Assembly: GCA_002840275.1 (NCBI GenBank) | Contig: PHAB01000014.1 | Span: forward strand, 1 to 64,000 | Length of the DNA stretch: 64,000 bases | Direction: 5' to 3' | Source of the DNA: Firmicutes bacterium HGW-Firmicutes-14 | GTDB taxonomy: Bacteria > Bacillota > Thermincolia > Thermincolales > UBA2595 | Shown: one piece after another, positions 1 through 64,000 of the stretch | Position numbering within the stretch: the first letter of the stretch is position 1 | Layout: each line of letters begins with the position of its first letter | Made by a program: the position numbers and the translations under genes | The notes under the pieces: generated by a model | Told to the model about the DNA's origin: nothing | Database searches by the model: none | Seen by the model: only the letters and a program-made list of their open reading frames with translations

Positions 1-114
1 CCCGCACGGCGCTTCTATTTCTACACCGAGTTCATATGAGGCTTCCAGCAGGGTCTTGCCTTCGGCAACCTTTCCCCGGCGGCCGGACGGCTGAAAAATC
101 ACGTTGTATTCCAT
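1..114 (-). CDS. 2Fe-2S ferredoxin domain of a corrinoid-activation (ASKHA, RamA-like) protein, partial
   Basis: Only the first 38 codons are inside the window; the rest lies beyond the left edge. They begin MEYNVIFQPSGRRGKVAEGK and end ...EIEAPCG, which matches the start of a plant-type [2Fe-2S] domain; the final Cys-Gly would be the first cluster ligand. The ATG has an AGGAGG-type ribosome site upstream. In anaerobes this domain opens the large ATP-dependent activators that re-reduce Co(II) corrinoid proteins of methyltransferase systems. The next gene is an MtaA-type methylcobamide methyltransferase, which fits. A stand-alone ferredoxin cannot be excluded from this fragment. Confidence 0.6.
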   Translation of the reverse strand, partial: MEYNVIFQPSGRRGKVAEGKTLLEASYELGVEIEAPCG

Positions 115-145
115 GTCCTCAAAACCCCTCCTCGTCAATTATTCC

Positions 146-1165
146 TTATTTGGCAGCTTCTTTAACTGTATCAACTATAGCTGTCAGATTCTCTGTTTTG
201 GTGGCCGGGGGCACAGCACATCCCGGTGAAATCATGGAGAAACCCTTGGCAATGTTATCTCTGGTTTCTTCTTTAACCCGGGCCACATTCCCCTGGAACA
301 GGGTGTTGACAGGGTCTACGGCTCCTACCAGCGGTGTGGTGATACCTTCTGCCTTGAAGCTCTCCAGTGCTCCGGTCACATTCACTACCGGTTCCACACT
401 TATGGCGGCACAACCGGTCTTGGCGATATCTACCATGATTCTGTCAAGCTTGCCGCAGATATGGATGATGGTTGGCACATTAAATGTTTCAACCTGCTTT
501 TTTTCATAAGGCTGAGCCAGTTGGCGATAAATGGGCGGGCTGATCATGTCCAGGGAAGCCATCATGTCTTCGATGACAATGGCATCGGCGCCGGCTTCAA
601 TCATCGCTTTGCCCAGCATGGTACCGGCCTGCTCACCGGCCTCAACGTATGGAATAACATTTAATGGCTTTCGGTAGGCTTCCATCAGCATTGAGGTTAC
701 CTCCAGGATTTGGCCGGCAATGCTGAAGGGGCCGATTATGCCGCCTATCACGATAACCTTGTCACCAAGAGTATCTTTCAGGATGCGGATTGCTTCCAGA
801 AGTTTTGGTATCCTCCCCCGCTTGAGGAAATCATCCGGAAAATCCACCGTATCACCGATTTTATATGGGTGTACCTTCACACTGGGGAGGCCTTCCCTGC
901 CTCCATCCTTCAAAACAGCACCAAAAGCCTCTGCCTCATGGGTCTGGCAGAAGGGTACCCGTACAGCGTCAAAACCAAGAATTGAATATCCTCCGCCCGC
1001 CAGTTTAGCCATCTGTTCAGCATTATATAAGGCGTCCGGCCAGTAACTGTTCACTTTTTCCATCTGTTCGTAAGTTGCATGCTGGCAGACGCTGATCACA
1101 GGCAGCCGGTCTACCTTTTCTCCTTTTAGTGCTGCCATAAACCGTTCACGACTTGTCATTTCCAA
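146..1165 (-). CDS. MtaA/CmuA-family methylcobamide methyltransferase (uroporphyrinogen decarboxylase fold)
   Basis: A 339-residue protein of the UroD fold used by zinc methyltransferases that move a methyl group from a corrinoid protein to a thiol or other acceptor. Expected zinc ligands are visible: His235-x-Cys237 in TIIHICGK and Cys316 in SPGCAVPPATKTENL, the MtaA/MtbA pattern rather than that of true HemE. The start is a TTG 8 nt after AGGAGG; the ATG two codons later is spaced too far. It lies 31 bp upstream of the partial 2Fe-2S activator gene and follows a QueG-like Fe-S gene, so a corrinoid demethylation module is likely. The methyl acceptor is unknown; non-methanogens often use tetrahydrofolate or an unidentified acceptor. 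Confidence 0.85.
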   Translation of the reverse strand: MEMTSRERFMAALKGEKVDRLPVISVCQHATYEQMEKVNSYWPDALYNAEQMAKLAGGGYSILGFDAVRVPFCQTHEAEAFGAVLKDGGREGLPSVKVHPYKIGDTVDFPDDFLKRGRIPKLLEAIRILKDTLGDKVIVIGGIIGPFSIAGQILEVTSMLMEAYRKPLNVIPYVEAGEQAGTMLGKAMIEAGADAIVIEDMMASLDMISPPIYRQLAQPYEKKQVETFNVPTIIHICGKLDRIMVDIAKTGCAAISVEPVVNVTGALESFKAEGITTPLVGAVDPVNTLFQGNVARVKEETRDNIAKGFSMISPGCAVPPATKTENLTAIVDTVKEAAK

Positions 1166-1186
1166 TTTATATTCCTCCTTTTTAAC

Positions 1187-1939
1187 TTAGATTCTGATTT
1201 GCCCGGCTGTATCTGTTTCACCCCTCTTTCCCAGTGGACATGCAGCAACACATACCCCACAAATATACTTTCCTATGGCAGGAAAATTTCTAGCCAGTTG
1301 CCCGGCACATAAATCAACATCTATCATTGCCTTAATCCTGTCAGTTCGTGACCACTCCCGGTCACTGACTGCTCCTGCGGGGCAGGCTGTGACACATCTG
1401 CTGCAGGTGCCGCACCTCCCGCCGAAACACGGTTTTTGGGAAACCTCCAACGGTGCATCTGTAAGCACAGTTGCCCAGCTTAACCTGGCTCCATATTGTC
1501 TGGTGACCAGCAGACCGTTTTTACCTATCCAGCCCAAACCGGCACAAGTTGCCGCCGTTTTATGCTGGAACAGGGGAAATAACCTGGATATAAAACGCAT
1601 ATCCTCCTGGTCCGAATCGGGAGGGATAGCCAGCGCCCGCCATCCCTGGAGCCTTAAATAAGTGACAATTTTCTCCTGAATACTCTCCAGTTCAGAATCA
1701 ATCTCGGGGAACTGGTTGTTGTAGGCGGTAACTCCTTTTTTTCTGATTATGCTCTGAATCAGCGGTGGATGCTTGATTGCCAGGGAAATAGCCCTCGGGA
1801 TATGTCTGAATTCACCCGCCAGTCCACAGCTGACATCCCCGAACCCAGCCAGGGTAGCGCCCCATCTGGATATTTTGTTGCTAAGGTGAGTGGAATCAAT
1901 TTTTGCTTTGTTGCACTTTAAGCTGTTAACCTGCCCCAT
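1187..1939 (-). CDS. QueG-like double [4Fe-4S] cluster protein
   Basis: A 250-residue soluble protein with two ferredoxin-type cysteine sets: CFGGRCGTCSRCVTACP near residues 185-201 and a second set ending CGVCVAACP near the C-terminus. This arrangement occurs in epoxyqueuosine reductase (QueG) and related corrinoid-linked reductases. It is much shorter than QueG (about 380 residues) and sits beside corrinoid methyltransferase genes, so an electron-transfer role in corrinoid metabolism is more likely than queuosine synthesis. I chose the internal ATG at 1939 (MGQVNSLK) because GGAGGG lies 6 nt before it; a longer reading starting ten codons upstream lacks a ribosome site. Confidence 0.7.
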   Translation of the reverse strand: MGQVNSLKCNKAKIDSTHLSNKISRWGATLAGFGDVSCGLAGEFRHIPRAISLAIKHPPLIQSIIRKKGVTAYNNQFPEIDSELESIQEKIVTYLRLQGWRALAIPPDSDQEDMRFISRLFPLFQHKTAATCAGLGWIGKNGLLVTRQYGARLSWATVLTDAPLEVSQKPCFGGRCGTCSRCVTACPAGAVSDREWSRTDRIKAMIDVDLCAGQLARNFPAIGKYICGVCVAACPLGKRGETDTAGQIRI

Positions 1940-2121
1940 GATATCCCTCCTCAGCTGTAAATAATGCAATTTCTATGCCAGCCAGGTCCAAATCAGGATG
2001 GTTTTTTTTGTTTATTTGCCGTAGACGGTCTCCGGCAAGGGTTTCTCAGCTTAATAAATAATCTGTAATGATTCATATCCCGGCGATTCTTATTTGATCT
2101 TTTTGTATCACTCAGCACAGT

Positions 2122-2283
2122 TGTTCAAAAATGGAACATTTATAAGAACTTTCTCTTCAGAAAACAGGCAGCATTGTTAAAAAACTGTCTTATAGCGGTA
2201 CAGTTCTTCCGGACAACACCCTGTTCCATTTTGGAACTCTGTTCCACACCTGTTCCGGAGCAAATGGCACATATTTTGGAACA
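2122..2283 (+). promoter_or_regulatory. Cluster of TGTTCC/GGAACA dyads, candidate enhancer-binding-protein sites
   Basis: The 465-bp gap between the QueG-like gene and the 2435 gene holds repeated half-sites: TGTTC-N7-GAACA at 2122-2138, a perfect palindrome GTTCCATTTTGGAAC at 2223-2237, TGTTCCA at 2240, TGTTCC at 2251 and TGGAACA at 2277-2283. The last group lies about 90-150 bp upstream of the -24 element of a sigma-54 promoter, where bacterial enhancer-binding proteins bind. No activator gene is adjacent, so the cognate regulator is unknown. I see no gene in this gap. Confidence 0.55.
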
Positions 2284-2373
2284 CCCGGGCAAACCCCTGT
2301 ATAATCCTGTTCTTTTTTTTCTCCCCGCCGCGCCGGGGTTTTGCACCCTTGTTTTAGTCTCCCTTGCCATAGA

Positions 2374-2389
2374 TGGCATATAATTTGCA
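2374..2389 (+). promoter_or_regulatory. Sigma-54 (-24/-12) promoter
   Basis: TGGCATATAATTTGCA matches the sigma-54 consensus TGGCAYRNNNNTTGCW at every defined position. GG is at 2375-2376 and GC at 2387-2388, the required 12-bp spacing. Transcription would start near 2400, about 35 bp before the TTG start of the membrane-protein gene at 2435. Confidence 0.75.
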
Positions 2390-2434
2390 ATTTAAATCTA
2401 ATATCATGCTTTTCGGGAAAGGGGGTGAATACAT

Positions 2435-3274
2435 TTGAATGAAATACTTAATCTGGGCCTAATTCTATCGTCTTTCGCCGGTGGAATGTTCGCAGCATTT
2501 ATAGGCGCCTTACCGGCTTTTATCCTCAGTGGTGTTTTTATTCTTATGGGTGTAAGTATCGTCCTAGCCGGCGGACCCTCTGATGTCCTGAATTTTTTGG
2601 GCTTTGGACCCTTTTTCGGTCCCCACATAGCCTGGGCATCGGCAGTGGCCGCAACCGCTTATGCGGGTAAAAAGGGGTTACTGGAATCGGGGCTGGAAAT
2701 CAAGGTCCCTCTGGGGAAACTAAATAATCCCAATGTTCTCCTGGTGGGTGGTATCTTCGGAGTATTAGCTTACCTGATCAGCGCCGTGCTAACCCAGGTA
2801 AATTTCCCTGCTGCTCCGGTTGCTGTGGCCGTTTTTGTAAACCTGGTCATTGCCCGCCTTTTATTCGGGCAGAGCGGTCTGTTCGGGAAACCCGAAGGAC
2901 CAAAACAGGTTCTGCCCGCTGCCGAAACCCTGGTCAGCAATATTCTTCTGGGATTGGCCGTAGGTATGGCTACAGCCTATATCACAATGGCTACAGGTAA
3001 TATCTTGCTTGGTTTTGGAATCAGTGCCGTAATTCTTTATTACCTGCAGATGGGATTCGAAGTGCCGGTTACTCACCACATCTCATTCACCGCTGCCCTG
3101 GCGGCCTTGACAACAGGTAATATATACCTGGGGGCCGTGGCCGGGGCTATTGCAGCCCTTATAGGGGAGGTTATCACCAACTTATTTGTTAAGGATGGGG
3201 ATACCCTGATCGACCCCTGGGCAGGTACTATTGTGGTTACTTCATTCCTGTTCTATTTCTGGCCTAAGGGATGA
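2435..3274 (+). CDS. Polytopic membrane protein of unknown function
   Basis: A 279-residue hydrophobic protein with roughly seven to eight membrane segments and many glycine/alanine-rich helices. Notable loops are GFGPFFGPHIAW near residue 55 and a MGFEVPVTHHISFTAALA segment near residue 202 with a conserved-looking His pair. I do not recognise the family with certainty; it resembles small uncharacterised 'permease' proteins. The start is TTG, 6 nt after GGGGGTGA. It is a single-gene unit with its own sigma-54 promoter and a strong terminator, so it is probably induced by a specific nutrient or stress signal. No substrate can be assigned. Confidence 0.7.
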   Translation: MNEILNLGLILSSFAGGMFAAFIGALPAFILSGVFILMGVSIVLAGGPSDVLNFLGFGPFFGPHIAWASAVAATAYAGKKGLLESGLEIKVPLGKLNNPNVLLVGGIFGVLAYLISAVLTQVNFPAAPVAVAVFVNLVIARLLFGQSGLFGKPEGPKQVLPAAETLVSNILLGLAVGMATAYITMATGNILLGFGISAVILYYLQMGFEVPVTHHISFTAALAALTTGNIYLGAVAGAIAALIGEVITNLFVKDGDTLIDPWAGTIVVTSFLFYFWPKG

Positions 3275-3337
3275 TTAGGCGCTTTAACAAATTAAAAGCG
3301 CCCGGACCGCAAAAATGTTGCAAAATATCATAAATAA

Positions 3338-3384
3338 GGGAGCGTTCCATAATAAAAATCTTATGGAGACGCTCCCTGTTTTTG
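3338..3384 (+). terminator. Rho-independent terminator
   Basis: The arms GGGAGCGTTCCATAA and TTATGGAGACGCTCCC enclose a short A-rich loop and are followed by TGTTTTTGG. A separate smaller hairpin, GGCGCTTT...AAAGCGCC, lies just downstream of the stop codon at 3278-3301. Confidence 0.8.
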
Positions 3385-3448
3385 GTTACATAAAACAAAT
3401 TGAAATCATATAATAACATGAAGTTAAAATATAAGGATGTGTTCAATA

Positions 3449-3979
3449 ATGACAGATCAGATTAAACCGAACCAGGTTCCGCCTTGCCCCGGCGGTACCT
3501 TATATACCATTATGCCTGGAGATTCATATTTTGGTTTAGCCAGAAGATTCAATACCACCATAGAAGCATTGATTGCAGCAAACCCAGGGGCTGACCCCCA
3601 AAACCTGCAAATAGGACAACAAATTTGTATTCCCATACCTCCCACAGGTATGCCATGCCCTGGTGGCTTTCTTTATGTGATCAGACCTGGTGACACTTAT
3701 TTCTCGATTGCGCGCCGGTTTGGGACAGTTGTTCCGGCGCTGATATCTGCAAATCCGGGTGTTGATCCCAACCGGCTGATGGTTGGTCAGTCAATTTGTG
3801 TCCCCGCACCCCAGCCCATTCCATGTCCGGGTGGCCGCTTTTATACTATTGTTTCCGGAGATACCTTGTTCAGTATTGGCCGCCGGTTCAATACCACAGT
3901 AAACGCCTTAATTGCGGCAAACCCAGGGATAGATCCCAATAACCTGCAACCGGGACAGGTAATATGTATTCCGGGCTAG
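3449..3979 (+). CDS. Triple LysM-repeat protein
   Basis: A 176-residue protein made almost wholly of three LysM modules at about residues 13-62, 69-118 and 124-175. Each begins CPGG and carries a YxIxxGD(S/T)xFxIARRF core and an NPG-(A/V/I)-DP turn before the C-I-P end. LysM binds N-acetylglucosamine in peptidoglycan or related glycans. There is no signal peptide, which in spore formers suggests a mother-cell-made spore cortex/coat protein or non-classical export. The ATG at 3449 is preferred because AAGGATG lies about 8 nt upstream; an ATG at 3437 overlaps that site. The cysteines around each module could form disulfides. Confidence 0.85.
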   Translation: MTDQIKPNQVPPCPGGTLYTIMPGDSYFGLARRFNTTIEALIAANPGADPQNLQIGQQICIPIPPTGMPCPGGFLYVIRPGDTYFSIARRFGTVVPALISANPGVDPNRLMVGQSICVPAPQPIPCPGGRFYTIVSGDTLFSIGRRFNTTVNALIAANPGIDPNNLQPGQVICIPG

Positions 3980-3985
3980 TTGTAC

Positions 3986-4023
3986 AGTGACCCATAATTT
4001 AAATTATGGGTCACTTATTTTTG
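3986..4023. terminator. Bidirectional terminator
   Basis: A 30-bp perfect palindrome with arms AGTGACCCATAATTT and AAATTATGGGTCACT, followed by TATTTTT on the plus strand. It separates the convergent LysM and mnmA genes. Confidence 0.85.
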
Positions 4024-4038
4024 ATCATTCAACCCGTT

Positions 4039-5127
4039 TCATAACTTCCTCTCTATAGTCCCTCCACCGACCACATAATCACCTTCATAATAGACCACAG
4101 CCTGTCCGGGGGTAATTGCTCTCTGGGGTTGAGCAAAAATCACCTTAACCCTGTCCCCGCCTTCCGGGTAAATTACTGCTTCCGCAGGCCTGGCCGCATA
4201 ACGGATTTTGGCCTTTACGGTCATTGGCGTTTCCAGTTTTTCAATCAGTATGAAACTATTGTCGGCAGCCAAAAGCCCTGTGCTGAAAACATCCCGGTCG
4301 CGACCCAGAATTACGGCATTTTTCTCCGGCTTCAGGGCCACAACGTACATTGGCTCCCCAAAAGCAATGCCGAGGCCTTTGCGCTGGCCCACAGTGTAAT
4401 AAGTCAATCCTTTATGTTCACCAAGGACATTACCCTCAATATCCACGAAGGGTCCCGGCTCAATCTCTGCTCCTGCCCTTTCCCTCATAAACCGGCCGTA
4501 ATCATTATCAGTTACAAAACAAATCTCCTGGCTCTCCGGTTTATTTGCTACCTTCAGATTATATGAAGCAGCCATCCGCCGGACTTCGTCTTTTTCATAA
4601 TCCCCCAGCGGCATAAGCGTCCTGCTTAATTGCTCCTGGGTCATATTATAAAGCACATAAGTCTGGTCTTTACGGCTGTCTTTTGCTTTTCTTATTACAT
4701 AACGCCCCCGTTTTTTATCATAGGAAATACGGGCATAATGACCTGTAGCAATGAAATCCGCCCCAAGGGCCACCGCTTTGACAAGAAATGCATCAAACTT
4801 GATAAACCTGTTACAGGCTATACACGGGTTGGGTGTCCTTCCCGCAAGGTATTCCCTGATAAAAAGGCTGATAACCTTTTCCTCAAACAGATCCCTAAAG
4901 TTCATAACATAAAAGGGTATGCCCAGAGTATCGGCTACCCGCCTGGCATCATCCACCGCAGACAGTGAACAGCACCCTCCCTGTTCTTCCTCCTTCTGCG
5001 GATCGTCTGACGGCCATATCTGCATGGTAACACCTATAACCTCATATCCTTCATCCCGTAAAAGAGCGGCTGTGAGAGAACTATCCACTCCGCCGCTCAT
5101 GGCAACCACAACTTTTTTTTTCCTCAT
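4039..5127 (-). CDS. mnmA: tRNA-specific 2-thiouridylase MnmA
   Basis: A 362-residue enzyme that activates U34 of Lys, Glu and Gln tRNAs with ATP and inserts sulfur. The PP-loop VVAMSGGVDSSLTAALL is at the N-terminus. The two catalytic cysteines are in GRTPNPCIACNRFIKF (about residue 100) and PESQEICFV (about 200). Length is standard. AAGGTGAT lies 5 nt before the ATG. It is the last gene of iscR-iscS-iscU-mnmA, 9 bp after the scaffold gene, so sulfur donor and acceptor are co-expressed. Confidence 0.96.
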   Translation of the reverse strand: MRKKKVVVAMSGGVDSSLTAALLRDEGYEVIGVTMQIWPSDDPQKEEEQGGCCSLSAVDDARRVADTLGIPFYVMNFRDLFEEKVISLFIREYLAGRTPNPCIACNRFIKFDAFLVKAVALGADFIATGHYARISYDKKRGRYVIRKAKDSRKDQTYVLYNMTQEQLSRTLMPLGDYEKDEVRRMAASYNLKVANKPESQEICFVTDNDYGRFMRERAGAEIEPGPFVDIEGNVLGEHKGLTYYTVGQRKGLGIAFGEPMYVVALKPEKNAVILGRDRDVFSTGLLAADNSFILIEKLETPMTVKAKIRYAARPAEAVIYPEGGDRVKVIFAQPQRAITPGQAVVYYEGDYVVGGGTIERKL

Positions 5128-5136
5128 AAAATCACC

Positions 5137-5514
5137 TTATTTGGCCTCTAACTTGTTCTTGTAGTCTTCAATGGCCTTATGCAGAGCATCGGCCGCCAGG
5201 TTTGAACAGTGCATCTTGGCCGGCGGCAGACCTCCCAGCGCCTCAGCCACCGCTTTATTGGTAATCTCCAGGGCCTCATCCAGGGATTTGCCCTTGACCA
5301 ATTCAGTGACCATACTGCTTGTGGCAATCGCTGCGCCGCAACCAAAGGTCTTAAATTTAACATCTTCAATAATCCCGTCATCACTCACTTTAATTGATAT
5401 CCTCATTATATCCCCACAAGTGGGGTTGCCTACCTCACCCACACCCGAAGCATCTTCAACTTCTCCCACATTCCGTGGATTGGTAAAATGGTCCATTACC
5501 TTCTCATTATACAT
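5137..5514 (-). CDS. iscU: Fe-S cluster scaffold IscU/NifU N-terminal type
   Basis: A 125-residue scaffold starting MYNEKVMDHFTNPRNVGEVE. The three cluster cysteines are visible: GNPTCGD, FGCGAAIA and the C-terminal KMHCSNLA. This is the short, clostridial NifU-like form without Fdx or Nfu domains. The ATG at 5514 follows GAGGAG at about 9 nt; an upstream extension lacks a ribosome site and would run further into iscS. It overlaps the end of the cysteine desulfurase gene by 8 bp, indicating translational coupling. Confidence 0.95.
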   Translation of the reverse strand: MYNEKVMDHFTNPRNVGEVEDASGVGEVGNPTCGDIMRISIKVSDDGIIEDVKFKTFGCGAAIATSSMVTELVKGKSLDEALEITNKAVAEALGGLPPAKMHCSNLAADALHKAIEDYKNKLEAK

Positions 5515-6715
5515 TTGAACAGCACTCCTCACTTTGGTGTTTGTCAGCCTGAACCCTGCCTGCATACAGGGGGGACATAGCCCTTAACCTTTTTACGATT
5601 TCGGGCAGTACTTCAATAACATAATCTGCTTCTTCTTCCGTATTTTCCTTGCCAAGGGTAAGGCGCAGCGAACCATGGGCAATCTCATGGGACAGCCCCA
5701 TCGCCAGCAGGACATGGGACGGGTCAAGGGAACCGGAAGTACATGCCGACCCGCTGGAGGCGGCAACTCCTTTCATGTCAAGGCTCAAAAGCAGGGATTC
5801 CCCTTCGATAAACTGGAAGCTAAGGTTGACATTGTTGGGCAGCCTTTCTGCGGGGTGCCCGTTAAGTTTCACATAATCTATTTTTTCCATAATGCCTTTG
5901 ATCATCCTGTCCCTTAGACGGGCCTGGTAAGGGGCCTGTTCACCTACAGAGACGGCAGCCTTCTCTATAGCCAGGCCTAATCCTGCGATTCCCGGGACAT
6001 TAAGAGTGCCGGGACGGCGCTTACGCTCTTGGGAACCGCCGAAGGTAACAGGCAGCATACGGACACCCTTCCTCATATAAAGGCACCCGATACCCTTCGG
6101 ACCGTAAAATTTATGGGCAGAAATGGCCAGAAGGTCGATATTCAGTTCATTCACATCGACAGGAATCTTCCCGATTGACTGAACAGTGTCACTGTGCAAA
6201 GGAATGCCTTTTCCCCTGGCTATGGCGCCGATTTCCTTAATAGGCTGAATTGTGCCGACCTCATTGTTGGCATGCATGATTGAAACAAGTATGGTCCTGT
6301 CGGTAATGGCGTTTTTTAAGTCTTCAGTCCTCACCATACCATATTCGTCAACCGGAAGGTAGGTGACTTCAAAGCCCTCTCTTTCAAGGGATTTACAGGT
6401 ATCCAGAACCGCATGGTGTTCAATGGATGACGTAATAATATGATTGCCTCTCTTCCGGTTGGCATATGCCACTCCCCGGACAGCCAGGTTATCTGCTTCA
6501 GTCCCGCCGCTGGTAAAAATTATCTCATCCGGCTGCGCTCCTATGGCTTGGGCCACCTTTTCCCGGGCCTCATCAACAGCCTTGCGGGCTTCCCTGCCGA
6601 AGGAATGTACACTGGACGGGTTGCCATAAGTTTCAGTCATATATTTAACCATAAATGTAGCTACATCGTTATCGGTTCTGGTGGTTGCACTGTGGTCCAT
6701 GTAAATCTTTTTCAC
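5507..6715 (-). CDS. iscS: Cysteine desulfurase, NifS/IscS family
   Basis: A 402-residue PLP enzyme converting cysteine to alanine with enzyme-bound persulfide. The N-terminus IYMDHSATTRTD is typical. The PLP lysine lies in LLAISAHKFYGPKGIG and the persulfide cysteine in SSGSACTSGSLDPSH, the group I loop. The start is GTG after GGAGATGGAG. It lies 26 bp after the Rrf2 regulator gene and overlaps iscU. It supplies sulfur to both cluster assembly and MnmA in this operon. Confidence 0.96.
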   Translation of the reverse strand: MKKIYMDHSATTRTDNDVATFMVKYMTETYGNPSSVHSFGREARKAVDEAREKVAQAIGAQPDEIIFTSGGTEADNLAVRGVAYANRKRGNHIITSSIEHHAVLDTCKSLEREGFEVTYLPVDEYGMVRTEDLKNAITDRTILVSIMHANNEVGTIQPIKEIGAIARGKGIPLHSDTVQSIGKIPVDVNELNIDLLAISAHKFYGPKGIGCLYMRKGVRMLPVTFGGSQERKRRPGTLNVPGIAGLGLAIEKAAVSVGEQAPYQARLRDRMIKGIMEKIDYVKLNGHPAERLPNNVNLSFQFIEGESLLLSLDMKGVAASSGSACTSGSLDPSHVLLAMGLSHEIAHGSLRLTLGKENTEEEADYVIEVLPEIVKRLRAMSPLYAGRVQADKHQSEECCSNV

Positions 6716-6741
6716 TGAAACTCCATCTCCTTCACAAAGTC

Positions 6742-7194
6742 TTAAATATAGTACATGTAAAAATCCCGGTTCATTTTAGCCCGTTCTGCATCCCTGCACA
6801 TGTCTGCAAGAGAAATTGAGTCCAGAACCTCTTCGATACTCTCCTTAACCTTTTCCCAGACATTTCTGGTAATACAGAATTCAGATTTCATACACTGTTC
6901 GGGGTCATCGTCATTTACACATTCTACCGGAGCAATCGGTCCTTCCAGGACACGTACTATGTCTCCCACTTTGATATCATCCGGGTCCCTGGCCAGTATA
7001 TAACCTCCCTGCGCCCCCCTGACACTTTTAACCAGCCCTGCCTTCCTTAAGCCGGCAATAAGCTGCTCAAGATAATGTTCGGACAGGCTCTGGCGTTCAG
7101 CGATGCTTTTCAGTGAAATCGGTCCCTGGCCATAATGCTGGGCCAGGTCAAACATGGCCTGAACCCCGTAATGACCTTTAGTTGATATCTTCAA
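6742..7194 (-). CDS. iscR: Rrf2-family Fe-S regulator, IscR type
   Basis: A 150-residue winged-helix regulator starting MKISTKGHYGVQAMFDLAQHY, with the helix-turn-helix at about residues 26-60 (SLKSIAERQSLSEHYLEQL). Three cysteines at 92, 101 and 107 (ECVNDDDPEQCMKSEFC) occupy the [2Fe-2S] ligand region of IscR, with spacing slightly wider than in the enterobacterial protein. First gene of the isc operon; a sigma-A promoter and a matching operator lie upstream, so autorepression according to cluster status is likely. A CymR-like cysteine-metabolism role is less likely given the cysteines. Confidence 0.88.
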   Translation of the reverse strand: MKISTKGHYGVQAMFDLAQHYGQGPISLKSIAERQSLSEHYLEQLIAGLRKAGLVKSVRGAQGGYILARDPDDIKVGDIVRVLEGPIAPVECVNDDDPEQCMKSEFCITRNVWEKVKESIEEVLDSISLADMCRDAERAKMNRDFYMYYI

Positions 7195-7210
7195 AGGCCT
7201 CCCCCCTGTT

Positions 7211-7235
7211 AATCCCTACTATTTTACTTGGTATT
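7211..7235 (-). promoter_or_regulatory. Rrf2/IscR-type operator
   Basis: On the minus strand the site reads AATACC-AAGTAAAATAGTA-GGGATT, an imperfect dyad like the ATACC-N-AGT...ACT-N-GGTAT operators of clostridial Rrf2 regulators. It begins a few bases after the predicted transcription start of the isc operon, a position suited to repression. Confidence 0.6.
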
Positions 7236-7246
7236 ATCTATGAATT

Positions 7247-7275
7247 ATGTTAGCACAACGACCATTTAATGTCAA
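7247..7275 (-). promoter_or_regulatory. Sigma-A promoter of the isc operon
   Basis: The -35 TTGACA (7275-7270) and -10 TAACAT (7252-7247) are separated by 17 bp on the minus strand, giving a start near 7240. A 10-bp inverted repeat, GAATTATGTT (7242-7251) and AACATAATTC (7275-7284), brackets the promoter exactly and could be a second operator. Confidence 0.75.
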
Positions 7276-7373
7276 ACATAATTCCCACTGTTTTAGTATG
7301 ATTTTTTTTGCATTTTTTATCCGTTTACTTCCGGATATACCGTCAGCTCAAACAAAGCCGCATTTATCTTCCA

Positions 7374-7389
7374 TGTGACCTATCTCACA
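7374..7389 (+). promoter_or_regulatory. Exact CRP/FNR-class consensus site upstream of tetR
   Basis: TGTGACCTATCTCACA matches TGTGA-N6-TCACA exactly. It lies between the divergent isc promoter and the tetR gene, 62 bp before the tetR ATG. The Crp/Fnr protein encoded at 19323-20009 has a recognition helix unlike CRP, so a different family member may use this site. Confidence 0.45.
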
Positions 7390-7450
7390 GCAATCAAAAC
7401 AGATTTTTGATACATTTAAACAAGGCATTAAGGATTAGGAGGTGACAAGT

Positions 7451-8056
7451 ATGTCAAAGAAACCCACAGAAGTACGCAAAAAACAGATAATTGAAGCAGC
7501 ACTGGACATCATCGCTGAAAAAGGTGTAAGCGGTCTGACAACAGCAGAAACCGCTGAAATGGTAGGTTTTACCGAGGCAGCCCTGTTCAACCATTTCCCG
7601 TCCAAAACGGAGATACTTAGGGCGGCGGTCAATCATGCCCATCAGTCCCTTTTTAGCGGAATTCATGATATAACCGGACAGGATTTGGGACCCCTGACCA
7701 AACTTGAGGCAATACTGAAATACCAGTTATCTTTTCTTAAGAAAAACCGGGGCATTCCCAGGATAATTTTTTCCGATGAACTTCACCTAAAAAATAAGGA
7801 CCTGAAGGCTCTCCTTGTCAATAACCATGAAAAATATATGAATGTCATTACCGCGGTTATCGAGGAAGGGATATTCAGCGGGTTATTCAGGACTGACCTT
7901 GATGCCAGGATGGGGGCCAAGGCATTTTTCGGCCTGATTCAGAATGTCATGTTCAGTTCTTCACTGCACAGCGCCTCAACTGACCCCGGGGACCAGTTTG
8001 AGCCTATAAAACGATTCTTACGGGGCAGTTTTATCGCCCGCAGCCATTGTGGTTAA
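7451..8056 (+). CDS. TetR/AcrR-family transcriptional regulator
   Basis: A 201-residue repressor-type protein. Residues 8-54 form the TetR DNA-binding domain (RKKQIIEAALDIIAEKGVSG...TAEMVGFTEAALFNHFPSK), and the remainder is an all-helical ligand/dimer domain. The ATG at 7451 is chosen because AGGAGGTGA ends 5 nt before it; a GTG at 7442 lies inside the ribosome site. No efflux gene is adjacent. The next gene is spoVG, whose promoter contains a TetR-like palindrome, so spoVG or its leader may be a target. The ligand is unknown. Confidence 0.85.
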   Translation: MSKKPTEVRKKQIIEAALDIIAEKGVSGLTTAETAEMVGFTEAALFNHFPSKTEILRAAVNHAHQSLFSGIHDITGQDLGPLTKLEAILKYQLSFLKKNRGIPRIIFSDELHLKNKDLKALLVNNHEKYMNVITAVIEEGIFSGLFRTDLDARMGAKAFFGLIQNVMFSSSLHSASTDPGDQFEPIKRFLRGSFIARSHCG

Positions 8057-8148
8057 TTTTTTTATTTTAACTCCTTCAATGTATACGGAAGCAACATAAT
8101 CAGACAACGATTCCCCTTGATTTTTTGTAATTTTTTTGCATTTGGTTA

Positions 8149-8178
8149 TTGACAACGAACAGGTGTTCGTGGTATTAT
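8149..8178 (+). promoter_or_regulatory. spoVG promoter with embedded palindromic operator
   Basis: TTGACA (8149-8154) and TATTAT (8173-8178) are 18 bp apart. The spacer contains the palindrome ACGAACAGGTGTTCGT (8155-8170; arms ACGAAC and GTTCGT). A dyad of this form between -35 and -10 is typical of TetR-family operators, and a tetR gene ends about 100 bp upstream. Confidence 0.65.
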
Positions 8179-8185
8179 CTGGAAT

Positions 8186-8293
8186 AAGGAGGTGATACCT
8201 GGTTAACAACAAGGCAGGGATATCAGCCAGCACTTTACGGGCCCGGTGCTGGATACTAAAACCGCCCTTAATAACAAAGAACCAGGTAACAAG
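8186..8293 (+). promoter_or_regulatory. spoVG leader with split Shine-Dalgarno and 9-bp looping stem
   Basis: A perfect 10-nt Shine-Dalgarno, AAGGAGGTGA (8186-8195), has no ATG, GTG or TTG at usable spacing. It is immediately followed by TACCTGGTT (8196-8204), the exact complement of AACCAGGTA (8280-8288), which ends 5 nt before the spoVG ATG (8294). Pairing would loop out about 75 nt and put the strong site next to the start. The loop holds another hairpin, CCAGCAC...GTGCTGG. Alternatively, a 32-codon leader from CTG at 8199 would end in a TGA overlapping the spoVG ATG. Confidence 0.5.
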
Positions 8294-8548
8294 ATGAACA
8301 TTACTGAAATTAGAATGAGAAAGAATCTGACAGATTCAAATATTAAGGCTTTTGCATCCATAACCATCGATGATTCACTGGTAGTCCACGATATCAAAAT
8401 AATTGAGGGAAAAAACGGGCTTTTTATCTCCATGCCGAGCAAAAAGGTTGGCGAACGTTATATAGATATTTCACACCCTGTTACCGCCCACAGCCGGTCG
8501 GTCCTGGTCGATTCACTCCTGGAGGAATACCAGAGACAACTTGCCTAA
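8294..8548 (+). CDS. spoVG: Septation/sporulation regulator SpoVG
   Basis: An 84-residue protein starting MNITEIRMRKNLTDSNIKAF, with the SpoVG core (ASITIDDSLVVHDIKIIEG, LFISMPSKKVGERYIDISHPV). SpoVG proteins bind nucleic acids and influence septation, sporulation and expression of many genes. Length and start match the family; a GTG at 8246 would add a non-homologous 16-residue tail. The only nearby ribosome-site match is a weak AGGT, itself buried in the predicted leader stem. It is monocistronic, ended by a hairpin at 8577. Confidence 0.95.
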   Translation: MNITEIRMRKNLTDSNIKAFASITIDDSLVVHDIKIIEGKNGLFISMPSKKVGERYIDISHPVTAHSRSVLVDSLLEEYQRQLA

Positions 8549-8576
8549 ATTAAAGTATCAATATCCATTTAAGGCC

Positions 8577-8625
8577 AAAAAAGGACCTGGAAGCAAGGGT
8601 GAGCCTTACTTTACCAGGTCCTTTT
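8577..8625. terminator. Bidirectional terminator between spoVG and glutaredoxin genes
   Basis: AAAAGGACCTGG and CCAGGTCCTTTT are perfect 12-nt arms around a 23-nt loop, with A-run and T-run flanks that serve both strands. Confidence 0.8.
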
Positions 8626-8678
8626 CAACCATATTACTGTTAATTTGTTCCGGTCTCCGACCGGAATGGTTAAACCCC

Positions 8679-8888
8679 TCAGCCGCCACCGTTAAACCCG
8701 ACAGTTACTTTTTCCCCGTCAACAATTACCGGGACTTTTCTGATACCGGCAACTTTTACAAGTTCTTCAACCTTACCGGGATGATCAGATAAATTTATTT
8801 CCGTATATTCCACTTTCTGTTTTTCGAATGATTCCATGGCTGCTTTACAATATGGGCAACCCGTTTTGGTATAAATGGTAACTGACAT
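8679..8888 (-). CDS. Small glutaredoxin-like protein (Uxx-star type)
   Basis: A 69-residue thioredoxin-fold protein starting MSVTIYTKTGCPYCKAAMES; the redox pair is Cys11/Cys14. It has the cis-Pro segment (KVPVIVDGE) and ends VGFNGGG, the glycine-rich tail of the Uxx-star glutaredoxin-like group, some members of which are selenoproteins; here the position is Cys. The ATG at 8888 has AAGGGGGG upstream. It lies 19 bp after rarA and is probably co-transcribed with it. Confidence 0.85.
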   Translation of the reverse strand: MSVTIYTKTGCPYCKAAMESFEKQKVEYTEINLSDHPGKVEELVKVAGIRKVPVIVDGEKVTVGFNGGG

Positions 8889-8907
8889 ATAAAATCCCCC
8901 CTTATAT

Positions 8908-10230
8908 TCATTTGATATTATCCCTTTTTTCCAGTCTTTTCTTGATTTCCTTCTCAAGGCCGCTGTCACTGGGTATATAGTACCTGGTTCCTTTCAACTC
9001 ATCAGGCAGATACTGCTGTTCGACGTAGCTGCCATCAAAGTGGTGCGGGTACTTGTAACCTTGCCCATGGCCCAATTTTGACGCCCCTTTATAATGGGAA
9101 TCCCTCAGGTGGGGAGGGACATCTCCGGGGTTCTTCTTTTCGATGTCACTCAAGGCCCCGTCTATGGCCTTAATAACTGCATTGCTTTTTGGAGCCGTAG
9201 CAATATAAACAGCCGCTTCAGCCAAAGGCAGCCGGGCTTCCGGCATACCCACATATTCCAGGGCATGGGCGGCTGCCATGGCCACAACGAGGGCATTAGG
9301 GTCGGCCATGCCCACATCCTCGGCCGCATGGACAATCATACGCCGGGCTATAAACCTGGGGTCCTCCCCGGCATAGATCATCCGGGCCAGCCAGTGAATC
9401 GCAGCATCGGGATCTGAGCCTCTAAGGCTCTTGATAAAGGCTGATATTACGTCATAGTGCCGGTCGCCGGCTTTATCGTACCTGACGACTCTTTTCTGTA
9501 TGGATTCTTCCGCCACTTCTACAGTTATTTCGCGAACCCCTTCCTGATTCGGGGGAGTCGTAAGGACAGCAAGTTCGATGGCATTCAGAGCAGACCGGGC
9601 ATCCCCGTTCGCTATATCCACAATGTGGTTAAGGGCTTCCTCTTTTAAATCCACTGAATACCGGCCCAGCCCGCGCTCTTCGTCATTAATCGTTCTTCTG
9701 ATCAGACCGGCGATTTCCCGGTCGGTCAGATTCTTAAACCCAAAAACCCTTGACCTGGAAAGAAGCGGCGGGTTAACTTCAAAATATGGATTTTCCGTTG
9801 TAGCCCCTACAAGAATTACTGTTCCGTCTTCTACAAAAGGCAGCAGTGCGTCTTGCTGAGATTTATTAAACCTGTGGATTTCATCAATAAACAGTATTGT
9901 CCTCTGGTTATACATTCCCAGCCGGTCCCGGGCGTTTTTAACAACCTCTTTGATATCGGCCACACCGGAAATAACGGCATTAAGCTGCTCGAAAAAGGCC
10001 TTCGTTGTATTTGCAATAACTTTAGCCAGGGTTGTCTTCCCTGTGCCGGGAGGACCGTAAAAGATAACTGAAGAAAGCTGGTCGGCTTCAATAGCCCGCC
10101 TCAGCAGCTTCCCTTTACCGACAATGTGTTCCTGTCCGACAAACTCAGCCAGTGTGCGTGGGCGCATTCGCACTGCAAGGGGCGCTTCTTTTTTCATTTT
10201 CTCCTGTCTGCTTGCTTCAAACAAGTCCAT
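8908..10230 (-). CDS. rarA: Replication-associated recombination protein RarA (MgsA)
   Basis: A 440-residue clamp-loader-like AAA+ ATPase that acts at stalled replication forks. The Walker A GPPGTGKTT and Walker [20 protein letters not shown] are present, followed by the sensor GATTENP and the C-terminal tetramerisation region ending in HFDGSYVEQQYLPDEL. I start at MDLFEASRQEKM (10230), which has GGAG 8 nt upstream; a longer ORF would cross a strong hairpin. Two notable palindromes lie in its leader. Confidence 0.95.
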   Translation of the reverse strand: MDLFEASRQEKMKKEAPLAVRMRPRTLAEFVGQEHIVGKGKLLRRAIEADQLSSVIFYGPPGTGKTTLAKVIANTTKAFFEQLNAVISGVADIKEVVKNARDRLGMYNQRTILFIDEIHRFNKSQQDALLPFVEDGTVILVGATTENPYFEVNPPLLSRSRVFGFKNLTDREIAGLIRRTINDEERGLGRYSVDLKEEALNHIVDIANGDARSALNAIELAVLTTPPNQEGVREITVEVAEESIQKRVVRYDKAGDRHYDVISAFIKSLRGSDPDAAIHWLARMIYAGEDPRFIARRMIVHAAEDVGMADPNALVVAMAAAHALEYVGMPEARLPLAEAAVYIATAPKSNAVIKAIDGALSDIEKKNPGDVPPHLRDSHYKGASKLGHGQGYKYPHHFDGSYVEQQYLPDELKGTRYYIPSDSGLEKEIKKRLEKRDNIK

Positions 10231-10252
10231 TTTCTCATCTCCAGTTTTGTCT

Positions 10253-10295
10253 AGAAAAGCGCGCATATTGCAGTTCCCTATGCGCGCGCTTTTCT
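10253..10295 (-). repeat. Strong hairpin in the rarA leader
   Basis: AGAAAAGCGCGCATA and TATGCGCGCGCTTTTCT form an imperfect inverted repeat around an 11-nt loop. On the minus strand it ends GCGCGCTTTTCT, resembling an attenuator or terminator, and lies 23 bp before the rarA start. Confidence 0.6.
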
Positions 10296-10312
10296 GTACT
10301 ACATTCCTTAAC

Positions 10313-10334
10313 CTTTTCCACACATGTGGAAAAG
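10313..10334 (-). promoter_or_regulatory. Palindrome upstream of rarA, candidate operator
   Basis: CTTTTCCACA and TGTGGAAAAG are perfect 10-bp arms separated by CA. It lies about 80 bp before rarA, between the trxA terminator and the leader hairpin, where the rarA promoter must be. No matching regulator is identified. Confidence 0.4.
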
Positions 10335-10353
10335 ATATACCATACTGTAGTAT

Positions 10354-10381
10354 AAAGAAAAAAGGCTGTTTTAAACAGCCC
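10354..10381 (-). terminator. trxA terminator
   Basis: On the minus strand GGCTGTTTAAAACAGCC is followed by TTTTTTC, 8 bp after the trxA stop codon. Confidence 0.8.
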
Positions 10382-10388
10382 CTGCCAA

Positions 10389-10718
10389 CTATAAGTGTTT
10401 ATCCAATAGTTCCTTTAAGTTAGATTTGGACTTAAAACCGACAACCCGGTCAGCTGCCTTTCCATCTTTAAAAATTATCAGGGTGGGAATACTCATTACC
10501 CCGTACTCCACAGCAATTTCCCGGTTCTCATCCACATTTACCTTGCCAACCTTCACTTTACCACTGTATTCTACAGCAATTTCATCGACAATGGGAGCAA
10601 TCATCCGGCAGGGTGAACACCATGGCGCCCAAAAATCAACCAATGAAGTGTCACCGGAGTCAATAATTTCTTTCTGGAAGTTTTCTTTGTTAAGGGAAAG
10701 CACCTTATCGCTTGCCAT
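10389..10718 (-). CDS. trxA: Thioredoxin
   Basis: A 109-residue thioredoxin with the active site WCSPC (Cys34, Cys37) instead of the common WCGPC; the Gly to Ser change should shift redox potential slightly. The cis-Pro motif SIPTLIIFKDG and the KVNVDEN segment are intact. AAAGGAG precedes the ATG. It lies 24 bp downstream of a CsoR-family regulator gene and ends in a terminator, so the two probably form a redox- or metal-responsive operon. Confidence 0.93.
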   Translation of the reverse strand: MASDKVLSLNKENFQKEIIDSGDTSLVDFWAPWCSPCRMIAPIVDEIAVEYSGKVKVGKVNVDENREIAVEYGVMSIPTLIIFKDGKAADRVVGFKSKSNLKELLDKHL

Positions 10719-10742
10719 TATATTTCAGCTCCTTTCTATGTA

Positions 10743-11051
10743 TTAATCAGCAAAGCGAGTAATCGTCTGGATAAGTTTTTGGAGTTCATCAACTTTGGTA
10801 TTCTTATCCTTTGCAGACATAGTGCTGCACAAACACTCTGCAGCATAGTGATGCAACACTATGTTACCCACCATTTTCAGGGCCGATCTGGCTGCCGAAA
10901 CCTGGGTAAGGATATCCTGGCAGTTTTTGCCCTCCTCAATCATCCTGTCGATTCCTTTGACCTGGCCTTCTATTCTTCTGAGTCTCTTGTGGAGACTCTC
11001 TTTCAAGTCCTTTTCTTTCATATCCTTATCTTTTAAATCCTTTTCTTTCAA
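10743..11051 (-). CDS. CsoR/CstR-family metal- or persulfide-sensing repressor
   Basis: A 102-residue all-helical DUF156 protein with core HKRLRRIEGQVKGIDRMIEEG. Candidate sensor residues are Cys44 and Cys73 (AECLC, plus Cys75). In Cu-sensing CsoR a His sits four residues before the second Cys; here that position is Tyr69 and the histidines are at 67-68, so a thiol/persulfide (CstR-like) sensor is plausible. The N-terminus is a lysine/aspartate-rich near-duplication (KEKDLKDKDMKEKDLKE) encoded by a short DNA tandem repeat. The start is TTG after GGGAGGG. It is followed by trxA. Confidence 0.8.
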   Translation of the reverse strand: MKEKDLKDKDMKEKDLKESLHKRLRRIEGQVKGIDRMIEEGKNCQDILTQVSAARSALKMVGNIVLHHYAAECLCSTMSAKDKNTKVDELQKLIQTITRFAD

Positions 11052-11118
11052 AGGCTTGCCCTCCCAGATTACCCACCAGGGGTATGTTAGGTGTTTTTAT
11101 TATAATGCCATTGAGAAA

Positions 11119-11850
11119 TTATGTCAATTGAGTTGATATACCTAATATATCCCTTACCACCACTCCTGTCAATATCATTCCGGCCACCGGGGGAACAAAT
11201 GAAACACTCCCGGGGGTCCTTTTCCCAGGTAAAGCTGCCATTCCTTCTATTTTCAATGGGGTCAGAGACTGCTCCCGGGAGTATACCACCTTAACACCGG
11301 TCACTATCCCGGCCTTTTTCAGTTCCCTTCTCAGCACCCGGGCCAGGGGACAAACCGAGGTTTCGGATATGTCTGCCACTTCGAAGGAAGAAGGGTCAAG
11401 TTTGTTCCCGGCTCCCATTGCAGAAACTATCCTGATACCTTTTTGACGGGCCCTGATTATCAGGTCTATTTTACCAGTTATATTATCAATAGCATCAATT
11501 ATGTAATCCAAATTGCCTGCCAAAAGGTGTTCCCCGTTATCCGGGGAATAGAATGCACGGATGGCTTCCACCTCTGCGTCAGGATTTATCTCAAGTACCC
11601 GTTGTTTCATGAGGTCAACCTTCGGAAGTCCTACAGTGGATTCCAGGGCATGGATCTGCCTGTTAATATTGGTCAGGTCGACAATATCATGGTCAATGAG
11701 GAGTAACCGCCCAATTCCTGACCGGGCCAGGGATTCTACAGCAAATGAGCCTACCCCGCCAACACCGAATACAGCCACTGTGCTTTTCTTTAGTTTATCC
11801 AGACCCTGACGGCCGATAATAAGTTCAGTCCGGGAAAATCTATGCAGCAT
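11119..11850 (-). CDS. tcdA: tRNA threonylcarbamoyladenosine dehydratase TcdA
   Basis: A 243-residue E1-like ATP-binding enzyme that cyclises t6A37 of tRNA. The Rossmann motif VAVFGVGGVGSFAVESLARSG and the adenylation core DHDIVDLTNINRQIHA are present, as is the DAIDNITGK motif. Length is typical of TcdA/CsdL and shorter than ubiquitin-like E1/MoeB proteins. It is preceded by AAAGGATT and lies downstream of the 6S RNA gene. Confidence 0.9.
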   Translation of the reverse strand: MLHRFSRTELIIGRQGLDKLKKSTVAVFGVGGVGSFAVESLARSGIGRLLLIDHDIVDLTNINRQIHALESTVGLPKVDLMKQRVLEINPDAEVEAIRAFYSPDNGEHLLAGNLDYIIDAIDNITGKIDLIIRARQKGIRIVSAMGAGNKLDPSSFEVADISETSVCPLARVLRRELKKAGIVTGVKVVYSREQSLTPLKIEGMAALPGKRTPGSVSFVPPVAGMILTGVVVRDILGISTQLT

Positions 11851-11924
11851 TAATCAGTTAATCCTTTATGTATTACTATATATCTTTATATTACCACAAT
11901 CAACCTAAAAAAAACAAAAAAAAA

Positions 11925-12118
11925 TACCCCACTTATGCCGTGAGGCCGTTGTTATTTGAACCTGTGCTCAACAGGTGGGTATCAGCCCAACTGCTTTATA
12001 CTTCCTCAATCATGGAGGCTTGCATGCCACAGTCGGAGCCCAGATTCCCTTAGTATTGGTGTTGGCTCAATACTAATCGGCTGGTCACGCGCATCGCAGG
12101 GCGTTATTCCTTTTAGGT
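11925..12118 (-). ncRNA. ssrS: 6S RNA
   Basis: The gap between tcdA and aspS holds a roughly 190-nt transcript unit on the minus strand. It has a promoter (12125 region), a long self-complementary structure and a T-rich end. Segments resemble 6S RNA in order: GCCCTGCGATGCGCGTGACC, AGCCGATTAGTATTGAGCC, a central GGCATGCAAGCCTCC, CACCTGTTGAGCACAGGTTC, and ACGGCCTCACGGCATAAG just before GGGGTA and a T-run. 6S RNA mimics an open promoter and holds sigma-A RNA polymerase. The assignment is by pattern; ends are estimates. Confidence 0.8.
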
Positions 12119-12124
12119 ACTATA

Positions 12125-12154
12125 AATATAGCATAAGAAGCTGAAACCTTTCAA
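12125..12154 (-). promoter_or_regulatory. Promoter of 6S RNA
   Basis: On the minus strand TTGAAA and TATATT (12130-12125) are about 18 bp apart, giving a start near 12118. Confidence 0.65.
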
Positions 12155-12281
12155 GTGCCAATTACTGTAGTATTTTCACGCTAAAATTAGTATTAGTAAT
12201 TGAATATGTCTTTATACATTCTTTTTTCACCGCTCCGGTCGATTTGGCGCGCTTGACACGGCACTTATCTCCTGTTCACAG

Positions 12282-14075
12282 TTATTTCTTAGCCTTGGCA
12301 GTGCTTATTTTAATATGCAGTTCCTGCAGTTGTCTTAGTGTCACTTCCGAAGGAGCGTGAGTCATAAGGTCAGTGGCACTTTGAGTTTTGGGGAACGGTA
12401 TTACATCCCTGATTGTGTCTTTTTGGGCCATCAGCATAACTAAACGGTCCAGGCCAAAGGCTATCCCGCCATGGGGTGGAGTGCCATATTCAAATGCCTC
12501 CAGCATGAATCCGAACTTCTCCACGGCTTCCTCACGGGACATGCCCAAAAGGGCAAACATCTTTTCCTGCACTTCCCGGTTATGGATCCTGATACTGCCG
12601 CCTCCGAGCTCAACCCCGTTGAGGACTATGTCATAAGCCCTGGCCCTGACTTTTGCAGGTTCAGTGTCCATAAACTGAATATCATCTTCAAAGGGAGAGG
12701 TGAATGGATGGTGAATAGCAACCCAGCGGCGTTCTTCATCATCATATTCAACCAGGGGGAATTCGACTACCCAGGCAAACTTGAACACGTCCGGGTCAAT
12801 CAGCTTCTTCTTCCTCGCCAGTTCCACCCTCAGGGCTCCCAGTGAATTTGCCACAATTGAAGGTTTGTCAGCAACAAAGAAAAGCAAATCCCCCGGTTCC
12901 GCTTCAAAGCCGTCCATGATTGCCTTGATTTCTTCCTCTTTGAAAAATTTAAGTATGGGAGATTTCGGGCCTTCGTCTGTAACAACTATGTAAGCCAGAC
13001 CTTTTGCCCCATATATGGCAGCAAAATTGGTCAGGTCATCAATTTCTTTTCTGCTGAAATCAGCACACCCTTTGGCATTGATTCCTTTAACCTGCCCCCC
13101 TGAGGCTGCCACACCGGCAAAAACCTTGAAATCCGAATTAGCAGCGGTTTCTGTAAAATCTTTCAGCTCCATCCCAAAACGCAGGTCAGGCTTGTCCGAC
13201 CCGAAACGGTCCATAGCTTCCTTATAAGTAAACCTGGGGAATGGGGTTTCAATGTCGATTCCGGCAGCCTCTTTAAAAGTGTCAGCTATCATTTCTTCCA
13301 TAAGATTCAGGACATCTTCCACTTCAACAAATGACATCTCCATATCAATCTGGGTAAATTCAGGCTGCCTGTCAGCCCTGAGATCTTCATCCCGGAAACA
13401 GCGAACAATCTGAAAATACCTGTCAAAACCGGAAACCATCAATATCTGTTTAAACAACTGGGGTGACTGGGGAAGGGCATAGAATTTCCCCGGATTGACC
13501 CGGCTGGGGACAAGATAATCCCTGGCCCCCTCGGGAGTACTCCCGGTCAGCATAGGGGTTTCGATTTCCAGAAACCCTTTCCGGTCCAGGAAGTTCCTGG
13601 CTGCCCTGGTAACCTTGTATCTTAGCATTATGTTTTCCTGCATGTCAGGCCTGCGAAGGTCAAGGTACCTGTACCTCAGGCGGATATTTTCGTCCACATC
13701 TGTATCCTCTTCAATATAAAAAGGTGGTGTTTTGGCCTTGTTTAATACCCTCAGTTCACAAACAGTGACCTCAATTTCACCTGTCTTCAGTTTGGGGTTG
13801 ATTGTTTCCTCACTGCGCCTGCGGATTTCACCAACTGCTGCCAGGACATATTCACTGCGGACCTTTTCGGCCTTGGCAAAAGCCTCTGTATCCGCATCCG
13901 GGCTAAACACCAGTTGTATTAGGCCGGACCGGTCCCGTAAATCCACAAAAATCAGCCCTCCATGGTCGCGGCGGGTATTTACCCATCCCGTCAGGACAAC
14001 CCTTTCCCCCACATTGGCAGATGACAGTTCAGTGACCATATGTGTCCTCTTTATTCCCTGCATTGATTCAAACAT
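12282..14075 (-). CDS. aspS: Aspartyl-tRNA synthetase
   Basis: A 597-residue class II synthetase of the bacterial type: N-terminal OB fold ([26 protein letters not shown]), motif 2 region [40 protein letters not shown] (in pieces), a GAD insertion around residues 290-420, and motif 3 [16 protein letters not shown] near the C-terminus. Many Clostridia use a non-discriminating form that also charges tRNA-Asn; I did not test that. GGAGGAG precedes the ATG. It lies 24 bp downstream of hisS and is under the same T-box. Confidence 0.97.
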
Positions 14076-14099
14076 TTTCGTCTTCTCCTCCCGGCTGTA

Positions 14100-15362
14100 T
14101 TATGTATTTTTGTTTTTTAGGTAATCAACGATCCCTGTCAGAGGCAGTTCCTGCTGCTCACCGGCTGCCATGTCCCTTACAGTTATGATTCCCTTTCCCA
14201 GTTCCTCTTCCCCAAGGATGAGGGTATATGCAGAATCAAGCCTGTTGGCAAATTTCATCTGGGCTTTCAGACTTCGCCCCATTAGGTCCATTTCTGCCGT
14301 CAGTCCCTCCCGGCGGAAATCCCGGACCAGTTTAAAAGCGGCTTCCCTGGCTTCATCTCCCAAGGCAGCGATAAAGATGTAAATTTTCCTGCCCGCAGGC
14401 CATTCCAGACCCTGCCGTTCCATAGCCGCTATTATTCTCTCTATTCCAAGGGCATAACCTATTCCCGGGGTAGGCGGGCCCCCAATTTCCTCAATCAGCC
14501 CGTCATACCTGCCGCCGCCGCCGATAGAACTTTGGGCTCCTATATCACTGGCCATTATTTCAAAGGCTGTATTGGTATAATAGTCCAGTCCCCTGACCAG
14601 CCTTGTATTAATGACGTACGACACTCCCACCTCATCCAGGTATTTTTTTACCTTTTCGAAGTGTCCGGCACAATCATCACAGAGACAATCCGCTGTCATC
14701 GGTGCCCCTTCGCTTATTTCCCGGCAGTTTTCCTCCTTACAATCCAGAATACGCATGGGGTTCCTCTCTAATCTGGATTGGCACAGATTACACAGTTGCT
14801 TAGCATTAGGCTTCAAATACTCGAACAGTTTTTCCCTGTGACCCGGTCTGCAAAGGGAGCAGCCGACACTGTTAATGTGGAGTTCCAGGTCCCGAAGTCC
14901 GAGCCTCCCGTAAAAATCCATGGCCATTGTAATAACCTCAGCGTCAACGGCCGGGTCCTTGCTGCCCAGCGCCTCAACCCCAAACTGATGAAATTGCCTG
15001 TACCTCCCTGCCTGGACATTGGCATACCTGAACATCGGCCCCATATACCAAACCTTTGTCGGCTGGGGTTGAGCATAAGTCTTGTGTTCCACAAAGGCCC
15101 TTACCACACTTGCCGTGCCTTCAGGCCTTAAACTGATACTCCTCTTGCCTTTATCCCTGAATGTGTACATTTCCTTTTCCACCACATCGGTGGTGTCACC
15201 GACACCGCGCTGGAACAGTTCGGTGTGCTCAAAAACCGGGGTCCTGATTTCACGGTATCCATATTCACGGCAGATGTCCCTGACTGTCTCCTCAATATAA
15301 TGCCATTTCTCAATCTCCCCGGGCATGATATCATTCGTACCCTTGGGCCCCGCAGTCAGCAT
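14100..15362 (-). CDS. hisS: Histidyl-tRNA synthetase
   Basis: A 420-residue class II enzyme with KGTNDIMPGEIEKWHYIE at the N-terminus, motif 2 FRYANVQAGRYRQFHQFGVE, the His-A motif RLVRGLDYYTNTAFEI, and a C-terminal anticodon domain. The ATG at 15362 follows GGGGGAG; a TTG one codon earlier is possible. A cysteine-rich segment (CSLCRPGH...CNLCQSRLERNPMRILDCKEENC) is an insert seen in some HisRS. First gene of hisS-aspS, controlled by a T-box leader. Confidence 0.97.
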   Translation of the reverse strand: MLTAGPKGTNDIMPGEIEKWHYIEETVRDICREYGYREIRTPVFEHTELFQRGVGDTTDVVEKEMYTFRDKGKRSISLRPEGTASVVRAFVEHKTYAQPQPTKVWYMGPMFRYANVQAGRYRQFHQFGVEALGSKDPAVDAEVITMAMDFYGRLGLRDLELHINSVGCSLCRPGHREKLFEYLKPNAKQLCNLCQSRLERNPMRILDCKEENCREISEGAPMTADCLCDDCAGHFEKVKKYLDEVGVSYVINTRLVRGLDYYTNTAFEIMASDIGAQSSIGGGGRYDGLIEEIGGPPTPGIGYALGIERIIAAMERQGLEWPAGRKIYIFIAALGDEAREAAFKLVRDFRREGLTAEMDLMGRSLKAQMKFANRLDSAYTLILGEEELGKGIITVRDMAAGEQQELPLTGIVDYLKNKNT

Positions 15363-15425
15363 CAAAACTCCCCCTTCACCTTACCTGATTTAACCCTTAT
15401 TGTACAAAATTTAGCCCTCATTATA

Positions 15426-15706
15426 CAAAAAATCCCCCGCCAATGACAGTGCAACCACACTGCCAGGGACGAGAGAATGATTCCCGCGGTACCACCCTGT
15501 TTGGACAGCCGCCGGCTGTCCCTCTTTTACCGGCATCACGGCGCCGACCGGGAAAGCTTACTTCAATTTCAGCCTTCCGGCTCCCGGGTGTCTTTCGCCA
15601 CTTTCAGCCATAGAAATGCTTCCAGTCACGACATTTCTTCCCTGTATGGCCACATGTGGTTACTCTTCCCGTTCACTGCCTTTAAAAACGGTTTATCCCA
15701 ATTTAC
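15426..15706 (-). promoter_or_regulatory. T-box riboswitch (histidine) controlling hisS-aspS
   Basis: The canonical T-box AGGGTGGTACCGCGG lies at 15498-15484 on the minus strand, followed by the CGTCCCT antiterminator partner and a terminator stem (GTCCCTGGCAGTG...) ending GGGGGATTTTTT near 15426. Uncharged tRNA binding would open the terminator. The likely specifier is CAC (His) at 15590-15588 in GAAAGACACCC, matching the first gene. Confidence 0.9.
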
Positions 15707-15712
15707 TAATCT

Positions 15713-15741
15713 ATTTTAGCCAAAACTATGGAGCTTGTCAA
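15713..15741 (-). promoter_or_regulatory. Promoter of the T-box-hisS-aspS unit
   Basis: TTGACA (15741-15736) and TAAAAT (15718-15713) are 17 bp apart and overlap the 3' end of hemZ. The start would be near 15706. Confidence 0.75.
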
Positions 15742-17206
15742 CTTTTCCGGCAATAAGTTGGTCAATTCTTTTAATATAAGTTTCCGGGTCCTTGGGGTTG
15801 GACTGACTGGTAAGGTACCATGTACCCGGTTCCAAAAATTTCGAACCGGCCCCGCCCCCCAAACCGATAATTGTCTGCCGTTCTTCGATAATCTGGATAT
15901 TATAAATGCAGTCAAAACCTTCCCTGGCATACCCGGTGTTTTCCAGGGGGCTGACCATCATTTTCTGCCTGTACAGGTAATATGAATGCATCCCCATACC
16001 GGCCGCTGCTTCGGCCGTTACCTTCAGCATCTGTTCCACCTCCAGCGGTCCCGGCAGGCGGAAATTATCCCTGGCCTCCCTTATTTTTGAGGCTCTTTTA
16101 ACCGCCAGGGTATGAACTGTCAGGTTTTCAGGACTAATCCCGCTGATCATTTCCAGGGTATGTTCCACATCGGATACACTCTCACCCGGCAGCCCGATTA
16201 TTATATCCATGTTGATATTTTCAAACCCCATTTGCCGGGCCAGGCTCACTGATTCCAGGACTTCCTGCGGTGAATGCCTGCGTCCGATGACCTGCAGGGT
16301 CTGTCCGCTCATAGACTGGGGGTTTATACTCAGCCTGGTGATGCCGTATTCCCGGGCGGTTTTCAATTTTTCTTTGGAAATAGTATCCGGGCGCCCGGCT
16401 TCAAGGGTAATTTCAACAGTAGATTGTGAAACAAGATAATCCCTTATAAATTTTAACAGTGCGGAAAGCCGGGGCCGGTCCAGCACTGTCGGGGTCCCGC
16501 CTCCAATATAAATTGTCTGGACCGTTTTACCCATTTCCCTCAGGGCAGAACCCACAGCAGTGACCTCTTTTTTCAGGGTATCCAAAAAAGGGTCCAACAG
16601 GCTGCCATGGGCACCCAGGGCATAAGAAGGGAACGAGCAATAGGCACATCGGGTGGGGCAGAAGGGAATTCCCACATATATACTGACCGTCTTGGCAGCT
16701 TCGGTTTGGTCCAGAAGATACTTGCGCTGCCTTTCGGCTATACCGGTCAGGAGATGTGCCTTTTCATGAGACATATCATAGTTTTTGACCAGGTAATCTT
16801 CTATTGCCTGGTCTGTCCATCCCAGGTCTTTCAGCCTGTGCACTATTTTCGTGGGCCTGATTCCGGTCAAAATTCCCCATGGGCCCGGCTGCTTTCCTGT
16901 ATAACGGGTCAGAAGCCTGAACAGGGCCAGTCTTATCAGGCGTTTCTGCTGGTTAACCTCATCACCCGGTTCAGGAATATCTATACACTTTATGGATGCC
17001 TTTTCCTCCAGAACCGTCTGACCGTTTTTGATCTCAGCCTTGCCATTCAGAGACCGGTTTCTTTTGGAAACTGAAACAACCAGTGTTAGTTCATGATTAT
17101 CAACATACTCTAAGTGAATCCTTGCCTCCGGGTAAAATAATCTGACCACATCCCGGCCGGTCGCGGCAAATTCCCGGTTGCCGGTTGACAGTAAGACAAT
17201 TTGCAT
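15716..17206 (-). CDS. hemZ: Coproporphyrinogen dehydrogenase HemZ (radical SAM)
   Basis: A 496-residue member of the HemN/HemZ radical SAM group. About 165 N-terminal residues precede the core YVGIPFCPTRCAYCSFPSYALG, in which CxxxCxxC binds the [4Fe-4S]-SAM cluster. The GGGTPT motif and the LEAGRPDT segment follow. HemZ is the Firmicutes paralogue named for oxygen-independent coproporphyrinogen oxidation, though activity is unproven for many members. The window also shows siroheme-type heme genes, so its role here may differ. GAAGGATG lies upstream of the ATG. Confidence 0.88.
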   Translation of the reverse strand: MQIVLLSTGNREFAATGRDVVRLFYPEARIHLEYVDNHELTLVVSVSKRNRSLNGKAEIKNGQTVLEEKASIKCIDIPEPGDEVNQQKRLIRLALFRLLTRYTGKQPGPWGILTGIRPTKIVHRLKDLGWTDQAIEDYLVKNYDMSHEKAHLLTGIAERQRKYLLDQTEAAKTVSIYVGIPFCPTRCAYCSFPSYALGAHGSLLDPFLDTLKKEVTAVGSALREMGKTVQTIYIGGGTPTVLDRPRLSALLKFIRDYLVSQSTVEITLEAGRPDTISKEKLKTAREYGITRLSINPQSMSGQTLQVIGRRHSPQEVLESVSLARQMGFENINMDIIIGLPGESVSDVEHTLEMISGISPENLTVHTLAVKRASKIREARDNFRLPGPLEVEQMLKVTAEAAAGMGMHSYYLYRQKMMVSPLENTGYAREGFDCIYNIQIIEERQTIIGLGGGAGSKFLEPGTWYLTSQSNPKDPETYIKRIDQLIAGKVDKLHSFG

Positions 17207-17225
17207 ATTTGTTAATCATCCTTCT

Positions 17226-17360
17226 CTAACATTTCCAGGCATAAAAACTTCTTGTTCTCTCCCTGGCCAGCTTGATAGCTGCCAGTTCCCTGCCTACCTT
17301 TTCGGTAATTTCTTCTGTTTCCCGGAGACATCGTCCTGCACCGATAACACTTATATACAC
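17226..17360 (-). pseudogene. Remnant resembling the N-terminus of a LOG/TIGR00725-type nucleotide-binding protein
   Basis: A 44-codon frame starts with GTG, 7 nt after AAGGGATGA, and reads MYISVIGAGRCLRETEEITE then KVGRELAA, like the Rossmann start of TIGR00725/lysine-decarboxylase-like proteins (IGVIGAG...EVGRELA). The family normally continues into a GG-rich PGGxGT region; here the frame degenerates to KLARERTRSFYAWKC and stops. Another frame reads EVFMPGNVREG, suggesting an internal deletion plus frameshift. It lies between hemZ and the lipoprotein gene. Confidence 0.4.
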
Positions 17361-17374
17361 AAACGGATCATCCC

Positions 17375-17839
17375 TTAGTTCCGGACAATATCCCTGCTCA
17401 CTTTCCAGTTCCCATCCGGCTCCTGGGTTAGGCTGACCAGGTGTCTCCTGTTGCTCCAGGCATCTTCTTTAATGAAAGCTGTGCCTACAACCCTGGAAGG
17501 GTCAATATATTCCCAGGTTACAACCGCTGTCTCATAAACCTCGGCACTTGCCTGTTTGCCGTCAACCTTCAATTCCCGCATCCTAATTTTATAGGAGTAT
17601 TTGAGGTTTTTGACGTTCTCCCACTGGCCGTTGGGACTCCAGTCGAGAAACTCCCTGATCTGCTGTAAGGCCTCAGGTGTAAAATACTCTTCCAGTGGTT
17701 TTTTGTCCTTATATAGAAAAACAACCTCTGCCCTTGCCTTAAAAGCATCATGAATAACCTGCTCAGCTTCAGCCTTTTTACTGCCACCGCAGCCGGTCAT
17801 TAAAATCAATCCCAGAATTAATACAAACACCCTTTTCAT
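17375..17839 (-). CDS. Uncharacterised lipoprotein
   Basis: A 154-residue secreted lipoprotein with signal peptide MKRVFVLILGLILMTGC; Cys17 would be lipidated. The mature part is a compact alpha/beta domain (FTPEALQQIREFLDWSPNGQWENV..., AEVYETAVVTWEYIDPSRVVG, GNWKVSRDIVRN), in layout like the NTF2-like or IMS-type folds found in Gram-positive lipoproteins. Function unknown. GGAGGCGG lies 4 nt before the ATG. It stands alone between a gene remnant and DUF1638. Confidence 0.75.
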   Translation of the reverse strand: MKRVFVLILGLILMTGCGGSKKAEAEQVIHDAFKARAEVVFLYKDKKPLEEYFTPEALQQIREFLDWSPNGQWENVKNLKYSYKIRMRELKVDGKQASAEVYETAVVTWEYIDPSRVVGTAFIKEDAWSNRRHLVSLTQEPDGNWKVSRDIVRN

Positions 17840-17936
17840 CAGACCGCCTCCGTTTCGCTTGTGTCTGTGGGTATATAAATATTATACACCATATAGACGT
17901 GAAAACCCAAAAAATTGCGAAACGGGGCGGTTTGTT

Positions 17937-18503
17937 TTATCTGCTGATCACATCGATAATCTCTTTCTTTAGGTGGTCCAGGCCGGTCGAATAAAACTCC
18001 AGGGGAACCTGGGTATATTCAAAAAATTCCAGTATATCCTCATCAGCAATATCATTTAACCCGGTATCAATCAGCATTATCCGGTCATACCAGCCAAAAT
18101 TAATCCTGGCTTCAACAGGGTCCCAATTTAGGCCTTCAATAAATATTCGCTTCCAATTTTTCAGCCAACCTGCTGTAACATAAAAGGTTTTAGCTTCCCC
18201 GTCGAATTCCTGTAATTTAGGCCCGATAAGAAGTTCTATACAGTTGCCCCCACAGATTATCCTCCCTTTATATTCCCCCACTATGCTTCCAATGTCAGGA
18301 TGGCACTTGGAGCCCACCAGGACCACCGGTTCTTTGTCTTGTCCAACTATATCCAGCCTGCCTCGTAAAGCCTGTTCCAATTTATCCAGGTCTACATGAA
18401 GCGCTGCATCTATATATACTATGTCATTCTCTATGCCGAGTTCTTTCAGAACCTGGTTAATTTCTTGGTCAAGCATCGAACATCCAATAAAGGTTTTTTC
18501 CAT
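17937..18503 (-). CDS. DUF1638 family protein
   Basis: A 188-residue soluble protein with the family hallmarks: KTFIGCSMLDQEI at the start, VVLVGSKCHPDI, the cysteine/glycine motif GRIICGGNCIELLIG, and the aromatic FYVTAGWLKNW segment. DUF1638 proteins are often encoded with corrinoid methyltransferase systems in methanogens and acetogens, but their reaction is unknown. A perfect AAAGGAGGTGAAG lies upstream of the ATG. Just upstream is the stub of a flavodoxin-like reductase gene. Confidence 0.8.
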   Translation of the reverse strand: MEKTFIGCSMLDQEINQVLKELGIENDIVYIDAALHVDLDKLEQALRGRLDIVGQDKEPVVLVGSKCHPDIGSIVGEYKGRIICGGNCIELLIGPKLQEFDGEAKTFYVTAGWLKNWKRIFIEGLNWDPVEARINFGWYDRIMLIDTGLNDIADEDILEFFEYTQVPLEFYSTGLDHLKKEIIDVISR

Positions 18504-18529
18504 TTCTTCACCTCCTTTTGGTCAACCCT

Positions 18530-18568
18530 TTATTTGTTGGGTGACCCGTTTACAGCAAGAACTCTCAT
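18530..18568 (-). pseudogene. Truncated start of an NAD(P)H/FMN reductase-like gene
   Basis: A strong AGGAGG followed by ATG encodes MRVLAVNGSPNK and then TAA. This is the beta1 strand and phosphate loop (VNGSP) that open NADPH-dependent FMN reductases and flavodoxin-like proteins, but the remaining roughly 170 residues are missing. It looks like a gene cut by deletion, with its start signals intact, directly before the DUF1638 gene. Confidence 0.45.
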
Positions 18569-18602
18569 GTTCAATTTCCTCCTAAATGCCAGATTAATAT
18601 TG

Positions 18603-18633
18603 ACAAAAAAGGCCAAGTTCTGTGAACTTGGCC
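18603..18633 (-). terminator. Terminator after the MTH865 gene
   Basis: The minus strand reads GGCCAAGTTC, a 3-nt loop, GAACTTGGCC and then TTTTTTG. The 10-bp stem is perfect. Confidence 0.85.
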
Positions 18634-18654
18634 GTCAGGGGCCTTGCTGAAAAA

Positions 18655-18894
18655 TCAAAAACCGGCCCTGCTGACAATGGTCTCAGCTACATCTTCAGCA
18701 CTCTTAAAAGGAAAATCACCGGCTGTCAATAGCTTTCCGGCTTCACCCGCCGTGACCTCAATTCCTTCTGCCCTGCAGGTAGTAGCGGCTCCATCAGGGA
18801 ACGCGGCCAGGAGGGCTTCCGGGGAGGAGATTGGGAAAGCGGCCCCTTCCAAAGCCCCAATGATTTGACTTTTGATTGTTTCACGCACTGACAT
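18655..18894 (-). CDS. MTH865-like small protein
   Basis: A 79-residue protein, [20 protein letters not shown]..., with the MTH865 family pattern [31 protein letters not shown] and [15 protein letters not shown]. The fold is EF-hand-like helical; the function is unknown. AAAGGAG precedes the ATG. It is a monocistronic unit with a -10 (TATAAA, 18923-18918) and a Crp-type operator centred about 63 bp before the predicted start, so it is probably activated by the nearby Crp/Fnr protein. Confidence 0.85.
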
Positions 18895-18966
18895 TACTTA
18901 CATCTCCTTTCCTGTCTTTTATAGATTTTTGTTGTTTTCATGGTACAGTAAACCGGAAACATTTTC

Positions 18967-18982
18967 TGTAAAGCATTTTACA
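18967..18982 (-). promoter_or_regulatory. Crp/Fnr-type operator upstream of the MTH865 gene
   Basis: The plus-strand reading TGTAAAGCATTTTACA has arms TGTAAA and TTTACA. It matches the site upstream of the Crp/Fnr gene at 14 of 16 positions. Its centre lies about -63 from the predicted start, close to class I activator spacing. Confidence 0.6.
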
Positions 18983-19000
18983 AGAAGTCAAATTAGTTAT

Positions 19001-19036
19001 AAATAAAAACAACCCGGGTTGTTTCCAGGGTTGCGT
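19001..19036 (-). terminator. Terminator after the crp-hypothetical unit
   Basis: On the minus strand CAACCC...GGGTTG (or the alternative AACAACCCGGGTTGTT) is followed by TTTTTATTT. Confidence 0.65.
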
Positions 19037-19039
19037 CTA

Positions 19040-19330
19040 TCAGTGGCTCTCTGTATCAATATTCAACAAACGATCTATTGCCCTCAGGGCGAGGTCCCTG
19101 TCAAAACCGGCAGAAACCAGGAGCCCTGCCAGCATTCCGGAATTTACCCTGCCTTTGCTGCCGTCAGAAAGAAGGCCGGTATTTATGAGAAAAATTATAC
19201 TTTTGAGGATCCTTCCGGTTTCCGAGTCCTTTCTGATTTCATACAGGGCCCAGCGGGCAGTTTCTAATTCCTGAACCAGCCCTGCCAAAACCCCTTCATA
19301 ATAACCCACATCATAATTATCATTAAACAT
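19040..19330 (-). CDS. Small hypothetical protein coupled to the Crp/Fnr gene
   Basis: A 96-residue, mostly helical protein (DVGYYEGVLAGLVQELETARWALYEIRKD; AGLLVSAGFDRDLALRAIDRLL). I do not recognise a family and see no cysteines or membrane segments. Its ATG overlaps the end of the Crp/Fnr gene by 8 bp, with GAAGG upstream, and a terminator follows. It is therefore translationally coupled to the regulator and might modulate it, but that is inference. Confidence 0.7.
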   Translation of the reverse strand: MFNDNYDVGYYEGVLAGLVQELETARWALYEIRKDSETGRILKSIIFLINTGLLSDGSKGRVNSGMLAGLLVSAGFDRDLALRAIDRLLNIDTESH

Positions 19331-20009
19331 GGGGCTTACCTTCTTTCAAGAGGTCCGGGTCAACCAGGTAGAAACGTCTCCGGTAAACGGAAATAAGGCC
19401 CTCCTGTTTTAGAGCATTGAGGGTATTGGTAACCATTACCCTGGAAGCATTGACCAGGTTGGCCACATCCTGGTGGTTGAGAGAAATGTCAATCCTAATT
19501 CCCCTGGATGTTTCCTGCCCATATTCCCTGGCCAGCCGGACAAGGGTACCAACCACCCGGCCCCTAACATCCCTAAAGGCCATGCTGGCCATCTGTTCGG
19601 TATAATTATTGAGCTTATCTCCAAGGGCTTTTATTATCCTAAGGGCTGTCATGGGGTTTTTCAGAAGGTTGGGAAAATCACTGCGGGAACATGTACATAC
19701 AAAAGTATCTTCCAGGGCCCGGGCATTCATTGAATGCTGTATGTCGTCAAATATGGTGTTTTCCCCCAGGATATCGTCTTCTTTAAGTATATCAAGGGAA
19801 ATTTCTTTGCCGTCCTCTGATATTTTATACAGAAGAACCTGTCCGGAGCGCACCAGGTAGATGGTATCTGCCGGGTCCCCCTCTGAAAAAATAATTTCTC
19901 CTTTCTTATATTCTGCCGGCCTTGCCAACCGGGTCACAGATTGTTTCTCCTCAGCGGTAAGAGGTTCAAATATTGCCAGGTCCTTCATGCACTTAATCCT
20001 GCCTGTCAT
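19323..20009 (-). CDS. Crp/Fnr-family transcriptional regulator
   Basis: A 228-residue regulator with a cyclic-nucleotide-type beta-barrel (residues 15-115), a dimer helix (120-150) and a winged helix at about 165-215. The recognition helix reads NASRVMVTNTLNAL: relative to CRP (SRETVGRIL) the Arg is kept but Glu becomes Val and the second Arg becomes Asn, so it should prefer a site other than TGTGA. Cysteines occur at 7, 105 and 107 but not as an Fnr cluster set. Its promoter carries a GTAAAACATTTTAC dyad. The effector is unknown. Confidence 0.88.
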   Translation of the reverse strand: MTGRIKCMKDLAIFEPLTAEEKQSVTRLARPAEYKKGEIIFSEGDPADTIYLVRSGQVLLYKISEDGKEISLDILKEDDILGENTIFDDIQHSMNARALEDTFVCTCSRSDFPNLLKNPMTALRIIKALGDKLNNYTEQMASMAFRDVRGRVVGTLVRLAREYGQETSRGIRIDISLNHQDVANLVNASRVMVTNTLNALKQEGLISVYRRRFYLVDPDLLKEGKPHV

Positions 20010-20040
20010 GATTCCACCCCTTTTTCGGTCACTTTGTTTA

Positions 20041-20083
20041 AGTATAGAACAAAATCGTTGTAATTGCAGTAAAACATTTTACA
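20041..20083 (-). promoter_or_regulatory. Autoregulatory Crp/Fnr-type promoter
   Basis: The dyad AGTAAAACATTTTACA (20068-20083) matches the site at 18967 at 14 of 16 bases. A -10 TATACT lies at 20046-20041 on the minus strand. With a start near 20034 the dyad is centred at about -41.5, exactly class II activator spacing, so self-activation is likely. Confidence 0.6.
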
Positions 20084-20085
20084 AA

Positions 20086-20135
20086 AAAAAAGAAGGCGTT
20101 AAAAGCCTGTTCTACCAGCCTCTATTGCCCCTTCT
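20086..20135 (-). terminator. Terminator of the polysaccharide deacetylase gene
   Basis: On the minus strand AGAAGGGGC and GCCTTCT pair around a 30-nt loop and are followed by nine T residues. The T-run abuts the operator of the next gene. Confidence 0.65.
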
Positions 20136-20136
20136 T

Positions 20137-20973
20137 CTAAATTTCAAAAATTGGGACTGTCTTAAACCCCTTTTTCCCTATTTGGGTTAAAATCCTGTCA
20201 AGCCCGCCGGCCACGTCTTCCGAATTCCCATGCAGAAGAATCACCGCTCCATTATGCAGTTGAGAAACTATTCCTTTAACAGCTTCCTGGGGTCCGCCCA
20301 TTGGAAGCCAATCCTTTATGGCGATGCTCCAGAAAGCTGTGGTATAACCTAAATCACTGGTGATTTTGAGGGTGCGTTCACTGTATTCCCCCATCGGCGG
20401 CCTCATATACTTATGTTTACCGTCCCAGTCCGCGATATCCCTGGCTACCTTTTCCCATCCCAGGATTTCGTTTTTCACTTCTTGATCATTCAGCGTGGGA
20501 AGGCTCTTGTGCCTGATGGTATGGTTCCCCAGCACATGTCCCTCCTCAACTACCCTTTTGACCAGGTCAGGGTTTTTTTCAATCCAGTATGTGGTAACAA
20601 AAAAACTGGCCTTTACCTGATGTTTTATGAGGATATCCAGAATCTTTGGTGTTAACCCCTCTTTTTCATACCCCATGTCAAAGGTTACTGTAACATGTTT
20701 TTTCGTTTCATCACCGGTAAACAGCGCCCCGTATTTCTTGACCAGGTTTTTTTGGTGAGCGGTTATTCCCGGGGTTTCACCCTCCTTTGACTTTACAAAC
20801 CCCCACCCCTCTTTTTGGTTGAATACCCCCCCGGTTTCGGGAGAGTTTTTCTGCTCAGGAAGCAGAGAACTTTGTTTCTGCGGCACATTCAGCTTCATCC
20901 AGAACATGTTTGCCCCTGCCACACCGGTTAACAAAAATGTAACCAGGGCCAGGAACACCAGTTTATTTTTCAT
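20137..20973 (-). CDS. Polysaccharide deacetylase, PdaA-like
   Basis: A 278-residue exported NodB-domain protein. An N-terminal membrane/signal segment (LVFLALVTFLLTGVAGANMFW) precedes the catalytic domain: VTFDMGYE (catalytic Asp), FFVTTYWIEKNPDLVKR, the metal pair GNHTIRHKSL, and RPPMGEYSERTLK. The FDxGYE form resembles spore-cortex PdaA, which makes muramic delta-lactam, rather than chitin deacetylases. ATG at 20973 follows GGGGG; a GTG one codon earlier is possible. Monocistronic. Confidence 0.85.
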   Translation of the reverse strand: MKNKLVFLALVTFLLTGVAGANMFWMKLNVPQKQSSLLPEQKNSPETGGVFNQKEGWGFVKSKEGETPGITAHQKNLVKKYGALFTGDETKKHVTVTFDMGYEKEGLTPKILDILIKHQVKASFFVTTYWIEKNPDLVKRVVEEGHVLGNHTIRHKSLPTLNDQEVKNEILGWEKVARDIADWDGKHKYMRPPMGEYSERTLKITSDLGYTTAFWSIAIKDWLPMGGPQEAVKGIVSQLHNGAVILLHGNSEDVAGGLDRILTQIGKKGFKTVPIFEI

Positions 20974-21139
20974 CACATAACCCCCGTTGTAACTGGCTGT
21001 TTGTTTGTCACTTCAACCGTATCCGGTGTCAGTGTTAGTTTCTGCCGTGTTAAAGGAAGTTATGCCTGAACAGTATTTGTTTTAGAGGATAAATCTGCCG
21101 AATGTCGAAAAAAGTAAGGCAAAGGAAGGGGAACTTTGG

Positions 21140-21583
21140 ATGAAAGTCAGGCCTGGAATTGTTGTTTTGGATAAAAATAAAATACTGCTGCTAAAATATA
21201 ACTATAACGGTCACGATGTCTTTGCCCTGCCGGGAGGAAACCCCGATGACGGCGAAACACTGGAGGCCGCCCTTACCAGGGAGTTAAAAGAAGAACTGGG
21301 GGTAACCGTCAGGGTAGGAAACCTCATATTAGCCGGAGAAATAATAATTTCCGGCAAAAGAGAAACCACTCTTCACTGCATATTTGAAGGAGAAATAATA
21401 TCAGGAGAACTCCGGGTTAATCCCGGGGAAACAACCACACTGGGTTTTGTATGGACCAACCTGGGGAAAATTCCTTACCTGAATATGTACCCCAATGTGG
21501 GACCATTTATCAAAGAAATTTTTCCGGGCCGCAGATTTCCCGCAAACCCGTACGTGGGGCAAATTAACCAAAAATGGTTTTGA
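21140..21583 (+). CDS. Nudix hydrolase
   Basis: A 147-residue protein with a Nudix box GGNPDDGETLEAALTRELKEELGV at about residues 33-56 (consensus Gx5Ex7REUXEExGU intact), so it hydrolyses a nucleoside diphosphate linked to another moiety. The substrate cannot be read from sequence. GGAAGGGG precedes the ATG. It is a single plus-strand gene among minus-strand neighbours, followed by the small hairpin AACCGGGC/GCCCGGTT at 21586-21603. Confidence 0.88.
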   Translation: MKVRPGIVVLDKNKILLLKYNYNGHDVFALPGGNPDDGETLEAALTRELKEELGVTVRVGNLILAGEIIISGKRETTLHCIFEGEIISGELRVNPGETTTLGFVWTNLGKIPYLNMYPNVGPFIKEIFPGRRFPANPYVGQINQKWF

Positions 21584-21604
21584 CAACCGGGCAAGCCCGG
21601 TTAT

Positions 21605-22225
21605 CTATCTTAAAAAGGGGTTGTATTTGCGTTCATAGGCTATGGTGGAATGCCCCATATGGCCGGGATATACGGCTGTGTCATCCGGCAGGGACAAAAG
21701 CTTCAGCTTGATCGAATTAATTATGGTATCAAAATCCCCGCCGGGGAAATCCGTCCTGCCAATTGAGCCGTTAAAAAGGGTATCCCCGGTAAATACTGCC
21801 CCCTCTGTACTGAGACATATGCCCCCACGGGTATGTCCGGGGGTATGCATTACTTCCATCCTGATATCCCCGATTTCTATGGTATCCTCATCGGTGAGGA
21901 GCCGGTCAGGGTTTTTAAAGATTTTCTCAAACCCCATAAAAGATGACAGGTTAAGCCGGGTATCACTTAACATTGGGGCATCCAGCTCATGAATCAGAAG
22001 CTTTGCCCCCGTTTGTTCCCTGAGCTTATCATTGCCCGCAACATGGTCTATATGGCCATGGGTGTTGATGATATATTTGAGATTGAGGTCGTTTTCCTTT
22101 AGGTAATTTAATATCTTTTCCACATCTCCGCCCGGGTCAATAACCGCTGCTTCCCTGGTTGACCGGCACCCTATGCAGTAACAGTTTGCACCCATCATAC
22201 CGACAGGTATGCACTCGATAATCAA
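21605..22225 (-). CDS. MBL-fold hydrolase, glyoxalase II-like
   Basis: A 206-residue metallo-beta-lactamase-fold hydrolase. The metal motif THGHIDHVAGN and the later HTPGHTRGG and GHMGHSTIAYE give the binuclear zinc ligand set. It resembles the short YcbL/GloB-like hydrolases found after relA-dtd in Firmicutes. The start is TTG after AAGGAGG. It is the last gene of recJ-relA-dtd-MBL. Confidence 0.85.
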   Translation of the reverse strand: MIIECIPVGMMGANCYCIGCRSTREAAVIDPGGDVEKILNYLKENDLNLKYIINTHGHIDHVAGNDKLREQTGAKLLIHELDAPMLSDTRLNLSSFMGFEKIFKNPDRLLTDEDTIEIGDIRMEVMHTPGHTRGGICLSTEGAVFTGDTLFNGSIGRTDFPGGDFDTIINSIKLKLLSLPDDTAVYPGHMGHSTIAYERKYNPFLR

Positions 22226-22267
22226 TTTACCATCCTCCTTATAAAAGTTTGAAAATCAGGTATTTTT

Positions 22268-22717
22268 TTAAAACTGCTTTTTGCTGTCCAGAAGGATTGT
22301 AACAGGCCCGTCATTTATGATCTCTACCGTCATCATTGCCTGAAACCGTCCAGTGCTGACAGTAATTCCGTTACTCTCCAGTTTTGCACAAAACCTGTTG
22401 TACAGCAGTTCGGCGTTGTGGGCAGGAGCGGCTTCGGTAAAATTAGGTCTCCGTCCTTTCCGGCAGTCACCGAAAAGTGTAAACTGGGAAACCGCCAATA
22501 CCCCTCCCCCGATGTCCCTGACCGAGAGATTCATTTTCCCGCCGGCATCTTCAAAAATCCTCATGTTGGATACTTTTTCTGCCATATAGTCTGCATCATC
22601 TTCGGAATCGTCGCGGCCGACCCCCAACAGAACAACCAGGCCCCGGCCAACTGACCCGATTTTTTCGTTTTCTACGGTCACCGAACCCCTGATAACCCTC
22701 TGTAACACAGCCCTCAC
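22268..22717 (-). CDS. dtd: D-aminoacyl-tRNA deacylase
   Basis: A 149-residue DTD that removes D-amino acids (and glycine mischarged to tRNA-Ala). The start [21 protein letters not shown], the [17 protein letters not shown] core and the C-terminal [11 protein letters not shown] (the GlyPro chiral gate) are all present. The start is GTG after AAAAGGAGG. It lies 50 bp after relA, the usual Gram-positive order. Confidence 0.96.
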
Positions 22718-22767
22718 GGGTCTGCCTCCTTTTAGGCTTTTTAACTGACTGTATTTATGACCCGTTC

Positions 22768-24933
22768 TTATACCCTTGGTGTAACTCGCCAGACATCATA
22801 GATATCACTTATGCGCCTGATTTTACTCATAATATGTTCCAACTGGTCAAGACCGTGAACCTCAAGGACAAGGTCAATGGTGGCCATCCTGTTCTTGGTG
22901 CCCCTGGCATTAACCCAGTCAGCACTTATCTTCATTTCTGAGAGGACAGTCATAACATCATTAAGGAGCCCTGCCCTGTCCATGGCCGAAACTTCCAGGT
23001 GGACATGATAAGAACCCTTATCAGCCTCGTCCCAGGAAACCTCAATCATTCGCTCCTCATCGCCAAGGGTGTGATGTACCACATTACGGCAATCTTTCCT
23101 GTGGATAGATACCCCCCGGCCCCTGGTGATATACCCGACAATCGGGTCACCCGGTACCGGGTTACAGCACCTGGCCAGGCGGATAAGGACATCCTCCTCG
23201 CCTTTAACGATAACACCTGTTCCTGAGCGGGGTCTCCTCTTCCTGGGTTCCTTTGCCAGTATTTCTTCAATATTCAGGACCTTGTCTTTTTTTGTATCAT
23301 CCCTTATCCTGGCAATAACATTCTGAGGTGTGACAACCCCCATACCTATCGCCACATACAGGTCATCAGTTGAAACAAAATTCATCTTTTTGGCTATTTT
23401 ACTTAAGCCTTCGGCCTTCACGAATTCCGCTGGTTCATCATATCCCTGTTTCCGGAGTTCTTTCTCAAGATAGTCCCTGCCTTTTAGCAGGTTCTCTTCC
23501 CTGTTTTCCCTCTTAAACCATGACCTTATCTTACTCCTGGCCTCCGATGTCTGGACCAGATTCAACCAGTCCCTGCTTGGACCGTTAGCCTGTTTCGTTG
23601 TTATTATTTCCACAATGTCCCCGTTTTTAAGCCTGTAATCCAGGGGCACAATTTTCCCGCTGACCTTGGCGCCGACGCACCTATGCCCAACCTGGGTGTG
23701 AATCCTATAGGCAAAATCAATGGGCACTGAATCCCTTGGCAGTTCTACCACATCCCCCTTGGGAGTGAATACAAAAACTGCATCTGAGAAAAGGTCGATT
23801 TTCAGGGTTTCCATAAACTCCCTGGCATCACCCATATCATTCTGCCATTCCAGGAGCTGCCGCAGCCAGGAAAGCTTTTGTTCAAATTCCTCGTCTCCCC
23901 CTGTCCCTTCTTTGTACCGCCAGTGAGCTGCGATTCCATATTCAGATGTCCTGTGCATTTCCCATGTCCTGATTTGGATCTCCAGGGGTTCTCCCTGAAG
24001 CCCGATAACAGTAGTATGAAGTGACTGGTACATATTTGACTTAGGCATGGCAATATAATCCTTGAACCTGCCGGGAACAGGTTTCCAGAGGGTGTGTATC
24101 ATTCCCAGCGCGCCATAGCAGTCTTTAACACTGTCTACCAGAACACGGATAGCCGTCAGGTCAAATATTTCATTAAGTTCCTTTTTCTGTTCCTGCATCT
24201 TTTTAAAGATGCTGTAAAAGTTTTTGGGTCTGCCCTGAATTTCCGCATTGATACCGACTGATTCCAGTTTATCTTTAAGAATATTTATGACATTCTTTAT
24301 ATAGGCTTCCCTCTCAGCCCTTTTCTTGGCAATGGATTCTACAAGCTCATAGTATTTTTCCGGCTCCAGATATCTCAGGGCCAGATCTTCCAATTCCCAT
24401 TTCAGTTTATATATTCCCAGGCGATGGGCTAATGGGGCAAAAATTTCGATGGTCTCGAAAGCAATCTCCTTTTGTTTGCTCTCCTTCATATATTTGAGTG
24501 TCCTCATATTATGGAGCCGGTCTGCCAGCCTAATGAGGATTACCCTTATATCTTTGGCCATAGCCAGGAACATTTTGCGCAGGTTGTCAACCTGCTGTTC
24601 CATCTTGCTCTTATATTCTATACGGCTCAGCTTGGTAACCCCATCTACCAGCAGGGCAATCTCTGAACCGAAATCTTCTTCAATAGATTCCAGGGGAATA
24701 TCGGTATCTTCCACAACATCATGGAGAAGCCCGGCTGCAATAGTAACCACATCCAGTTCCAGATTGGCCAGAATAAAGGCCACACTAAGGGGATGCTGTA
24801 TGAAAGGTTCGCCCGACACCCGCTGCTGGCCCTCATGGGCTTTGGCCGCAAATTCATACGCATTCCTGAGTAAATCACCATCTACATCAGGAGTATATTT
24901 TTTTACCTCGGCCACTAACTTGTCAATCTTCAC
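22768..24933 (-). CDS. relA: Bifunctional (p)ppGpp synthetase/hydrolase
   Basis: A Rel protein of about 721 residues: HD hydrolase ([12 protein letters not shown]...[11 protein letters not shown]), synthetase ([12 protein letters not shown]-type motif, [16 protein letters not shown]), TGS ([22 protein letters not shown]), a zinc-finger-like region ([23 protein letters not shown]) and a C-terminal ACT domain. Both catalytic halves look intact. I prefer the GTG at 24933 ([12 protein letters not shown]), which follows GGGAAGG by 5-6 nt; an ATG at 24972 would add 13 residues. It is 67 bp after recJ. Confidence 0.95.
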
Positions 24934-25000
24934 ACAGGCACCTTCCCTTAATGATGTTTTCACTAAAATCATGTTCTTTATACCTTAACTTAATATTATA

Positions 25001-28000
25001 TCACAAATTCCCTTGCAATGGTGGAGAAGCCTGATGTTCTAAATAGCCGGCCGGATATATGGGTCTGTTGATACACTGAAGCAGTTCTTCAACTGCCGCG
25101 TCAAAGAAGTAATCCTCGAATTCCTTTAAAGCGCGTTTTTCTTCCTGTCCTTCCATAAACCTTATAGACCGGTCAGTACCGATTTTTTCTTCAGGGGCAG
25201 GCAGGAGGTAAATGTGCCTGTACCTGCCCAGGGATTCCCTTTGGATAAGTTCCATTTCTTCCAGTATTCCCAGACCGGAAGAAACCAGATTAGGCCTGGC
25301 AAATTTTACGCCTGCTTTTTTCAGCAGACCTGCTATTTCATCATTGGTTGATGTAATGGGATGCAGTTTAAATGACATTTCCCTCAAAATAACATAAAGC
25401 CTTGCCAGGGTATCCCTGTCAGGAGAAGATGCGTCCAAAATAAACCTGTTGATTGCCGCATCGCGCCTGCCGCATAACAGGTGGATCTTTGCGGGGCTGC
25501 CGTCCCGGCCGCACCTCCCGCACTGCTGATTGAATTCCGTAAAATTAAAGTTAAGGTGAAATACCACAATATGTTTTACATCAGGTATGTCAATTCCTTC
25601 CCCAAAAGCAGAAGTTGAAACAACAGATGTAACCGTTCCGTTCCGGAACATTCTCTCAATAGTATTCCTTTGTTCGGAATTAAGCCCGGCATGATAAAAT
25701 ACTACCTGGCTGTTCATCCCGGGCAGTGTCTCCCGGAGCATGGCCGCAAGTTCCACTGTCTGCAGGCGGCTGTTCACATATATAATTGTCTTTTCCCCGG
25801 AACCGACCACATTCCTCAGGTATCCGTTCTTATCCGGCCAGTCCCTTTTATCTATCAATTGAAGATTCTGCCTCACATGAGGGTCAATTACCACTTTCTC
25901 TATATCCAGCACAGAGATGATTTCACCGGCCACTTCATCGTCAGCTGTTGCCGTTACGGCCATCACCGGCGGGTTCCCCAGGTCTTGCACCAGCCCTTTC
26001 AGCCGCTTGTAAACCGGCCGGTGGGCCTGGGATGCCAACCCGATATGGTGGCTCTCATCCACAACGAAAAGCCCTGTCTTCCTGTCTGTATTCCTGATTT
26101 TTTCCATATGACAGGCGACAAATTCCGGTGTAGTCAATAGAACATCCAGGCCTCCCTTATTGAGGGCATCAAAAAGCAGTACCTTTTCGGTGTCAGATAT
26201 TGACCCGTTCCCCTTATAAACCCGTAACCCCAGGCGTCCCAGGCGGGCAGACATGCTGTCAAACTGGTCGTTAACAAGCGCCCTGAGGGGATAGACAATA
26301 ACTGTCATCTCCCTGTTTCCCAGAGCCTTTAGAGCAGCCACCGATTGAAAAACTGCCGATTTCCCGCGGCCGGTCCCGAATATAGCAAGGGTATTATGTC
26401 CCAACAGGACATGTTCCATGGCCTCAACCTGTTTTTCCCGGTAAGAATAGCCTCCCAGAAGGGTTTCCCTTACCCGTTCCCTCAGTTCGTTATAAGGCAG
26501 TCCGGAAAGTCTTTCCCGCAAATCCGGCACCTGTTCCAGGCCTTCCCCCGGCAATGCCCCGCTGACCTTGCGGATAATTATATTTACCCCGTAATTCCTG
26601 TCACTGCCGCCGGTTACCTGAGAAACATAAGCCGAATAAGATTCACCTTTATCCAGAAGGGGTGCAAAATGCCCGGCCAGCCTGGCATTTAAGTATCCCA
26701 CCTGGATACCCTCCCCGGTCTCCACCTTCACGGCATTCGAATCATGAGGATTTCCCGGCTCCCGGACCAGGTCCAGTCTCTCACCGGCAGCCAGACCTGC
26801 TGCAACTGTTTGCCGGTCATCATAGGTAACCCCTGCCACTTTAGAATAAAATTCTTCCTTATCACCTATGTTTCTATAATAATCATCAGTAAGGTATACC
26901 GGCGCTTTATTGAACAGTTCCTCGATAAATACACTGTCCGCATCCGGTATTTCCGCATCCGGTCCGGTTGTCCCGGCACACCAGGATGAAGGTCTGAAGT
27001 CTTTTACATTTAACTGAAGAGACTCCCTGCCGTTCCACTCATTCATTTCCAGGGTAAACACCAGGTCAAAAAATCTCTCTCCGGCAAGAATCTCCTTGTA
27101 CTGCCCCAGGTTGAACCCTATGGCCTCCTGTACCTTACGGCCGTCCCTTACCCGAAATTTCAGATGGGAACCGTCAGAACCCACTGCCCGGTATTCCGGC
27201 ACAGTGATTCCCCGGGCTGCCAGGACCGGCTCAGGGTTGTCACATCCGTAAGGACCCATCATCTCCAGGTGTTTTAACAGCCTGCAGTCAAGCTGGTCCA
27301 ATTCCACACTAATATCAATATGTATTTCAGGCAGCAGGTCTTCCTCCTTAAGCGCCTGGTCAGCATACCTGTTTATATCTTCCCTGAAAAGAGTAATCCT
27401 GTCTGCCTGCATAGTCAGCCCTGCTGCCTGCCTGTGCCCGCCGTACCTGGTCAGGTGACTGTCATTGTGCTGAAAAGCATCAAATATATTAAATGCCGGT
27501 ATGCTCCTGGCCGAACCTTTGGCTGTCTCACCTTCAATACTCAAGAGTACCACAGGCCTGTGAAAATCCTGGACCAGTTTGGATGCCACAATACCAATTA
27601 CTCCTAAGTGCCATCCCTCCCCGGCCATGACAATCACCTTTTCCCGTTGAAGGTCAATGTCCCCGGACTCAATGGCCTGAAGAGCCTCTTTATAAATTTC
27701 CGCCTCAATACCCTGCCTCTCCTCATTCAATGCACATAACTCAGCAGCCAGGGATGAAGCCTCTTCTTCACTGTCAGTCAGAAGCAATCGCACTCCCAAG
27801 GCAGCATCACCCAGCCTGCCCGCCGCATTGATGCGGGGAGCCATCTGAAAGGCCAGCTGCCGCACACTGAGCGGTCCCGGACCTATGCCGCAGTGCTCCA
27901 TTAAGGCCCTTAGACCGGCAGAACGGGTTTGCCCCAGAATGCCAAGGCCTTTTTTTACCAGGGCGCGGTTTTCTCCCTTTAAGGGCACAATGTCAGCAAC

Positions 28001-28702
28001 GGTGCCCACACATACCAGTTCAATCAGGGCGGTAAGCAGGTCTTCAGGTTGACTTTCCGGGGCGTGTCTCAGGAGGGCTTGGGCCAGTTTGAGGGCTACT
28101 CCGACCCCGGCCAGGTCTTTAAATGGATAGTTACAGTCCTTTTGTTTTGGGTTAATAACCGCTAAAGCGGCGGGGATCTGATGTGAAGGTTCGTGGTGGT
28201 CTGTTATCACCACATCGACCCCCAGCCTGTTGGCATATTCCACCTCATCCAGGGCGGAAATCCCGCTGTCAACGGTAACAACCAGTGAAATACCGTCATG
28301 ATGAGCCTTGAGTACGGCATGCATATTCATACCGTAACCTTCGGTCAACCGTTCAGGTATGTAATAATCAACATCGGCGCCCAGCCCTTTCAAGACCTTC
28401 ATCAAAACGGTTGTGCCGGTAATACCGTCCACGTCATAATCACCAAAAACACGTATCTTTTCACCGTTCCCAATGGCCATGCTTATGCGTTCAACTGCCG
28501 CGGACATATCCTTCATCAGTAGCGGGTCATAAAACATGTCCGCCTGTTCTGACAGGAAGTCCCTGGCCTCATCCACGGTGGTAATCCCACGGTTTATAAG
28601 AATCTGGGCGGCAATCTTTGACAGGCCCAGCTTTGAACTGATTATCTCCTGGAGAACCGGGTTGGGTTTTGGAATGCGCCAAATCTTATGTTTACCGGTC
28701 AT
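25001..28702 (-). CDS. recJ: RecJ exonuclease fused to HIRAN and RecQ-like helicase domains
   Basis: A 1233-residue fusion. Residues 1-570 are RecJ, the 5'-3' single-strand exonuclease, with DYDVDG (88-93), TVDSG (143-147), DHH (168-170) and RYGGHRQAAG (419-428). Residues about 615-712 resemble a HIRAN domain (VAGVTYDDRQ..., LVREPGNPHDSNAVKV, VGYLNARLA). Residues 745-1100 form a superfamily 2 helicase: GTGRGKS (776-782), VDESHH (881-886), TATA (917-920), FYHAGL, STSAFGEGIDIPDV and QQCGRCGRDG (1059-1068). Usual RecJ is 550-800 residues. The single frame is uninterrupted. In place of separate RecQ and RecJ, one chain could unwind and resect. Confidence 0.92.
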   Translation of the reverse strand: MTGKHKIWRIPKPNPVLQEIISSKLGLSKIAAQILINRGITTVDEARDFLSEQADMFYDPLLMKDMSAAVERISMAIGNGEKIRVFGDYDVDGITGTTVLMKVLKGLGADVDYYIPERLTEGYGMNMHAVLKAHHDGISLVVTVDSGISALDEVEYANRLGVDVVITDHHEPSHQIPAALAVINPKQKDCNYPFKDLAGVGVALKLAQALLRHAPESQPEDLLTALIELVCVGTVADIVPLKGENRALVKKGLGILGQTRSAGLRALMEHCGIGPGPLSVRQLAFQMAPRINAAGRLGDAALGVRLLLTDSEEEASSLAAELCALNEERQGIEAEIYKEALQAIESGDIDLQREKVIVMAGEGWHLGVIGIVASKLVQDFHRPVVLLSIEGETAKGSARSIPAFNIFDAFQHNDSHLTRYGGHRQAAGLTMQADRITLFREDINRYADQALKEEDLLPEIHIDISVELDQLDCRLLKHLEMMGPYGCDNPEPVLAARGITVPEYRAVGSDGSHLKFRVRDGRKVQEAIGFNLGQYKEILAGERFFDLVFTLEMNEWNGRESLQLNVKDFRPSSWCAGTTGPDAEIPDADSVFIEELFNKAPVYLTDDYYRNIGDKEEFYSKVAGVTYDDRQTVAAGLAAGERLDLVREPGNPHDSNAVKVETGEGIQVGYLNARLAGHFAPLLDKGESYSAYVSQVTGGSDRNYGVNIIIRKVSGALPGEGLEQVPDLRERLSGLPYNELRERVRETLLGGYSYREKQVEAMEHVLLGHNTLAIFGTGRGKSAVFQSVAALKALGNREMTVIVYPLRALVNDQFDSMSARLGRLGLRVYKGNGSISDTEKVLLFDALNKGGLDVLLTTPEFVACHMEKIRNTDRKTGLFVVDESHHIGLASQAHRPVYKRLKGLVQDLGNPPVMAVTATADDEVAGEIISVLDIEKVVIDPHVRQNLQLIDKRDWPDKNGYLRNVVGSGEKTIIYVNSRLQTVELAAMLRETLPGMNSQVVFYHAGLNSEQRNTIERMFRNGTVTSVVSTSAFGEGIDIPDVKHIVVFHLNFNFTEFNQQCGRCGRDGSPAKIHLLCGRRDAAINRFILDASSPDRDTLARLYVILREMSFKLHPITSTNDEIAGLLKKAGVKFARPNLVSSGLGILEEMELIQRESLGRYRHIYLLPAPEEKIGTDRSIRFMEGQEEKRALKEFEDYFFDAAVEELLQCINRPIYPAGYLEHQASPPLQGNL

Positions 28703-28825
28703 ATTACGTCCCCCGTCGGTAAATATGATTGCAACAATAAAACTGGTTAGATTAAAACCAGTTTTAGTTAATTCAAAACAAACAATTGAACACAGTTGAA
28801 TAAGGGTTAACTGCCCGTTTTATGC

Positions 28826-29173
28826 CTATCCATCCTGAGGTTTTTCATCCAGATTGTCTTTCAGACCTTCTTTTTCCCCGGAAGGCTTAACCGACTCTTC
28901 ATTCTTTTTCTGCCAGTAATCGATTTCAGCCTTCTGTCCTTCCATTAAGGATTTACAGCTCCTAAGTTCTATCTTCAGTTTAAGCTGTTTGACTATTCCG
29001 AACAATCCGGCAGCCAAAGCGCCAATCAAAGCAGAACCGAAGATGACCACAACCAAAGAAATATTCTGGAGCTGCCAGAAGAAAAAGTTAATATCCACAC
29101 CGGTTGCATTCTGCACCGCGAACACAGCCACACCTATGGAAAAGGTCAGGGCAAGAACCAGGTATATCTGCAA
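28826..29173 (-). CDS. LapA-domain membrane protein
   Basis: A 115-residue protein with two membrane helices (YLVLALTFSIGVAVFAVQNA and ISLVVVIFGSALIGALAAGLFG) and a charged cytoplasmic tail with coiled-coil tendency (KSLMEGQKAEIDYWQKKNEES). It fits the DUF1049/LapA family. The start is TTG after GGGGG. It commonly sits between secF and recJ in Clostridia; here an accessory block separates it from secF. Confidence 0.75.
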   Translation of the reverse strand: MQIYLVLALTFSIGVAVFAVQNATGVDINFFFWQLQNISLVVVIFGSALIGALAAGLFGIVKQLKLKIELRSCKSLMEGQKAEIDYWQKKNEESVKPSGEKEGLKDNLDEKPQDG

Positions 29174-29319
29174 GGAAGAAACCCCCTTTGAATTTTCCTT
29201 TACTATTCTACCTGTTCCTCCAATTTCCCTTTTTTCTTCGCCGAAATATGGTTAAATAACAGCACCCTGCAAAATAAAAAAAACTTTCCAATATATCTGC
29301 CCCTATAATCTGAACCCGG

Positions 29320-29754
29320 CTATTTATTCGCAGATACTATAGAATATATTTCTTTGTATAATGACGAAGCTTCATATAATTCGATTACCTGCCTATCATT
29401 ATCTGAAATGAGAGCTTGATTTTCATCTAAATCAATTAGTAACCTAGATGCATCTTTTAAGGTAAGATTTAAACGAAATACGTTTGGCGGTAATATATCA
29501 TAATTTGAGCTATTTTGATTTTCCCCTTTAATTGGTGTCATTTCATTAAATGCTTCAATCACATTGTTATATTCAACTGTTTTGTCCTTGTCAATCAAAA
29601 TAAATCCTGACTCATTAGGATAATTTATTGTATAACTTATGGCAATACTTTTAGTTTGAGATATCAGATTATCTTTGAAAGAAGTTGTCTTAGTACACCC
29701 TGCAAAGACTAAAACGGCGAATAAAAATACTACAAATATAACTTTTTCCCTCAT
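29320..29754 (-). CDS. Hypothetical lipoprotein
   Basis: A 144-residue lipoprotein with signal MREKVIFVVFLFAVLVFAGC (lipid Cys20). The mature domain is small and mixed alpha/beta (IAISYTINYPNESGFILIDKD, LNLTLKDASRLLIDLDENQ). No family recognised. It is AT-rich compared with the surrounding core genes. It follows the 29781 lipoprotein gene by 26 bp with GGAGGG upstream, so the two are co-transcribed within the accessory block. Confidence 0.65.
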   Translation of the reverse strand: MREKVIFVVFLFAVLVFAGCTKTTSFKDNLISQTKSIAISYTINYPNESGFILIDKDKTVEYNNVIEAFNEMTPIKGENQNSSNYDILPPNVFRLNLTLKDASRLLIDLDENQALISDNDRQVIELYEASSLYKEIYSIVSANK

Positions 29755-29780
29755 GACTGTCCCTCCAATTATTCAACTTC

Positions 29781-30713
29781 TTATAATACATTTATACCCA
29801 CTCGTAAACTTGGCCGTATAAAAATGTCTCTTTGAATAGTTTTTCCCTGATTGTCTATTAGCGGAATAAACGGATTTGGAACTGCAATTGAAAACAATTC
29901 GTGTACTCCTTTTTTCATGGGTTCGGGTAAATTTACTGGAATACTAATCATTGTATTTTTCTCAGCTGATATATAACCAACAACATCTTTATGTTTATTA
30001 AAAACTGGTACCTGTTCATTGTCAAGAAAAACAAGCACTGCATAAGAATTTTCTATGCTTTTATTATTTAGATTAATCCAAAATGCCAGTTGTTCATTAT
30101 CATTTACCTCTTCTTTGATCCATATTTTTTTGTTTTCTGAAGGCTTGCTTTTACTAAGTGACAACGGGGGTAAATCGCTGTTTGCGATAGTTACATCCCC
30201 TCTTAAAGAATACGGTGTTTGTGAGGTCTCACCTGCATTTTTTACTATATTAGTCCTAAGAGCCATTACTAAGGAAGAGCTAGAATATCTAAAATCTGTG
30301 TTATAACTATGTTGCTGTGGCGCTATAATAGCAAGAAATACTAAATCATGTATTCCATCTTCTTTTACGGTTATTTCAAAAGGAACAACATTTGTTTTGT
30401 TTGGAAAGACAATTAACGGCATTGTTTTAAACGGTTTGTAATCCAATAGTGTTATAAGTTGAATTTTAATTGGCTTTTCGTTTGTTGCTTTTATTTCTAA
30501 ATTGCCTTTAAGAAAATTCTTTTCCAAGAAATAACACAAGTTTTTTTGGGTTTTTTCTACAAATCCTTGCTCATCAGCCAATTTAATAAAAATAGAAACT
30601 GGCGATTTTACTTGAGAAGTTTTTCTTAAATTGTTTTGATTACTCAATGGGCTACAAGCAGCATTAAATATAAAAATTATTGAAATAAGGATCATGAATC
30701 TTTTTCTGCACAT
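29781..30713 (-). CDS. Hypothetical lipoprotein
   Basis: A 310-residue lipoprotein with signal peptide ending IFNAAC (lipid Cys20), then an Asn/Ser-rich linker and a beta-rich mature region. Two segments (residues about 75-130 and 205-265) resemble repeated beta-sandwich modules of the form 'Q/NEVVPFEITVKEDGIHDLVFLAI' and 'NTMISIPVNLPEPMKKGVHELFS'. Function unknown; presumably surface-exposed. GAGGAG lies upstream of the ATG. Part of an AT-rich accessory block with no mobility gene visible. Confidence 0.65.
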   Translation of the reverse strand: MCRKRFMILISIIFIFNAACSPLSNQNNLRKTSQVKSPVSIFIKLADEQGFVEKTQKNLCYFLEKNFLKGNLEIKATNEKPIKIQLITLLDYKPFKTMPLIVFPNKTNVVPFEITVKEDGIHDLVFLAIIAPQQHSYNTDFRYSSSSLVMALRTNIVKNAGETSQTPYSLRGDVTIANSDLPPLSLSKSKPSENKKIWIKEEVNDNEQLAFWINLNNKSIENSYAVLVFLDNEQVPVFNKHKDVVGYISAEKNTMISIPVNLPEPMKKGVHELFSIAVPNPFIPLIDNQGKTIQRDIFIRPSLRVGINVL

Positions 30714-30824
30714 AGTAATACTCCTCGTATCATATATTTAGAGACGTAATCTGAACGGCAATATAAAACGTTCATTTTTTGTAATAAGTTGATACTTGAC
30801 ATATTACCGTAGGTCTTTTTAAGT

Positions 30825-30859
30825 GTTTTAGCTCTAATTTTATCAACTAGAGCTAAAAC
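30825..30859. repeat. Inverted repeat after the secreted-protein gene
   Basis: GTTTTAGCTCTA and TAGAGCTAAAAC are perfect 12-nt arms around an 11-nt loop. There is no clear T-run, but the position 18 bp past the stop codon of the gene at 30877 suggests a transcript end. Confidence 0.6.
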
Positions 30860-30876
30860 AACTAAATTACTAACTT

Positions 30877-31407
30877 TTAATAAATATAAGCCGATTGTGC
30901 TGCAGCACATGTACCTACGGCACCATCATAATTTTGGGCATAAATTTGGGCATAGTACCGATAAGTTGCTGCCGTTGGAACTGTTTGCCAGAGGAAATCA
31001 TCAATGGAGGTCGAATTAAATTCGGTGGTAATATTACTGCAAACATATTCTCCGGTACCAGTATTTGTTAAAGCATCATATAAATTGAGATACCAGATAG
31101 TCCCTACCGAGGACATAAACCGTACGTATCCAGTTGCCTGTAGGCTGTACCCAGGATATTTAAATAAAGAAACAGTTAGGATACCGCCCGGATATACGCC
31201 TTCAGCAGTAACCGAACCATTTTCAGCTTTTTTAGACAAATACAGTGTGGCACTTTCATGATTCTTTTCGTGTTCTTCAATAACTTCTTTTTTAATCTTA
31301 TCAAGGTCGATCTTATTTGAACTACCGTTTTTTGCATAAACAATTGGAGTCACCAATAGGGTTAGTACCAAAATACAAGAAATAATCAAGGGTAATTTTC
31401 TTTTCAT
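30877..31407 (-). CDS. Secreted hypothetical protein
   Basis: A 176-residue protein with a signal peptide (MKRKLPLIISCILVLTLLVT...VYA) and a short Lys/Glu-rich propeptide-like stretch, then a beta-rich, aromatic domain (VYPGGILTVSLFKYPGYSLQ, TAATYRYYAQIYAQNYDGAVG) with two cysteines near residues 125 and 168. No family recognised. AAGGAGG precedes the ATG. It lies 28 bp downstream of a dead subtilase gene, so the pair may once have been a protease and its partner. Confidence 0.65.
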   Translation of the reverse strand: MKRKLPLIISCILVLTLLVTPIVYAKNGSSNKIDLDKIKKEVIEEHEKNHESATLYLSKKAENGSVTAEGVYPGGILTVSLFKYPGYSLQATGYVRFMSSVGTIWYLNLYDALTNTGTGEYVCSNITTEFNSTSIDDFLWQTVPTAATYRYYAQIYAQNYDGAVGTCAAAQSAYIY

Positions 31408-31434
31408 TTTTTTCCTGCCTCCTTAATCTAAATG

Positions 31435-32210
31435 TTAATTTACTTCTCCCGCGCCCTGCTCATCAGCCATAAATCCCAAGTCCATAGTACTGCTCATCAA
31501 TTGGGTCTTCATATCATCCGGTATCCAATCAGGATTGTGCTCCAAAAGTAAGGCAGCGGTTCCTGTTACTATGGTAACTGCCATAGAGGTCCCCGACATG
31601 ATAACATAGTAATCAGATAAAGTGGTTTTTGGAGATTTTCCCAGGGATGGTGCTTGTGAAGCGGCCTGAGGTTGACCTTCTCAACCACTATTCTTTTCTG
31701 GCAAATACGACGTATCTGATGCCAGAGACGTAATACCTGCCCCCGGAGCAACCAAATTAGGTTTAGTTAAACCGTTAATGGTTGGCCCACGGCTAGGAAA
31801 ATACATCAATAACATCATCCTTCATGTCTACTGTTCCCTTGTCATCAACCGCCCCCACAATAATTATATGTGAGTTAATACCCGGTGTGTTTATTGACCC
31901 AGCGTCAAGTCCACTATTTCCTGCAGCTGCCACTATCACCAGCCCGGCATTCCAGGATTCTTCGAATGCCTTGCTCAGTGGATCAGTTAGAATAAGATTC
32001 CGTAGAAGAAGCGCCAAGGGATAGGTTAACAACCTTTACATTGTCAGACTATTACGGAAATTAGAGAGTTAGAATTATCTTTGATTTTGCCTGCCAATTC
32101 AGCTGAAATTTTTCATGGGCACCTAAGGTTGATGTAGAGAAGGAGAACACTTATAGAAGTAAAAGTGTGACAAGGAATAATGTTATTACCTTGTTAAACC
32201 GATTATTCAT
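31435..32210 (-). pseudogene. Degraded subtilisin-like (S8) protease
   Basis: Remains of a secreted subtilase. An ATG with GGGAGGTGAAG starts a signal peptide (MNNRFNKVITLFLVTLLLL) that hits TAA. A propeptide fragment in another frame (KISAELAGKIKDNSNSLISV) follows, then a deletion, then catalytic-domain pieces VKVVNLSLGASS, frameshift, AFEESWNAGLVIVAAAGNSG, frameshift, NGLTKPNLVAPGAGI, an in-frame TGA, and finally the serine region IMSGTSMAVTIVTGTAALLL. The Asp and His motifs are missing. Several independent lesions show it is not functional. Confidence 0.85.
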
Positions 32211-32641
32211 TCTTCACCTCCCATTTCCATAAAATCAGCTTTGGGAACCTCTACAACATATATAATTCTCCCTTAATACTTCCTTTTCCTTCCTTTATTG
32301 TTAATAATTGATATGGTTAACCGGCAATTTGTCTTTAAATGCGTTTTTACCATCCTAAAATGCGGCTATAAGGGTTTATAAAAATGCTTAAAAAATAATG
32401 ATTCGTATATATTCGGGAATTGACAAAAAAGCGAACGGTGCCGCCGTCACACAGGGACAGGCTCAAACTGCACAGTTCGCTATATTTCTCTTTCATTTGA
32501 AGTTGTAAACTTATCAGGTTATTCTACGCAATGTTGACAAAAGGAGCATATATGACTCACAAAAAATGCTGGGTGACAAAGAGAGTAAGTGGATACCTCT
32601 AATATTAAAAGAAAATACTTAAGCTGAAGCCGGTTTCGGAC
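32211..32641. other. Non-coding stretch in accessory block
   Basis: No credible gene. It contains an inverted repeat GCGAACGGTGC (32431-32441) and GCACAGTTCGC (32472-32482), one mismatch, around a 30-nt loop, and a 16-codon frame (MTHKKCWVTKRVSGYL, 32552-32602) with AAGGAG upstream. The small frame could be a gene remnant; I do not call it. Confidence 0.4.
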
Positions 32642-32804
32642 TTTTTGACAAAAGTTGTTATTGGCAACATGACGGGCCGGTATATTCCTAAGCGGGGCTA
32701 AAATCGTCCATCGGTCGGTGAGCCGCTATTTTATAGCGGGAGCCGTTCCCGATGGAGATTTCGCCCAGAGCGTGGAATGTACCGGCCCGGTCCTTTGTCA
32801 AAAA
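32642..32804. repeat. 163-bp palindromic element (MITE-like)
   Basis: Nested inverted repeats share one axis: TTTTTGACAAA with TTTGTCAAAAA at the ends, GGGCCGGTATATTCC with GGAATGTACCGGCCC (one mismatch), TCCATCGG with CCGATGGA, and CCGCTATTTTATAGCGG at the centre. A side hairpin GTTG..CAAC is on the left arm. It lies 20 bp beyond the secF stop and could be a mobile miniature element or a transcript-end structure. Confidence 0.65.
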
Positions 32805-32824
32805 TTCTTGGTCAACAGGCTTTT

Positions 32825-33706
32825 TCAGGCCCTTCCTCTTTCCATCCCTTTAAATACTACCCACATGGGGCTGGCATTGAAAATTGATGAATATGCGCCA
32901 CTGATTACTCCTATTAACAGCGCCATTGTAAATGTTTTGATGGTTGCTCCGCCAAAGATCAACAGGGCCGCCAGAACAAAGATAACTGTCAAAACCGTAT
33001 TGATGGACCGCACCATGGTCTGGAGAATACTGTTGTTGACCAGGGTCTCCAGGTCTTCCCCCTTCTTACGCCTGTTCAGGTTTTCCCGGATTCTGTCAAA
33101 AATGACAATGGTATCATTGATGGAATACCCGATAATGGTCAGGATTGCCGCAACAAAGGCGCTGTCCACCTCCCACCAGAATATTGAGAAGAATCCCAGG
33201 GTGATAAAGACATCGTGCAGAAGGGCTATGATAGCCGCTATACCAAACCTGAATTCAAACCTGAAGGTAATATAAATAACCATCAGGACCGAAGCAAGGA
33301 GCAAGGCCAGAATGGCGTTTCTGGTAAGTTCCTTCCCGATTACAGGCCCAACCTTGTTAATTTGAAGTTTACCCGCATCATATGTGCCTACTTTCTTACT
33401 TAATGTATCAAGTATGTTTTGCTGTTGCTCGTCTCCCAGCACCGGTGTCCTGATAATGGCAGTCCTTTTCCCGAAAAGCTGAATAGGAGTCTTTTCCAGC
33501 TTGAATTCCTTCAATACATTTCTTATCTCAGCCACAGTAATGTCTTTCTTGAATTCTATGTTTATAATACTGCCTCCGGTAAAGTCTATTCCCAGGTTTA
33601 ACGGTGTTCCTACAGTGGTCCACCGGAAAATCATTGTTATTAATCCAGGGATTATGACTAACAGGGATATGGCAAACCACAATTTGCGTCTTCCAACTAT
33701 ATTCAC
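32825..33706 (-). CDS. secF: Protein translocase subunit SecF
   Basis: A 293-residue inner-membrane RND-like protein with six membrane helices. It begins with RRKLWFAISLLVIIPGL, contains LGIDFTGGSIINIEF in the first extracytoplasmic domain, and has the conserved TM4-6 block (YSINDTIVIFDRIRENL). With SecD it uses the proton/sodium gradient to complete export. The GTG at 33706 is chosen because GGAGGTGG is 5-6 nt upstream; a GTG at 33715 overlaps that site. 12 bp after secD. Confidence 0.95.
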   Translation of the reverse strand: MNIVGRRKLWFAISLLVIIPGLITMIFRWTTVGTPLNLGIDFTGGSIINIEFKKDITVAEIRNVLKEFKLEKTPIQLFGKRTAIIRTPVLGDEQQQNILDTLSKKVGTYDAGKLQINKVGPVIGKELTRNAILALLLASVLMVIYITFRFEFRFGIAAIIALLHDVFITLGFFSIFWWEVDSAFVAAILTIIGYSINDTIVIFDRIRENLNRRKKGEDLETLVNNSILQTMVRSINTVLTVIFVLAALLIFGGATIKTFTMALLIGVISGAYSSIFNASPMWVVFKGMERGRA

Positions 33707-33718
33707 TCCATCCACCTC

Positions 33719-34960
33719 CTATGCCCCGAACAGTTTCGTGTTCTTTACTCCGGAATCGACAACCAGTCTCAAAAGCCACCTGGTCAGGGTGACAGCCGTA
33801 AACATGCTTGACAGGATACCTATGCTTAATGTTATGGCAAATCCCCTGACAGCGCCGGTTCCGAAGTAGTAAAGCACCGCAGCCGCAATCAGGGTAGTGG
33901 TATTGGCATCGAGAATCGTTGTAAAGGCCCTGGAAAACCCTGCCTCAATTGACCTGCGCAGGGAATTGCCTTCCCTTATTTCTTCCTTCAGCCTTTCAAA
34001 GATTATGATATTGGCATCCACCGCCATACCTATTGACAGCAGGAATCCGGCGATACCCGGCAGGGTCAGGGTGGCATTAAGGGCAGCCAGTATTCCCAGG
34101 ACCAGGAACATGTAGACCACAAGGGTAATGTTCGCAATAACACCGGGAAGCCTGTAAAAGCCAATCATGAAAAGGAGTATAATTACTATACCGATAATCC
34201 CTGCTTTGCTTGATTTAGCCAGGGAATCTGCCCCCAGGGTAGGGCCGACTGACTGAACCGCCACCTTCTCCAGTTTGACAGGCAGGGCGCCTGACCGGAG
34301 CAGTATGGCATCACCGTTGGCCGCCTTGAGGTCCTCATACCCGCCGGATATTTCGGCCCCTCCCGTAGTTATGGCCTCTTTGACCATCGGAGCTGTAAGC
34401 ACCTCTTCATCCAGCATGATAGCTATAATCCGCTTTGGGTCCTCAGGGTTCGGGTATTTATTAACAATTTCCGTTGTCGCCTGGGCAAACTTTTTCTGGC
34501 CCTCGGGATTAAATTCCAGGGCAACATAGGGCTGATTATTGTCAGGTCTGGTCGCAGCCTGGGCATTTTTCAGATCCTGACCTGTAAGGACCAGTTTGCC
34601 GTCAGCGGTAACAAACTTCAGCTGGGCTGTCCGGCCGATCATATCAATAGCTTCCTGGGTATCCTTGACCCCTGCCAGCTCAACAATGAGCCTTCGGGAA
34701 CCTTCTTTTTGAATAAGGGGTTCCTTAACCCCGGTCTGGTTTACCCGGTTTTCTATAACGGCTTTAACCCGATCGATGGAATCAGGCGTAACCGGGGCTT
34801 CAGGGGTATCCACAGCCTCCAGGACCACATGCACACCGCCCTGCAAGTCCAGACCCAGGTTAATATTATTCTGGAAAACCTTAAAATAAATCATCAGAAA
34901 CCCGCCGATTCCCACTATTGTTAAAACAGAAATAAGTATTGCAAGACTCCTGGACCTCAT
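33719..34960 (-). CDS. secD: Protein translocase subunit SecD
   Basis: A 413-residue protein with one N-terminal helix, the P1 region (NNINLGLDLQGGVHVVLEAVD), and five C-terminal helices with GMAVDANIIIFERLKEEIREG. It lacks the larger insertions of Proteobacterial SecD, as usual in Firmicutes. AAGGAGG lies upstream. Forms the queA-tgt-yajC-HD-secD-secF cluster. Confidence 0.96.
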   Translation of the reverse strand: MRSRSLAILISVLTIVGIGGFLMIYFKVFQNNINLGLDLQGGVHVVLEAVDTPEAPVTPDSIDRVKAVIENRVNQTGVKEPLIQKEGSRRLIVELAGVKDTQEAIDMIGRTAQLKFVTADGKLVLTGQDLKNAQAATRPDNNQPYVALEFNPEGQKKFAQATTEIVNKYPNPEDPKRIIAIMLDEEVLTAPMVKEAITTGGAEISGGYEDLKAANGDAILLRSGALPVKLEKVAVQSVGPTLGADSLAKSSKAGIIGIVIILLFMIGFYRLPGVIANITLVVYMFLVLGILAALNATLTLPGIAGFLLSIGMAVDANIIIFERLKEEIREGNSLRRSIEAGFSRAFTTILDANTTTLIAAAVLYYFGTGAVRGFAITLSIGILSSMFTAVTLTRWLLRLVVDSGVKNTKLFGA

Positions 34961-35064
34961 TTTGTATGTATCCTCCTTAGCCTATTATCGGGAACATGTC
35001 CGTAAAAGCCCCAAGATTTATTATATACTTGCTAAAATTCAAAGTCAATCAACTGCAGGCTCTG

Positions 35065-35724
35065 TTACAACAGCTTGGCGCCGTTAATTTCCAGGGCAAA
35101 ATGGCTCTTCAGGAAATCAGCCGCCCTGCGGCAGAGGATCATCCGGCTTAAGAATATCTCAAAATATTCCATAACAGGGCATATCTCAATATCAATGGTC
35201 AGTTCCATTGTAATGGTCCTGGTTTCCCCGTTAACCCTCAGAAACGAATGTTCAACCGCATAGTTGACCCGGTCATGGATATCAAATGTAGCGAAATCCT
35301 GGTTCCTTACCCTGGACCGGTGGACATCCGACTTGTCAGCCAAAATAAGGGCAGCAGCCACACTGTTGACAGGCTGCCCGTATTCCTCTTCGTGGTTCCC
35401 GATAGCTGATATCACAGTCGCTATATCCTCTGAAGGCATCCCCATCCTGTTCAGTATATGAAATGCCAGGGTGGCGCCTGACTGTCCGTGGTCATACCGG
35501 CTGATAACATTTCCGATGTCATGCATATAGCCCGCAATGGCAGCCAGTTCCACCTCACTTTGGGGATAATTCAGGCGTTCCAGGATATTCCTGGCAATCC
35601 TTGATATCAGGTTAATATGACGGTAGCCGTGTTCCGTGAAACCCATTACCCCCAGGTATTCGTTTCCTTTCCTCACACATGTGTCAACCACGGGGTCCTT
35701 TTTTATGAAATCCAGTGTTATCAT
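35065..35724 (-). CDS. HD-domain phosphohydrolase
   Basis: A 219-residue protein with an HD metal site: HGYRHINLISRIARNI (first His), AGYMHDIGNVISRYDHGQSGA (HD pair) and the later ILADKSDVHRSRVR. The rest is helical with a small C-terminal domain. Such HD proteins are regularly found between yajC and secD in Clostridia, but the substrate is unknown. ATG at 35724 has the best spacing from AAGGGG; one two codons earlier is also possible. Confidence 0.85.
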   Translation of the reverse strand: MITLDFIKKDPVVDTCVRKGNEYLGVMGFTEHGYRHINLISRIARNILERLNYPQSEVELAAIAGYMHDIGNVISRYDHGQSGATLAFHILNRMGMPSEDIATVISAIGNHEEEYGQPVNSVAAALILADKSDVHRSRVRNQDFATFDIHDRVNYAVEHSFLRVNGETRTITMELTIDIEICPVMEYFEIFLSRMILCRRAADFLKSHFALEINGAKLL

Positions 35725-35877
35725 CGGCATAATCCCCTTTTATGATCAAAGAAGCCGGCAAATTAATTAATTGCACTATAATTCTATTCAAACCCCTAAA
35801 ATCCTTTTTTAGGACTCAACGGTCGTTTTTTAATAATTATTTTACCCTGTACTTTTGGCTTTTAATTAAATCACAGA

Positions 35878-35944
35878 CGAGGGGCATCAGATGCCCCGGA
35901 AACGCCTGCCTGCAGGAGTACACCGGGAGTATCCTTACCCCTCG
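35878..35944 (-). other. Switch-like structured element between yajC and the HD gene
   Basis: In the 234-bp gap the GGGG of CGAGGGG (35878-35884) can pair either with GATGCCCC (35890-35897; local hairpin) or with CCCCTCG (35938-35944; closing a 67-nt structure that contains CCTGCAGG). Mutually exclusive helices suggest a regulatory RNA in the leader of the HD-secDF transcript. I could not match it to a known riboswitch class. Confidence 0.35.
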
Positions 35945-35958
35945 CGAAAAATCAGTTT

Positions 35959-36225
35959 TTAGTTGGTATCTTCATTAATTGATGCAACTGAAGACTTGAG
36001 AACTTCTATCTTAACATTTTCTGCAATCTTAAGGGTTATGGTTTCATCCTTAACCCTTACCACGGTCCCCATAATTCCGCCGATAGTAGTGATTTTCTGA
36101 TTTGGCTCAAGGCTGTTAATAGTCTGTTGGTGTTTTTTCTGCCTTTGCTGCTGTGGGCGGATTATCAAAAAATAAAAAATTCCTAACAGCACCGCAAAAT
36201 ATATTATAGTCACGTAATTGTCCAT
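35959..36225 (-). CDS. yajC: Preprotein translocase subunit YajC
   Basis: An 88-residue protein with one N-terminal helix (VTIIYFAVLLGIFYFLIIRPQQQRQKKHQ) ending in the RPQQ(Q) motif, then a small beta domain (ITTIGGIMGTVVRVKDETITLKIAENVKIEV). It accessorises SecDF. It lies 5 bp after tgt, the standard arrangement. Confidence 0.95.
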   Translation of the reverse strand: MDNYVTIIYFAVLLGIFYFLIIRPQQQRQKKHQQTINSLEPNQKITTIGGIMGTVVRVKDETITLKIAENVKIEVLKSSVASINEDTN

Positions 36226-36230
36226 TTAAC

Positions 36231-37388
<1,158 letters not shown>

Positions 37389-37437
37389 TCAAAAGCTCTA
37401 TTCGTAAATTATAGCAAAATTACTCTGTAATGGCAAA

Positions 37438-38463
37438 TCAGATTATCAGCATAGCATCACCAAAACTAAAAAACCGGTACCGCTGTTCAATTGCCGCCCG
37501 GTATGCTTCCAGGACCTTCTCCCGCCCGGCAAAAGCCGATACCAGCATCAGCAGGGTTGATTTTGGAAGGTGAAAATTAGTAATAAGAATATCCACTGTT
37601 TTAAACCTGTACCCGGGGTAAATGAAAATATCAGTCCAGCCTTTTCCGGGTTGTATCAAGCCGTCTTCCCCGGCGACCGTCTCCAGGGTCCTGGTGGAAG
37701 TTGTCCCTACTGAAATTACCCGGTTCCCGGCTTTTTTCGCCCTGTTAACCGTCTCTGCCGCTTCGGAGCCGATTTCGTAAAATTCCGAGTGCATTTTATG
37801 CTCCAAAATGTTCTCTGTTTTCACCGGTCTGAAGGTCCCGAGACCGACGTGAAGGACCAGTTCTGCCACTGTAATCCCTTTTCCCCTGATTTTTCCCAGG
37901 AGTTCTTTCGTAAAATGCAGGCCTGCAGTAGGAGCAGCTGCTGAGCCCGGAACCCTGGCATAAACCGTCTGGTATCTTTCCCTGTCCCTGAGTTCCTTCT
38001 TTATATATGGAGGCAGGGGCATCCTGCCCAGCCTGTCGAGAACATCCTCGAATATACCCTCATAGCTGAATTCCAGAATCCTCCCACCGGCTTCAGTCAC
38101 CCCTGTTGCTTTTGCTTCAAGGGCTCCGTCCCCAAATATTATCCGGGTACCCGGTTTAACTCTTTTGCCCGGCTTAACCAACGCCTCCCAGAAGTTGAGA
38201 CCATGCCTCTTTAAAAGCACCACCTCTATTCCTGCACCGGTGTCTTTTTTCGTCCCGATGAGCCGGGCGGGTATCACCCGGGTGCCGTTAATTACAAGGA
38301 CATCCCCAGGCTCAAAGTATTCAATAATTTCCGGGAACTTCCTATGTTCAACCCTTCCCGTGTCTTTATGCAAAACCAGGAGCCCGGATTCGTCCCTGGA
38401 TTCCGCAGGCTCCTGGGCAATAAGCTCTTCCGGAAGATAATAGTTAAAATCACTGAGTTTCAT
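37438..38463 (-). CDS. queA: S-adenosylmethionine:tRNA ribosyltransferase-isomerase
   Basis: A 341-residue QueA that adds the epoxycyclopentanediol precursor of queuosine. Start [21 protein letters not shown] matches the family; the longer reading from 38478 adds five residues without a ribosome site. Motifs [33 protein letters not shown] and [20 protein letters not shown] are intact. GAGGCGG lies upstream. Confidence 0.96.
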
Positions 38464-38512
38464 TTTATACCGCCTCAAAGGTGTTGGTAATCAAAGGTCT
38501 TTTGAAAATTCT

Positions 38513-39970
38513 TTAGTAATCGGCAGTTACTTCCACACCTGTATAATAGAAGTTTAATATATCTCTATAATTCTTACCCTTCACAGCCATACCGTAAGCT
38601 CCCCACTGGGACATTCCCACACCGTGTCCCCAGCCGTGGCCTTCAAATACGATCCTGCCGCTGGCCGCTTTTTGGTGGGATGAGGAGCCGTAACCGCTTA
38701 AAACATGGAAAGCCGGCTCCTTGCCATTTAAGGTTACGGTATTTCCGTCTTCAGATGTCCCATACAGGGAATTGCCATCAACCGGTTCTTTCTTCCCTGA
38801 ACCGTTCAGCACGATAAAACTTGGATTTAACACATTACTCAGGTCCACATCAAAATAGTTGCTCATAAAATCAGTGGGAGTTATATATGTATAGAAATTC
38901 GGATTAAAGAATTTGCCAAATTCACTCCCGCTCTTTTTGATAGTATTGCCATTAATATCGGTAATAATAACACTCCTGACTCTGCCTGATTCGTACTTTT
39001 CAAGCTGGATTTTGTCTATGGGCCCGATATCACCGCCGTTTGCCAGAAGAGTATCACGGACCTCTTCAACGGTGGTGTTAAAAGCCCAGTTTGCCAGCCC
39101 GTTTTCAGTACTGAAGGGGTCTTCTTTGCCCCTCAGGTAGGGGCAGGGTTCACCATTCCATACATTTTCGTTATCTTCGGTATGACCCCCGCTGGTAGAA
39201 TGATAGACGGCGCTTATAGGTTTGCCGCCGTAAAGTATAATTATCCCGGCGGTTTCCACTACAGCCCTGGTGGAACCGGCGCCCTCATAGTTGTACCCTC
39301 CATAAGCCTGATCAGTTGGAGTATCCAGCATGTTGAACCCCTCGACCACCCTTTTACTGTAATTTGCCACCGTATAAGTCCTGGCTGCCACAGCCTGGGC
39401 CTTCAATGCTTCCAGTGGCCAGCCGCTGCTCATTTCCCTGGGTACCACACCATAAAGGTATTCCTCCAAGGGCAGCTCATTGATAACTGTAATGCTGCTG
39501 CCCCCATTACGGAATTCCATTGACCCCCGGTACCATTTTCCGATACTTATTTCCGAATCGCCGTTATTATAATTCCTGATATAAACCCTGTTATTCTCAT
39601 TATGTTCATTTTCCCGGGCAACTACCGGTCCGGTGGTTACTTTGACCGATTGCCCGTTCAGATATATCTCCATACCACCGGGAAGAAAATAAACCCGGAG
39701 AGTGTCATCACTTTTAAGAGAAGTTATCAGGTCTTCCCCCAGGACATCTGAAAGGTCTGTCAGTTTGTAATCTCCTTTTATACTGACAGTTACAGATTCG
39801 GCATTACGGTACTGGGAAGCGGCATTAGATGTGACTATCCCAACCCGGACAGTGCCCGGTATCTGGGCAGAAACCGGTATACATACAACACTGAATAAAA
39901 GAACGGCTGTAATGGCAATAATGCTTGCGGAAACAACTGCCTTTCCCAAACTCCCCTTAATGAGGTTCAT
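38513..39970 (-). CDS. SpoIID/LytB-domain protein
   Basis: A 485-residue exported protein with a signal/anchor segment (AVVSASIIAITAVLLFSVVCIPVSA). The central part is the SpoIID domain: INELPLEEYLYGVVPREMSSGWPLEALKAQAVAARTYT, SAVYHSTSGGHTEDNENVW, and the C-terminal FEGHGWGHGVGMSQWGAYGMA. Members are lytic transglycosylases that cleave denuded glycan, as SpoIID does in engulfment. True SpoIID is shorter (about 340 residues), so this is a paralogue or a long form. GAGGGGAG precedes the ATG. Confidence 0.85.
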   Translation of the reverse strand: MNLIKGSLGKAVVSASIIAITAVLLFSVVCIPVSAQIPGTVRVGIVTSNAASQYRNAESVTVSIKGDYKLTDLSDVLGEDLITSLKSDDTLRVYFLPGGMEIYLNGQSVKVTTGPVVARENEHNENNRVYIRNYNNGDSEISIGKWYRGSMEFRNGGSSITVINELPLEEYLYGVVPREMSSGWPLEALKAQAVAARTYTVANYSKRVVEGFNMLDTPTDQAYGGYNYEGAGSTRAVVETAGIIILYGGKPISAVYHSTSGGHTEDNENVWNGEPCPYLRGKEDPFSTENGLANWAFNTTVEEVRDTLLANGGDIGPIDKIQLEKYESGRVRSVIITDINGNTIKKSGSEFGKFFNPNFYTYITPTDFMSNYFDVDLSNVLNPSFIVLNGSGKKEPVDGNSLYGTSEDGNTVTLNGKEPAFHVLSGYGSSSHQKAASGRIVFEGHGWGHGVGMSQWGAYGMAVKGKNYRDILNFYYTGVEVTADY

Positions 39971-40090
39971 TAAATAACTCTCCCCTCTGGTTCAATCATT
40001 AACAGATAAATTTCGACAGTACTCCCGGGGTTTCCTTCCCTAATAATCCAAGCCGCCCATTTTTAAGCAAATTTTTTGCCTGTCCCACTC

Positions 40091-40140
40091 AAAAATAAAC
40101 CCGTTTCACCGGGAAGTTTTGGTGAAACGGGCTTATTTTT
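40091..40140. terminator. Bidirectional terminator between rsgI and the spoIID-like gene
   Basis: CCCGTTTCACC and GGTGAAACGGG are perfect arms around a 10-nt loop, flanked by AAAAATAA and TTATTTTT. Confidence 0.9.
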
Positions 40141-40163
40141 CTTTTTATCAACAGAGTTCTTAT

Positions 40164-41381
40164 TTAAAAATTGGGCCTTAATATATACATATCTTCATTA
40201 TCCCCTGTCTTGTTGCCGGGGTTTTCAGCACCCATATAATTATCCACCGTATCCTGGCTTTCAGGACTGTTATCAGGGACAGTTCCAATATCGTTCTGTT
40301 CACTGTCATAGACAGCACCACCGGTGGTCTCATCCTTTTGATCTGAAGGGACAGATACTGCAGCCACAGGGGGTTTATGGCCGGTATTGCCTGTATTTCT
40401 TGGTTTCTCTGGCTCACCGTCTCTTCTGATCGGGTCAATATATCTCCTTTCACTGTCAGGTTCTGAATCACTGCCGGGCTGCCCGGCTTCTATCTCTGAA
40501 TCCTGACCGCCGGAAGAGGTCCCGCCGGCTATAGATACGTCTTTTCTGCCTGATGAGGCAATTTCGAAATATATTTTCTCCTTGATACCAAATTGTTCTT
40601 CAACCCTTGCCTGGCCGATAATCCTGTCAGGCTCTCCTCCGGCACCCGCAATCGCTACCGTAATACTTTTTTCTTTAATATCTTCCTCAGTGAGGTCTAA
40701 CCCGTCGTTTACCGCTTCGATAAGGACGGCATACTTACCGGGGGAAATCCCTTTCTTTTTGGCAGTTTCACCAATATCTGCCGGAACATGCAAGGTCTGG
40801 ATGTTGCCTGAAATCTTGCTGCCTGTCAGGACATCATTTGCCGAGGCCAGGAGGGTCTTTTCGAAGGCATTCTTGTCAATATTGGCATCAGAAAGAGGAA
40901 CCACACTTATCAGGACTGTATTATCCCCAGACCTTCCTATAAAACCCAGTTCGACCGCTTCCCCGGTTATCATGGCCACAGCTTTGTTTATACTGACACC
41001 TTCCGGATTAACCCGGTCGAGGACTTTTTTCCCGCCACTGTTATATGCATGAGCATCCATGACATTGTTGAGGTTGCTGACGGTAAGTCCGATACTGGGG
41101 TTAATATCTATGGATACAGAGGCAACTGCAAATTCATGGGGCTGGTTTATCATTATCAGCAGGGGACTTGTTACCAGGAGCAGTAAAACAGCCGCTGCCA
41201 CAGCCATCCAGCTGGCCCTCGGCAAGTTCAGGAACCGCCTGTGAACTACCGGGATACGTATTTCTTCCCCGATATCAGGAATCCTGCCGGAAACTCTGAC
41301 TCTTTTAAATTCGCCCTTTTCGGTCATCATAACAACGTGATTTTTGGTTTTTTCCATCACAATCCCTGTCAGACGCTCCAT
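40164..41381 (-). CDS. rsgI: RsgI-type anti-sigma-I factor
   Basis: A 405-residue single-pass protein. Residues 1-50 are the cytoplasmic RsgI N-terminal domain (GIVMEKTKNHVVMMTEKGEFKRVRV), a membrane helix spans about 57-77, and residues 80-270 are the conserved periplasmic-side domain (ASVSIDINPSIGLTVSNLNNVMDAHAY). The C-terminal 130 residues are low-complexity, rich in Ser, Pro, Glu, Asp and Gly, in place of the carbohydrate-binding modules of cellulolytic relatives. It is 28 bp after sigI and should hold SigI inactive until an outside signal. Confidence 0.88.
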   Translation of the reverse strand: MERLTGIVMEKTKNHVVMMTEKGEFKRVRVSGRIPDIGEEIRIPVVHRRFLNLPRASWMAVAAAVLLLLVTSPLLIMINQPHEFAVASVSIDINPSIGLTVSNLNNVMDAHAYNSGGKKVLDRVNPEGVSINKAVAMITGEAVELGFIGRSGDNTVLISVVPLSDANIDKNAFEKTLLASANDVLTGSKISGNIQTLHVPADIGETAKKKGISPGKYAVLIEAVNDGLDLTEEDIKEKSITVAIAGAGGEPDRIIGQARVEEQFGIKEKIYFEIASSGRKDVSIAGGTSSGGQDSEIEAGQPGSDSEPDSERRYIDPIRRDGEPEKPRNTGNTGHKPPVAAVSVPSDQKDETTGGAVYDSEQNDIGTVPDNSPESQDTVDNYMGAENPGNKTGDNEDMYILRPNF

Positions 41382-41409
41382 ATCGTCCCCTCCTTTCCTT
41401 AACTGTTCC

Positions 41410-42171
41410 TTAAAAAGCCTTTTCTATGTACTGCTTCAGGTGATCAAATTCACTGACTAATACAAGGGTAATTGCTATTATATACTTTCTCTGTCTTTCC
41501 AGTGTTTTTCTGCTAATTTCCACTTTTTTCTCCAGGAGTTTCAGGGGCAGCTCTTTTTTGGTCATCAGGTATACTGACATCTCCCGGTCACCGGCTATAA
41601 TTCCTGCGACTTCCATCGCCCTAAGGCGGGCATCTTCGTGCTTGGGTGAAACCGCTACCAGTTCCTGGAAAGTGATTCCGAACTCCATAAGTTTCCGGGT
41701 AAAGAGTATGATTTCTTCTTTCCGTTCATCTGCCAGGCTCTTTTCCTGGAATTCTTCCACAGACCGTTTTGCTTCCAGGTAGTATTGTATCCCTTCCTGG
41801 TTATCATCATCTTCCTGTTCAAAACTGGACATCGGGATATTTTTTCTAAATACAGATGACTCTTTCCGGAAATGGTCAATCAGTCTTCTCTTGATTACTG
41901 TTTCAGCAAAACTGAGAAAAGAACTGTTTTTACCGGTATCGAAACAGTCTATAGCTTCATTAAAGGCCATCAGGCCCACACTTACCTCATCATCTTCTCC
42001 CATTCGGACGTAGCGCCCGCTTACTTTGGATGCTGTCTTGAGAATGAAGGGGGTGTAGCTTTTGATTAGCTTTTCCCGCACGAGGCTGTTGCCGCTCTGT
42101 GCCTCAAGGACCATTTGCCCGCAGTCAGCCGTTTCCCCTTCTGATGAGCTGTTCTGGAAGAGAAACCCCAT
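41410..42171 (-). CDS. sigI: RNA polymerase sigma factor SigI
   Basis: A 253-residue sigma-70-family factor of the SigI group: region 2 (KLIKSYTPFILKTASKVSGRYVRMGEDDEVSVGLMAFNEAIDCFD) followed by KRRLIDHFRKES and a SigI-specific C-terminal domain. The ATG at 42171 (MGFLFQNSS) is chosen because GGAGGTG is 9 nt upstream; a reading from 42192 would put that site inside the gene. Paired with rsgI. SigI responds to heat or cell-wall/polysaccharide signals in relatives. Confidence 0.9.
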   Translation of the reverse strand: MGFLFQNSSSEGETADCGQMVLEAQSGNSLVREKLIKSYTPFILKTASKVSGRYVRMGEDDEVSVGLMAFNEAIDCFDTGKNSSFLSFAETVIKRRLIDHFRKESSVFRKNIPMSSFEQEDDDNQEGIQYYLEAKRSVEEFQEKSLADERKEEIILFTRKLMEFGITFQELVAVSPKHEDARLRAMEVAGIIAGDREMSVYLMTKKELPLKLLEKKVEISRKTLERQRKYIIAITLVLVSEFDHLKQYIEKAF

Positions 42172-42238
42172 TGGCGGTTTCACCTCCTCCATTAATAATA
42201 TTGTTCGTTAACAGTTACTTTTTTTTAAGGGTCAAAAA

Positions 42239-42463
42239 CTATTTTCGGCCGAAAAAATTTATTAAGATCGTCAGTACTATGCTTAAGATTATACTGGTAA
42301 CTAAAGGAAAGTAAAAGGTAAAATTGCCTTTGCGGATAAAAATATCCCCCGGAAGTTTCCCCAGGGGGAAAAACCTGCCGGCAAAAGTAATAAAAAAACC
42401 TATACCCAGCAAGATAGCTCCAAATACCATTATTGTCTTGCCAATCGAATTGAAATCTCCCAT
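42239..42463 (-). CDS. DUF2905 membrane protein
   Basis: A 74-residue protein with two membrane helices (IMVFGAILLGIGFFITFA and FYFPLVTSIILSIVLTILINFFG) and the family signature FFPLGKLPGDIFIRKGNFTFYFP. Function unknown. ATG at 42463 follows AGGGAG. It is 19 bp after ruvB, a frequent position for this family. Confidence 0.88.
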   Translation of the reverse strand: MGDFNSIGKTIMVFGAILLGIGFFITFAGRFFPLGKLPGDIFIRKGNFTFYFPLVTSIILSIVLTILINFFGRK

Positions 42464-42482
42464 AAAGATAACTCCCTTGTTT

Positions 42483-43514
42483 TTATATCTGCTTCCATAA
42501 TTTCTGCTGGTCACTGTCTTTTTCCGCCGCTATTCCCAGGTGCTTATATGCCAGGGGGGTTACCACCCTGCCCCTGGGAGTACGGTTGATGAACCCAAGC
42601 TGGATAAGGTAGGGTTCATACACATCCTCAATAGTGTCTGATTCTTCACTTGTGGCTGCACTCAAAGTATCCAGGCCAACCGGTCCGCCGGAAAATTTGG
42701 TGATTATGGTCAGCAGCAGGTTCCTGTCAGTGTTGTCAAGTCCAATAAGGTCCACTTCCAGCATGGTTAAAGCCTGTTGTGCCACCGGCAGGTTTATCCG
42801 GCCTTCCGCCCTGACCTGGGCAAAATCCCTGACCCTTTTCAGAAGGCGGTTGGCTACCCGGGGGGTACCCCTGGAACGCCTTGCTATTTCGAGCGCTCCT
42901 TCATCATCAATTTCAACATTCAGTATCCTGGCTGCCCTGGTAACAATTTCTTTTAACTGAGGAGTATCGTAAAATTCAAGCCTGCAGATTACACCAAACC
43001 GGTCCCTTAGAGGAGAAGTCAGAAGCCCTGCCCTGGTGGTGGCCCCGATCAGGGTGAAATCGGGCAAGTCTATTCTAAGAGACCTGGCGCTGGGCCCCTT
43101 ACCTATTATTATGTCCAGGGCATAGTCTTCCATTGCAGGGTACAGTATTTCTTCCACACTCCGGTTTAACCTGTGTATTTCATCAATGAAAAGCACATCC
43201 CCGGCAGAGAGGTTGGTTAATATGGCTGCCAGATCTCCCGGTCTCTCAATGGCCGGCCCGGAAGTCACCCGTATATTCACACCAAGTTCATTGGCTATGA
43301 TATGGGCAAGAGTTGTCTTGCCCAGGCCCGGCGGGCCAAAAAGAAGAACATGGTCCAGGGGGTCCCGTCTGCCCAGGGCAGCCTCAATAAATATAGACAG
43401 GTTTTCCTTGATTTTAGTCTGGCCTATATACTCCGCCATCTTTCTGGGGCGCAGGCTGTATTCGATTTCCATGTCCTCTTCCCTGACTCCTGATGAAATA
43501 ATGCGTTCTTCCAT
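42483..43514 (-). CDS. ruvB: Holliday junction helicase RuvB
   Basis: A 343-residue AAA+ motor. Signatures: [20 protein letters not shown], Walker [17 protein letters not shown], Walker [16 protein letters not shown], sensor GATTRAG, and [18 protein letters not shown]. The second of two adjacent ATGs (43514) has better spacing from GGAGGTA. It completes ruvCAB. Confidence 0.97.
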
Positions 43515-43585
43515 CATTACCTCCGAATTATGTTATTACATCAGGCTGATTATTGCTCCTCCCTGTCTGACGGGCTACCGGCACG

Positions 43586-44194
43586 CTATTGCCGGCCCAA
43601 CTCCTTAAGGGCTAACCTGACCATTTCTTCCAATCCGATGGAGCTGTTTTTCTCTGATGCCGCTTTTGCAAGCGCCCGCCTGGCCTCCGCAGGATTATAA
43701 CCCAGGGCCGTGAGAGCCTGCAGGGCATCACCGGCCTGATCCGGCGTCCCGGCATCGGAACCCGGCAGCCCGGTATCTTCTGCGGCGCCCATTTTGCTGA
43801 ACTTGTCCTTAAGTTCAACAATAATCCTTTGGGCCATTTTCTTTCCGATACCGGAAATCCCTGTCAGTATGTTTACCTGTTCATTGATAACTGCCTGGAC
43901 AAGAGCGGGAGTATTGATTGAAGAGAGTATTCCCAGGGCTACCCTGGGGCCGATCCCGGAAACCTGTATTAGCAGCTCAAAAACCGCCCTGTCGCTTTCT
44001 TCAATAAATCCAAACAACTGCATGGCATCTTCCCGCACATGCATGTATGTATAGATTGTCACATCATCTTTTTTCCCGGCAACCCTGCTGACAACTGATG
44101 TCGGCACATTCACCCGGTAGCCGACCCCATTGACATCTATTATAATGTAATCCGTTCCTGCGCTAAAGGGTTGGCCCTTTATAAATGCAATCAT
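43586..44194 (-). CDS. ruvA: Holliday junction DNA-binding protein RuvA
   Basis: A 202-residue RuvA: N-terminal OB fold ([31 protein letters not shown]), two helix-hairpin-helix motifs ([15 protein letters not shown] and [19 protein letters not shown]) and the C-terminal RuvB-binding domain ([19 protein letters not shown]). Its ATG overlaps the ruvC stop by 4 bp. Confidence 0.97.
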
Positions 44195-44688
44195 TTCCGT
44201 CCTCCGATTATATTAGCTGATTTGTTATAGTGGGTATGGCATATTGCTACCGCCAGGGCATCTGCCACATCATCGGGTTTAGGAATCTCGGGCAGGAAGA
44301 GGATTGTTTTAACCATAAACTGTACCTGCTTCTTATCTGCCCGGCCGAAACCCACCACTGCCTGTTTAACCTGCAGGGGGGTATATTCAAATACCGGCAG
44401 GCCGTTCTGGGAACCGGCCAGCATTATTACTCCCCTGGCCTGCCCAACAACCAGGGCTGTTCTCACATTCTTGTTAAAAAAGAGCTCCTCCACGGCAAAT
44501 CCGTCCGGCCTGTATTTCCTGATAATACCGGTAATCTCATCATATATCTTCTGAAGACGGCTTTCTGCAGGCAGGGACGGTGATGTGCGGATACAGCCGT
44601 AATCTATGGCTGTCAGCTTATTACCTGTTTCTTTCACAAGGCCATATCCCGTGATTGCCGATCCCGGGTCAATACCAAGTACCAGCAC
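44191..44688 (-). CDS. ruvC: Holliday junction resolvase RuvC
   Basis: A 165-residue RNase H-fold nuclease with catalytic acids in [23 protein letters not shown] and [14 protein letters not shown] start at the GTG at 44688 (MLVLGIDPG), which follows GGGGGTGG; a GTG three codons earlier would overlap the ribosome site. First gene of ruvCAB. Confidence 0.95.
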
Positions 44689-44863
44689 CTGCCCCACCCC
44701 CTTCTAACATCCAATTATTCGACACCGGCCCATACTTATCCTGCCGCAAAAACATTTACTTCCACAGGTCATTTATGGAAAACACGTTCTATACCAGATA
44801 TAATCGTGATCAATTTTATGGATTTTTATTGATAGTTTCAGAAAATTAGGTCCACAGCTTAGA

Positions 44864-45085
44864 ATGCCTCACGTTAAGCAGTTTAAAGGCAAGAATCATA
44901 AACTTCGCGAAATTAGGGTTAAGCATGAATCAGGTTATCATCGGGTATTTTTTTTTACTTGGATAGACAATACTTTTGTTTTTTTAAACCACTTTGTAAA
45001 AGATAAAAAAGAAACACCGCAAAAAGAAATCGATTTAGCTAACTCCTTAATGGAGGATTGGTTAAATAAAAAGGGAGGGAAATAA
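44864..45085 (+). pseudogene. N-terminally truncated HigB/Gp49-type toxin
   Basis: The 73-codon frame from ATG 44864 (MPHVKQFKGKNHKLREIRVK...HRVFFFTWIDNTFVFLNHFVKDKKETPQKEI) matches the C-terminal two thirds of RelE/HigB-family toxins. There is no ribosome site, and the reading frame extends upstream as WIFIDSFRKLGPQLR, typical family sequence, but reaches a TGA with no start codon. A different frame upstream reads MENTFYTRYNRDQFYGF. A frameshift and/or small deletion probably inactivated the toxin. Confidence 0.65.
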
Positions 45086-45086
45086 T

Positions 45087-45623
45087 ATGCCATCTTGGAA
45101 AGATCTTGATGATTTAGCTAAGTCTTTTAACATCGAAAGGGAATATGAAAAACTGAATGTTGGAATCGACTTTGCATCAAAATTGATAAGAGCCAGGCAA
45201 AAATTAAATTTGACTCAAACTGAATTAGCTAAAAGAGCAGGATTAAAACAATCAGCCATTGCCCGGATAGAAAACAGCGGGAATATTCCTCGATTAGATA
45301 CCGTATACAAGATTGCTAAAGCCCTCAAATGTAATTTCGACTTTTGTTCGTTTGATTCAGATTTAAGCGAAGAGCACAACTTGCATTTGGGAAAAATCGT
45401 CGATAAGATTTCTAATTTAGAAACAACTTTAAAGGAACTGGTGAAAGAGGTTAGTTCTCTTAAAAAACAAGGTAAACGACCAATTTATCTAGTATCTCAT
45501 GATAAAACATCTGATATCCCTAAAACGGAAATTTCCCCATTTGACAAAATTAAGTTAGAAGAAGCTCAAATATATTATTTGAGCCCTAAGGGAGTTGATG
45601 ATTATGACCGCTGGAATCAATAA
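45087..45623 (+). CDS. XRE-family antitoxin-like regulator with coiled-coil extension
   Basis: A 178-residue protein with an HTH at about residues 33-85 (IRARQKLNLTQTELAKRAGLKQSAIARIENSGNIPRLDTVYKIAKAL), as in HigA antitoxins. HigA is about 100 residues; here a coiled coil (KIVDKISNLETTLKELVKEVSSLKKQ) and a C-terminal tail are added. GGGAGG precedes the ATG, directly after the toxin remnant. AT-rich compared with ruv genes, suggesting transfer. It may now act only as a repressor. Confidence 0.8.
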   Translation: MPSWKDLDDLAKSFNIEREYEKLNVGIDFASKLIRARQKLNLTQTELAKRAGLKQSAIARIENSGNIPRLDTVYKIAKALKCNFDFCSFDSDLSEEHNLHLGKIVDKISNLETTLKELVKEVSSLKKQGKRPIYLVSHDKTSDIPKTEISPFDKIKLEEAQIYYLSPKGVDDYDRWNQ

Positions 45624-45738
45624 AAAGTTGATAGAGTTAATCAACTGGTTTAACTCATTAGACCATGACGACCAAATAAGCGTTCTAGGTTACCTGTATG
45701 AAAGAACCGATGACAAAGCCATCTTAAAAGATGGCTGA
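45604..45738 (+). CDS. Small hypothetical protein overlapping the antitoxin gene
   Basis: A 44-codon frame, MTAGINKKLIELINWFNSLD..., starts at ATG 45604 with AGGGAG upstream and overlaps the end of the XRE gene by 20 bp. The sequence is amphipathic and acidic, and its last codons form the left arm of a terminator hairpin. The start signal and coupling support translation; no homologue recognised. Confidence 0.45.
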   Translation: MTAGINKKLIELINWFNSLDHDDQISVLGYLYERTDDKAILKDG

Positions 45739-45746
45739 TTTTTTAA
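45718..45746 (+). terminator. Terminator of the toxin-antitoxin unit
   Basis: GCCATCTT and AAGATGGC pair around a tiny loop and are followed by TGATTTTTTAA. It overlaps the end of the 44-codon frame. Confidence 0.75.
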
Positions 45747-45775
45747 CAGTGCGACTATTTCATCTAACACCTCGT

Positions 45776-46007
45776 CCCATAAGTAAAACCGGGCCGGCCA
45801 ATTTTTTAACCATAAATTCAGAGAGGCATATACATTCCTCCATGAACGAGTCTGATATCCGCATGTCCAAAACGGGAGTTCCTGGCGCTTTAGCGCTTGG
45901 AACTCCCGTTTTGGGTAACATGCTGAATCGTAGCCGTCATGGAGGAATGTATATGCCTCTCACTCATTTGGTTAAAAACCTGAGTTGCCGCCCGGTTTAC
46001 TTATGGG
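45776..46007. repeat. 232-bp palindromic element (MITE-like)
   Basis: Near-perfect inverted repeats on one axis: ends CCCATAAGTAAAACCGGGC and GCCCGGTTTACTTATGGG; TTTTAACC with GGTTAAAA; a perfect 23-nt pair starting GAGGCATATACATTCC (from 45822) and ending at 45960; AAAACGGGAGTTCC with GGAACTCCCGTTTT; and a central GGCGCTTTAGCGCT. No ORF. The right end overlaps the last codons of the BofC-like gene. Both this and the 32642 element contain CGGGCCGG and GGAATGTA, but they are not copies. Confidence 0.75.
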
Positions 46008-46630
46008 CCCCCGAATTCATCGAAGTTTTCCAGGACCTGGTTGAGCTGGGCTTCTGTTTCGAACTCAAAGGAGTATTTTAGCTTCGCCTGTGTATCAGGG
46101 GCCTGGTTATCATAATCCATGACCATGTTTAATTCCTCCTGCATTTCGGGAGGCAGGTTGCTGATATTAACATTGTCCCTTTGCAGGACTTTCTGGTTAA
46201 ACCCCATAGGTCCTTCATATACGGCCAGAAAGCCGTCACTTATGCCGAGGTGCCGGAAATCCTGGTGGTACATGCATACCCTTTCCTCCAGCCTGGCCAG
46301 TACCAGGGTGTTTTCCACCCCATCATCTATACTCCACCCCGCTTCAGGCGGGTACTTCCCCACTAACTCTGAAAACCCCAGGCCAATCAGGTCGGAAGTG
46401 GTTGGAATCCTTGTTTTAACCTTATCACCACATATATACCTTATCTCCTCAAATATGACCGTATCTTCCCTGATGGTGGGTTTTATTGTTTTGTCAACTT
46501 CCCCGGCAGTAGTACGGGGCTTATACATCGGCCCTTTCCCGCCGTAAACTGAATATATGGCCACAGACCCCAGAAAGATAACCGCTGCAAAAACCGCATA
46601 AATAAACCTGTACCTGTTCCTGATATACAT
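46001..46630 (-). CDS. bofC: BofC-like forespore signalling protein
   Basis: A 209-residue protein with an N-terminal membrane anchor (FIYAVFAAVIFLGSVAIYSVYG) and the BofC C-terminal domain (CMYHQDFRHLGISDGFLAVYEGPMG). BofC restrains SpoIVB and so pro-sigma-K processing in Bacillus. The tail after residue 150 is longer than in B. subtilis. The last codons, GGC CCA TAA, come from the end of the 232-bp palindromic element, so the original C-terminus may have been replaced. Confidence 0.8.
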   Translation of the reverse strand: MYIRNRYRFIYAVFAAVIFLGSVAIYSVYGGKGPMYKPRTTAGEVDKTIKPTIREDTVIFEEIRYICGDKVKTRIPTTSDLIGLGFSELVGKYPPEAGWSIDDGVENTLVLARLEERVCMYHQDFRHLGISDGFLAVYEGPMGFNQKVLQRDNVNISNLPPEMQEELNMVMDYDNQAPDTQAKLKYSFEFETEAQLNQVLENFDEFGGP

Positions 46631-46737
46631 AAATAAATCCCCCTTTCAATTAGTATTTATTACCAATTTTAAGGGGGTTTATTCATTCATCGTCCAACTA
46701 TTGCTGAGGAATAACCGATAATTTCAAAAGCCGGCTT

Positions 46738-47487
46738 CTATTGGCCGGCCAAAAGGTCATCATCTATATCAAAATTAGAATAAACATCCTGTACATCGTC
46801 ATGGTCCTCCAGGGCATCCATTAGTTTCAACATCTTTTCTGCATCTTCACCGGTGAGGGCGACATTATTTTGCGGCACCATAGTTACTTCAGCAACCGAT
46901 ACATCCAGACCGGCTTCCCTGATTGCGGTCTCCACTGCTTCAAAGTCTTCCGGTGCACATGTTATTTCTATGGTTTCGTCCCCTTCCTTCATATCTTCGG
47001 CCCCGGCATCCAGGGCAGTCATCATTATTTCGTCAGAATCCGTTTGCAGGCCTTCCTTGTCAATAACTATCAGACCCTGCTTCTTGAACATCCAGGCCAC
47101 ACATCCGGATTCACCGAGGTTTCCTCCCTGCTTGGCAAACAGGTGCCTGATTTCCCCAGCGGTACGGTTCCTGTTATCAGTCATGATATCAAGCATCACG
47201 GCTGCCCCGCCCGGCCCGTATCCTTCGTATACCATTTCCTCGTAATTTACTCCTTCAAGTTCTCCCGTCGCCTTCTGGATTACCCTGTTTATATTGTCCA
47301 TGGGTATGTTGGCAGCCTTTGCTTTCTGGATGACCGCCTTGAGACGGGGATTCGCGTCCGGATCCCCACCACCCTGTTTAGCAGCAATGATGAGTTCTTT
47401 TCCAATCTTGGTAAATACTTTTGCTTTCTGGGCATCCTGTCTGCCTTTTCTGTGTTTTATATTGGCCCATTTGGAGTGACCCGACAT
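46738..47487 (-). CDS. yebC: YebC/PmpR-family translation/transcription factor
   Basis: A 249-residue protein starting [20 protein letters not shown], with [50 protein letters not shown] and FDIDDDLL end. YebC members were named regulators and some resolve ribosome stalling. Length is normal and GGGAGG precedes the ATG. It follows the homocysteine genes by 44 bp but is a separate function. Confidence 0.95.
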
Positions 47488-47531
47488 TGTTTAACCTCCC
47501 TCAAATCAACGTAAATATTTTAGCACTGACC

Positions 47532-48287
47532 TCAGGAGTTGTCAATCAAGCTTACAGGGACAATATTGACATCTCCCCATGCTGCCAGCCGGTCGTCTTT
47601 AATAACTATGGCGCCCAATATTCCTCTTATTTTTTTCGCCAGCCCCACACCTTTTTTTACATCTTTGGGTGTGTGTACAACATTACCGGCTGCCGAAGCA
47701 GCCGCATCCGCCAGGGAAGCAGACTGGGCCAGGATAACCGCGGCATCGGCTTTGCCCATGCTCAGGGAGGGCCCTACAGTGCCTGATGAAGTGCAGATAC
47801 CCAATGGTCCCTTTTCCGGAGGCACCTCTACTGCCAGCCGCCCGGAAAAGGGAGATTCTCCCGCAAAAATCGCAACTAACCTTTTGCGGGTGGAAGCCAT
47901 GAAGATATCTCCACCGTTTTCCACTATGACATCAGGGCTTATCGTCAAAAGCTCTCTGCCTATACTTTCTGCAAAAGCACCGGCTACCGCCGCCATAGGC
48001 CCCACACCCGCCGTGGCTGCTGCCTCTGCCATGGTCCTGGCAATCAAAGGGGCCCCCGGCATTAAAGCATGGGGCCTCAGTGTAGTCTTAAACTCATGGT
48101 CAAATGAAATATAATTCTCCAGGTCATATCTAAGGGTAATAACAAGTTTCTCCAGCCTGTCTTCCAGATCCGGCCTGTAACTGGCGGGATGTATGCTGAT
48201 GTACAGGTCTGTTTCACTTACGGTAACCCTAAAGCTTTTCAGGTCCCTGTTGGACAGGGAATTCCTGTATTTTCTCTCCACATACAT
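47532..48287 (-). CDS. UPF0280 family protein (homocysteine pathway accessory)
   Basis: A 251-residue protein with the UPF0280 hallmarks: SVSETDLYISI-type strand, MAAVAGAFAESIGRELL, DVIVENGGDIFMAST and GICTSSGTVGPSLSMGKADA. In methanogens and sulfate reducers this family is encoded with COG1900 and NIL/ferredoxin proteins and is linked genetically to making homocysteine from aspartate semialdehyde and sulfide. It is 16 bp after the NIL gene, third in that operon. Confidence 0.85.
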   Translation of the reverse strand: MYVERKYRNSLSNRDLKSFRVTVSETDLYISIHPASYRPDLEDRLEKLVITLRYDLENYISFDHEFKTTLRPHALMPGAPLIARTMAEAAATAGVGPMAAVAGAFAESIGRELLTISPDVIVENGGDIFMASTRKRLVAIFAGESPFSGRLAVEVPPEKGPLGICTSSGTVGPSLSMGKADAAVILAQSASLADAAASAAGNVVHTPKDVKKGVGLAKKIRGILGAIVIKDDRLAAWGDVNIVPVSLIDNS

Positions 48288-48303
48288 AACCTGATTCCCC
48301 TAT

Positions 48304-48723
48304 TCACTGCCTGCCGTTTACACTGGCTTCAATTGCCTTAACAGGGCAGATTTTGAGACAAACCCCACAGATCACACATTTACTGTCATCAAATATTACT
48401 TCCATCGAAGGCCGGGAAATATACAGGGCGCCTGATGGGCAAATACTTGTGCACATACCGCAGTGGGTACATTTCTCCACATTTCTGGTAATACCCTCAC
48501 TCAGGCTTTCTACCACAACACCCTGCTTCCGCAGGAAAGACAGCCCCTGTTCATACTTGCCGGGTTCTCCGCTGAGTTCCATGACCATGAATCCCTCTTT
48601 ATCGGGATTGACATTGGCCTTCAGGACATTAATCATCAATTCATAGTCCTTTACCAGGTGGTATATTAACGGTTTGTCAACAATCTGGGAGGGAAACCGA
48701 AGTACTATTTTTTTGGGAGACAT
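48304..48723 (-). CDS. NIL domain plus 2x[4Fe-4S] ferredoxin protein
   Basis: A 139-residue protein. Residues 1-75 are a NIL domain (KIVLRFPSQIVDKPLIYHLVKDYELMINVLKANV) and residues 80-135 carry two ferredoxin motifs, CTHCGMCTSICPSGAL and CVICGVCLKICPVKAI. It is the electron-donating partner of the COG1900 protein in sulfide-dependent homocysteine formation. AAAGGAG precedes the ATG. Confidence 0.9.
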   Translation of the reverse strand: MSPKKIVLRFPSQIVDKPLIYHLVKDYELMINVLKANVNPDKEGFMVMELSGEPGKYEQGLSFLRKQGVVVESLSEGITRNVEKCTHCGMCTSICPSGALYISRPSMEVIFDDSKCVICGVCLKICPVKAIEASVNGRQ

Positions 48724-48763
48724 ATTTTTCTACTCCTTTCGGATAAACTATTTTGACAGTTTT

Positions 48764-49969
48764 TTATGGGGCTTTCTTTTCCTGCAGACCCTTAAGTGAT
48801 ATACCGGAATCTGCCGAAGGAAGGTTCTGGACCGGTTCACCAAGAAGGAACTCACCCGCTGTTATCGAATGCTTGAGGGTGTCAGCAATTTCCCTGGCTT
48901 TGATATAGCTGGATATAGGGGCGGTTGGCACTGCCTTTCCATTGACTTCTATAACACCGGATTTTAGCTGGGCATAAGTCACTGAGCCAAGAGTTTTTCC
49001 TGTTGCGTTCGGATAATCATAACTGTAATCCACAACAGGGGCAACAATATCTTCATCCTTAACCGCCGTAAATTTCAGCATTTCCTCATCCAGGATAGGT
49101 ATGGGTATACCGATACCCACGGTCAGTGTTACACCATAGCCAAGAAAACTTGTGCCTCTCAGCCATTGGGGCTTCATCTGTTTAAGATCTCCCACCACAG
49201 CTATGGTACCGGCGCCGCCTGTAGGCACTCCATTCTCGCCGCGGGCCGCACAGGGGTTGTGCTGAGTCCCGTTCCAGGCAACATAGCCGGTTCCACCCCC
49301 GAGAAAAATCCTGGTTCCTATCCCGATTGTCCGGTATAAGGGGTCATTCAGCAGGGGACTGAGCTGACCGGCGCTGCAATAATGGGCATTTCCCACACCC
49401 GGTTTCAATGCCCCCATGTATGTATAAATCATCTTATCGGAAACATTTACCGCAACATTATAGTTCTGGTAAGCGTTTCTGGGATTAAATAGAAAGGCTT
49501 CATTAACATCTTCAAGGGTTATATATGTTTCTATTTTCCTGCGCGGGTAGCAATCAGTGCCATACCCGGAGGCCTCAAATTTGACGGTCTTCCCGGCCAC
49601 CAGGTCTTCTATCACATGACCGCCGCCATACCTGAATTCCCCGGGATGATTTGAATTAAGAGGGTCATGTTCCGGTAGTTCATTACAGCCCAGATAGGCA
49701 TCTACAGCTGCAATTCCTGTATAAGCAGGTACCCCGTTCATCCAGACCTTGTGCATTTTTATCCTGGGTTTGGGGTGCCCGAAATTGAAAAACGCGCCTG
49801 ATGAACACATCGGTCCAAATGTACCTGTTGTAACAATATCAACTTCCCTGGCGACATTTTCAATGCCTTTTTCCTCCACCATCCCGATAACCTCTTCTGC
49901 AGTAACCACAACCACTTTTCCGGTCTTGATTTTTTCATTGATTTCCGAGTACGTTCTTTTAAATCCCAT
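48764..49969 (-). CDS. Homocysteine biosynthesis protein (COG1900/DUF39)
   Basis: A 401-residue member of COG1900, shown in Methanosarcina to be needed, with the NIL/ferredoxin protein, for homocysteine synthesis without O-acetyl- or O-succinylhomoserine. Signatures: KRTYSEINEKIKTGKVVVVTAEEV, TGTFGPMCSSGAFFNFGHPKPRI, YLGCNELPEHDPLNSNHPGEFRYGGGHVIEDL, and IFLGGGTGYVAWNGTQHNP. Cys55 and other cysteines may carry persulfide. The SAM-I riboswitch upstream supports a methionine-pathway role. Confidence 0.9.
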   Translation of the reverse strand: MGFKRTYSEINEKIKTGKVVVVTAEEVIGMVEEKGIENVAREVDIVTTGTFGPMCSSGAFFNFGHPKPRIKMHKVWMNGVPAYTGIAAVDAYLGCNELPEHDPLNSNHPGEFRYGGGHVIEDLVAGKTVKFEASGYGTDCYPRRKIETYITLEDVNEAFLFNPRNAYQNYNVAVNVSDKMIYTYMGALKPGVGNAHYCSAGQLSPLLNDPLYRTIGIGTRIFLGGGTGYVAWNGTQHNPCAARGENGVPTGGAGTIAVVGDLKQMKPQWLRGTSFLGYGVTLTVGIGIPIPILDEEMLKFTAVKDEDIVAPVVDYSYDYPNATGKTLGSVTYAQLKSGVIEVNGKAVPTAPISSYIKAREIADTLKHSITAGEFLLGEPVQNLPSADSGISLKGLQEKKAP

Positions 49970-50037
49970 CTGTTCATCCTCCTAACTTTGCAGTCTGTCT
50001 CCCGCAGCCGGCCCAAAAAGCTTCTGCCGAAATATAG

Positions 50038-50063
50038 AAAAAACCCCTTCCGGCAAAGAGGTT
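50038..50063 (-). terminator. Expression-platform terminator of the SAM riboswitch
   Basis: On the minus strand AACCTCTT and AAGGGGTT pair around GCCGG and are followed by TTTTTC. Confidence 0.7.
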
Positions 50064-50084
50064 AAACACAATAAACCAGTGTTC

Positions 50085-50202
50085 CCTCTTATCTGCCAGA
50101 AGATAAACTTCTGCAGGAATTGGCACCTTTCTCACATTTGAATGTGAAATGGTTGCCGGGTTTCATAGGGCCAGTCCCTCCACCTCTCTGGATAAGAGTC
50201 AC
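50085..50202 (-). promoter_or_regulatory. SAM-I (S-box) riboswitch
   Basis: On the minus strand the aptamer shows all S-box blocks in order: CTTATC-AGAGAGGTGGAGGG, ACTGGCCCTATGAAACCCGG, CAACC, a P3/P4 region (TTTCACATTCAAATGTGAGAAA), GGTGCCAATTCC, and the closing GATAAGAG. SAM would favour the terminator before the COG1900 operon. A promoter with TTGACA (50263-50258) and TACCAT (50240-50235), 17 bp apart, lies just upstream. Confidence 0.95.
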
Positions 50203-50342
50203 TCAGTATTAACTTTTCCTGAATAACTGAGTTAATGGTATCAACTTTTTATATAATTGTCAATGGATTTTTAGTTTATATTTATTAATCCCTTTTGCTG
50301 CAATACGGGTTATAATATATATAACACGATGAGGAGGTCCCA

Positions 50343-50768
50343 ATGTTCAGTTTTACCGCCCAGCATATTCTCGTTATGCGTCTGATAATACAATTTGAAA
50401 TTACGTCTCCAGCCCTGATGCATAATTTTTTGTTCCTGTCCTCAGCCGATTCCCTGGACCCCCATGAAATCGGGTTCTATGATTTTATCAGGACCAGGAA
50501 CGGGGCCTTCAGTCCTACCCTTCAGTCCATCCTGGAAGAATTGGCAGTAGGACGACTGCTGACCAGGGAGCCTTTTGCCCTTAGCGCCAAGGGGATGGAC
50601 ACTTACTGTGCCCTGGCCAGCGCTCTCAAACCTTTTGAGGATTATATGCAACGGTGTTTCACTATATACATGAGGTATAAAGATGACCTGGCATCGGTCA
50701 ATTCCGCCATTAAAGACCATATCAGGTTCCGCAAGGCGAAGCAGGGCAAAAAACTTTTTAGCCTTTGA
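50343..50768 (+). CDS. Hypothetical protein, possible winged-helix fold
   Basis: A 141-residue soluble protein (QHILVMRLIIQFEITSPALMHNFLFLSSADSLDPHEIGFYDFI... SILEELAVGRLLTREPFALSAKGMDTY). The pattern of helices and a 'LLTREPFALSAKGMD' wing is like PadR/ArsR-type winged helices, but no family is certain. GAGGAGG precedes the ATG and a TATAAT lies about 26 bp upstream. It converges on and overlaps the metallophosphoesterase gene by 11 bp. Confidence 0.65.
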   Translation: MFSFTAQHILVMRLIIQFEITSPALMHNFLFLSSADSLDPHEIGFYDFIRTRNGAFSPTLQSILEELAVGRLLTREPFALSAKGMDTYCALASALKPFEDYMQRCFTIYMRYKDDLASVNSAIKDHIRFRKAKQGKKLFSL

Positions 50769-51936
50769 AGTGAATTACAATTTCCACCACTTCCGGCTTG
50801 TTGCCCACCCGGATCGGCGGCCCCCATGTCCCAACTCCGGACGAAACAACCACATTCAGTGTCCCCCGGGTAATCAATCCCCAGTCATTCTCATAGATTC
50901 TGCCTGTTATCAGGTGATTGGGAAACAGCTGCCCCCGGTGGGTGTGGCCTGACAGCTGGAGGTCTATCCCCAGCTGGGCGGGTTCGTCCAGGTTAACAGG
51001 CTGGTGATCAAGCAGTATGACAGGCAGGTTCCGGTCAATTCCCTCCATCAGTTCTGACAAGGCCCGGCGCTTCCTGCCGGTAAACCGTTCCCCGGCCCGG
51101 TCATCCCGTCCGATTACATAAAAACTATCGGCTACTTTTACCCTTCGGTCTCTGAGTACCTTGACCCCGGCTTCTTCCAGGTAGTGAATGGCTTCATCTA
51201 TATGTCCCCCGATATATTCATGATTTCCGGGTACAGAGTAGATTCCATAAGGCGGATTCAGCTTCCGGAATGTATCAATCATTCTTTGTTCCACAAAGGG
51301 TCCTATGTTTTCGTCTATAACATCTCCCGGCATCAGCACTATATCAGGCTGCAGGCTATTTATAATCTCAACCATATGGTTCAGCCTGCCGTTATGGATA
51401 ATTTCCCCCAGGTGACTGTCAGAAATCATCACTATATGGAGCTGTTTTAGAACGCCAGCCTGTTTGGGCACAGATATTTCATACCGGGTAACCACAGGGT
51501 TCCTGGCATTCCATGTCCCGTAAAGAATGATACCGGCAACGGTTATCAGCACCGCCAATCCGGCCGCTGCAGCAAGCTTCGGGTTATTGTAAAAACCCCC
51601 GGGCACAGACCCGGTCACTTTTCCAATTACATATATGCATATGCGGACTGAATCCAAAGCGAAAATGATTAAAAGAAAATAAAACATTGCCGCCAGCCAG
51701 TATGCACCAACCAAGGTCATCCAGTAGGCCACACCGGCCGGAAGAAACCTTTCAGCCAGCCTGCCGGCAAGATATGATAAAGCCAGCGCCCAAAAGGCCG
51801 CCCAGTAAACTTTTTTGCCCATCCAGGGAACAAGGCCGCCAAGGCTCTGCCAGCCCCGCAGCCCGATATAATAATTAATACCGGCATAGATGAAAAAGAA
51901 AACGGCTGCAATCAGTACAACGGCAAATCTGTTCAT
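50758..51936 (-). CDS. Membrane-anchored metallophosphoesterase
   Basis: A 392-residue YaeI/YkuE-like enzyme. The N-terminal 135 residues hold four membrane helices; the catalytic domain then shows the five phosphoesterase motifs: MISDSHLGEII, MPGDVIDE, VPGNHEYIGG, ILLDHQPVNL and LSGHTHRGQLFP. The active site should face outward. Relatives act on lipid-linked phosphates, but the substrate is unproven. GAGGGTG precedes the ATG. Confidence 0.9.
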   Translation of the reverse strand: MNRFAVVLIAAVFFFIYAGINYYIGLRGWQSLGGLVPWMGKKVYWAAFWALALSYLAGRLAERFLPAGVAYWMTLVGAYWLAAMFYFLLIIFALDSVRICIYVIGKVTGSVPGGFYNNPKLAAAAGLAVLITVAGIILYGTWNARNPVVTRYEISVPKQAGVLKQLHIVMISDSHLGEIIHNGRLNHMVEIINSLQPDIVLMPGDVIDENIGPFVEQRMIDTFRKLNPPYGIYSVPGNHEYIGGHIDEAIHYLEEAGVKVLRDRRVKVADSFYVIGRDDRAGERFTGRKRRALSELMEGIDRNLPVILLDHQPVNLDEPAQLGIDLQLSGHTHRGQLFPNHLITGRIYENDWGLITRGTLNVVVSSGVGTWGPPIRVGNKPEVVEIVIHFKG

Positions 51937-51974
51937 AGCAACACCCTCATGATTTGAATTATGCTAAAATACGG

Positions 51975-52424
51975 TCAGAAACCTTTTTCCTCCATCAGGT
52001 TATTGAGTTTCCTCAATCCGGATACCAGGTTCTTAATTTCATCTGCCTCACAATGTTCAAGCAGCCCTGCCAGGTAGTTGGTTCTGATGACATTGAGAGA
52101 ATCCTGAAGTTCCGTGACCTTCGGTGTCAGGGATATCCTGACTGACCTCCGGTCATTGGTATCCCTGGTCCTGGTCACGGCATCCCGAGCCTCAAGACGG
52201 TCAATAATTCCACACACCGTACTTTTTGCCAGGCCCATTTTTTCACTGAGTTCCTTCAGGGTTATTCCGGGATAGTTATATACTTCATGCATTACCATCA
52301 ACTGAGGTACGGTAAAACCGCATTTACTGACCTGTTCCAGGACATAATTCCGGTAGTTTTTCCCTATACATCTGAAAAGGTTTTTGATTTCTCCGGCATA
52401 ACTGTTTAATTGTTTTTTTTCCAT
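51975..52424 (-). CDS. MarR-family regulator of the efflux operon
   Basis: A 149-residue winged-helix protein: MVMHEVYNYPGITLKELSEKMGLAKSTVCGIIDRLEARDAVTRTRDTNDRRSVRISLT carries the recognition helix and the DxRxxx wing. The ATG at 52424 follows AGGTGG. It is the last gene of emrA-emrB-marR, so it likely senses an exported toxic compound and represses the operon. Confidence 0.9.
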   Translation of the reverse strand: MEKKQLNSYAGEIKNLFRCIGKNYRNYVLEQVSKCGFTVPQLMVMHEVYNYPGITLKELSEKMGLAKSTVCGIIDRLEARDAVTRTRDTNDRRSVRISLTPKVTELQDSLNVIRTNYLAGLLEHCEADEIKNLVSGLRKLNNLMEEKGF

Positions 52425-52435
52425 GACCAAACCAC

Positions 52436-53995
52436 CTATTCAACAGCCCCGCCGCCTTCAGGCAGGGGTTTTTTTTGCCGGGTATCCCGGATGAGAAAAG
52501 CCAGGGGTACTGTTACAAGGGCAATAAGGGTTGTGACAAACAGGGTATCATTTATGCCTTGAAGAAAAGCGTATTTCTGTACCAGCCCGTAAACAGCCGC
52601 CATGGATGCGCCCCGGTTTTCACCAGGGGACAGGCCATACTGAGTAAACAAGCCATTCATCAGCGTAAACAGCTGGGCGCTGCCCGGGTTAAACCAGTTC
52701 ACCTGCTCCGATATCCTGGTATATGAAACAGACTGCACCTTCTGCAGTATTGTAGTTAACATGGTCAAGCCTACAGAACCGGCAACCTGTCTTAAAACAT
52801 TTGACAAAGCTGACGCCCTGGCCACTAAGGCTATTGGCACGGCGTTCATACCCGCCGTAGTTATCGGCATCATCGACAGTCCCAGCCCTACCCCGCGAAA
52901 GGCAATCAGAATCATGACTACAGCAGAACTGGTTTCTATGGTTATTTTTGATAGTTCATAGGTTGCCAGGGCAAGAATGATAAGACCGGGGATTACTACT
53001 ATTTTGGCCCCGTACTTGTCAAAAAGCCTTCCGCTGATTGGCATCATAATTCCTGTAGCCAATGCTCCGGGAAACATTATTATACCTGTCTGCATAGCAG
53101 AATAACCCTGGAGGTTTTGCAGGAACAGGGGGAGCAGAAAAACACCTCCGAACATGGCTATATTTGTCGCACTGGAAATAAAAATACTCAGGGTAAAGGG
53201 CCATATTTTGAACAACCGTAAATCAAGAAGCGGGTCTTTATGCATAAGTTCGTTTATCACGAACAAAACCAGACTGAACCCCCCCAGCATCAGGAGAAAA
53301 ACATTGGTAAAATCAGACCAGTCAATGGAAGAACCTTCACCCAATACATAGAGAATGCTTCCCAGTCCTACAGATGAGAAGACAAATCCCAGGTAATCAA
53401 ATCCCCTTGAAGGCTTTTTGGGAGACTCCTCCAGGAGAAGTCCGGCCAGGATAACACCTACCACTCCGACCGGTATGTTAACGGTAAAGATCAGGCGCCA
53501 GTTGAGGTGTTCCACGATATAACCGCTAAGAGTAGGACCGATGGCCGGGGCGGCCATGGCAGCAATTCCCCATATTCCCAGCGCCATCCCCCTTTTTTCC
53601 ACTGGGATGACCTGATAAATAATAGCCATACTGATGGGCATTATCATCCCGCCTCCCACGGCCTGGATAATCCGGGCGGCTATCATGGAGTTGTTGCTCC
53701 AGGCAAAGCCGCATAATGCAGATCCCGCGGTAAACAGGGCAAGGGCCCAAATATAAATCTTCTTGGTGCCAAAGGTGTCTCCCAGGTACCCGGTTACGGG
53801 AATTACTGCCCCCATTGTCAGCATATATGCCGTGAGTACCCATTTTATCCGGTCTGTGGAAACACCGAAGACTGTCATCATTTTTGGAATGGCTATATTA
53901 ACTATACTGGTGTCAAGGATAGCCATAAACGTTCCGAAAACCACTACCAGTAACGCCAGCCATTTATACCAGCCGTTTTTATTCTGAGAATTCAT
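52436..53995 (-). CDS. emrB: DHA2-family multidrug efflux permease, EmrB type
   Basis: A 519-residue major facilitator with 14 predicted helices. Motif A-like GYLGDTFGTKKIY, motif D1 AILDTSIVNIAIP and motif C GPTLSGYIVEHLNWRLIFTVNIPVG are clear. It forms a tripartite-like pump with the adaptor encoded 12 bp upstream. Substrates are probably hydrophobic drugs or uncouplers. GGGAGAAG precedes the ATG. Confidence 0.92.
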   Translation of the reverse strand: MNSQNKNGWYKWLALLVVVFGTFMAILDTSIVNIAIPKMMTVFGVSTDRIKWVLTAYMLTMGAVIPVTGYLGDTFGTKKIYIWALALFTAGSALCGFAWSNNSMIAARIIQAVGGGMIMPISMAIIYQVIPVEKRGMALGIWGIAAMAAPAIGPTLSGYIVEHLNWRLIFTVNIPVGVVGVILAGLLLEESPKKPSRGFDYLGFVFSSVGLGSILYVLGEGSSIDWSDFTNVFLLMLGGFSLVLFVINELMHKDPLLDLRLFKIWPFTLSIFISSATNIAMFGGVFLLPLFLQNLQGYSAMQTGIIMFPGALATGIMMPISGRLFDKYGAKIVVIPGLIILALATYELSKITIETSSAVVMILIAFRGVGLGLSMMPITTAGMNAVPIALVARASALSNVLRQVAGSVGLTMLTTILQKVQSVSYTRISEQVNWFNPGSAQLFTLMNGLFTQYGLSPGENRGASMAAVYGLVQKYAFLQGINDTLFVTTLIALVTVPLAFLIRDTRQKKPLPEGGGAVE

Positions 53996-54007
53996 AACTT
54001 CTCCCTA

Positions 54008-54658
54008 TTACCTTATATGGATTTTGACTACCGCATTTGTCCCGGGAAGCAGTTTCAAATCCGTGCTGCCAAGTTCAATTTTAACCGGTACCTTTTGCAC
54101 AACTTTGGTAAAATTGCCGCCGGTAGATACGGGAAGAATGGAAAAAGCCGAACCCGCCGCCTGGCCGATTGAACTTACAGCACCCGAAAACTCCCTGTCC
54201 CCATATTGGTCAATAGTCACATCAACCTTTTGGCCCACTTTGACCCTTTCAAGTTTTGTCTCTTCTATATTCGCACTGATATATAGTTTATCGGGGTCTG
54301 CAATCATTGCCAGAATCTGTCCGGGAACAATCACCTCACCTACTGCCCCCTGTTTTTTCAGGATTACCCCTTTAATAGGGGACCTAATAATTGCCATTTC
54401 CAGGCTTGAATCAGGAAGGCTGAGCATCTCCTGCCGGCCGATGATCTGTCCTTTTTTAACATTCTGTCCCTCTTCAATATTTAACTCCACCAGCTTTCCG
54501 GCAATCTGCGGGCTGACCCGGACTATATCACCGGTAACCCGGGCATCCTCAGTAGAAACATAGTACCTGTTCTGATACCAGTAATAAAACCCTACACCCG
54601 CCATTGTCAGGACCATTAAAATCAATACGGCTATAATTATTTTCCTGCTGCCACCCAT
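54008..54658 (-). CDS. emrA: HlyD/EmrA-like efflux adaptor
   Basis: A 216-residue membrane-fusion-type protein: one N-terminal helix (IIIAVLILMVLTMAGVGFYYWYQ), a lipoyl half (VSTEDARVTGDIVRVSPQIAGKLVELNIEEGQNVKKGQIIGRQE), and a beta-barrel (VKVGQKVDVTIDQYGDREFSGAVSSIGQAAGSAFSI). The long alpha-hairpin of Gram-negative EmrA is missing, as usual without an outer membrane. First gene of the efflux operon. Confidence 0.9.
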   Translation of the reverse strand: MGGSRKIIIAVLILMVLTMAGVGFYYWYQNRYYVSTEDARVTGDIVRVSPQIAGKLVELNIEEGQNVKKGQIIGRQEMLSLPDSSLEMAIIRSPIKGVILKKQGAVGEVIVPGQILAMIADPDKLYISANIEETKLERVKVGQKVDVTIDQYGDREFSGAVSSIGQAAGSAFSILPVSTGGNFTKVVQKVPVKIELGSTDLKLLPGTNAVVKIHIR

Positions 54659-54983
54659 TATTAAATACCTCTCTCCTCACGGTTTGTTATCTACAATTAT
54701 TATGCATTTCGTTCCCATGCGAATGAATATATTTTATCATAATATAGAGTGATTTCAAAGGCTGTCTGAAAAAAAAGGGAAAGATAAATATATCCTCCAT
54801 AATTCCTTCTTTCCTATTATACTAAGAATCATTTCTTAGACTGATTTGATAATTCCCCATACAATACAAAATGCACACTGGAATTATTTGAATATTAAAA
54901 CATTGTTGTGACAGAAGGAACTAGCACATTTCTGCAGAATAGTTATGTGAATACTAAACTTTAACGTTTGAGGAGGTACAAAA
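54659..54983. other. Divergent regulatory gap between emrA and the rhodanese gene
   Basis: No gene seen. The emrA side holds TTCGCATGGGAACGAA (minus strand, 54706-54721 region), a possible MarR operator with TTCG/CGAA ends. Further right is CTAAGAATCATTTCTTAG (54822-54839), an inverted repeat of unknown role. A promoter for the rhodanese gene could not be fixed. Confidence 0.4.
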
Positions 54984-56027
54984 ATGCTAAGGAAAAAATC
55001 ATGGTTATCAGTGGTGGCACTTCTCATTGCCCTAAGCCTGGTATTTACCCTTGCAGGGTGTGGCGGAGGCAGTGATACTGCCAAGGAACCGGCTGAAGAC
55101 CAGGCGCCGGCTGCAGATCAACAGGTACAAGTTAATGAATCAGCATTAGTTATTGAAGCTTCTGCGAGTTACCTCGGCTCTGGCAAAGGCCCGACCATTT
55201 CCGCCCAGGAAGTCTATGAAAATGCAGTTGTAGGCAAAGACGACAGCTACCAGATAGTAAGTATCCGTAAACCTGAGGATTATGCAAAAGGCCATGTGGC
55301 AGGCGCCATCAACATCCCTTATGGCGAAATTTACAAAGCAGAAAACCTGGCCAAACTTGACAAGAGCAAAAAGATTGTCGTAATCTGCTATACCGGACAT
55401 ACCGCAAGCCAGGTAACCAGATTGCTTAACCAACTCGGTTATGATGCCTATGCCATGAAGTTCGGTATGATGGGCTGGACATCTGACGAGAATGTACTGA
55501 ACACGAAGCCGTTTACCAAAGCCCCTGATTATGAGTTGGAGACAACTGTAAATGAAGCCCAGGCTGTCTTTGACCTGCCTGAAATAAGCACAGGCAAAGA
55601 AGCGGCAGAGGACATTATCCTTGCCCAGACTGAAGCATACCTCACCTCCGGCAATGGCCCAACTATTCCTGCCCAGGAAGTATATGAAAAAGCAGTTGTG
55701 GCAAAAGATCCGAGCTATCAAATTCTCAGCATCCGCAAGCCTGAAGACTATGCCAAAGGCCATGTCCCGGGCGCAATCAATATTCCTTACAGTGATACTG
55801 CCAATGAAGAAAACCTGAAGAAACTTGATCCCTCGAAGAAGATTGTTGTAGTATGCTATACCGGTCATACAGCAAGCCAGACTACAATATTCCTAAACCA
55901 GCTGGGCTATGATGCATATGCCATGAAGTTTGGTATGATGGGCTGGACATCTGATGAAAATGCACTGGCCACGACGCCGTTTGCCAAGGCCGCCGATTAT
56001 CCGACAGTTGCAGGGGAAAATCCCTAA
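54984..56027 (+). CDS. Double-rhodanese lipoprotein
   Basis: A 347-residue exported lipoprotein (lipobox LAGC, Cys26) with two tandem rhodanese domains, about residues 55-180 and 213-337. Both carry the active-site loop CYTGHTAS (Cys135 and Cys291), the substrate loop IRKPEDYAKGHV(A/P)GAINIPY, and the end AYAMKFGMMGWTSDEN. The copies are nearly identical, so the duplication is recent or kept alike. Such proteins transfer sulfane sulfur outside the membrane. GAGGAGG precedes the ATG. Monocistronic with its own terminator. Confidence 0.92.
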   Translation: MLRKKSWLSVVALLIALSLVFTLAGCGGGSDTAKEPAEDQAPAADQQVQVNESALVIEASASYLGSGKGPTISAQEVYENAVVGKDDSYQIVSIRKPEDYAKGHVAGAINIPYGEIYKAENLAKLDKSKKIVVICYTGHTASQVTRLLNQLGYDAYAMKFGMMGWTSDENVLNTKPFTKAPDYELETTVNEAQAVFDLPEISTGKEAAEDIILAQTEAYLTSGNGPTIPAQEVYEKAVVAKDPSYQILSIRKPEDYAKGHVPGAINIPYSDTANEENLKKLDPSKKIVVVCYTGHTASQTTIFLNQLGYDAYAMKFGMMGWTSDENALATTPFAKAADYPTVAGENP

Positions 56028-56043
56028 ACCGGGCGCACTACGA

Positions 56044-56080
56044 AAAAAGGGAAGTGTCATCAGGCACTTCCCTTTTTATT
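56044..56080. terminator. Bidirectional terminator
   Basis: GGGAAGTG and CACTTCCC pair around TCATCAGG, with AAAAAA before and TTTTTATTTT after. It serves the converging rhodanese and mutT genes. Confidence 0.88.
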
Positions 56081-56087
56081 TTACTTA

Positions 56088-56498
56088 TTAAATTAATTCC
56101 CGGTGTTCCCCGGCTTCTCCCCGAAGTTTTTCAACCACCGGAATATCTGCAGGAGCAAATTCATAACCGGCCATTTCAGCGGGAGTAACCCAGCGATAAT
56201 CGTGGCAATCACGGGTTTCAGGCTCCCCTTGGGTAAGATCACACTTATAACAAAGTAAAATGATGTGTCTGGCATCGTAGTTATGTGATACCACCTGGCA
56301 GATATCAGTTACCTCAACTGTCACCCCAAGTTCTTCCTTTATTTCCCTTCTCAGGCAGTCTTCGGGGTGTTCCCCTTGTTCTACCTTCCCCCCGGGGAAT
56401 TCCCACTTCATTTCCTGGTGGGAACCTTTTTTTCTCTGGGCAATCAGGAACCGATCCCCTTTTCTGATCACAGCAGCAGTCACAACTATAGTTTCCAT
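56088..56498 (-). CDS. mutT: MutT-type (8-oxo)-dGTP diphosphatase
   Basis: A 136-residue Nudix hydrolase with the box GGKVEQGEHPEDCLRREIKEELGV preceded by EMKWEFP, the MutT arrangement, so it sanitises oxidised nucleotides or a related pool. ATG at 56498 follows GGAAGGGG by 7 nt. It lies 31 bp after the HD-GYP gene and may be co-transcribed with it. Confidence 0.9.
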   Translation of the reverse strand: METIVVTAAVIRKGDRFLIAQRKKGSHQEMKWEFPGGKVEQGEHPEDCLRREIKEELGVTVEVTDICQVVSHNYDARHIILLCYKCDLTQGEPETRDCHDYRWVTPAEMAGYEFAPADIPVVEKLRGEAGEHRELI

Positions 56499-56529
56499 CT
56501 GCAAACCCCTTCCGTCCGGGCAGCATCAA

Positions 56530-57657
56530 TTAACCGGCCTTCTCCTGCCTATTATATACTTCCCTGAGGACGGCTGCAACTCTGTCGTCATCTTCCACCG
56601 GTTTCACGATATGGAGGTCCGGTTTGTTTATCAGTTCCACTTCCCATGCTGATTCGTAATCCAAGGCCCGCCCGGTCCGGTCTGTCAAAACACGGACCAT
56701 GGGATTCTCCGGGTCCTGGCGGAAGTTGGCCACCACCAGGCCTACCTCCCCGGAATTCAGCTGGACCAATGACCCGGTGGGATGGATAGCAATATTCTTT
56801 AAGAGCAGTTCCGCCATGTTGAGATCGATTTTCTGCCCGGCTTCCTCCCTGATTATTTTTATTGCTTCACTATAAGCATATGACTTGCGGTGTTTCCGCT
56901 CACTGGTCAGGGCATCAAATAAATCAGCCACGGCAACTATTCTGGCAAATTCACAAATCTCGTCCCTCTTCAGCAAACGGGGATAACCCGATCCGTCGAT
57001 TTTTTCATGGTGCTGAAAGGAGACATGGGCTGAGAGGAGGTTTACATCCTTTTGTTCCCTTAGCAGATTAAAACCTGTTATACTGTGCTGCTTAACCTGT
57101 TCAAACTCTGAGGCAGAAAGCTTACCGGGTCTTTCCAGTACTTCCCTGTTCACAAACACCATGCCTATATCGTGCAGGACAGCCCCTATTCCCAGGTCCC
57201 GCAGCTGTATCTCGTTATACTCAAGTAGCATTCCTATCCTGATGGCCAGGATACAGACATTCACACAATGGCCGTGGAGGTAATTGTCATATGAACGGAT
57301 ATCAGGTAATTCAAACAACAAATTCCTGTTTTGAATAATTTCATCAACAAACGTGTTAACCATAGATTTAATTGCCTTGGTATCTAACTTCTTAATCTTC
57401 CTGGTCTCATCAAAAATATTCCTGAGGGCAATAGTGCTGTCAATCCTGGATCTGTCGGATACTATGTCATTAAAAGCCAAACCTTCACAATAGTTTTCCT
57501 GCACCAGGACAGCAGTATAGCCCAGAGCCTGAAGCCTCCTTATAAATGTCTCATTCAGTTCTGACCCGGTGGACAGGAGGACATGCCCATTAGGTGAAAA
57601 TATTGTTTTACCAAGAATCATTCCGGGTTGTAGTTTGTTAATTAATACCTTTCGCAA
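56530..57657 (-). CDS. HD-GYP domain protein, probable c-di-GMP phosphodiesterase
   Basis: A 375-residue protein. Residues 1-60 are a DUF3391-like N-terminal domain (MRKVLINKLQPGMILGKTIF), and residues 130-300 are HD-GYP: VLHDIGMVFVNREVL, KQHSITGFNLLR and HHEKIDGSGYPRLL, with all metal ligands and the GYP residues. The C-terminus has a small beta domain (LVQLNSGEVGLVVANF). The TTG at 57657 is chosen because GGGGGTGA is 5-6 nt upstream. A c-di-GMP riboswitch precedes it, so the ligand controls its own breakdown. Confidence 0.92.
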   Translation of the reverse strand: MRKVLINKLQPGMILGKTIFSPNGHVLLSTGSELNETFIRRLQALGYTAVLVQENYCEGLAFNDIVSDRSRIDSTIALRNIFDETRKIKKLDTKAIKSMVNTFVDEIIQNRNLLFELPDIRSYDNYLHGHCVNVCILAIRIGMLLEYNEIQLRDLGIGAVLHDIGMVFVNREVLERPGKLSASEFEQVKQHSITGFNLLREQKDVNLLSAHVSFQHHEKIDGSGYPRLLKRDEICEFARIVAVADLFDALTSERKHRKSYAYSEAIKIIREEAGQKIDLNMAELLLKNIAIHPTGSLVQLNSGEVGLVVANFRQDPENPMVRVLTDRTGRALDYESAWEVELINKPDLHIVKPVEDDDRVAAVLREVYNRQEKAG

Positions 57658-57672
57658 ATTGCTCACCCCCTA

Positions 57673-57704
57673 TAATAAAAACCCGCCTGCCATAAGCAGA
57701 CGGG
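57673..57704 (-). terminator. Terminator of the c-di-GMP riboswitch
   Basis: On the minus strand CCCGTCTGC and GCAGGCGGG pair around TTATG and are followed by TTTTTATTA, 7 bp before the HD-GYP gene's upstream region. Confidence 0.8.
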
Positions 57705-57716
57705 ACCAATATGTTC

Positions 57717-57795
57717 CGGCAGCCTGGCAATCATGGCACTTGCTTTAGACCCATGGCTTTGCGCCCCTGTCTTTCGGCAGGTTTGCCTTTATCGA
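57717..57795 (-). promoter_or_regulatory. Cyclic di-GMP-I (GEMM) riboswitch
   Basis: The minus strand reads AAAGGCAAACC, TGCCGAAAGACAGGGGCGCA, AAGCCATGGGTCTAAAG and ATGATTGCCAGGCTGCC. This is the GEMM-I order, with the GNRA tetraloop, the tetraloop receptor and the conserved ligand-binding G/C positions. It is followed by a terminator and the HD-GYP gene. Confidence 0.93.
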
Positions 57796-57902
57796 TTATA
57801 ATGATTTTAGAAAATCATTTCATAAACAATAGTAATTCGGTCACTATATATTATTACGATTGTATGGAAATTTTTTAAGGGGTACCTCTAATAATTGTCG
57901 TA

Positions 57903-58091
57903 TTACTCGTCGAAAAACCTCATAAATACATGGCTGTTATATTTCTTCATATACTCGACAATCAAGCAGTCCAGTTCACAGCTCTTGTTGTAGACATCCG
58001 GATCATGGATGCCTTTCTTTTTAACCAGGTTATACATCTCTCTTTGCTTTTGCTTAATCTTTTTCGTGATGTCCCGACGTGTTTCCCACAT
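57903..58091 (-). CDS. Spo0E-family aspartyl-phosphate phosphatase
   Basis: A 62-residue protein, two helices, with the Spo0E signature SCELDCLIVEYMKKY at residues 36-50. The family dephosphorylates Spo0A~P and delays sporulation. GGGAGGAGG precedes the ATG. It is monocistronic, between the c-di-GMP riboswitch and the FtsA-like gene. Confidence 0.88.
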   Translation of the reverse strand: MWETRRDITKKIKQKQREMYNLVKKKGIHDPDVYNKSCELDCLIVEYMKKYNSHVFMRFFDE

Positions 58092-58257
58092 TTTAATCCT
58101 CCTCCCACAGATTATTGTGGTTAGGGACCTGGTTCACACCGACCTGCTATTTTTGTGGTTTCTTCTAGGAATAATGGCAATTATCCTTCAGAGAAAATGT
58201 CGAATAACGTCGGGTTGGTAAAATTTTTTAGTTATGTTAAAAACACGTAATATTCTG

Positions 58258-60354
58258 TCAGCTCCCGTTCTTCCATTCGAGAGAAACCCTGTCCCCATCC
58301 TTCAGGGGAGTGGTGAATTCGGCGGGAATACCGTTGACTGTCAATTCCAGCCTCATCCCCCCTTCCGGAGGACGCAACGGATAGTTCGTCCTGGTCAGGA
58401 CATCGGTAAGGATCACGTCATTCCTGGGAATTTCCACCCTGGTATCATTAACATATACAACCGTAACAGAATCCTGTCCTTCATGAGCGCCTTCAGCTTC
58501 GTTAAAAAAACTGTCAGATTCAAGATTACTGCTAACCGGACCTGTTTCAGTTCCAACGGCAGATTCCATTAAGATTTCACCGCTTTCTCCGGTATCCAGG
58601 GAAACATCGGCAGCCTTTTCTACAACAATATCATCACCGTCACCAATCTCAAACATCTGGTCAACAAGCCGCTCATTAACATAAATCAGGCTGTCTGCGG
58701 CTTCACTGTAGCCTGCAATTTCCATAACTTCTGCAGCCGTCCTGGGCAGATAATACAGCACCCGGGCGTTATCGATAAGTTCCTCGTAATATGTAACCGG
58801 TTTGTCATTAAGGGTGATTACAGGGTTAATCGTAAAAGGTTCTTCATTTATACTGATATTGATTGGCAAAATATCTGGAACCACGTCATATATGTATCCC
58901 TTTGCATTCTCACCGTCAAGGGCCTCGACAAATTCAATAACATCATTGTGCTTTACCGGAGCGTCAATGGTGACATTATGACCATTAAGCTTTATAACCG
59001 CCGGTTTGCCCCTGCCACCCCTAATTATCTTTAGTTCCCCGTTGACTGTAACAGTCAGGGCAAGTCCCAGTCTGGGCTGGGTTTTACGCATACTGATACC
59101 TGCGGCCAGCAGGGCATCGGCCACTGTTCCCCGGTTTACCTCAAGAAGCCTGACCTGGCGGTTATTTACCATCACACGGGCAAACCCAAGTCCCTTATGC
59201 TCATATGCCGTAACAGCTATACCTATTGGCGTAACAGCCTCCGGCCCTCCCAAGTCCTGAGCCCCGAATACTTCTGTGATAGCTTCCCTTCCCCTGATGG
59301 CGACACGCTGTTTAGACAGGCCCAGATTTTCAGCCAGCATTTCCTTAAGCAGGGGGGTAAGGCTCCCCCCCCCTATACATATCGCTGCCTGGGGAGTTTT
59401 GCCGTTCAGCTCTATAATCCTTTCGGCAATCTGCCTGGTAAGATTTTGCACCGATTCAGACACTGCATCAAGCAGTTCCTGCCGGGAAATATTATGCTCC
59501 AATCCCAGGACATCGGTAAACTTAATGTCCTCGTCCCTGCTGATGGACCGCTTGATGGCTTCTGCCCGGTTAAAATCCAGCAGGTATTCCTGGGATATCC
59601 TTTCGGTAATCTCATCACCGGCAACCGGAACCATTCCATATCCCGTAATGGCGCCTCCATCTGTAATGGCAATATCAGAGGTTCCTGCCCCTATGTCTAT
59701 CAGGGCAATATTCAGCTGCCTCATACTGGGGGGAACTACAACAGCGCTGGCGGCAATGGGTTCAAGGGTTAGGCTGGTCATTTCCAGGCCGACCTTCTGC
59801 AGAGCTGCCTGGAGAGAATCAACAACCACCCTGGGCAGGAAAGTGGCAATAACTTCAACACTCATGTTCTTTCCCTTTTGGCTGTAAAGATTGCCAATCT
59901 TGAAACCGTCCAGTTCATAGTAAACCACACTGTAACCCACACAATGATAGCTGACAGACTTGTCTTCTTCCTTCTGAGCATCAGCCCTCAGCCGGGACTG
60001 GGCTTCCTGGACCGCCTGCAGTTCCAGCCGGAGTATATCGTCCCGGTGTATTTCCTTATATTCGGCAATATCTGTGTTTACCTTTACCCGGACTGTTTTC
60101 AGGGCCCGGCCTGCCGCAGCCACCGCTACCCGGTCCAGAGTCCGGCCCAGTTTCGTCTCAATCTTTTCCTTGCAGGATTTGATGGCTTTGGCTACCTGTT
60201 CAATATCATGAATTTGCCCGTCTATCATTGCCCGGTTCTGATGTTCTAAATGCTCATAAGCAATAATTTCCAAGCCCTTCTGAGTTTCCTGGATAACAAC
60301 ACCGACCACGGACCTTGTTCCAATATCCAGGGCAAAAATAAATTCCTCTGACAT
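58258..60354 (-). CDS. FtsA/PilM-like actin-fold ATPase with C-terminal beta-grasp repeats
   Basis: A 698-residue protein. Residues 1-370 are an FtsA/PilM actin-like ATPase (FALDIGTRSVVGVVI; IALIDIGAGTSDIAITDGG; AICIGGGSLTPLLKEML). The remaining 330 residues hold repeated short modules with the form 'VMVNNRQVRLLEVNRGTVADALLAAGI', 'IKLNGHNVTIDAPVKHNDVIEF', 'VYVNDTRVEIPRNDVILTDVL' and 'LTVNGIPAEFTTPLKDGDRVSL', which look like beta-grasp/ThiS-like folds. The ATG at 60354 is about 10 nt after AAGGAGGGG. Ordinary FtsA is about 420 residues. Role in division or surface assembly is a guess. Confidence 0.8.
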   Translation of the reverse strand: MSEEFIFALDIGTRSVVGVVIQETQKGLEIIAYEHLEHQNRAMIDGQIHDIEQVAKAIKSCKEKIETKLGRTLDRVAVAAAGRALKTVRVKVNTDIAEYKEIHRDDILRLELQAVQEAQSRLRADAQKEEDKSVSYHCVGYSVVYYELDGFKIGNLYSQKGKNMSVEVIATFLPRVVVDSLQAALQKVGLEMTSLTLEPIAASAVVVPPSMRQLNIALIDIGAGTSDIAITDGGAITGYGMVPVAGDEITERISQEYLLDFNRAEAIKRSISRDEDIKFTDVLGLEHNISRQELLDAVSESVQNLTRQIAERIIELNGKTPQAAICIGGGSLTPLLKEMLAENLGLSKQRVAIRGREAITEVFGAQDLGGPEAVTPIGIAVTAYEHKGLGFARVMVNNRQVRLLEVNRGTVADALLAAGISMRKTQPRLGLALTVTVNGELKIIRGGRGKPAVIKLNGHNVTIDAPVKHNDVIEFVEALDGENAKGYIYDVVPDILPINISINEEPFTINPVITLNDKPVTYYEELIDNARVLYYLPRTAAEVMEIAGYSEAADSLIYVNERLVDQMFEIGDGDDIVVEKAADVSLDTGESGEILMESAVGTETGPVSSNLESDSFFNEAEGAHEGQDSVTVVYVNDTRVEIPRNDVILTDVLTRTNYPLRPPEGGMRLELTVNGIPAEFTTPLKDGDRVSLEWKNGS

Positions 60355-60403
60355 AATCCACAAACCCCTCCTTCACTAGGGCTGTTGATATACTTAAAAA
60401 AAT

Positions 60404-61180
60404 CTACTCGCCTCTCTTATAAAAAAATGATGATATTAGATTATATCCGATTTCCCGGGCCTGGAAAATCTGCTCGGTACTGCCGGTGAATAAAACTCCG
60501 CCTGGTTTGAGGGCTGAATAAAACTTCCGGTACAATTCAGCTTTACTTTCTTCAGTGAAATATATAACCACATTCCGGCATAAAATCAAGTCAAAGTACC
60601 GGTCAAAGGCATCCCTGAGTAAATTGTGCTTCATAAACCTGACTTTGTTTTTAATCTCATCAGACAGTCTGAAAGAGTTTCCTTCCTTGGTAAAGTATTT
60701 GACAAGATAGGCCCTGGGGAGATTTGCCACCGCTTTGTCACTGTATAGACCTGTTTTAGCCCTGTTTATAACCTCATTGTCAACATCAGTGGCCAGCAGG
60801 GAAAAGTGGACATTGGGAAACCGGTTCAATGCCACCATTGCCAGGGTATAGGGTTCTTCCCCCGTGGAACACCCGGCGCTCCATATCTTCAGAGAACCTG
60901 ACCTTCCTATCAGTTCCGGCAGGATTTTTTCCTGCAGTATTTCCCACTGAGCAGGGTTCCGGTAAAATTCCGATACATTAATGGTCAAGGTATCAAGAAA
61001 TTTTCGCCAGTGCTGTATTTCCTTTTCCAGCAGATTCAGATAGGTCTTATAGTCATCGATTTTGAGGCTTCTCATCAGGCTGTTTATACGCCTCTCCATC
61101 TGAGGTCGTTTGTATCCGGTCAAATCCAACCCTTTCGCTCTCCGCAAATCATTCAGAAATAGTTCATAAGCATCCGGCAT
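60404..61180 (-). CDS. CheR-type protein-glutamate methyltransferase
   Basis: A 258-residue SAM-dependent enzyme: N-terminal helical domain (YELFLNDLRRAKGLDLTGYKRPQMERRINSLM), SAM site WSAGCSTGEEPYTLAM, and ILCRNVVIYF. It methylates glutamates of chemoreceptors or related signalling proteins. No chemotaxis gene is adjacent, so it may be an orphan CheR. ATG at 61180 follows GAGG; a TTG at 61225 would overlap the preceding gene. Confidence 0.9.
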   Translation of the reverse strand: MPDAYELFLNDLRRAKGLDLTGYKRPQMERRINSLMRSLKIDDYKTYLNLLEKEIQHWRKFLDTLTINVSEFYRNPAQWEILQEKILPELIGRSGSLKIWSAGCSTGEEPYTLAMVALNRFPNVHFSLLATDVDNEVINRAKTGLYSDKAVANLPRAYLVKYFTKEGNSFRLSDEIKNKVRFMKHNLLRDAFDRYFDLILCRNVVIYFTEESKAELYRKFYSALKPGGVLFTGSTEQIFQAREIGYNLISSFFYKRGE

Positions 61181-61217
61181 CTCGTATACCTCTTCTTTAA
61201 TAATGTTTATAATTTTG

Positions 61218-61481
61218 TTATTCAACCGGCTTTACTTTTCTGGCACGATGGCACTGATTGCAGAAATTTTCCCTGGTGTGATTAAATTCTTTGTTATGAC
61301 AATCCAGGCAGAACTCATCCAACTGCCCGGCATGCTGCTGTGCTACCTCAGCATGTTTCTTCTCCCACTCTTTGGGGTCCCCGTGCCGTGACCTGTTTGT
61401 GGCAGCCAAGACAATTACTGCAATAAAGGCAATAACCAAGACAACCGTGATAATATTCTTACGGTTTAACAAGTTCTCCAC
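61218..61481 (-). CDS. Small membrane-anchored diheme c-type protein
   Basis: An 87-residue protein with one N-terminal helix (IITVVLVIAFIAVIVLAA), a charged linker and two CxxCH heme motifs, CLDCH and CNQCH, 19 residues apart, with extra His residues that could be distal ligands. The heme domain would face outside. It is too small for known NapC/NrfH. It lies between hemL and cheR, near heme synthesis genes, and probably shuttles electrons to an outer partner. Confidence 0.8.
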   Translation of the reverse strand: MENLLNRKNIITVVLVIAFIAVIVLAATNRSRHGDPKEWEKKHAEVAQQHAGQLDEFCLDCHNKEFNHTRENFCNQCHRARKVKPVE

Positions 61482-61558
61482 CTCTTAACTTAATCATATA
61501 TTCGACAATAAACAACAATTTTCCTTTATTTGCTATAAGAAATTTTACCAATTGGGTT

Positions 61559-62851
61559 TTACATAACCTCTTTAAAAGACTCATAAGCAGCTTCAATTGT
61601 CTTCGATATATCCTCATCTGAATGGGCTGCCGACACAAAGGCAGCTTCGAACTGGGAGGGGGCCAGGTATATGCCCCGGTTGAGCATTTCCCTGAAAAAG
61701 GAGGCGAACCTCCCCGTATCCGAAGAACATGCTGATGAATAGTCAACAACTTTTTCCGGGGTAAAAAAGGTACAGACCATGGAACCCACCCGGTTGAACG
61801 ATACGTTGATACCCGCCCGTTTTGCCGCATCTGCCAGACCTTCCGCCAGTTTTGCGGATTTATCCTCCAAGTCCTTATATACTGAAGGGTTTTGCAGGAT
61901 TCGCAATGTAGTCAGTCCGGCTGTCATGGCCAGGGGATTGCCGGACAAGGTACCGGCTTGATATATGGGTCCTGCCGGAGAGATTTTTTCCATGATTTCC
62001 TTCTTTCCGCCATAGGCGCCCACAGGCAGACCGCCGCCAATAATCTTGCCCAGGCATGTCAGGTCAGGTTCAATACCAAACCTTACCTGTGCCCCGCCGT
62101 AAGCCACCCGGAATCCGGTCATGACCTCGTCAAATATAAGCAGGGCGCCGTATTTACGGGTAATGTCCCGCAGCCCTTCCAGGAACCCCGGCTGCGGGGG
62201 GACAACACCCATGTTCCCGGGAACCGGTTCTACTATCACTGCCGCGATATCTTTCCCTTCCAGGGCAAATATTTTTTTCAGAATATCCAGGTCATTGAAC
62301 CCGGCTGTTATTGTGTTCCCGGCAATATTTGCGGGTACTCCCGGGCTTGTCGGGACACCGAGGGTCAGGGCCCCTGACCCGGCCTTGATCAGCAGGGAAT
62401 CAGCATGTCCATGATAACACCCTTCAAATTTCACAATTTTGTCCCTGCCCGTATATCCCCTGGCCAGCCTCAGGGCGCTCATGGTCGCCTCGGTCCCCGA
62501 GTTAACCATCCGGACCATCTCCATAGCCGGAAATGCTTCAATTACAATCATGGCCATTTCTGTTTCCAGTTCTGTAGGGGCTCCATAGCTTGTACCTTTA
62601 TCCAGGTACGCTTTTAGGGCTGAAACGACTTCAGGATGCTGATGCCCAAGAATCATCGGTCCCCAGGAACCCACGTAATCTATGTACTCATTTCCATCAA
62701 CATCATAAATCTTTGAGCCCTGGGCATGGTCAATAAATACCGGTGTATGGCCCACTGACTTAAAGGCCCTGACAGGGCTGTTAACACCACCCGGGATGTA
62801 TTCCCGGGCTTCAGCAAAGAGTTTGGTTGATTTTTCGTAACCTTTATGCAT
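61559..62851 (-). CDS. hemL: Glutamate-1-semialdehyde 2,1-aminomutase
   Basis: A 430-residue PLP enzyme making 5-aminolevulinate. The start [24 protein letters not shown], the [16 protein letters not shown] segment and the PLP lysine motif [21 protein letters not shown] are all present. AAGGTGG precedes the ATG. It stands after the NirJ2/AhbD-like gene, separated by a long-stem hairpin. Confidence 0.97.
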
Positions 62852-62936
62852 AACGATACCACCTTTTGTTAATTTAGCGGCCGGAGGCCTTCCTTTATTC
62901 TTCCCGCTCCGGGTTTAGATTACTACTCCGGATAAA

Positions 62937-63008
62937 ACAAGGGCAGATGGGTTGCTCAAGCTGCCCTTAAGGCGACTTCACCGTGAACCTGAGCAACCCG
63001 TCTGCCCT
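62937..63008 (-). terminator. Long-stem terminator/hairpin between the radical SAM gene and hemL
   Basis: GGGCAGATGGGTTGCTCA and TGAGCAACCCGTCTGCCC are 18-nt arms with one mismatch around a 30-nt loop. On the minus strand the structure ends TGCCCTTGTTTTATCC. It would stop or attenuate transcription into hemL. Confidence 0.7.
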
Positions 63009-63011
63009 CTC

Positions 63012-64000
63012 TTAGTATCCTTTTCTTCCCTGGTACAGGCACCACGGTTCTTCAGCCATATAGTCGCCGTCGTTATAGTACGCCGCCCTGGCCCTGCAGC
63101 CGCCGCAGATTTTCTTGTAACCGCACTTTCCGCAGCCACCCTTGTAATCCAGGGTCCTCAGGGTCTTGAATACTTCACTGCCTGCCCATATTTCACTAAA
63201 CGGGGTCTCTCTCACGTTACCCACTTCCATATCCATATAAGCACAGGGCTGGACCTTTCCTTTGGGGCCTATGATACAGTATGATGTACCGGCCAGGCAG
63301 CCCCGCCCGAACCTCAGATTCATCCCCATCTGCTGGGCTATCCTCATAAACTGGGGAGCACAGGTAGGTTTAATCTCAATATCAACTTCCTGCTGTTTCT
63401 TCATTATGCGGGTGAGGATCTCTTCATACTGTTCTGCCCGGAGGGATTCTTCCTCAATATTTTTGGCCCGCCCGGTAGGTACGAGGAAAAAGAAGTGGTG
63501 GGCTTTTGCTCCCATCTCAACCGCAAAATCGGTAATAGCTTCCGCCTCGTTCCAGTTCCAGTCCATAAGGGTGGTATGGATCTGGAAGGGGACCCCTGCT
63601 TCACGGCAGTTTTTCATCCCCTGGACAGCGCCGTCCCATGCTCCTTCCAGCCTGCGCAGGGTATCATGCTTTTCCCTGTCCAGGCTGTCCAGGCTTATCC
63701 CCACACCGTCGACACCGATTTCTTTCAGTTTCCCGGCAATTTCCGGGGTAATCAGGGTTCCATTGGTGCCGAAAACGGTTATCAGGCCCAGCTTCTTGGA
63801 ATATTCAACAAGTTCGAGAATGTCCGGCCTCATAAAGGGTTCCCCGCCGCTGAAGATCATAATTTTGAATCCGGCCTTCTTAATTTCGTCCAGCAGGGCT
63901 TTACCTTCTTCGGTATTCAGTTCCTCCTCGGCCTTGGCCCCCGCGTCCCGGTAACAGTGGTCACAGTACATATTACATTGGTTTGTAGTGTTCCAGGATA
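63012..64000 (-). CDS. NirJ2/AhbD-type radical SAM heme-biosynthesis protein, partial
   Basis: At least 329 residues; the N-terminus lies beyond the right edge. The frame starts WNTTNQCNMYCDHCYRDAG, giving the radical SAM CxxxCxxC, and ends in a SPASM-type cysteine set (GCLAGTSYCIIGPKGKVQPC, GCGKCGYKKICGGCRARA, EEPWC). It matches the NirJ/Ahb family that decarboxylates or trims siroheme-derived intermediates in the alternative heme pathway; NirJ2/AhbD (heme synthase) is the best guess from its place before hemL, but NirJ1/AhbC cannot be excluded. Confidence 0.85.
   Translation of the reverse strand, partial: SWNTTNQCNMYCDHCYRDAGAKAEEELNTEEGKALLDEIKKAGFKIMIFSGGEPFMRPDILELVEYSKKLGLITVFGTNGTLITPEIAGKLKEIGVDGVGISLDSLDREKHDTLRRLEGAWDGAVQGMKNCREAGVPFQIHTTLMDWNWNEAEAITDFAVEMGAKAHHFFFLVPTGRAKNIEEESLRAEQYEEILTRIMKKQQEVDIEIKPTCAPQFMRIAQQMGMNLRFGRGCLAGTSYCIIGPKGKVQPCAYMDMEVGNVRETPFSEIWAGSEVFKTLRTLDYKGGCGKCGYKKICGGCRARAAYYNDGDYMAEEPWCLYQGRKGY

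What the first reader, a model, noticed from the sequence alone, without database searches (positions are those of the whole stretch)
8186..8297. Split ribosome binding site in the spoVG leader, joined by a 9-bp stem
Seen: a perfect AAGGAGGTGA (8186-8195) with no usable start nearby, then TACCTGGTT (8196-8204) exactly complementary to AACCAGGTA (8280-8288), which stops 5 nt before the spoVG ATG and covers its weak local site. Inference: when the stem forms, the strong site is brought to ideal spacing and the 75-nt loop is bypassed; factors acting on the loop hairpin would tune SpoVG. Alternative: a CTG-started 32-codon leader whose TGA overlaps the ATG.
Basis: partly seen in the sequence, partly recalled or inferred. 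Interest (0 to 1): 0.6.

Follow-up and report, generated by a model that had tools for sequence, protein, structure and literature searches.

The report
Stem-bridged ribosome site on SOS gene
In a small group of bacteria, a DNA-damage-controlled copy of the gene spoVG seems to begin its message with a strong ribosome-docking signal about 100 bases from the start codon, and a conserved RNA stem folds the two together; this resembles a trick known from phage T4 genes, and it has not been tested by experiment.

Summary
Window 8186-8195 is a perfect AAGGAGGTGA without a usable start. 8196-8204 pairs with 8280-8288, five bases before the ATG of a SpoVG-family gene. The gene is a second spoVG paralogue with orthologues in five other genomes of its family (six genomes, four genera). 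All six have the strong SD, both arms and the stem; two pairs change on both sides and stay paired, while the loop is only 38% identical between genera. RNAalifold, unprompted, returns exactly this 9-bp stem. Predicted fold: SD open, stem formed (P 0.84-1.0), SD-to-AUG spacing cut from about 100 to 7-12 nt. The CTG-started leader peptide is not conserved. Best reading: an SOS-controlled gene translated from a split (accommodated) ribosome-binding site, working like T4 genes 25 and 38, but with a 75-94 nt insert that carries a conserved GGGCCC-loop hairpin. No transcript, probing or reporter data exist here. Regulation through the loop is speculation, and the stem is so stable that it is probably formed constitutively.

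The parts
8149..8178 (+). sigma-70-type promoter: -35 TTGACA 8149-8154, 18-nt spacer, -10 TATTAT 8173-8178
   Evidence: 11 of 12 matches; TTGAC and a TAnnAT -10 present in all six orthologous leaders
8156..8169 (.). LexA/SOS box CGAACAGGTGTTCG between -35 and -10
   Evidence: only match to CGAACNNNNGTTCG with up to 1 mismatch in the window; perfect box at the same place in 6 of 6 orthologues; same consensus as B. subtilis in PMC9578287; boxes also at lexA, a Y-family polymerase and a DNA-repair radical SAM gene of this genome
8186..8195 (+). strong Shine-Dalgarno AAGGAGGTGA at the predicted 5' end of the mRNA, 7 nt after the -10 element
   Evidence: AAGGAGGTG in 6 of 6; predicted unpaired
8196..8204 (+). 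bridge stem P1, 5' arm TACCTGGTT
8205..8279 (+). 75-nt loop that the bridge bypasses
   Evidence: between-genus identity 38% in the aligned loop columns against 76-87% in the arms
8227..8252 (+). loop hairpin P3, arms 8227-8234 and 8245-8252, apical loop ending in GGGCCC (8239-8244)
   Evidence: 7-9 bp in 5 of 6 leaders with nearly every pair changed; weak (3 bp) in G002
8280..8288 (+). bridge stem P1, 3' arm AACCAGGTA, which covers the weak local SD AGGT
8294..8548 (+). spoVG paralogue (SpoVG2), 84 aa
   Evidence: Pfam PF04026 SpoVG 99.0 bits against a cut-off of 29.6; NCBIfam PRK13259 97.5 bits, under its cut-off of 108; canonical paralogue elsewhere at G000:C21, 49% identical

Best explanation
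The leader is a split (accommodated) ribosome-binding site on a LexA-controlled spoVG paralogue. After DNA damage LexA leaves the box between -35 and -10 (inferred). The transcript begins at or within a few nucleotides of AAGGAGGTG (inferred from promoter position). The 30S subunit can bind this very strong SD as soon as it emerges. When the 3' arm has been transcribed, P1 forms and loops out 75-94 nt, leaving 7-12 nt of effective spacing between GGAGG and AUG, so the distant SD serves the spoVG2 start. Shown: sequence, conservation, compensatory change and predicted fold. Inferred: that ribosomes use it, and that P1 formed is the translating (ON) state. Speculative: that the conserved GGGCCC-loop hairpin receives a regulator, perhaps SpoVG2 itself.
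For: Six of six orthologues in four genera keep SD, arms and stem. RNAalifold with no prompting returns exactly the 9 pairs; 8 of 9 are kept in all six, 2 carry changes on both sides. Cells paired 96.3% against 16.7-50.9% when the partner is slid. The bridge forms with the SD core open in all six, also at 55-65 C. Joined spacing is 8, 7, 7, 7, 12, 11 nt; 14 of 26 GGAGG-preceded starts counted in the window have 7-8 nt. The mechanism exists: T4 genes 25 and 38 (PMC3014915, passages).
Against: No transcription start, probing or reporter data. Only six sequences, three of them from one genus; core pairs never vary. In shuffle control (a), 15 of 500 shuffles reach the observed pairing and covariation score, 94 of 500 the number of two-sided pairs and 350 of 500 the further pair types. 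Spacing of 11-12 nt in G001 and G002 is long. The insert (75-94 nt) is much larger than in T4 and might not fit on the 30S. Whole-leader folding energy is not unusual in four of six (z -0.14 to -1.35). The start codon is partly paired in some predictions. The 16S 3' end was not found in any of 9 family genomes, so the anti-SD is assumed.
Confidence: 0.62

Rival explanations
1. P1 is an OFF structure: it buries the weak local SD (AGGT / AGGCGG) in its 3' arm, and a ribosome or factor at the distal SD opens it.
For: The local AGG lies in the 3' arm in 6 of 6, and the bridge is very stable. A ribosome that started translating right after the distal SD would unwind P1, as in leader-peptide control (general knowledge).
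Against: The local site is weak in all six. The distal SD would then have no start to serve: no conserved reading frame follows it. It does not explain why P1 abuts both the SD (3-4 nt from GGAGG) and the start (4-8 nt).
Confidence: 0.2
2. A short leader peptide (CTG-started, or ATG/ATA-started MPGN..) is translated from the strong SD and couples to spoVG2.
For: CTG sits 6-7 nt after GGAGG in all six, and in the window its stop overlaps the ATG. G008, G004, G007 and G002 have ATG-CCT-GGT-AAT after the SD; in G008 and G002 the frame runs through most of the leader.
Against: CTG frames have 32, 6, 21, 20, 34 and 17 codons with stops at different places. The ATG is ATA in the window and G001, lies only 2-3 nt after GGAGG, and its frame stops within the first few codons in G004 and G007. 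Single-base indels occur within one genus.
Confidence: 0.08
3. The 5' SD is only a standby or mRNA-stabilising site, and P1-P3 is a ligand- or protein-binding leader whose output is mRNA stability or another step.
For: The SD is at the predicted 5' end; the P3 hairpin with GGGCCC is conserved in 5 of 6.
Against: Joined spacing falls at normal SD-start distances in 4 of 6. No Rfam family reaches its threshold at the leader.
Confidence: 0.1

Closest known systems
Split/accommodated ribosome-binding sites of phage T4 genes 25 and 38 (review PMC3014915, passages read)
   Same: A good SD is too far from the start; an RNA structure between them brings it to functional spacing; the stem is conserved in close relatives and absent in distant ones
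   Different: T4: 27 to 11 nt and 22 to 5 nt. Here about 100 to 7-12 nt, with a 75-94 nt insert containing its own conserved hairpin, in a bacterial chromosomal SOS gene with the SD at the predicted 5' end
Split ribosome-binding site of E. coli thrS (PMC3936740, section 18 read)
   Same: A hairpin is accommodated by the ribosome and bypassed within a bipartite loading site
   Different: As described there, the distal thrS element is a single-stranded region essential for ribosome binding; here the distal element is the SD itself
SOS genes with an RNA-level second lock, such as E. coli tisB (recalled, no call)
   Same: LexA control of transcription plus a structured leader
   Different: tisB uses a standby site and an antisense RNA; no antisense RNA was looked for here
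Canonical SpoVG (PF04026), an RNA-binding protein in Listeria (PMC4959528, passages)
   Same: Same protein family, Pfam cut-off passed
   Different: Divergent second paralogue (49% identical), LexA box, split RBS; under the NCBIfam equivalog cut-off

Membership tests
T4 gene 25/38-type split ribosome-binding site | Strong SD too far from the start to work directly | tested here: met
   SD-to-ATG 108-126 nt in 6 of 6; no usable start near the SD in the window
T4 gene 25/38-type split ribosome-binding site | Intervening RNA structure brings SD and start to functional spacing | tested here: met
   In silico only: bridge P 0.84-1.0, joined spacing 7-12 nt
T4 gene 25/38-type split ribosome-binding site | Structure conserved among close relatives | tested here: met
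   6 of 6 orthologues, 2 pairs changed on both sides
T4 gene 25/38-type split ribosome-binding site | Mutations that destabilise the structure reduce translation; probing shows the structure | not testable with these tools
   needs bench work
LexA (SOS) regulon | Gram-positive SOS box CGAACN4GTTCG within the promoter | tested here: met
   perfect in 6 of 6, between -35 and -10; consensus from PMC9578287
LexA (SOS) regulon | Same box at recognised SOS genes of the same genome | tested here: met
   lexA promoter holds three boxes with one mismatch each; perfect boxes at a Y-family polymerase and at rSAM_link_UDG
LexA (SOS) regulon | LexA binding and induction by DNA damage | not testable with these tools
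   no expression data
Canonical SpoVG (NCBIfam PRK13259 equivalog) | Score above the equivalog cut-off | tested here: not met
   97.5 bits against 108; hence a SpoVG-family paralogue, not the canonical gene
Leader-peptide attenuator | Conserved short reading frame after the leader SD | tested here: not met
   CTG frames of 6-34 codons, ATG not conserved
SD-sequestering hairpin | The functional SD is base-paired | tested here: inconclusive
   GGAGG of the distal SD is predicted open in 5 of 6 leaders; in G002 only its first four bases are open, the last G has P(unpaired) 0.20; the weak local AGG is within the paired 3' arm in all six

The most novel reading that the evidence does not exclude
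A bridged-RBS switch: the SOS-induced SpoVG paralogue, of an RNA-binding family, (or an RNA partner) docks on the conserved GGGCCC-loop hairpin inside the bypassed loop and controls whether the 30S bound to the 5'-terminal SD can reach the start, so that an SOS gene has a second, translational gate built on the SD-to-start bridge.
Probability: 0.2. Interest if true: 0.75.

Novelty: new variant of a known kind. Interest (0 to 1): 0.55.

Why it matters
If true, split ribosome-binding sites are not only a phage T4 arrangement but serve a chromosomal stress gene, with an RNA insert of about 80 nt looped out between a 5'-terminal SD and the start codon. That would test how large an RNA the 30S can tolerate between SD and AUG, and it would place a SpoVG paralogue in the SOS response of this group. 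It also warns that start-site and RBS predictors, which look only near the start, misjudge such genes.

Tried and rejected
Leader peptide (CTG or ATG start): rejected, frames not conserved. Known RNA family: none at the leader. Wider spread of the element: covariance model R1 over 398 genomes of the phylum found only the same six. In the class, 6 of 10 genomes have strong matches; the weaker ones (27.6 bits or less) that I looked at, 6 of 7 loci (L066-L071; L065 not inspected), look by eye like coding sequence, an ordinary SD or a repeat. The LexA-box-to-SD pattern found one site in each of the same six of 398 genomes. An exact promoter-SD pattern over the species genomes gave 4 records, all of this family. 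Viral contigs gave 0. SOS role of spoVG in print: 15 papers hold SpoVG, LexA and SOS (listing only); no title is about a LexA-controlled spoVG. A search for a split SD in a LexA-controlled leader returned 0, and two broad phrase searches returned 0, so absence from print is weakly tested. Terminator echo: the window's own terminator has CCTGG/CCAGG arms, but the terminator-like stems of G008 and G004 do not, so taken as chance.

Full report
What is there. A perfect AAGGAGGTGA (8186-8195) is followed at once by TACCTGGTT (8196-8204), which is the exact complement of AACCAGGTA (8280-8288); ACAAG and the ATG at 8294 follow. The gene is SpoVG-family by Pfam (99.0 bits, cut-off 29.6) but under the NCBIfam cut-off for canonical SpoVG (97.5 against 108). 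The genome holds a second copy, G000:C21, 49% identical. I call the window gene spoVG2.

The promoter TTGACA-18-TATTAT (8149-8178) has a perfect CGAACAGGTGTTCG between its two boxes (8156-8169). CGAACN4GTTCG is the SOS box of B. subtilis in a review table (PMC9578287, one passage). In this genome the perfect pattern occurs at four places. One is spoVG2, one a Y-family polymerase (L034; Pfam IMS), one a DNA-repair radical SAM gene (L031; TIGR03916); the fourth (L033) was not identified. The lexA promoter carries three boxes with one mismatch each. So spoVG2 is very probably LexA-controlled. The -10 element ends 7 nt before the SD in the window and 6 nt before it in the other five, so the mRNA should begin at or just before the SD.

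Relatives. Of 61 genomes searched with the protein, 49 have a match at E <= 0.001. Five others in the same family (G008, G004, G007, G001, G002) carry an orthologue 63-70% identical. All but one of the remaining matches are 49% identical or less (the exception, one of the two reaching 50%, is G035 in another family). Neighbouring grx, rarA or RrF2 genes were found in several of these loci and support orthology. G003, G005 and G006 (61-75% complete) and G009 (99% complete) have only a canonical-like copy.

Conservation of the leader. All six leaders have the LexA box, AAGGAGGTG, AT(A/G)CCTGGT, a GGGCCCG motif and ACCAGG before the ATG. SD-to-ATG lengths are 108, 126, 126, 125, 126 and 113 nt. 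Aligned identity between the four genera is 0.94 in the SD, 0.87 and 0.76 in the arms, and 0.38 in the loop. RNAalifold on the six, without any structure given, returns only the 9-bp bridge; 8 of 9 pairs are kept in 6 of 6 and two have changes on both sides, A-U/G-C and U-A/A-U. Cells paired are 96.3%, against 16.7-50.9% for partners slid by one to three columns. The shuffle control there is modest (15 of 500 reach the pairing, the two-sided cells and the covariation score; 94 of 500 the number of two-sided pairs; 350 of 500 the further pair types), as expected from six sequences with six invariant pairs.

Chance and fold. Dinucleotide shuffles reach the window's stem in 7 of 20000, and those of the other five in 5 to 18 of 5000. 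From the predicted 5' end, the bridge core has pair probability 0.84-1.0 in all six; AAGGAG is open in all six, and the last base of GGAGG is open in five, being mostly paired in G002 (0.20). Bridge probability stays at 0.79 or more at 60 C. Forbidding the bridge costs 11.0-17.3 kcal/mol. Against: total leader folding energy is unremarkable in four of six (z -0.14 to -1.35) and only moderate in the window and G007 (-2.22, -2.32). If the RNA began at 8160 the bridge would drop to 0.05, which explains why a naive fold hides it. The ATG is about half paired in one window prediction, and its last two bases are mostly paired in G008.

Loop. Inside lies a hairpin whose apical loop ends in GGGCCC: 7-9 pairs in 5 of 6, with nearly every pair changed between genera. 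Shuffles reach it in 2 to 50 of 5000 in those five, but in 1344 of 5000 in G002, where it is weak. GGGCCC is self-complementary; whether that means dimerisation or a binding site is unknown.

Distribution. A covariance model hits strongly in 6 of 10 genomes of the class and in only those six of 398 genomes of the phylum. The LexA-box-to-SD pattern occurs once in each of the same six of 398 genomes. The promoter-SD pattern in the species-genome collection gave 4 records, all of this family; viral contigs gave 0.

Mechanism. Joined spacing from GGAGG to ATG, stem excluded, is 8, 7, 7, 7, 12 and 11 nt. In the window 14 of 26 GGAGG-preceded starts counted (out of 76 long open frames examined, many of them not genes) have 7-8 nt, and the four ordinary AGGAGGTG sites have 7-11 nt. 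[quoted passage not shown] The thrS split site (PMC3936740, section 18) shows that ribosomes accommodate a hairpin, though its distal element is a single-stranded region. The main rival, an OFF stem over the weak local AGG, leaves the invariant distal SD without a job, because no reading frame after it is conserved. It cannot be excluded without arm-swap reporters.

Verdict. Observation confirmed; interpretation partly supported and extended by LexA control. New variant of a known kind; the mechanism is not experimentally shown.

Noticed in passing
window 11922-12105 (-): 6S RNA by Rfam, gathering threshold passed
   Followed up: no
window 15462-15685 (-), 50086-50198 (-), 57714-57796 (-): T-box leader, SAM riboswitch and c-di-GMP-I-GGC riboswitch by Rfam
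   Followed up: no
window 8580-8625 (+): Terminator-like stem after spoVG2 (GGACCTGG/CCAGGTCC, then T-rich) repeats the CCTGG/CCAGG of the leader arms, so leader and terminator could pair; not seen in G008 or G004
   Followed up: partly
window 7454-8056 (+): TetR-family regulator just upstream of spoVG2; found only in the window's locus among those searched
   Followed up: partly
L045, about 80-170 bases upstream of the start of the lexA match: Three SOS-type boxes in the lexA promoter of this genome, each with one mismatch to CGAACNNNNGTTCG
   Followed up: no
L051 and L055 near position 1500: SOS-type boxes (CGAACATGGGTTCG; CGAACCTATGTTCG) near the start of a transposon-type reading frame in G004 and G007; the gene type is my guess from reading the sequence, not searched
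   Followed up: no
L031: Perfect SOS box directly upstream of a rSAM_link_UDG gene (TIGR03916), suggesting that this DNA-modification/repair protein is SOS-controlled here
   Followed up: partly

Follow-up and report, generated by a model that had tools for sequence, protein, structure and literature searches.

A RecJ nuclease fused to HIRAN and RecQ-like helicase domains in a Firmicutes bacterium, and probable remnants of the same helicase in other RecJ tails

Introduction

In resection, RecQ and RecJ cooperate as two distinct proteins, for example in Escherichia coli. RecQ moves 3'-to-5' and RecJ degrades 5'-to-3'. A 64,000-nucleotide stretch of contig PHAB01000014.1 from Firmicutes bacterium HGW-Firmicutes-14 (the window) contains a gene that appears to join both activities, which raises the questions of whether the joint is genuine, how old it is, and how it relates to the C-terminal tails of other RecJ proteins. 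Our literature searches retrieved no description of a RecJ-HIRAN-helicase fusion, no account of the origin of the tail family PF10141, and no function for the conserved RecJ tail.

Results and discussion

Domain organization

The gene occupies positions 25001..28702 of the minus strand, on which the conserved neighbors described below also lie. Its open frame starts with ATG and encodes 1233 residues with zero internal stops, as an earlier sequence-only reading of this DNA had described. The product is confirmed as one chain in which a complete RecJ is followed by HIRAN and by an SF2 helicase of RecQ-like type. By sequence, the front of the chain is related to RecJ in the PDB and the back to RecQ.

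The RecJ core (residues 28–569; 26996..28621) is formed by the Pfam domains DHH (residues 82–234, E 5e-28), DHHA1 (residues 355–447, E 7e-15), and RecJ_OB (residues 462–568, E 2e-30). The NCBIfam recJ model TIGR00644 matches the protein with 585–588 bits (E 1e-175), above its cut-off of 396.9. The DxDxDG, DHH, and GGH motifs are present in 114 of 115 RecJ proteins, the window protein included, which bears out the earlier claim of full RecJ motifs. This part of the chain is a predicted 5'-to-3' single-strand exonuclease. The window protein thus has the full DHH-DHHA1-OB nuclease of the RecJs of Bacillus subtilis, Staphylococcus aureus, and Deinococcus radiodurans, together with its motifs, and adds an intact C-terminal helicase, whereas the RecJs that have been studied end without a tail, with PF10141, or with the Deinococcus tail.

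The HIRAN domain (residues 617–693; 26624..26854) matches PF08797 with an E-value of 2e-13 and 50.3 bits against a cut-off of 24.7. Pfam thereby confirms a module that had been placed at about residues 615–712, with slightly tighter limits. The helicase begins with RecA1 (residues 738–935; 25898..26491), which contains a DEAD match (residues 756–924, E 3e-20) and is recognized by a RecQ profile at 99.8%. RecA1 carries the Walker A motif GTGRGKS (residues 776–782; 26357..26377) and the motif II DESH (residues 882–885; 26048..26059). RecA2 (residues 936–1090; 25433..25897) contains a Helicase_C match (residues 960–1068, E 3e-22) and motif VI, QQCGRCGRDG (residues 1059–1068; 25499..25528). The motif table places all three motifs where the sequence-only reading had put them, and SF2 motifs I, II, III, V, and VI are all present. 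The C-terminal domain is winged-helix-like (residues 1091–1225; 25028..25432), with a helix-helix-strand-strand arrangement in the AlphaFold model. Both RecA2 and the winged helix have counterparts in the HMM series described below, in which RecA2 is retained in many decayed RecJ tails.

Genomic context and distribution

The host genome comprises 3.65 Mb in 67 contigs. A TIGR00644 profile search of the whole genome found no second RecJ, and the window gene is the sole RecJ; the suggested search for separate recQ and recJ genes thus yielded one full RecQ, with 475 bits, on another contig. AddA is also present. Since a separate full RecQ and AddA are retained, the fusion replaces neither. Two stand-in roles were rejected on a wider sample: a substitute for absent RecQ, because the host genome and 6 of 10 scanned intact-fusion genomes have a separate full RecQ, and a substitute for absent AddAB, because AddA-type matches occur in 22 of 29 intact-fusion and 19 of 26 other genomes, with no association. 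Several genomes have RecQ and AddA alongside the fusion, which makes a need for it less evident.

The gene is preceded by the conserved upstream neighbors secF and secD (32825..34960; TIGR00966, TIGR01129, and synteny). Downstream lies relA/spoT (22768..24972; TIGR00691, 834 bits), which adjoins recJ in nearly all related loci, and near it is the conserved neighbor dtd, for D-aminoacyl-tRNA deacylase (22268..22717; TIGR00256 and synteny). The order secDF-recJ-relA-dtd is shared by almost all of 40 related loci, whether the RecJ tail is intact, dead, remnant, or missing. Because it is conserved whatever the state of the tail, the window gene is the orthologous housekeeping recJ.

The window also contains sporulation genes (SpoIID, PdaA-like), which together with the Gram-positive AddA point to Bacillota as the phylum, and, at 8908–10323, an ordinary RarA/MgsA-type AAA+ ATPase close to the hisS-aspS genes. 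Two more HIRAN matches (L002 and L003) lie on other contigs of the host genome; the frames that contain them are 505 and 129 aa long, and both lack a helicase.

The order nuclease-HIRAN-helicase, previously called unusual, is not a one-off. All genomes of the window's class with a complete gene carry the fusion, with helicase identities of 58–71%. A search for the same architecture in 398 genomes sampled from the phylum found it with intact helicase motifs in 29, which belong to 11 family codes and include the one-contig genome G320. The Walker A form GRGK[ST] is present in 29 of 29 intact fusions, and HIRAN was not detected in two of the 29 (L203 and L206). In the searched contigs of named relatives, RecJs were all tail-less or short-tailed, with no fusion. 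Plasmid and phage collections gave partial RecQ-type matches only, with an identity of at most about 33% among the matches listed.

The helicase and HIRAN domains

The window helicase shares with RecQ (TIGR01389, TIGR00614) SF2 motifs I–VI, 26–32% identity over the helicase core, and the modeled fold. The AlphaFold model obtained for the tail has a mean pLDDT of 82, and its best structural matches are RecQs (E 3e-23); together with the Pfam HIRAN and helicase matches, this answers the earlier proviso that either fold might be missing. However, the window protein stays below the cut-offs of both NCBIfam RecQ models, with 189 bits (cut-off 640) and 180 bits (cut-off 220). The aromatic-rich loop following motif II was not found in the window helicase (DESHHIGLASQAHRP, compared with DEAHCISQWGHDFRP in the host RecQ), and it is absent or deleted in the fused helicases. 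The four-cysteine zinc site after motif VI was looked for in the fused helicases and not found, and the RecQ profile has no match to the fused winged helix alone. In the helicase tree, the fused helicases form their own clade apart from RecQ, with a support of 100/99. Given the lack of an aromatic loop and a zinc site and the separate clade, we call the fused helicase RecQ-like and not RecQ. The original description of a complete SF2/RecQ-like helicase, to which the DEAD and Helicase_C matches correspond, was right in this respect. The cysteine-bearing motif VI had also been singled out as unusual. It is confined to the window's family, and other fusions have QQSGR[AV]GRDG or QL[AS]GRAGR[DN]; the cysteine is a family-level variant only.

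The HIRAN profile matches the HIRAN structures of HLTF (E 3e-12), and the NPxD loop is conserved. The HIRAN domain of HLTF binds single-stranded DNA and forks, with N90, N91, Y93, and Y72 as DNA-contact residues (PMC4666394). In the fusion HIRAN, the asparagine of NPxD is retained, the position of Y93 is occupied by H, F, or Y, and the Y72 region lies outside the local alignment. As in HLTF/Rad5-type proteins, an NPxD-loop HIRAN is joined to an SF2 motor; unlike in those proteins, the motor is RecQ-like and not SWI/SNF, there is no RING, and the motor is joined to a nuclease.

Proposed mechanism

We hypothesize that HIRAN locates the 3' end of a single strand where there is a gap or a stalled fork and loads the motor there. 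The helicase would then travel 3'-to-5' on that strand into the duplex, and RecJ would degrade the displaced 5' strand 5'-to-3', in the same direction of travel as the helicase. Given the polarities of RecQ and RecJ, motor and nuclease would advance together on opposite strands, and 3' single-stranded DNA would be left for RecA. The two predicted activities are those of the E. coli RecQ and RecJ pair, and their expected polarities are compatible; the proteins are separate in E. coli and form one chain in the window, the host of which also retains RecQ. The RecJ tail of Deinococcus likewise couples the nuclease to a motor, as its C-terminal domain, which is reported there to be without a defined homolog, binds HerA (PMC4663267); the tail of the window protein is itself a predicted motor.

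It is also possible, if rather unlikely, that the fused ATPase is not a processive unwinding helicase but an HLTF-like DNA translocase or conformational switch, which acts by remodeling forks or by positioning and licensing RecJ. Such a role would be in line with the match of HIRAN to HLTF, the absence of a zinc domain, and the absence or deletion of the aromatic loop, which in RecQ is required to couple the ATPase with unwinding. Catalytically dead tails are, moreover, maintained under selection (see below), which suggests a further role for the tail besides that of a motor. However, SF2/RecQ motifs I to VI and the winged helix are all retained, and the structures closest to the model are RecQs. 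The loss of HIRAN from the intact fusions L203 and L206 also speaks against this alternative, as it implies that HIRAN is not obligatory.

We therefore favor the reading, which we regard as quite probable, that the gene is an ordinary recJ with an old HIRAN-helicase fusion, that a 3'-to-5' motor feeds RecJ, and that decay elsewhere leaves a PF10141-type tail. Helicase activity, polarity, and coupling to RecJ are what we infer from these domains, and because the RecQ aromatic loop is missing, this applies in particular to unwinding strength and polarity. The self-contained unwind-and-degrade machine proposed by the sequence-only reading fits the motifs in 29 genomes, the purifying selection, and the RecQ-fold model, with its activity being predicted.

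RecJ tails as probable decayed helicases

HMMs of RecA2 and the winged helix derived from the intact fusions find, without iteration, homologues at the same place in other RecJ tails. Iterated HMMs detect RecA2 in 69 and the winged helix in 93 of 95 RecJ tails at E≤1e-4, and 0 of 1020 shuffled tails match at E≤0.01. The tails differ in the extent of reduction. L076 and L079 retain most of their length, but neither Walker A nor motif VI survives in them (APLGIEAKS, STAVVDISA; EQCWIAGVDG). In L056, L093, and many others, RecA2 and the winged helix remain. In Bacilli-type tails, the winged helix is recognizable and RecA2 is eroded, and some RecJs have the winged helix alone or no tail. L056 is positioned beside the intact L077 with 99% support, and L076 among the intact L072–L075. 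These close pairs show what is probably recent helicase loss within one family.

A profile of the decayed tails alone matches SF2 RecA2 domains in the PDB (Hera, 1e-10; RecQ, 4e-8; WRN, 2e-7), and two groups of decayed tails are recognized at 93% and 95% by a RecQ profile made independently. These matches indicate that the unexplained tail on many related RecJs is probably a worn-down remnant of the same helicase. Bacilli-type tails correspond to PF10141 (E 3e-67), which is colinear with RecA2 and the winged helix of the window helicase but has lost RecA1, Walker A, and all catalytic motifs. We regard it as improbable that the similarity is spurious and that the most reduced RecJs carry in PF10141 a domain with no relation to the helicase. 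That alternative draws on the lack of direct helicase matches: the RecQ profile matches Bacilli-type tails at 3.7%, which is no direct match, and a profile search of the PDB with the two most reduced tail groups found no helicase. The AlphaFold model of the Bacilli-type tail (pLDDT 87) has alternating strands and helices, and Foldseek ranks S. aureus RecJ 8y30 first, followed by weak SF2 matches only. However, PF10141-type tails match the entire fused RecA2 and winged helix colinearly at 93.8% (E 2e-7), compared with less than 1% for controls. PF10141 matches the intermediates L084 and L093; within the decayed set, Pfam assigns PF10141 to two members and Helicase_C to six. Bacilli-type tails also match three RecA2-bearing intermediate groups at 96–98%. 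For the most decayed tails, the proposed link from PF10141 to the helicase rests on such intermediates. Most other RecJs of the phylum, those of the S. aureus type with PF10141 included, thus appear to bear a decayed helicase as a tail.

The dN/dS of intact tails is 0.07–0.21, about equal to that of their RecJ cores. Decayed tails have a dN/dS of 0.12–0.33, mostly about twice that of their cores and far below 1, and are apparently relaxed yet still constrained. We propose that the helicase decayed repeatedly in most of the phylum, first through the loss of its ATPase motifs and then through that of entire domains, and that the RecA2 and winged-helix remnant, including PF10141, persists as a non-catalytic, selected element that probably binds DNA or a partner.

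In genome G155, the RecJ-borne helicase is dead, and an intact free-standing HIRAN-helicase of 648 aa (L209:7343-9289) is encoded elsewhere on the same one-contig chromosome. Its locus is the same DNA as the IMG/VR viral contig locus L212 and also bears genes for a partition protein, SSB, and PAPS reductase. The two G155 helicases pair in the tree at 93/72, a grouping to be read with caution for long branches. Some genomes have a second RecJ besides that of the secDF-relA locus, such as L141 of G155, which has 788 aa and a long branch. In L153 (genome G132, contig C47), a frame of 1640 aa appears to be a further helicase fusion, in which an N-terminus resembling an exonuclease is joined to a RecQ-type helicase and another P-loop segment.

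A probable single old fusion

For the 29 intact fusions, the tree of the RecJ cores and that of the helicases have 21 of 26 splits in common; 500 permutations gave a mean of 0.2 shared splits and a maximum of 2. The agreement of the trees points to a single old fusion and vertical inheritance. The mean tree distance is 1.55 for the helicases and 2.41 for the nuclease cores, and the intact motor thus appears to be under stricter conservation than the nuclease.

Several independent helicase-RecJ fusions, with the short tails as a separate domain family, would account for the scatter of intact helicases over the RecJ tree, which entails 8 changes, 6 of them forced by starred branches. We nevertheless consider this very improbable, since all intact fused helicases form one clade apart from RecQ, the shared splits tie that clade to the RecJ tree, the fusion junction is the same, and decayed and intact sisters occur within one family (L056/L077 and L076/L072–L075). 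In L056, moreover, the linker that precedes HIRAN is still present and leads directly into RecA2, which is suggestive only; in a search for linker scars, L056 and L076 alone stood out, yet not above the best shuffle. An assembly error joining two adjacent genes, the other proviso of the sequence-only reading, has nothing in its favor and practically no probability; like chance, it is refuted by the presence of the same gene in 29 genomes, the single-contig G320 among them, and in every genome of the class whose gene is complete.

Implications

It is likely that, early in its history, the RecJ of this phylum was a chimera of nuclease and helicase like that of the window, that the C-terminal domains of most of its present RecJs, including PF10141 of the S. 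aureus type, are pseudo-helicases that arose as the motor was lost repeatedly, and that the window's family is among the lineages in which the machine is still complete. Here a RecQ-like motor and RecJ share a single chain, arranged in a manner suited to strand hand-off, so that their coupling can be tested directly. The graded series from a live helicase to a bare remnant is seen inside one orthologous gene, and it offers an origin and a testable role for the conserved RecJ tail.
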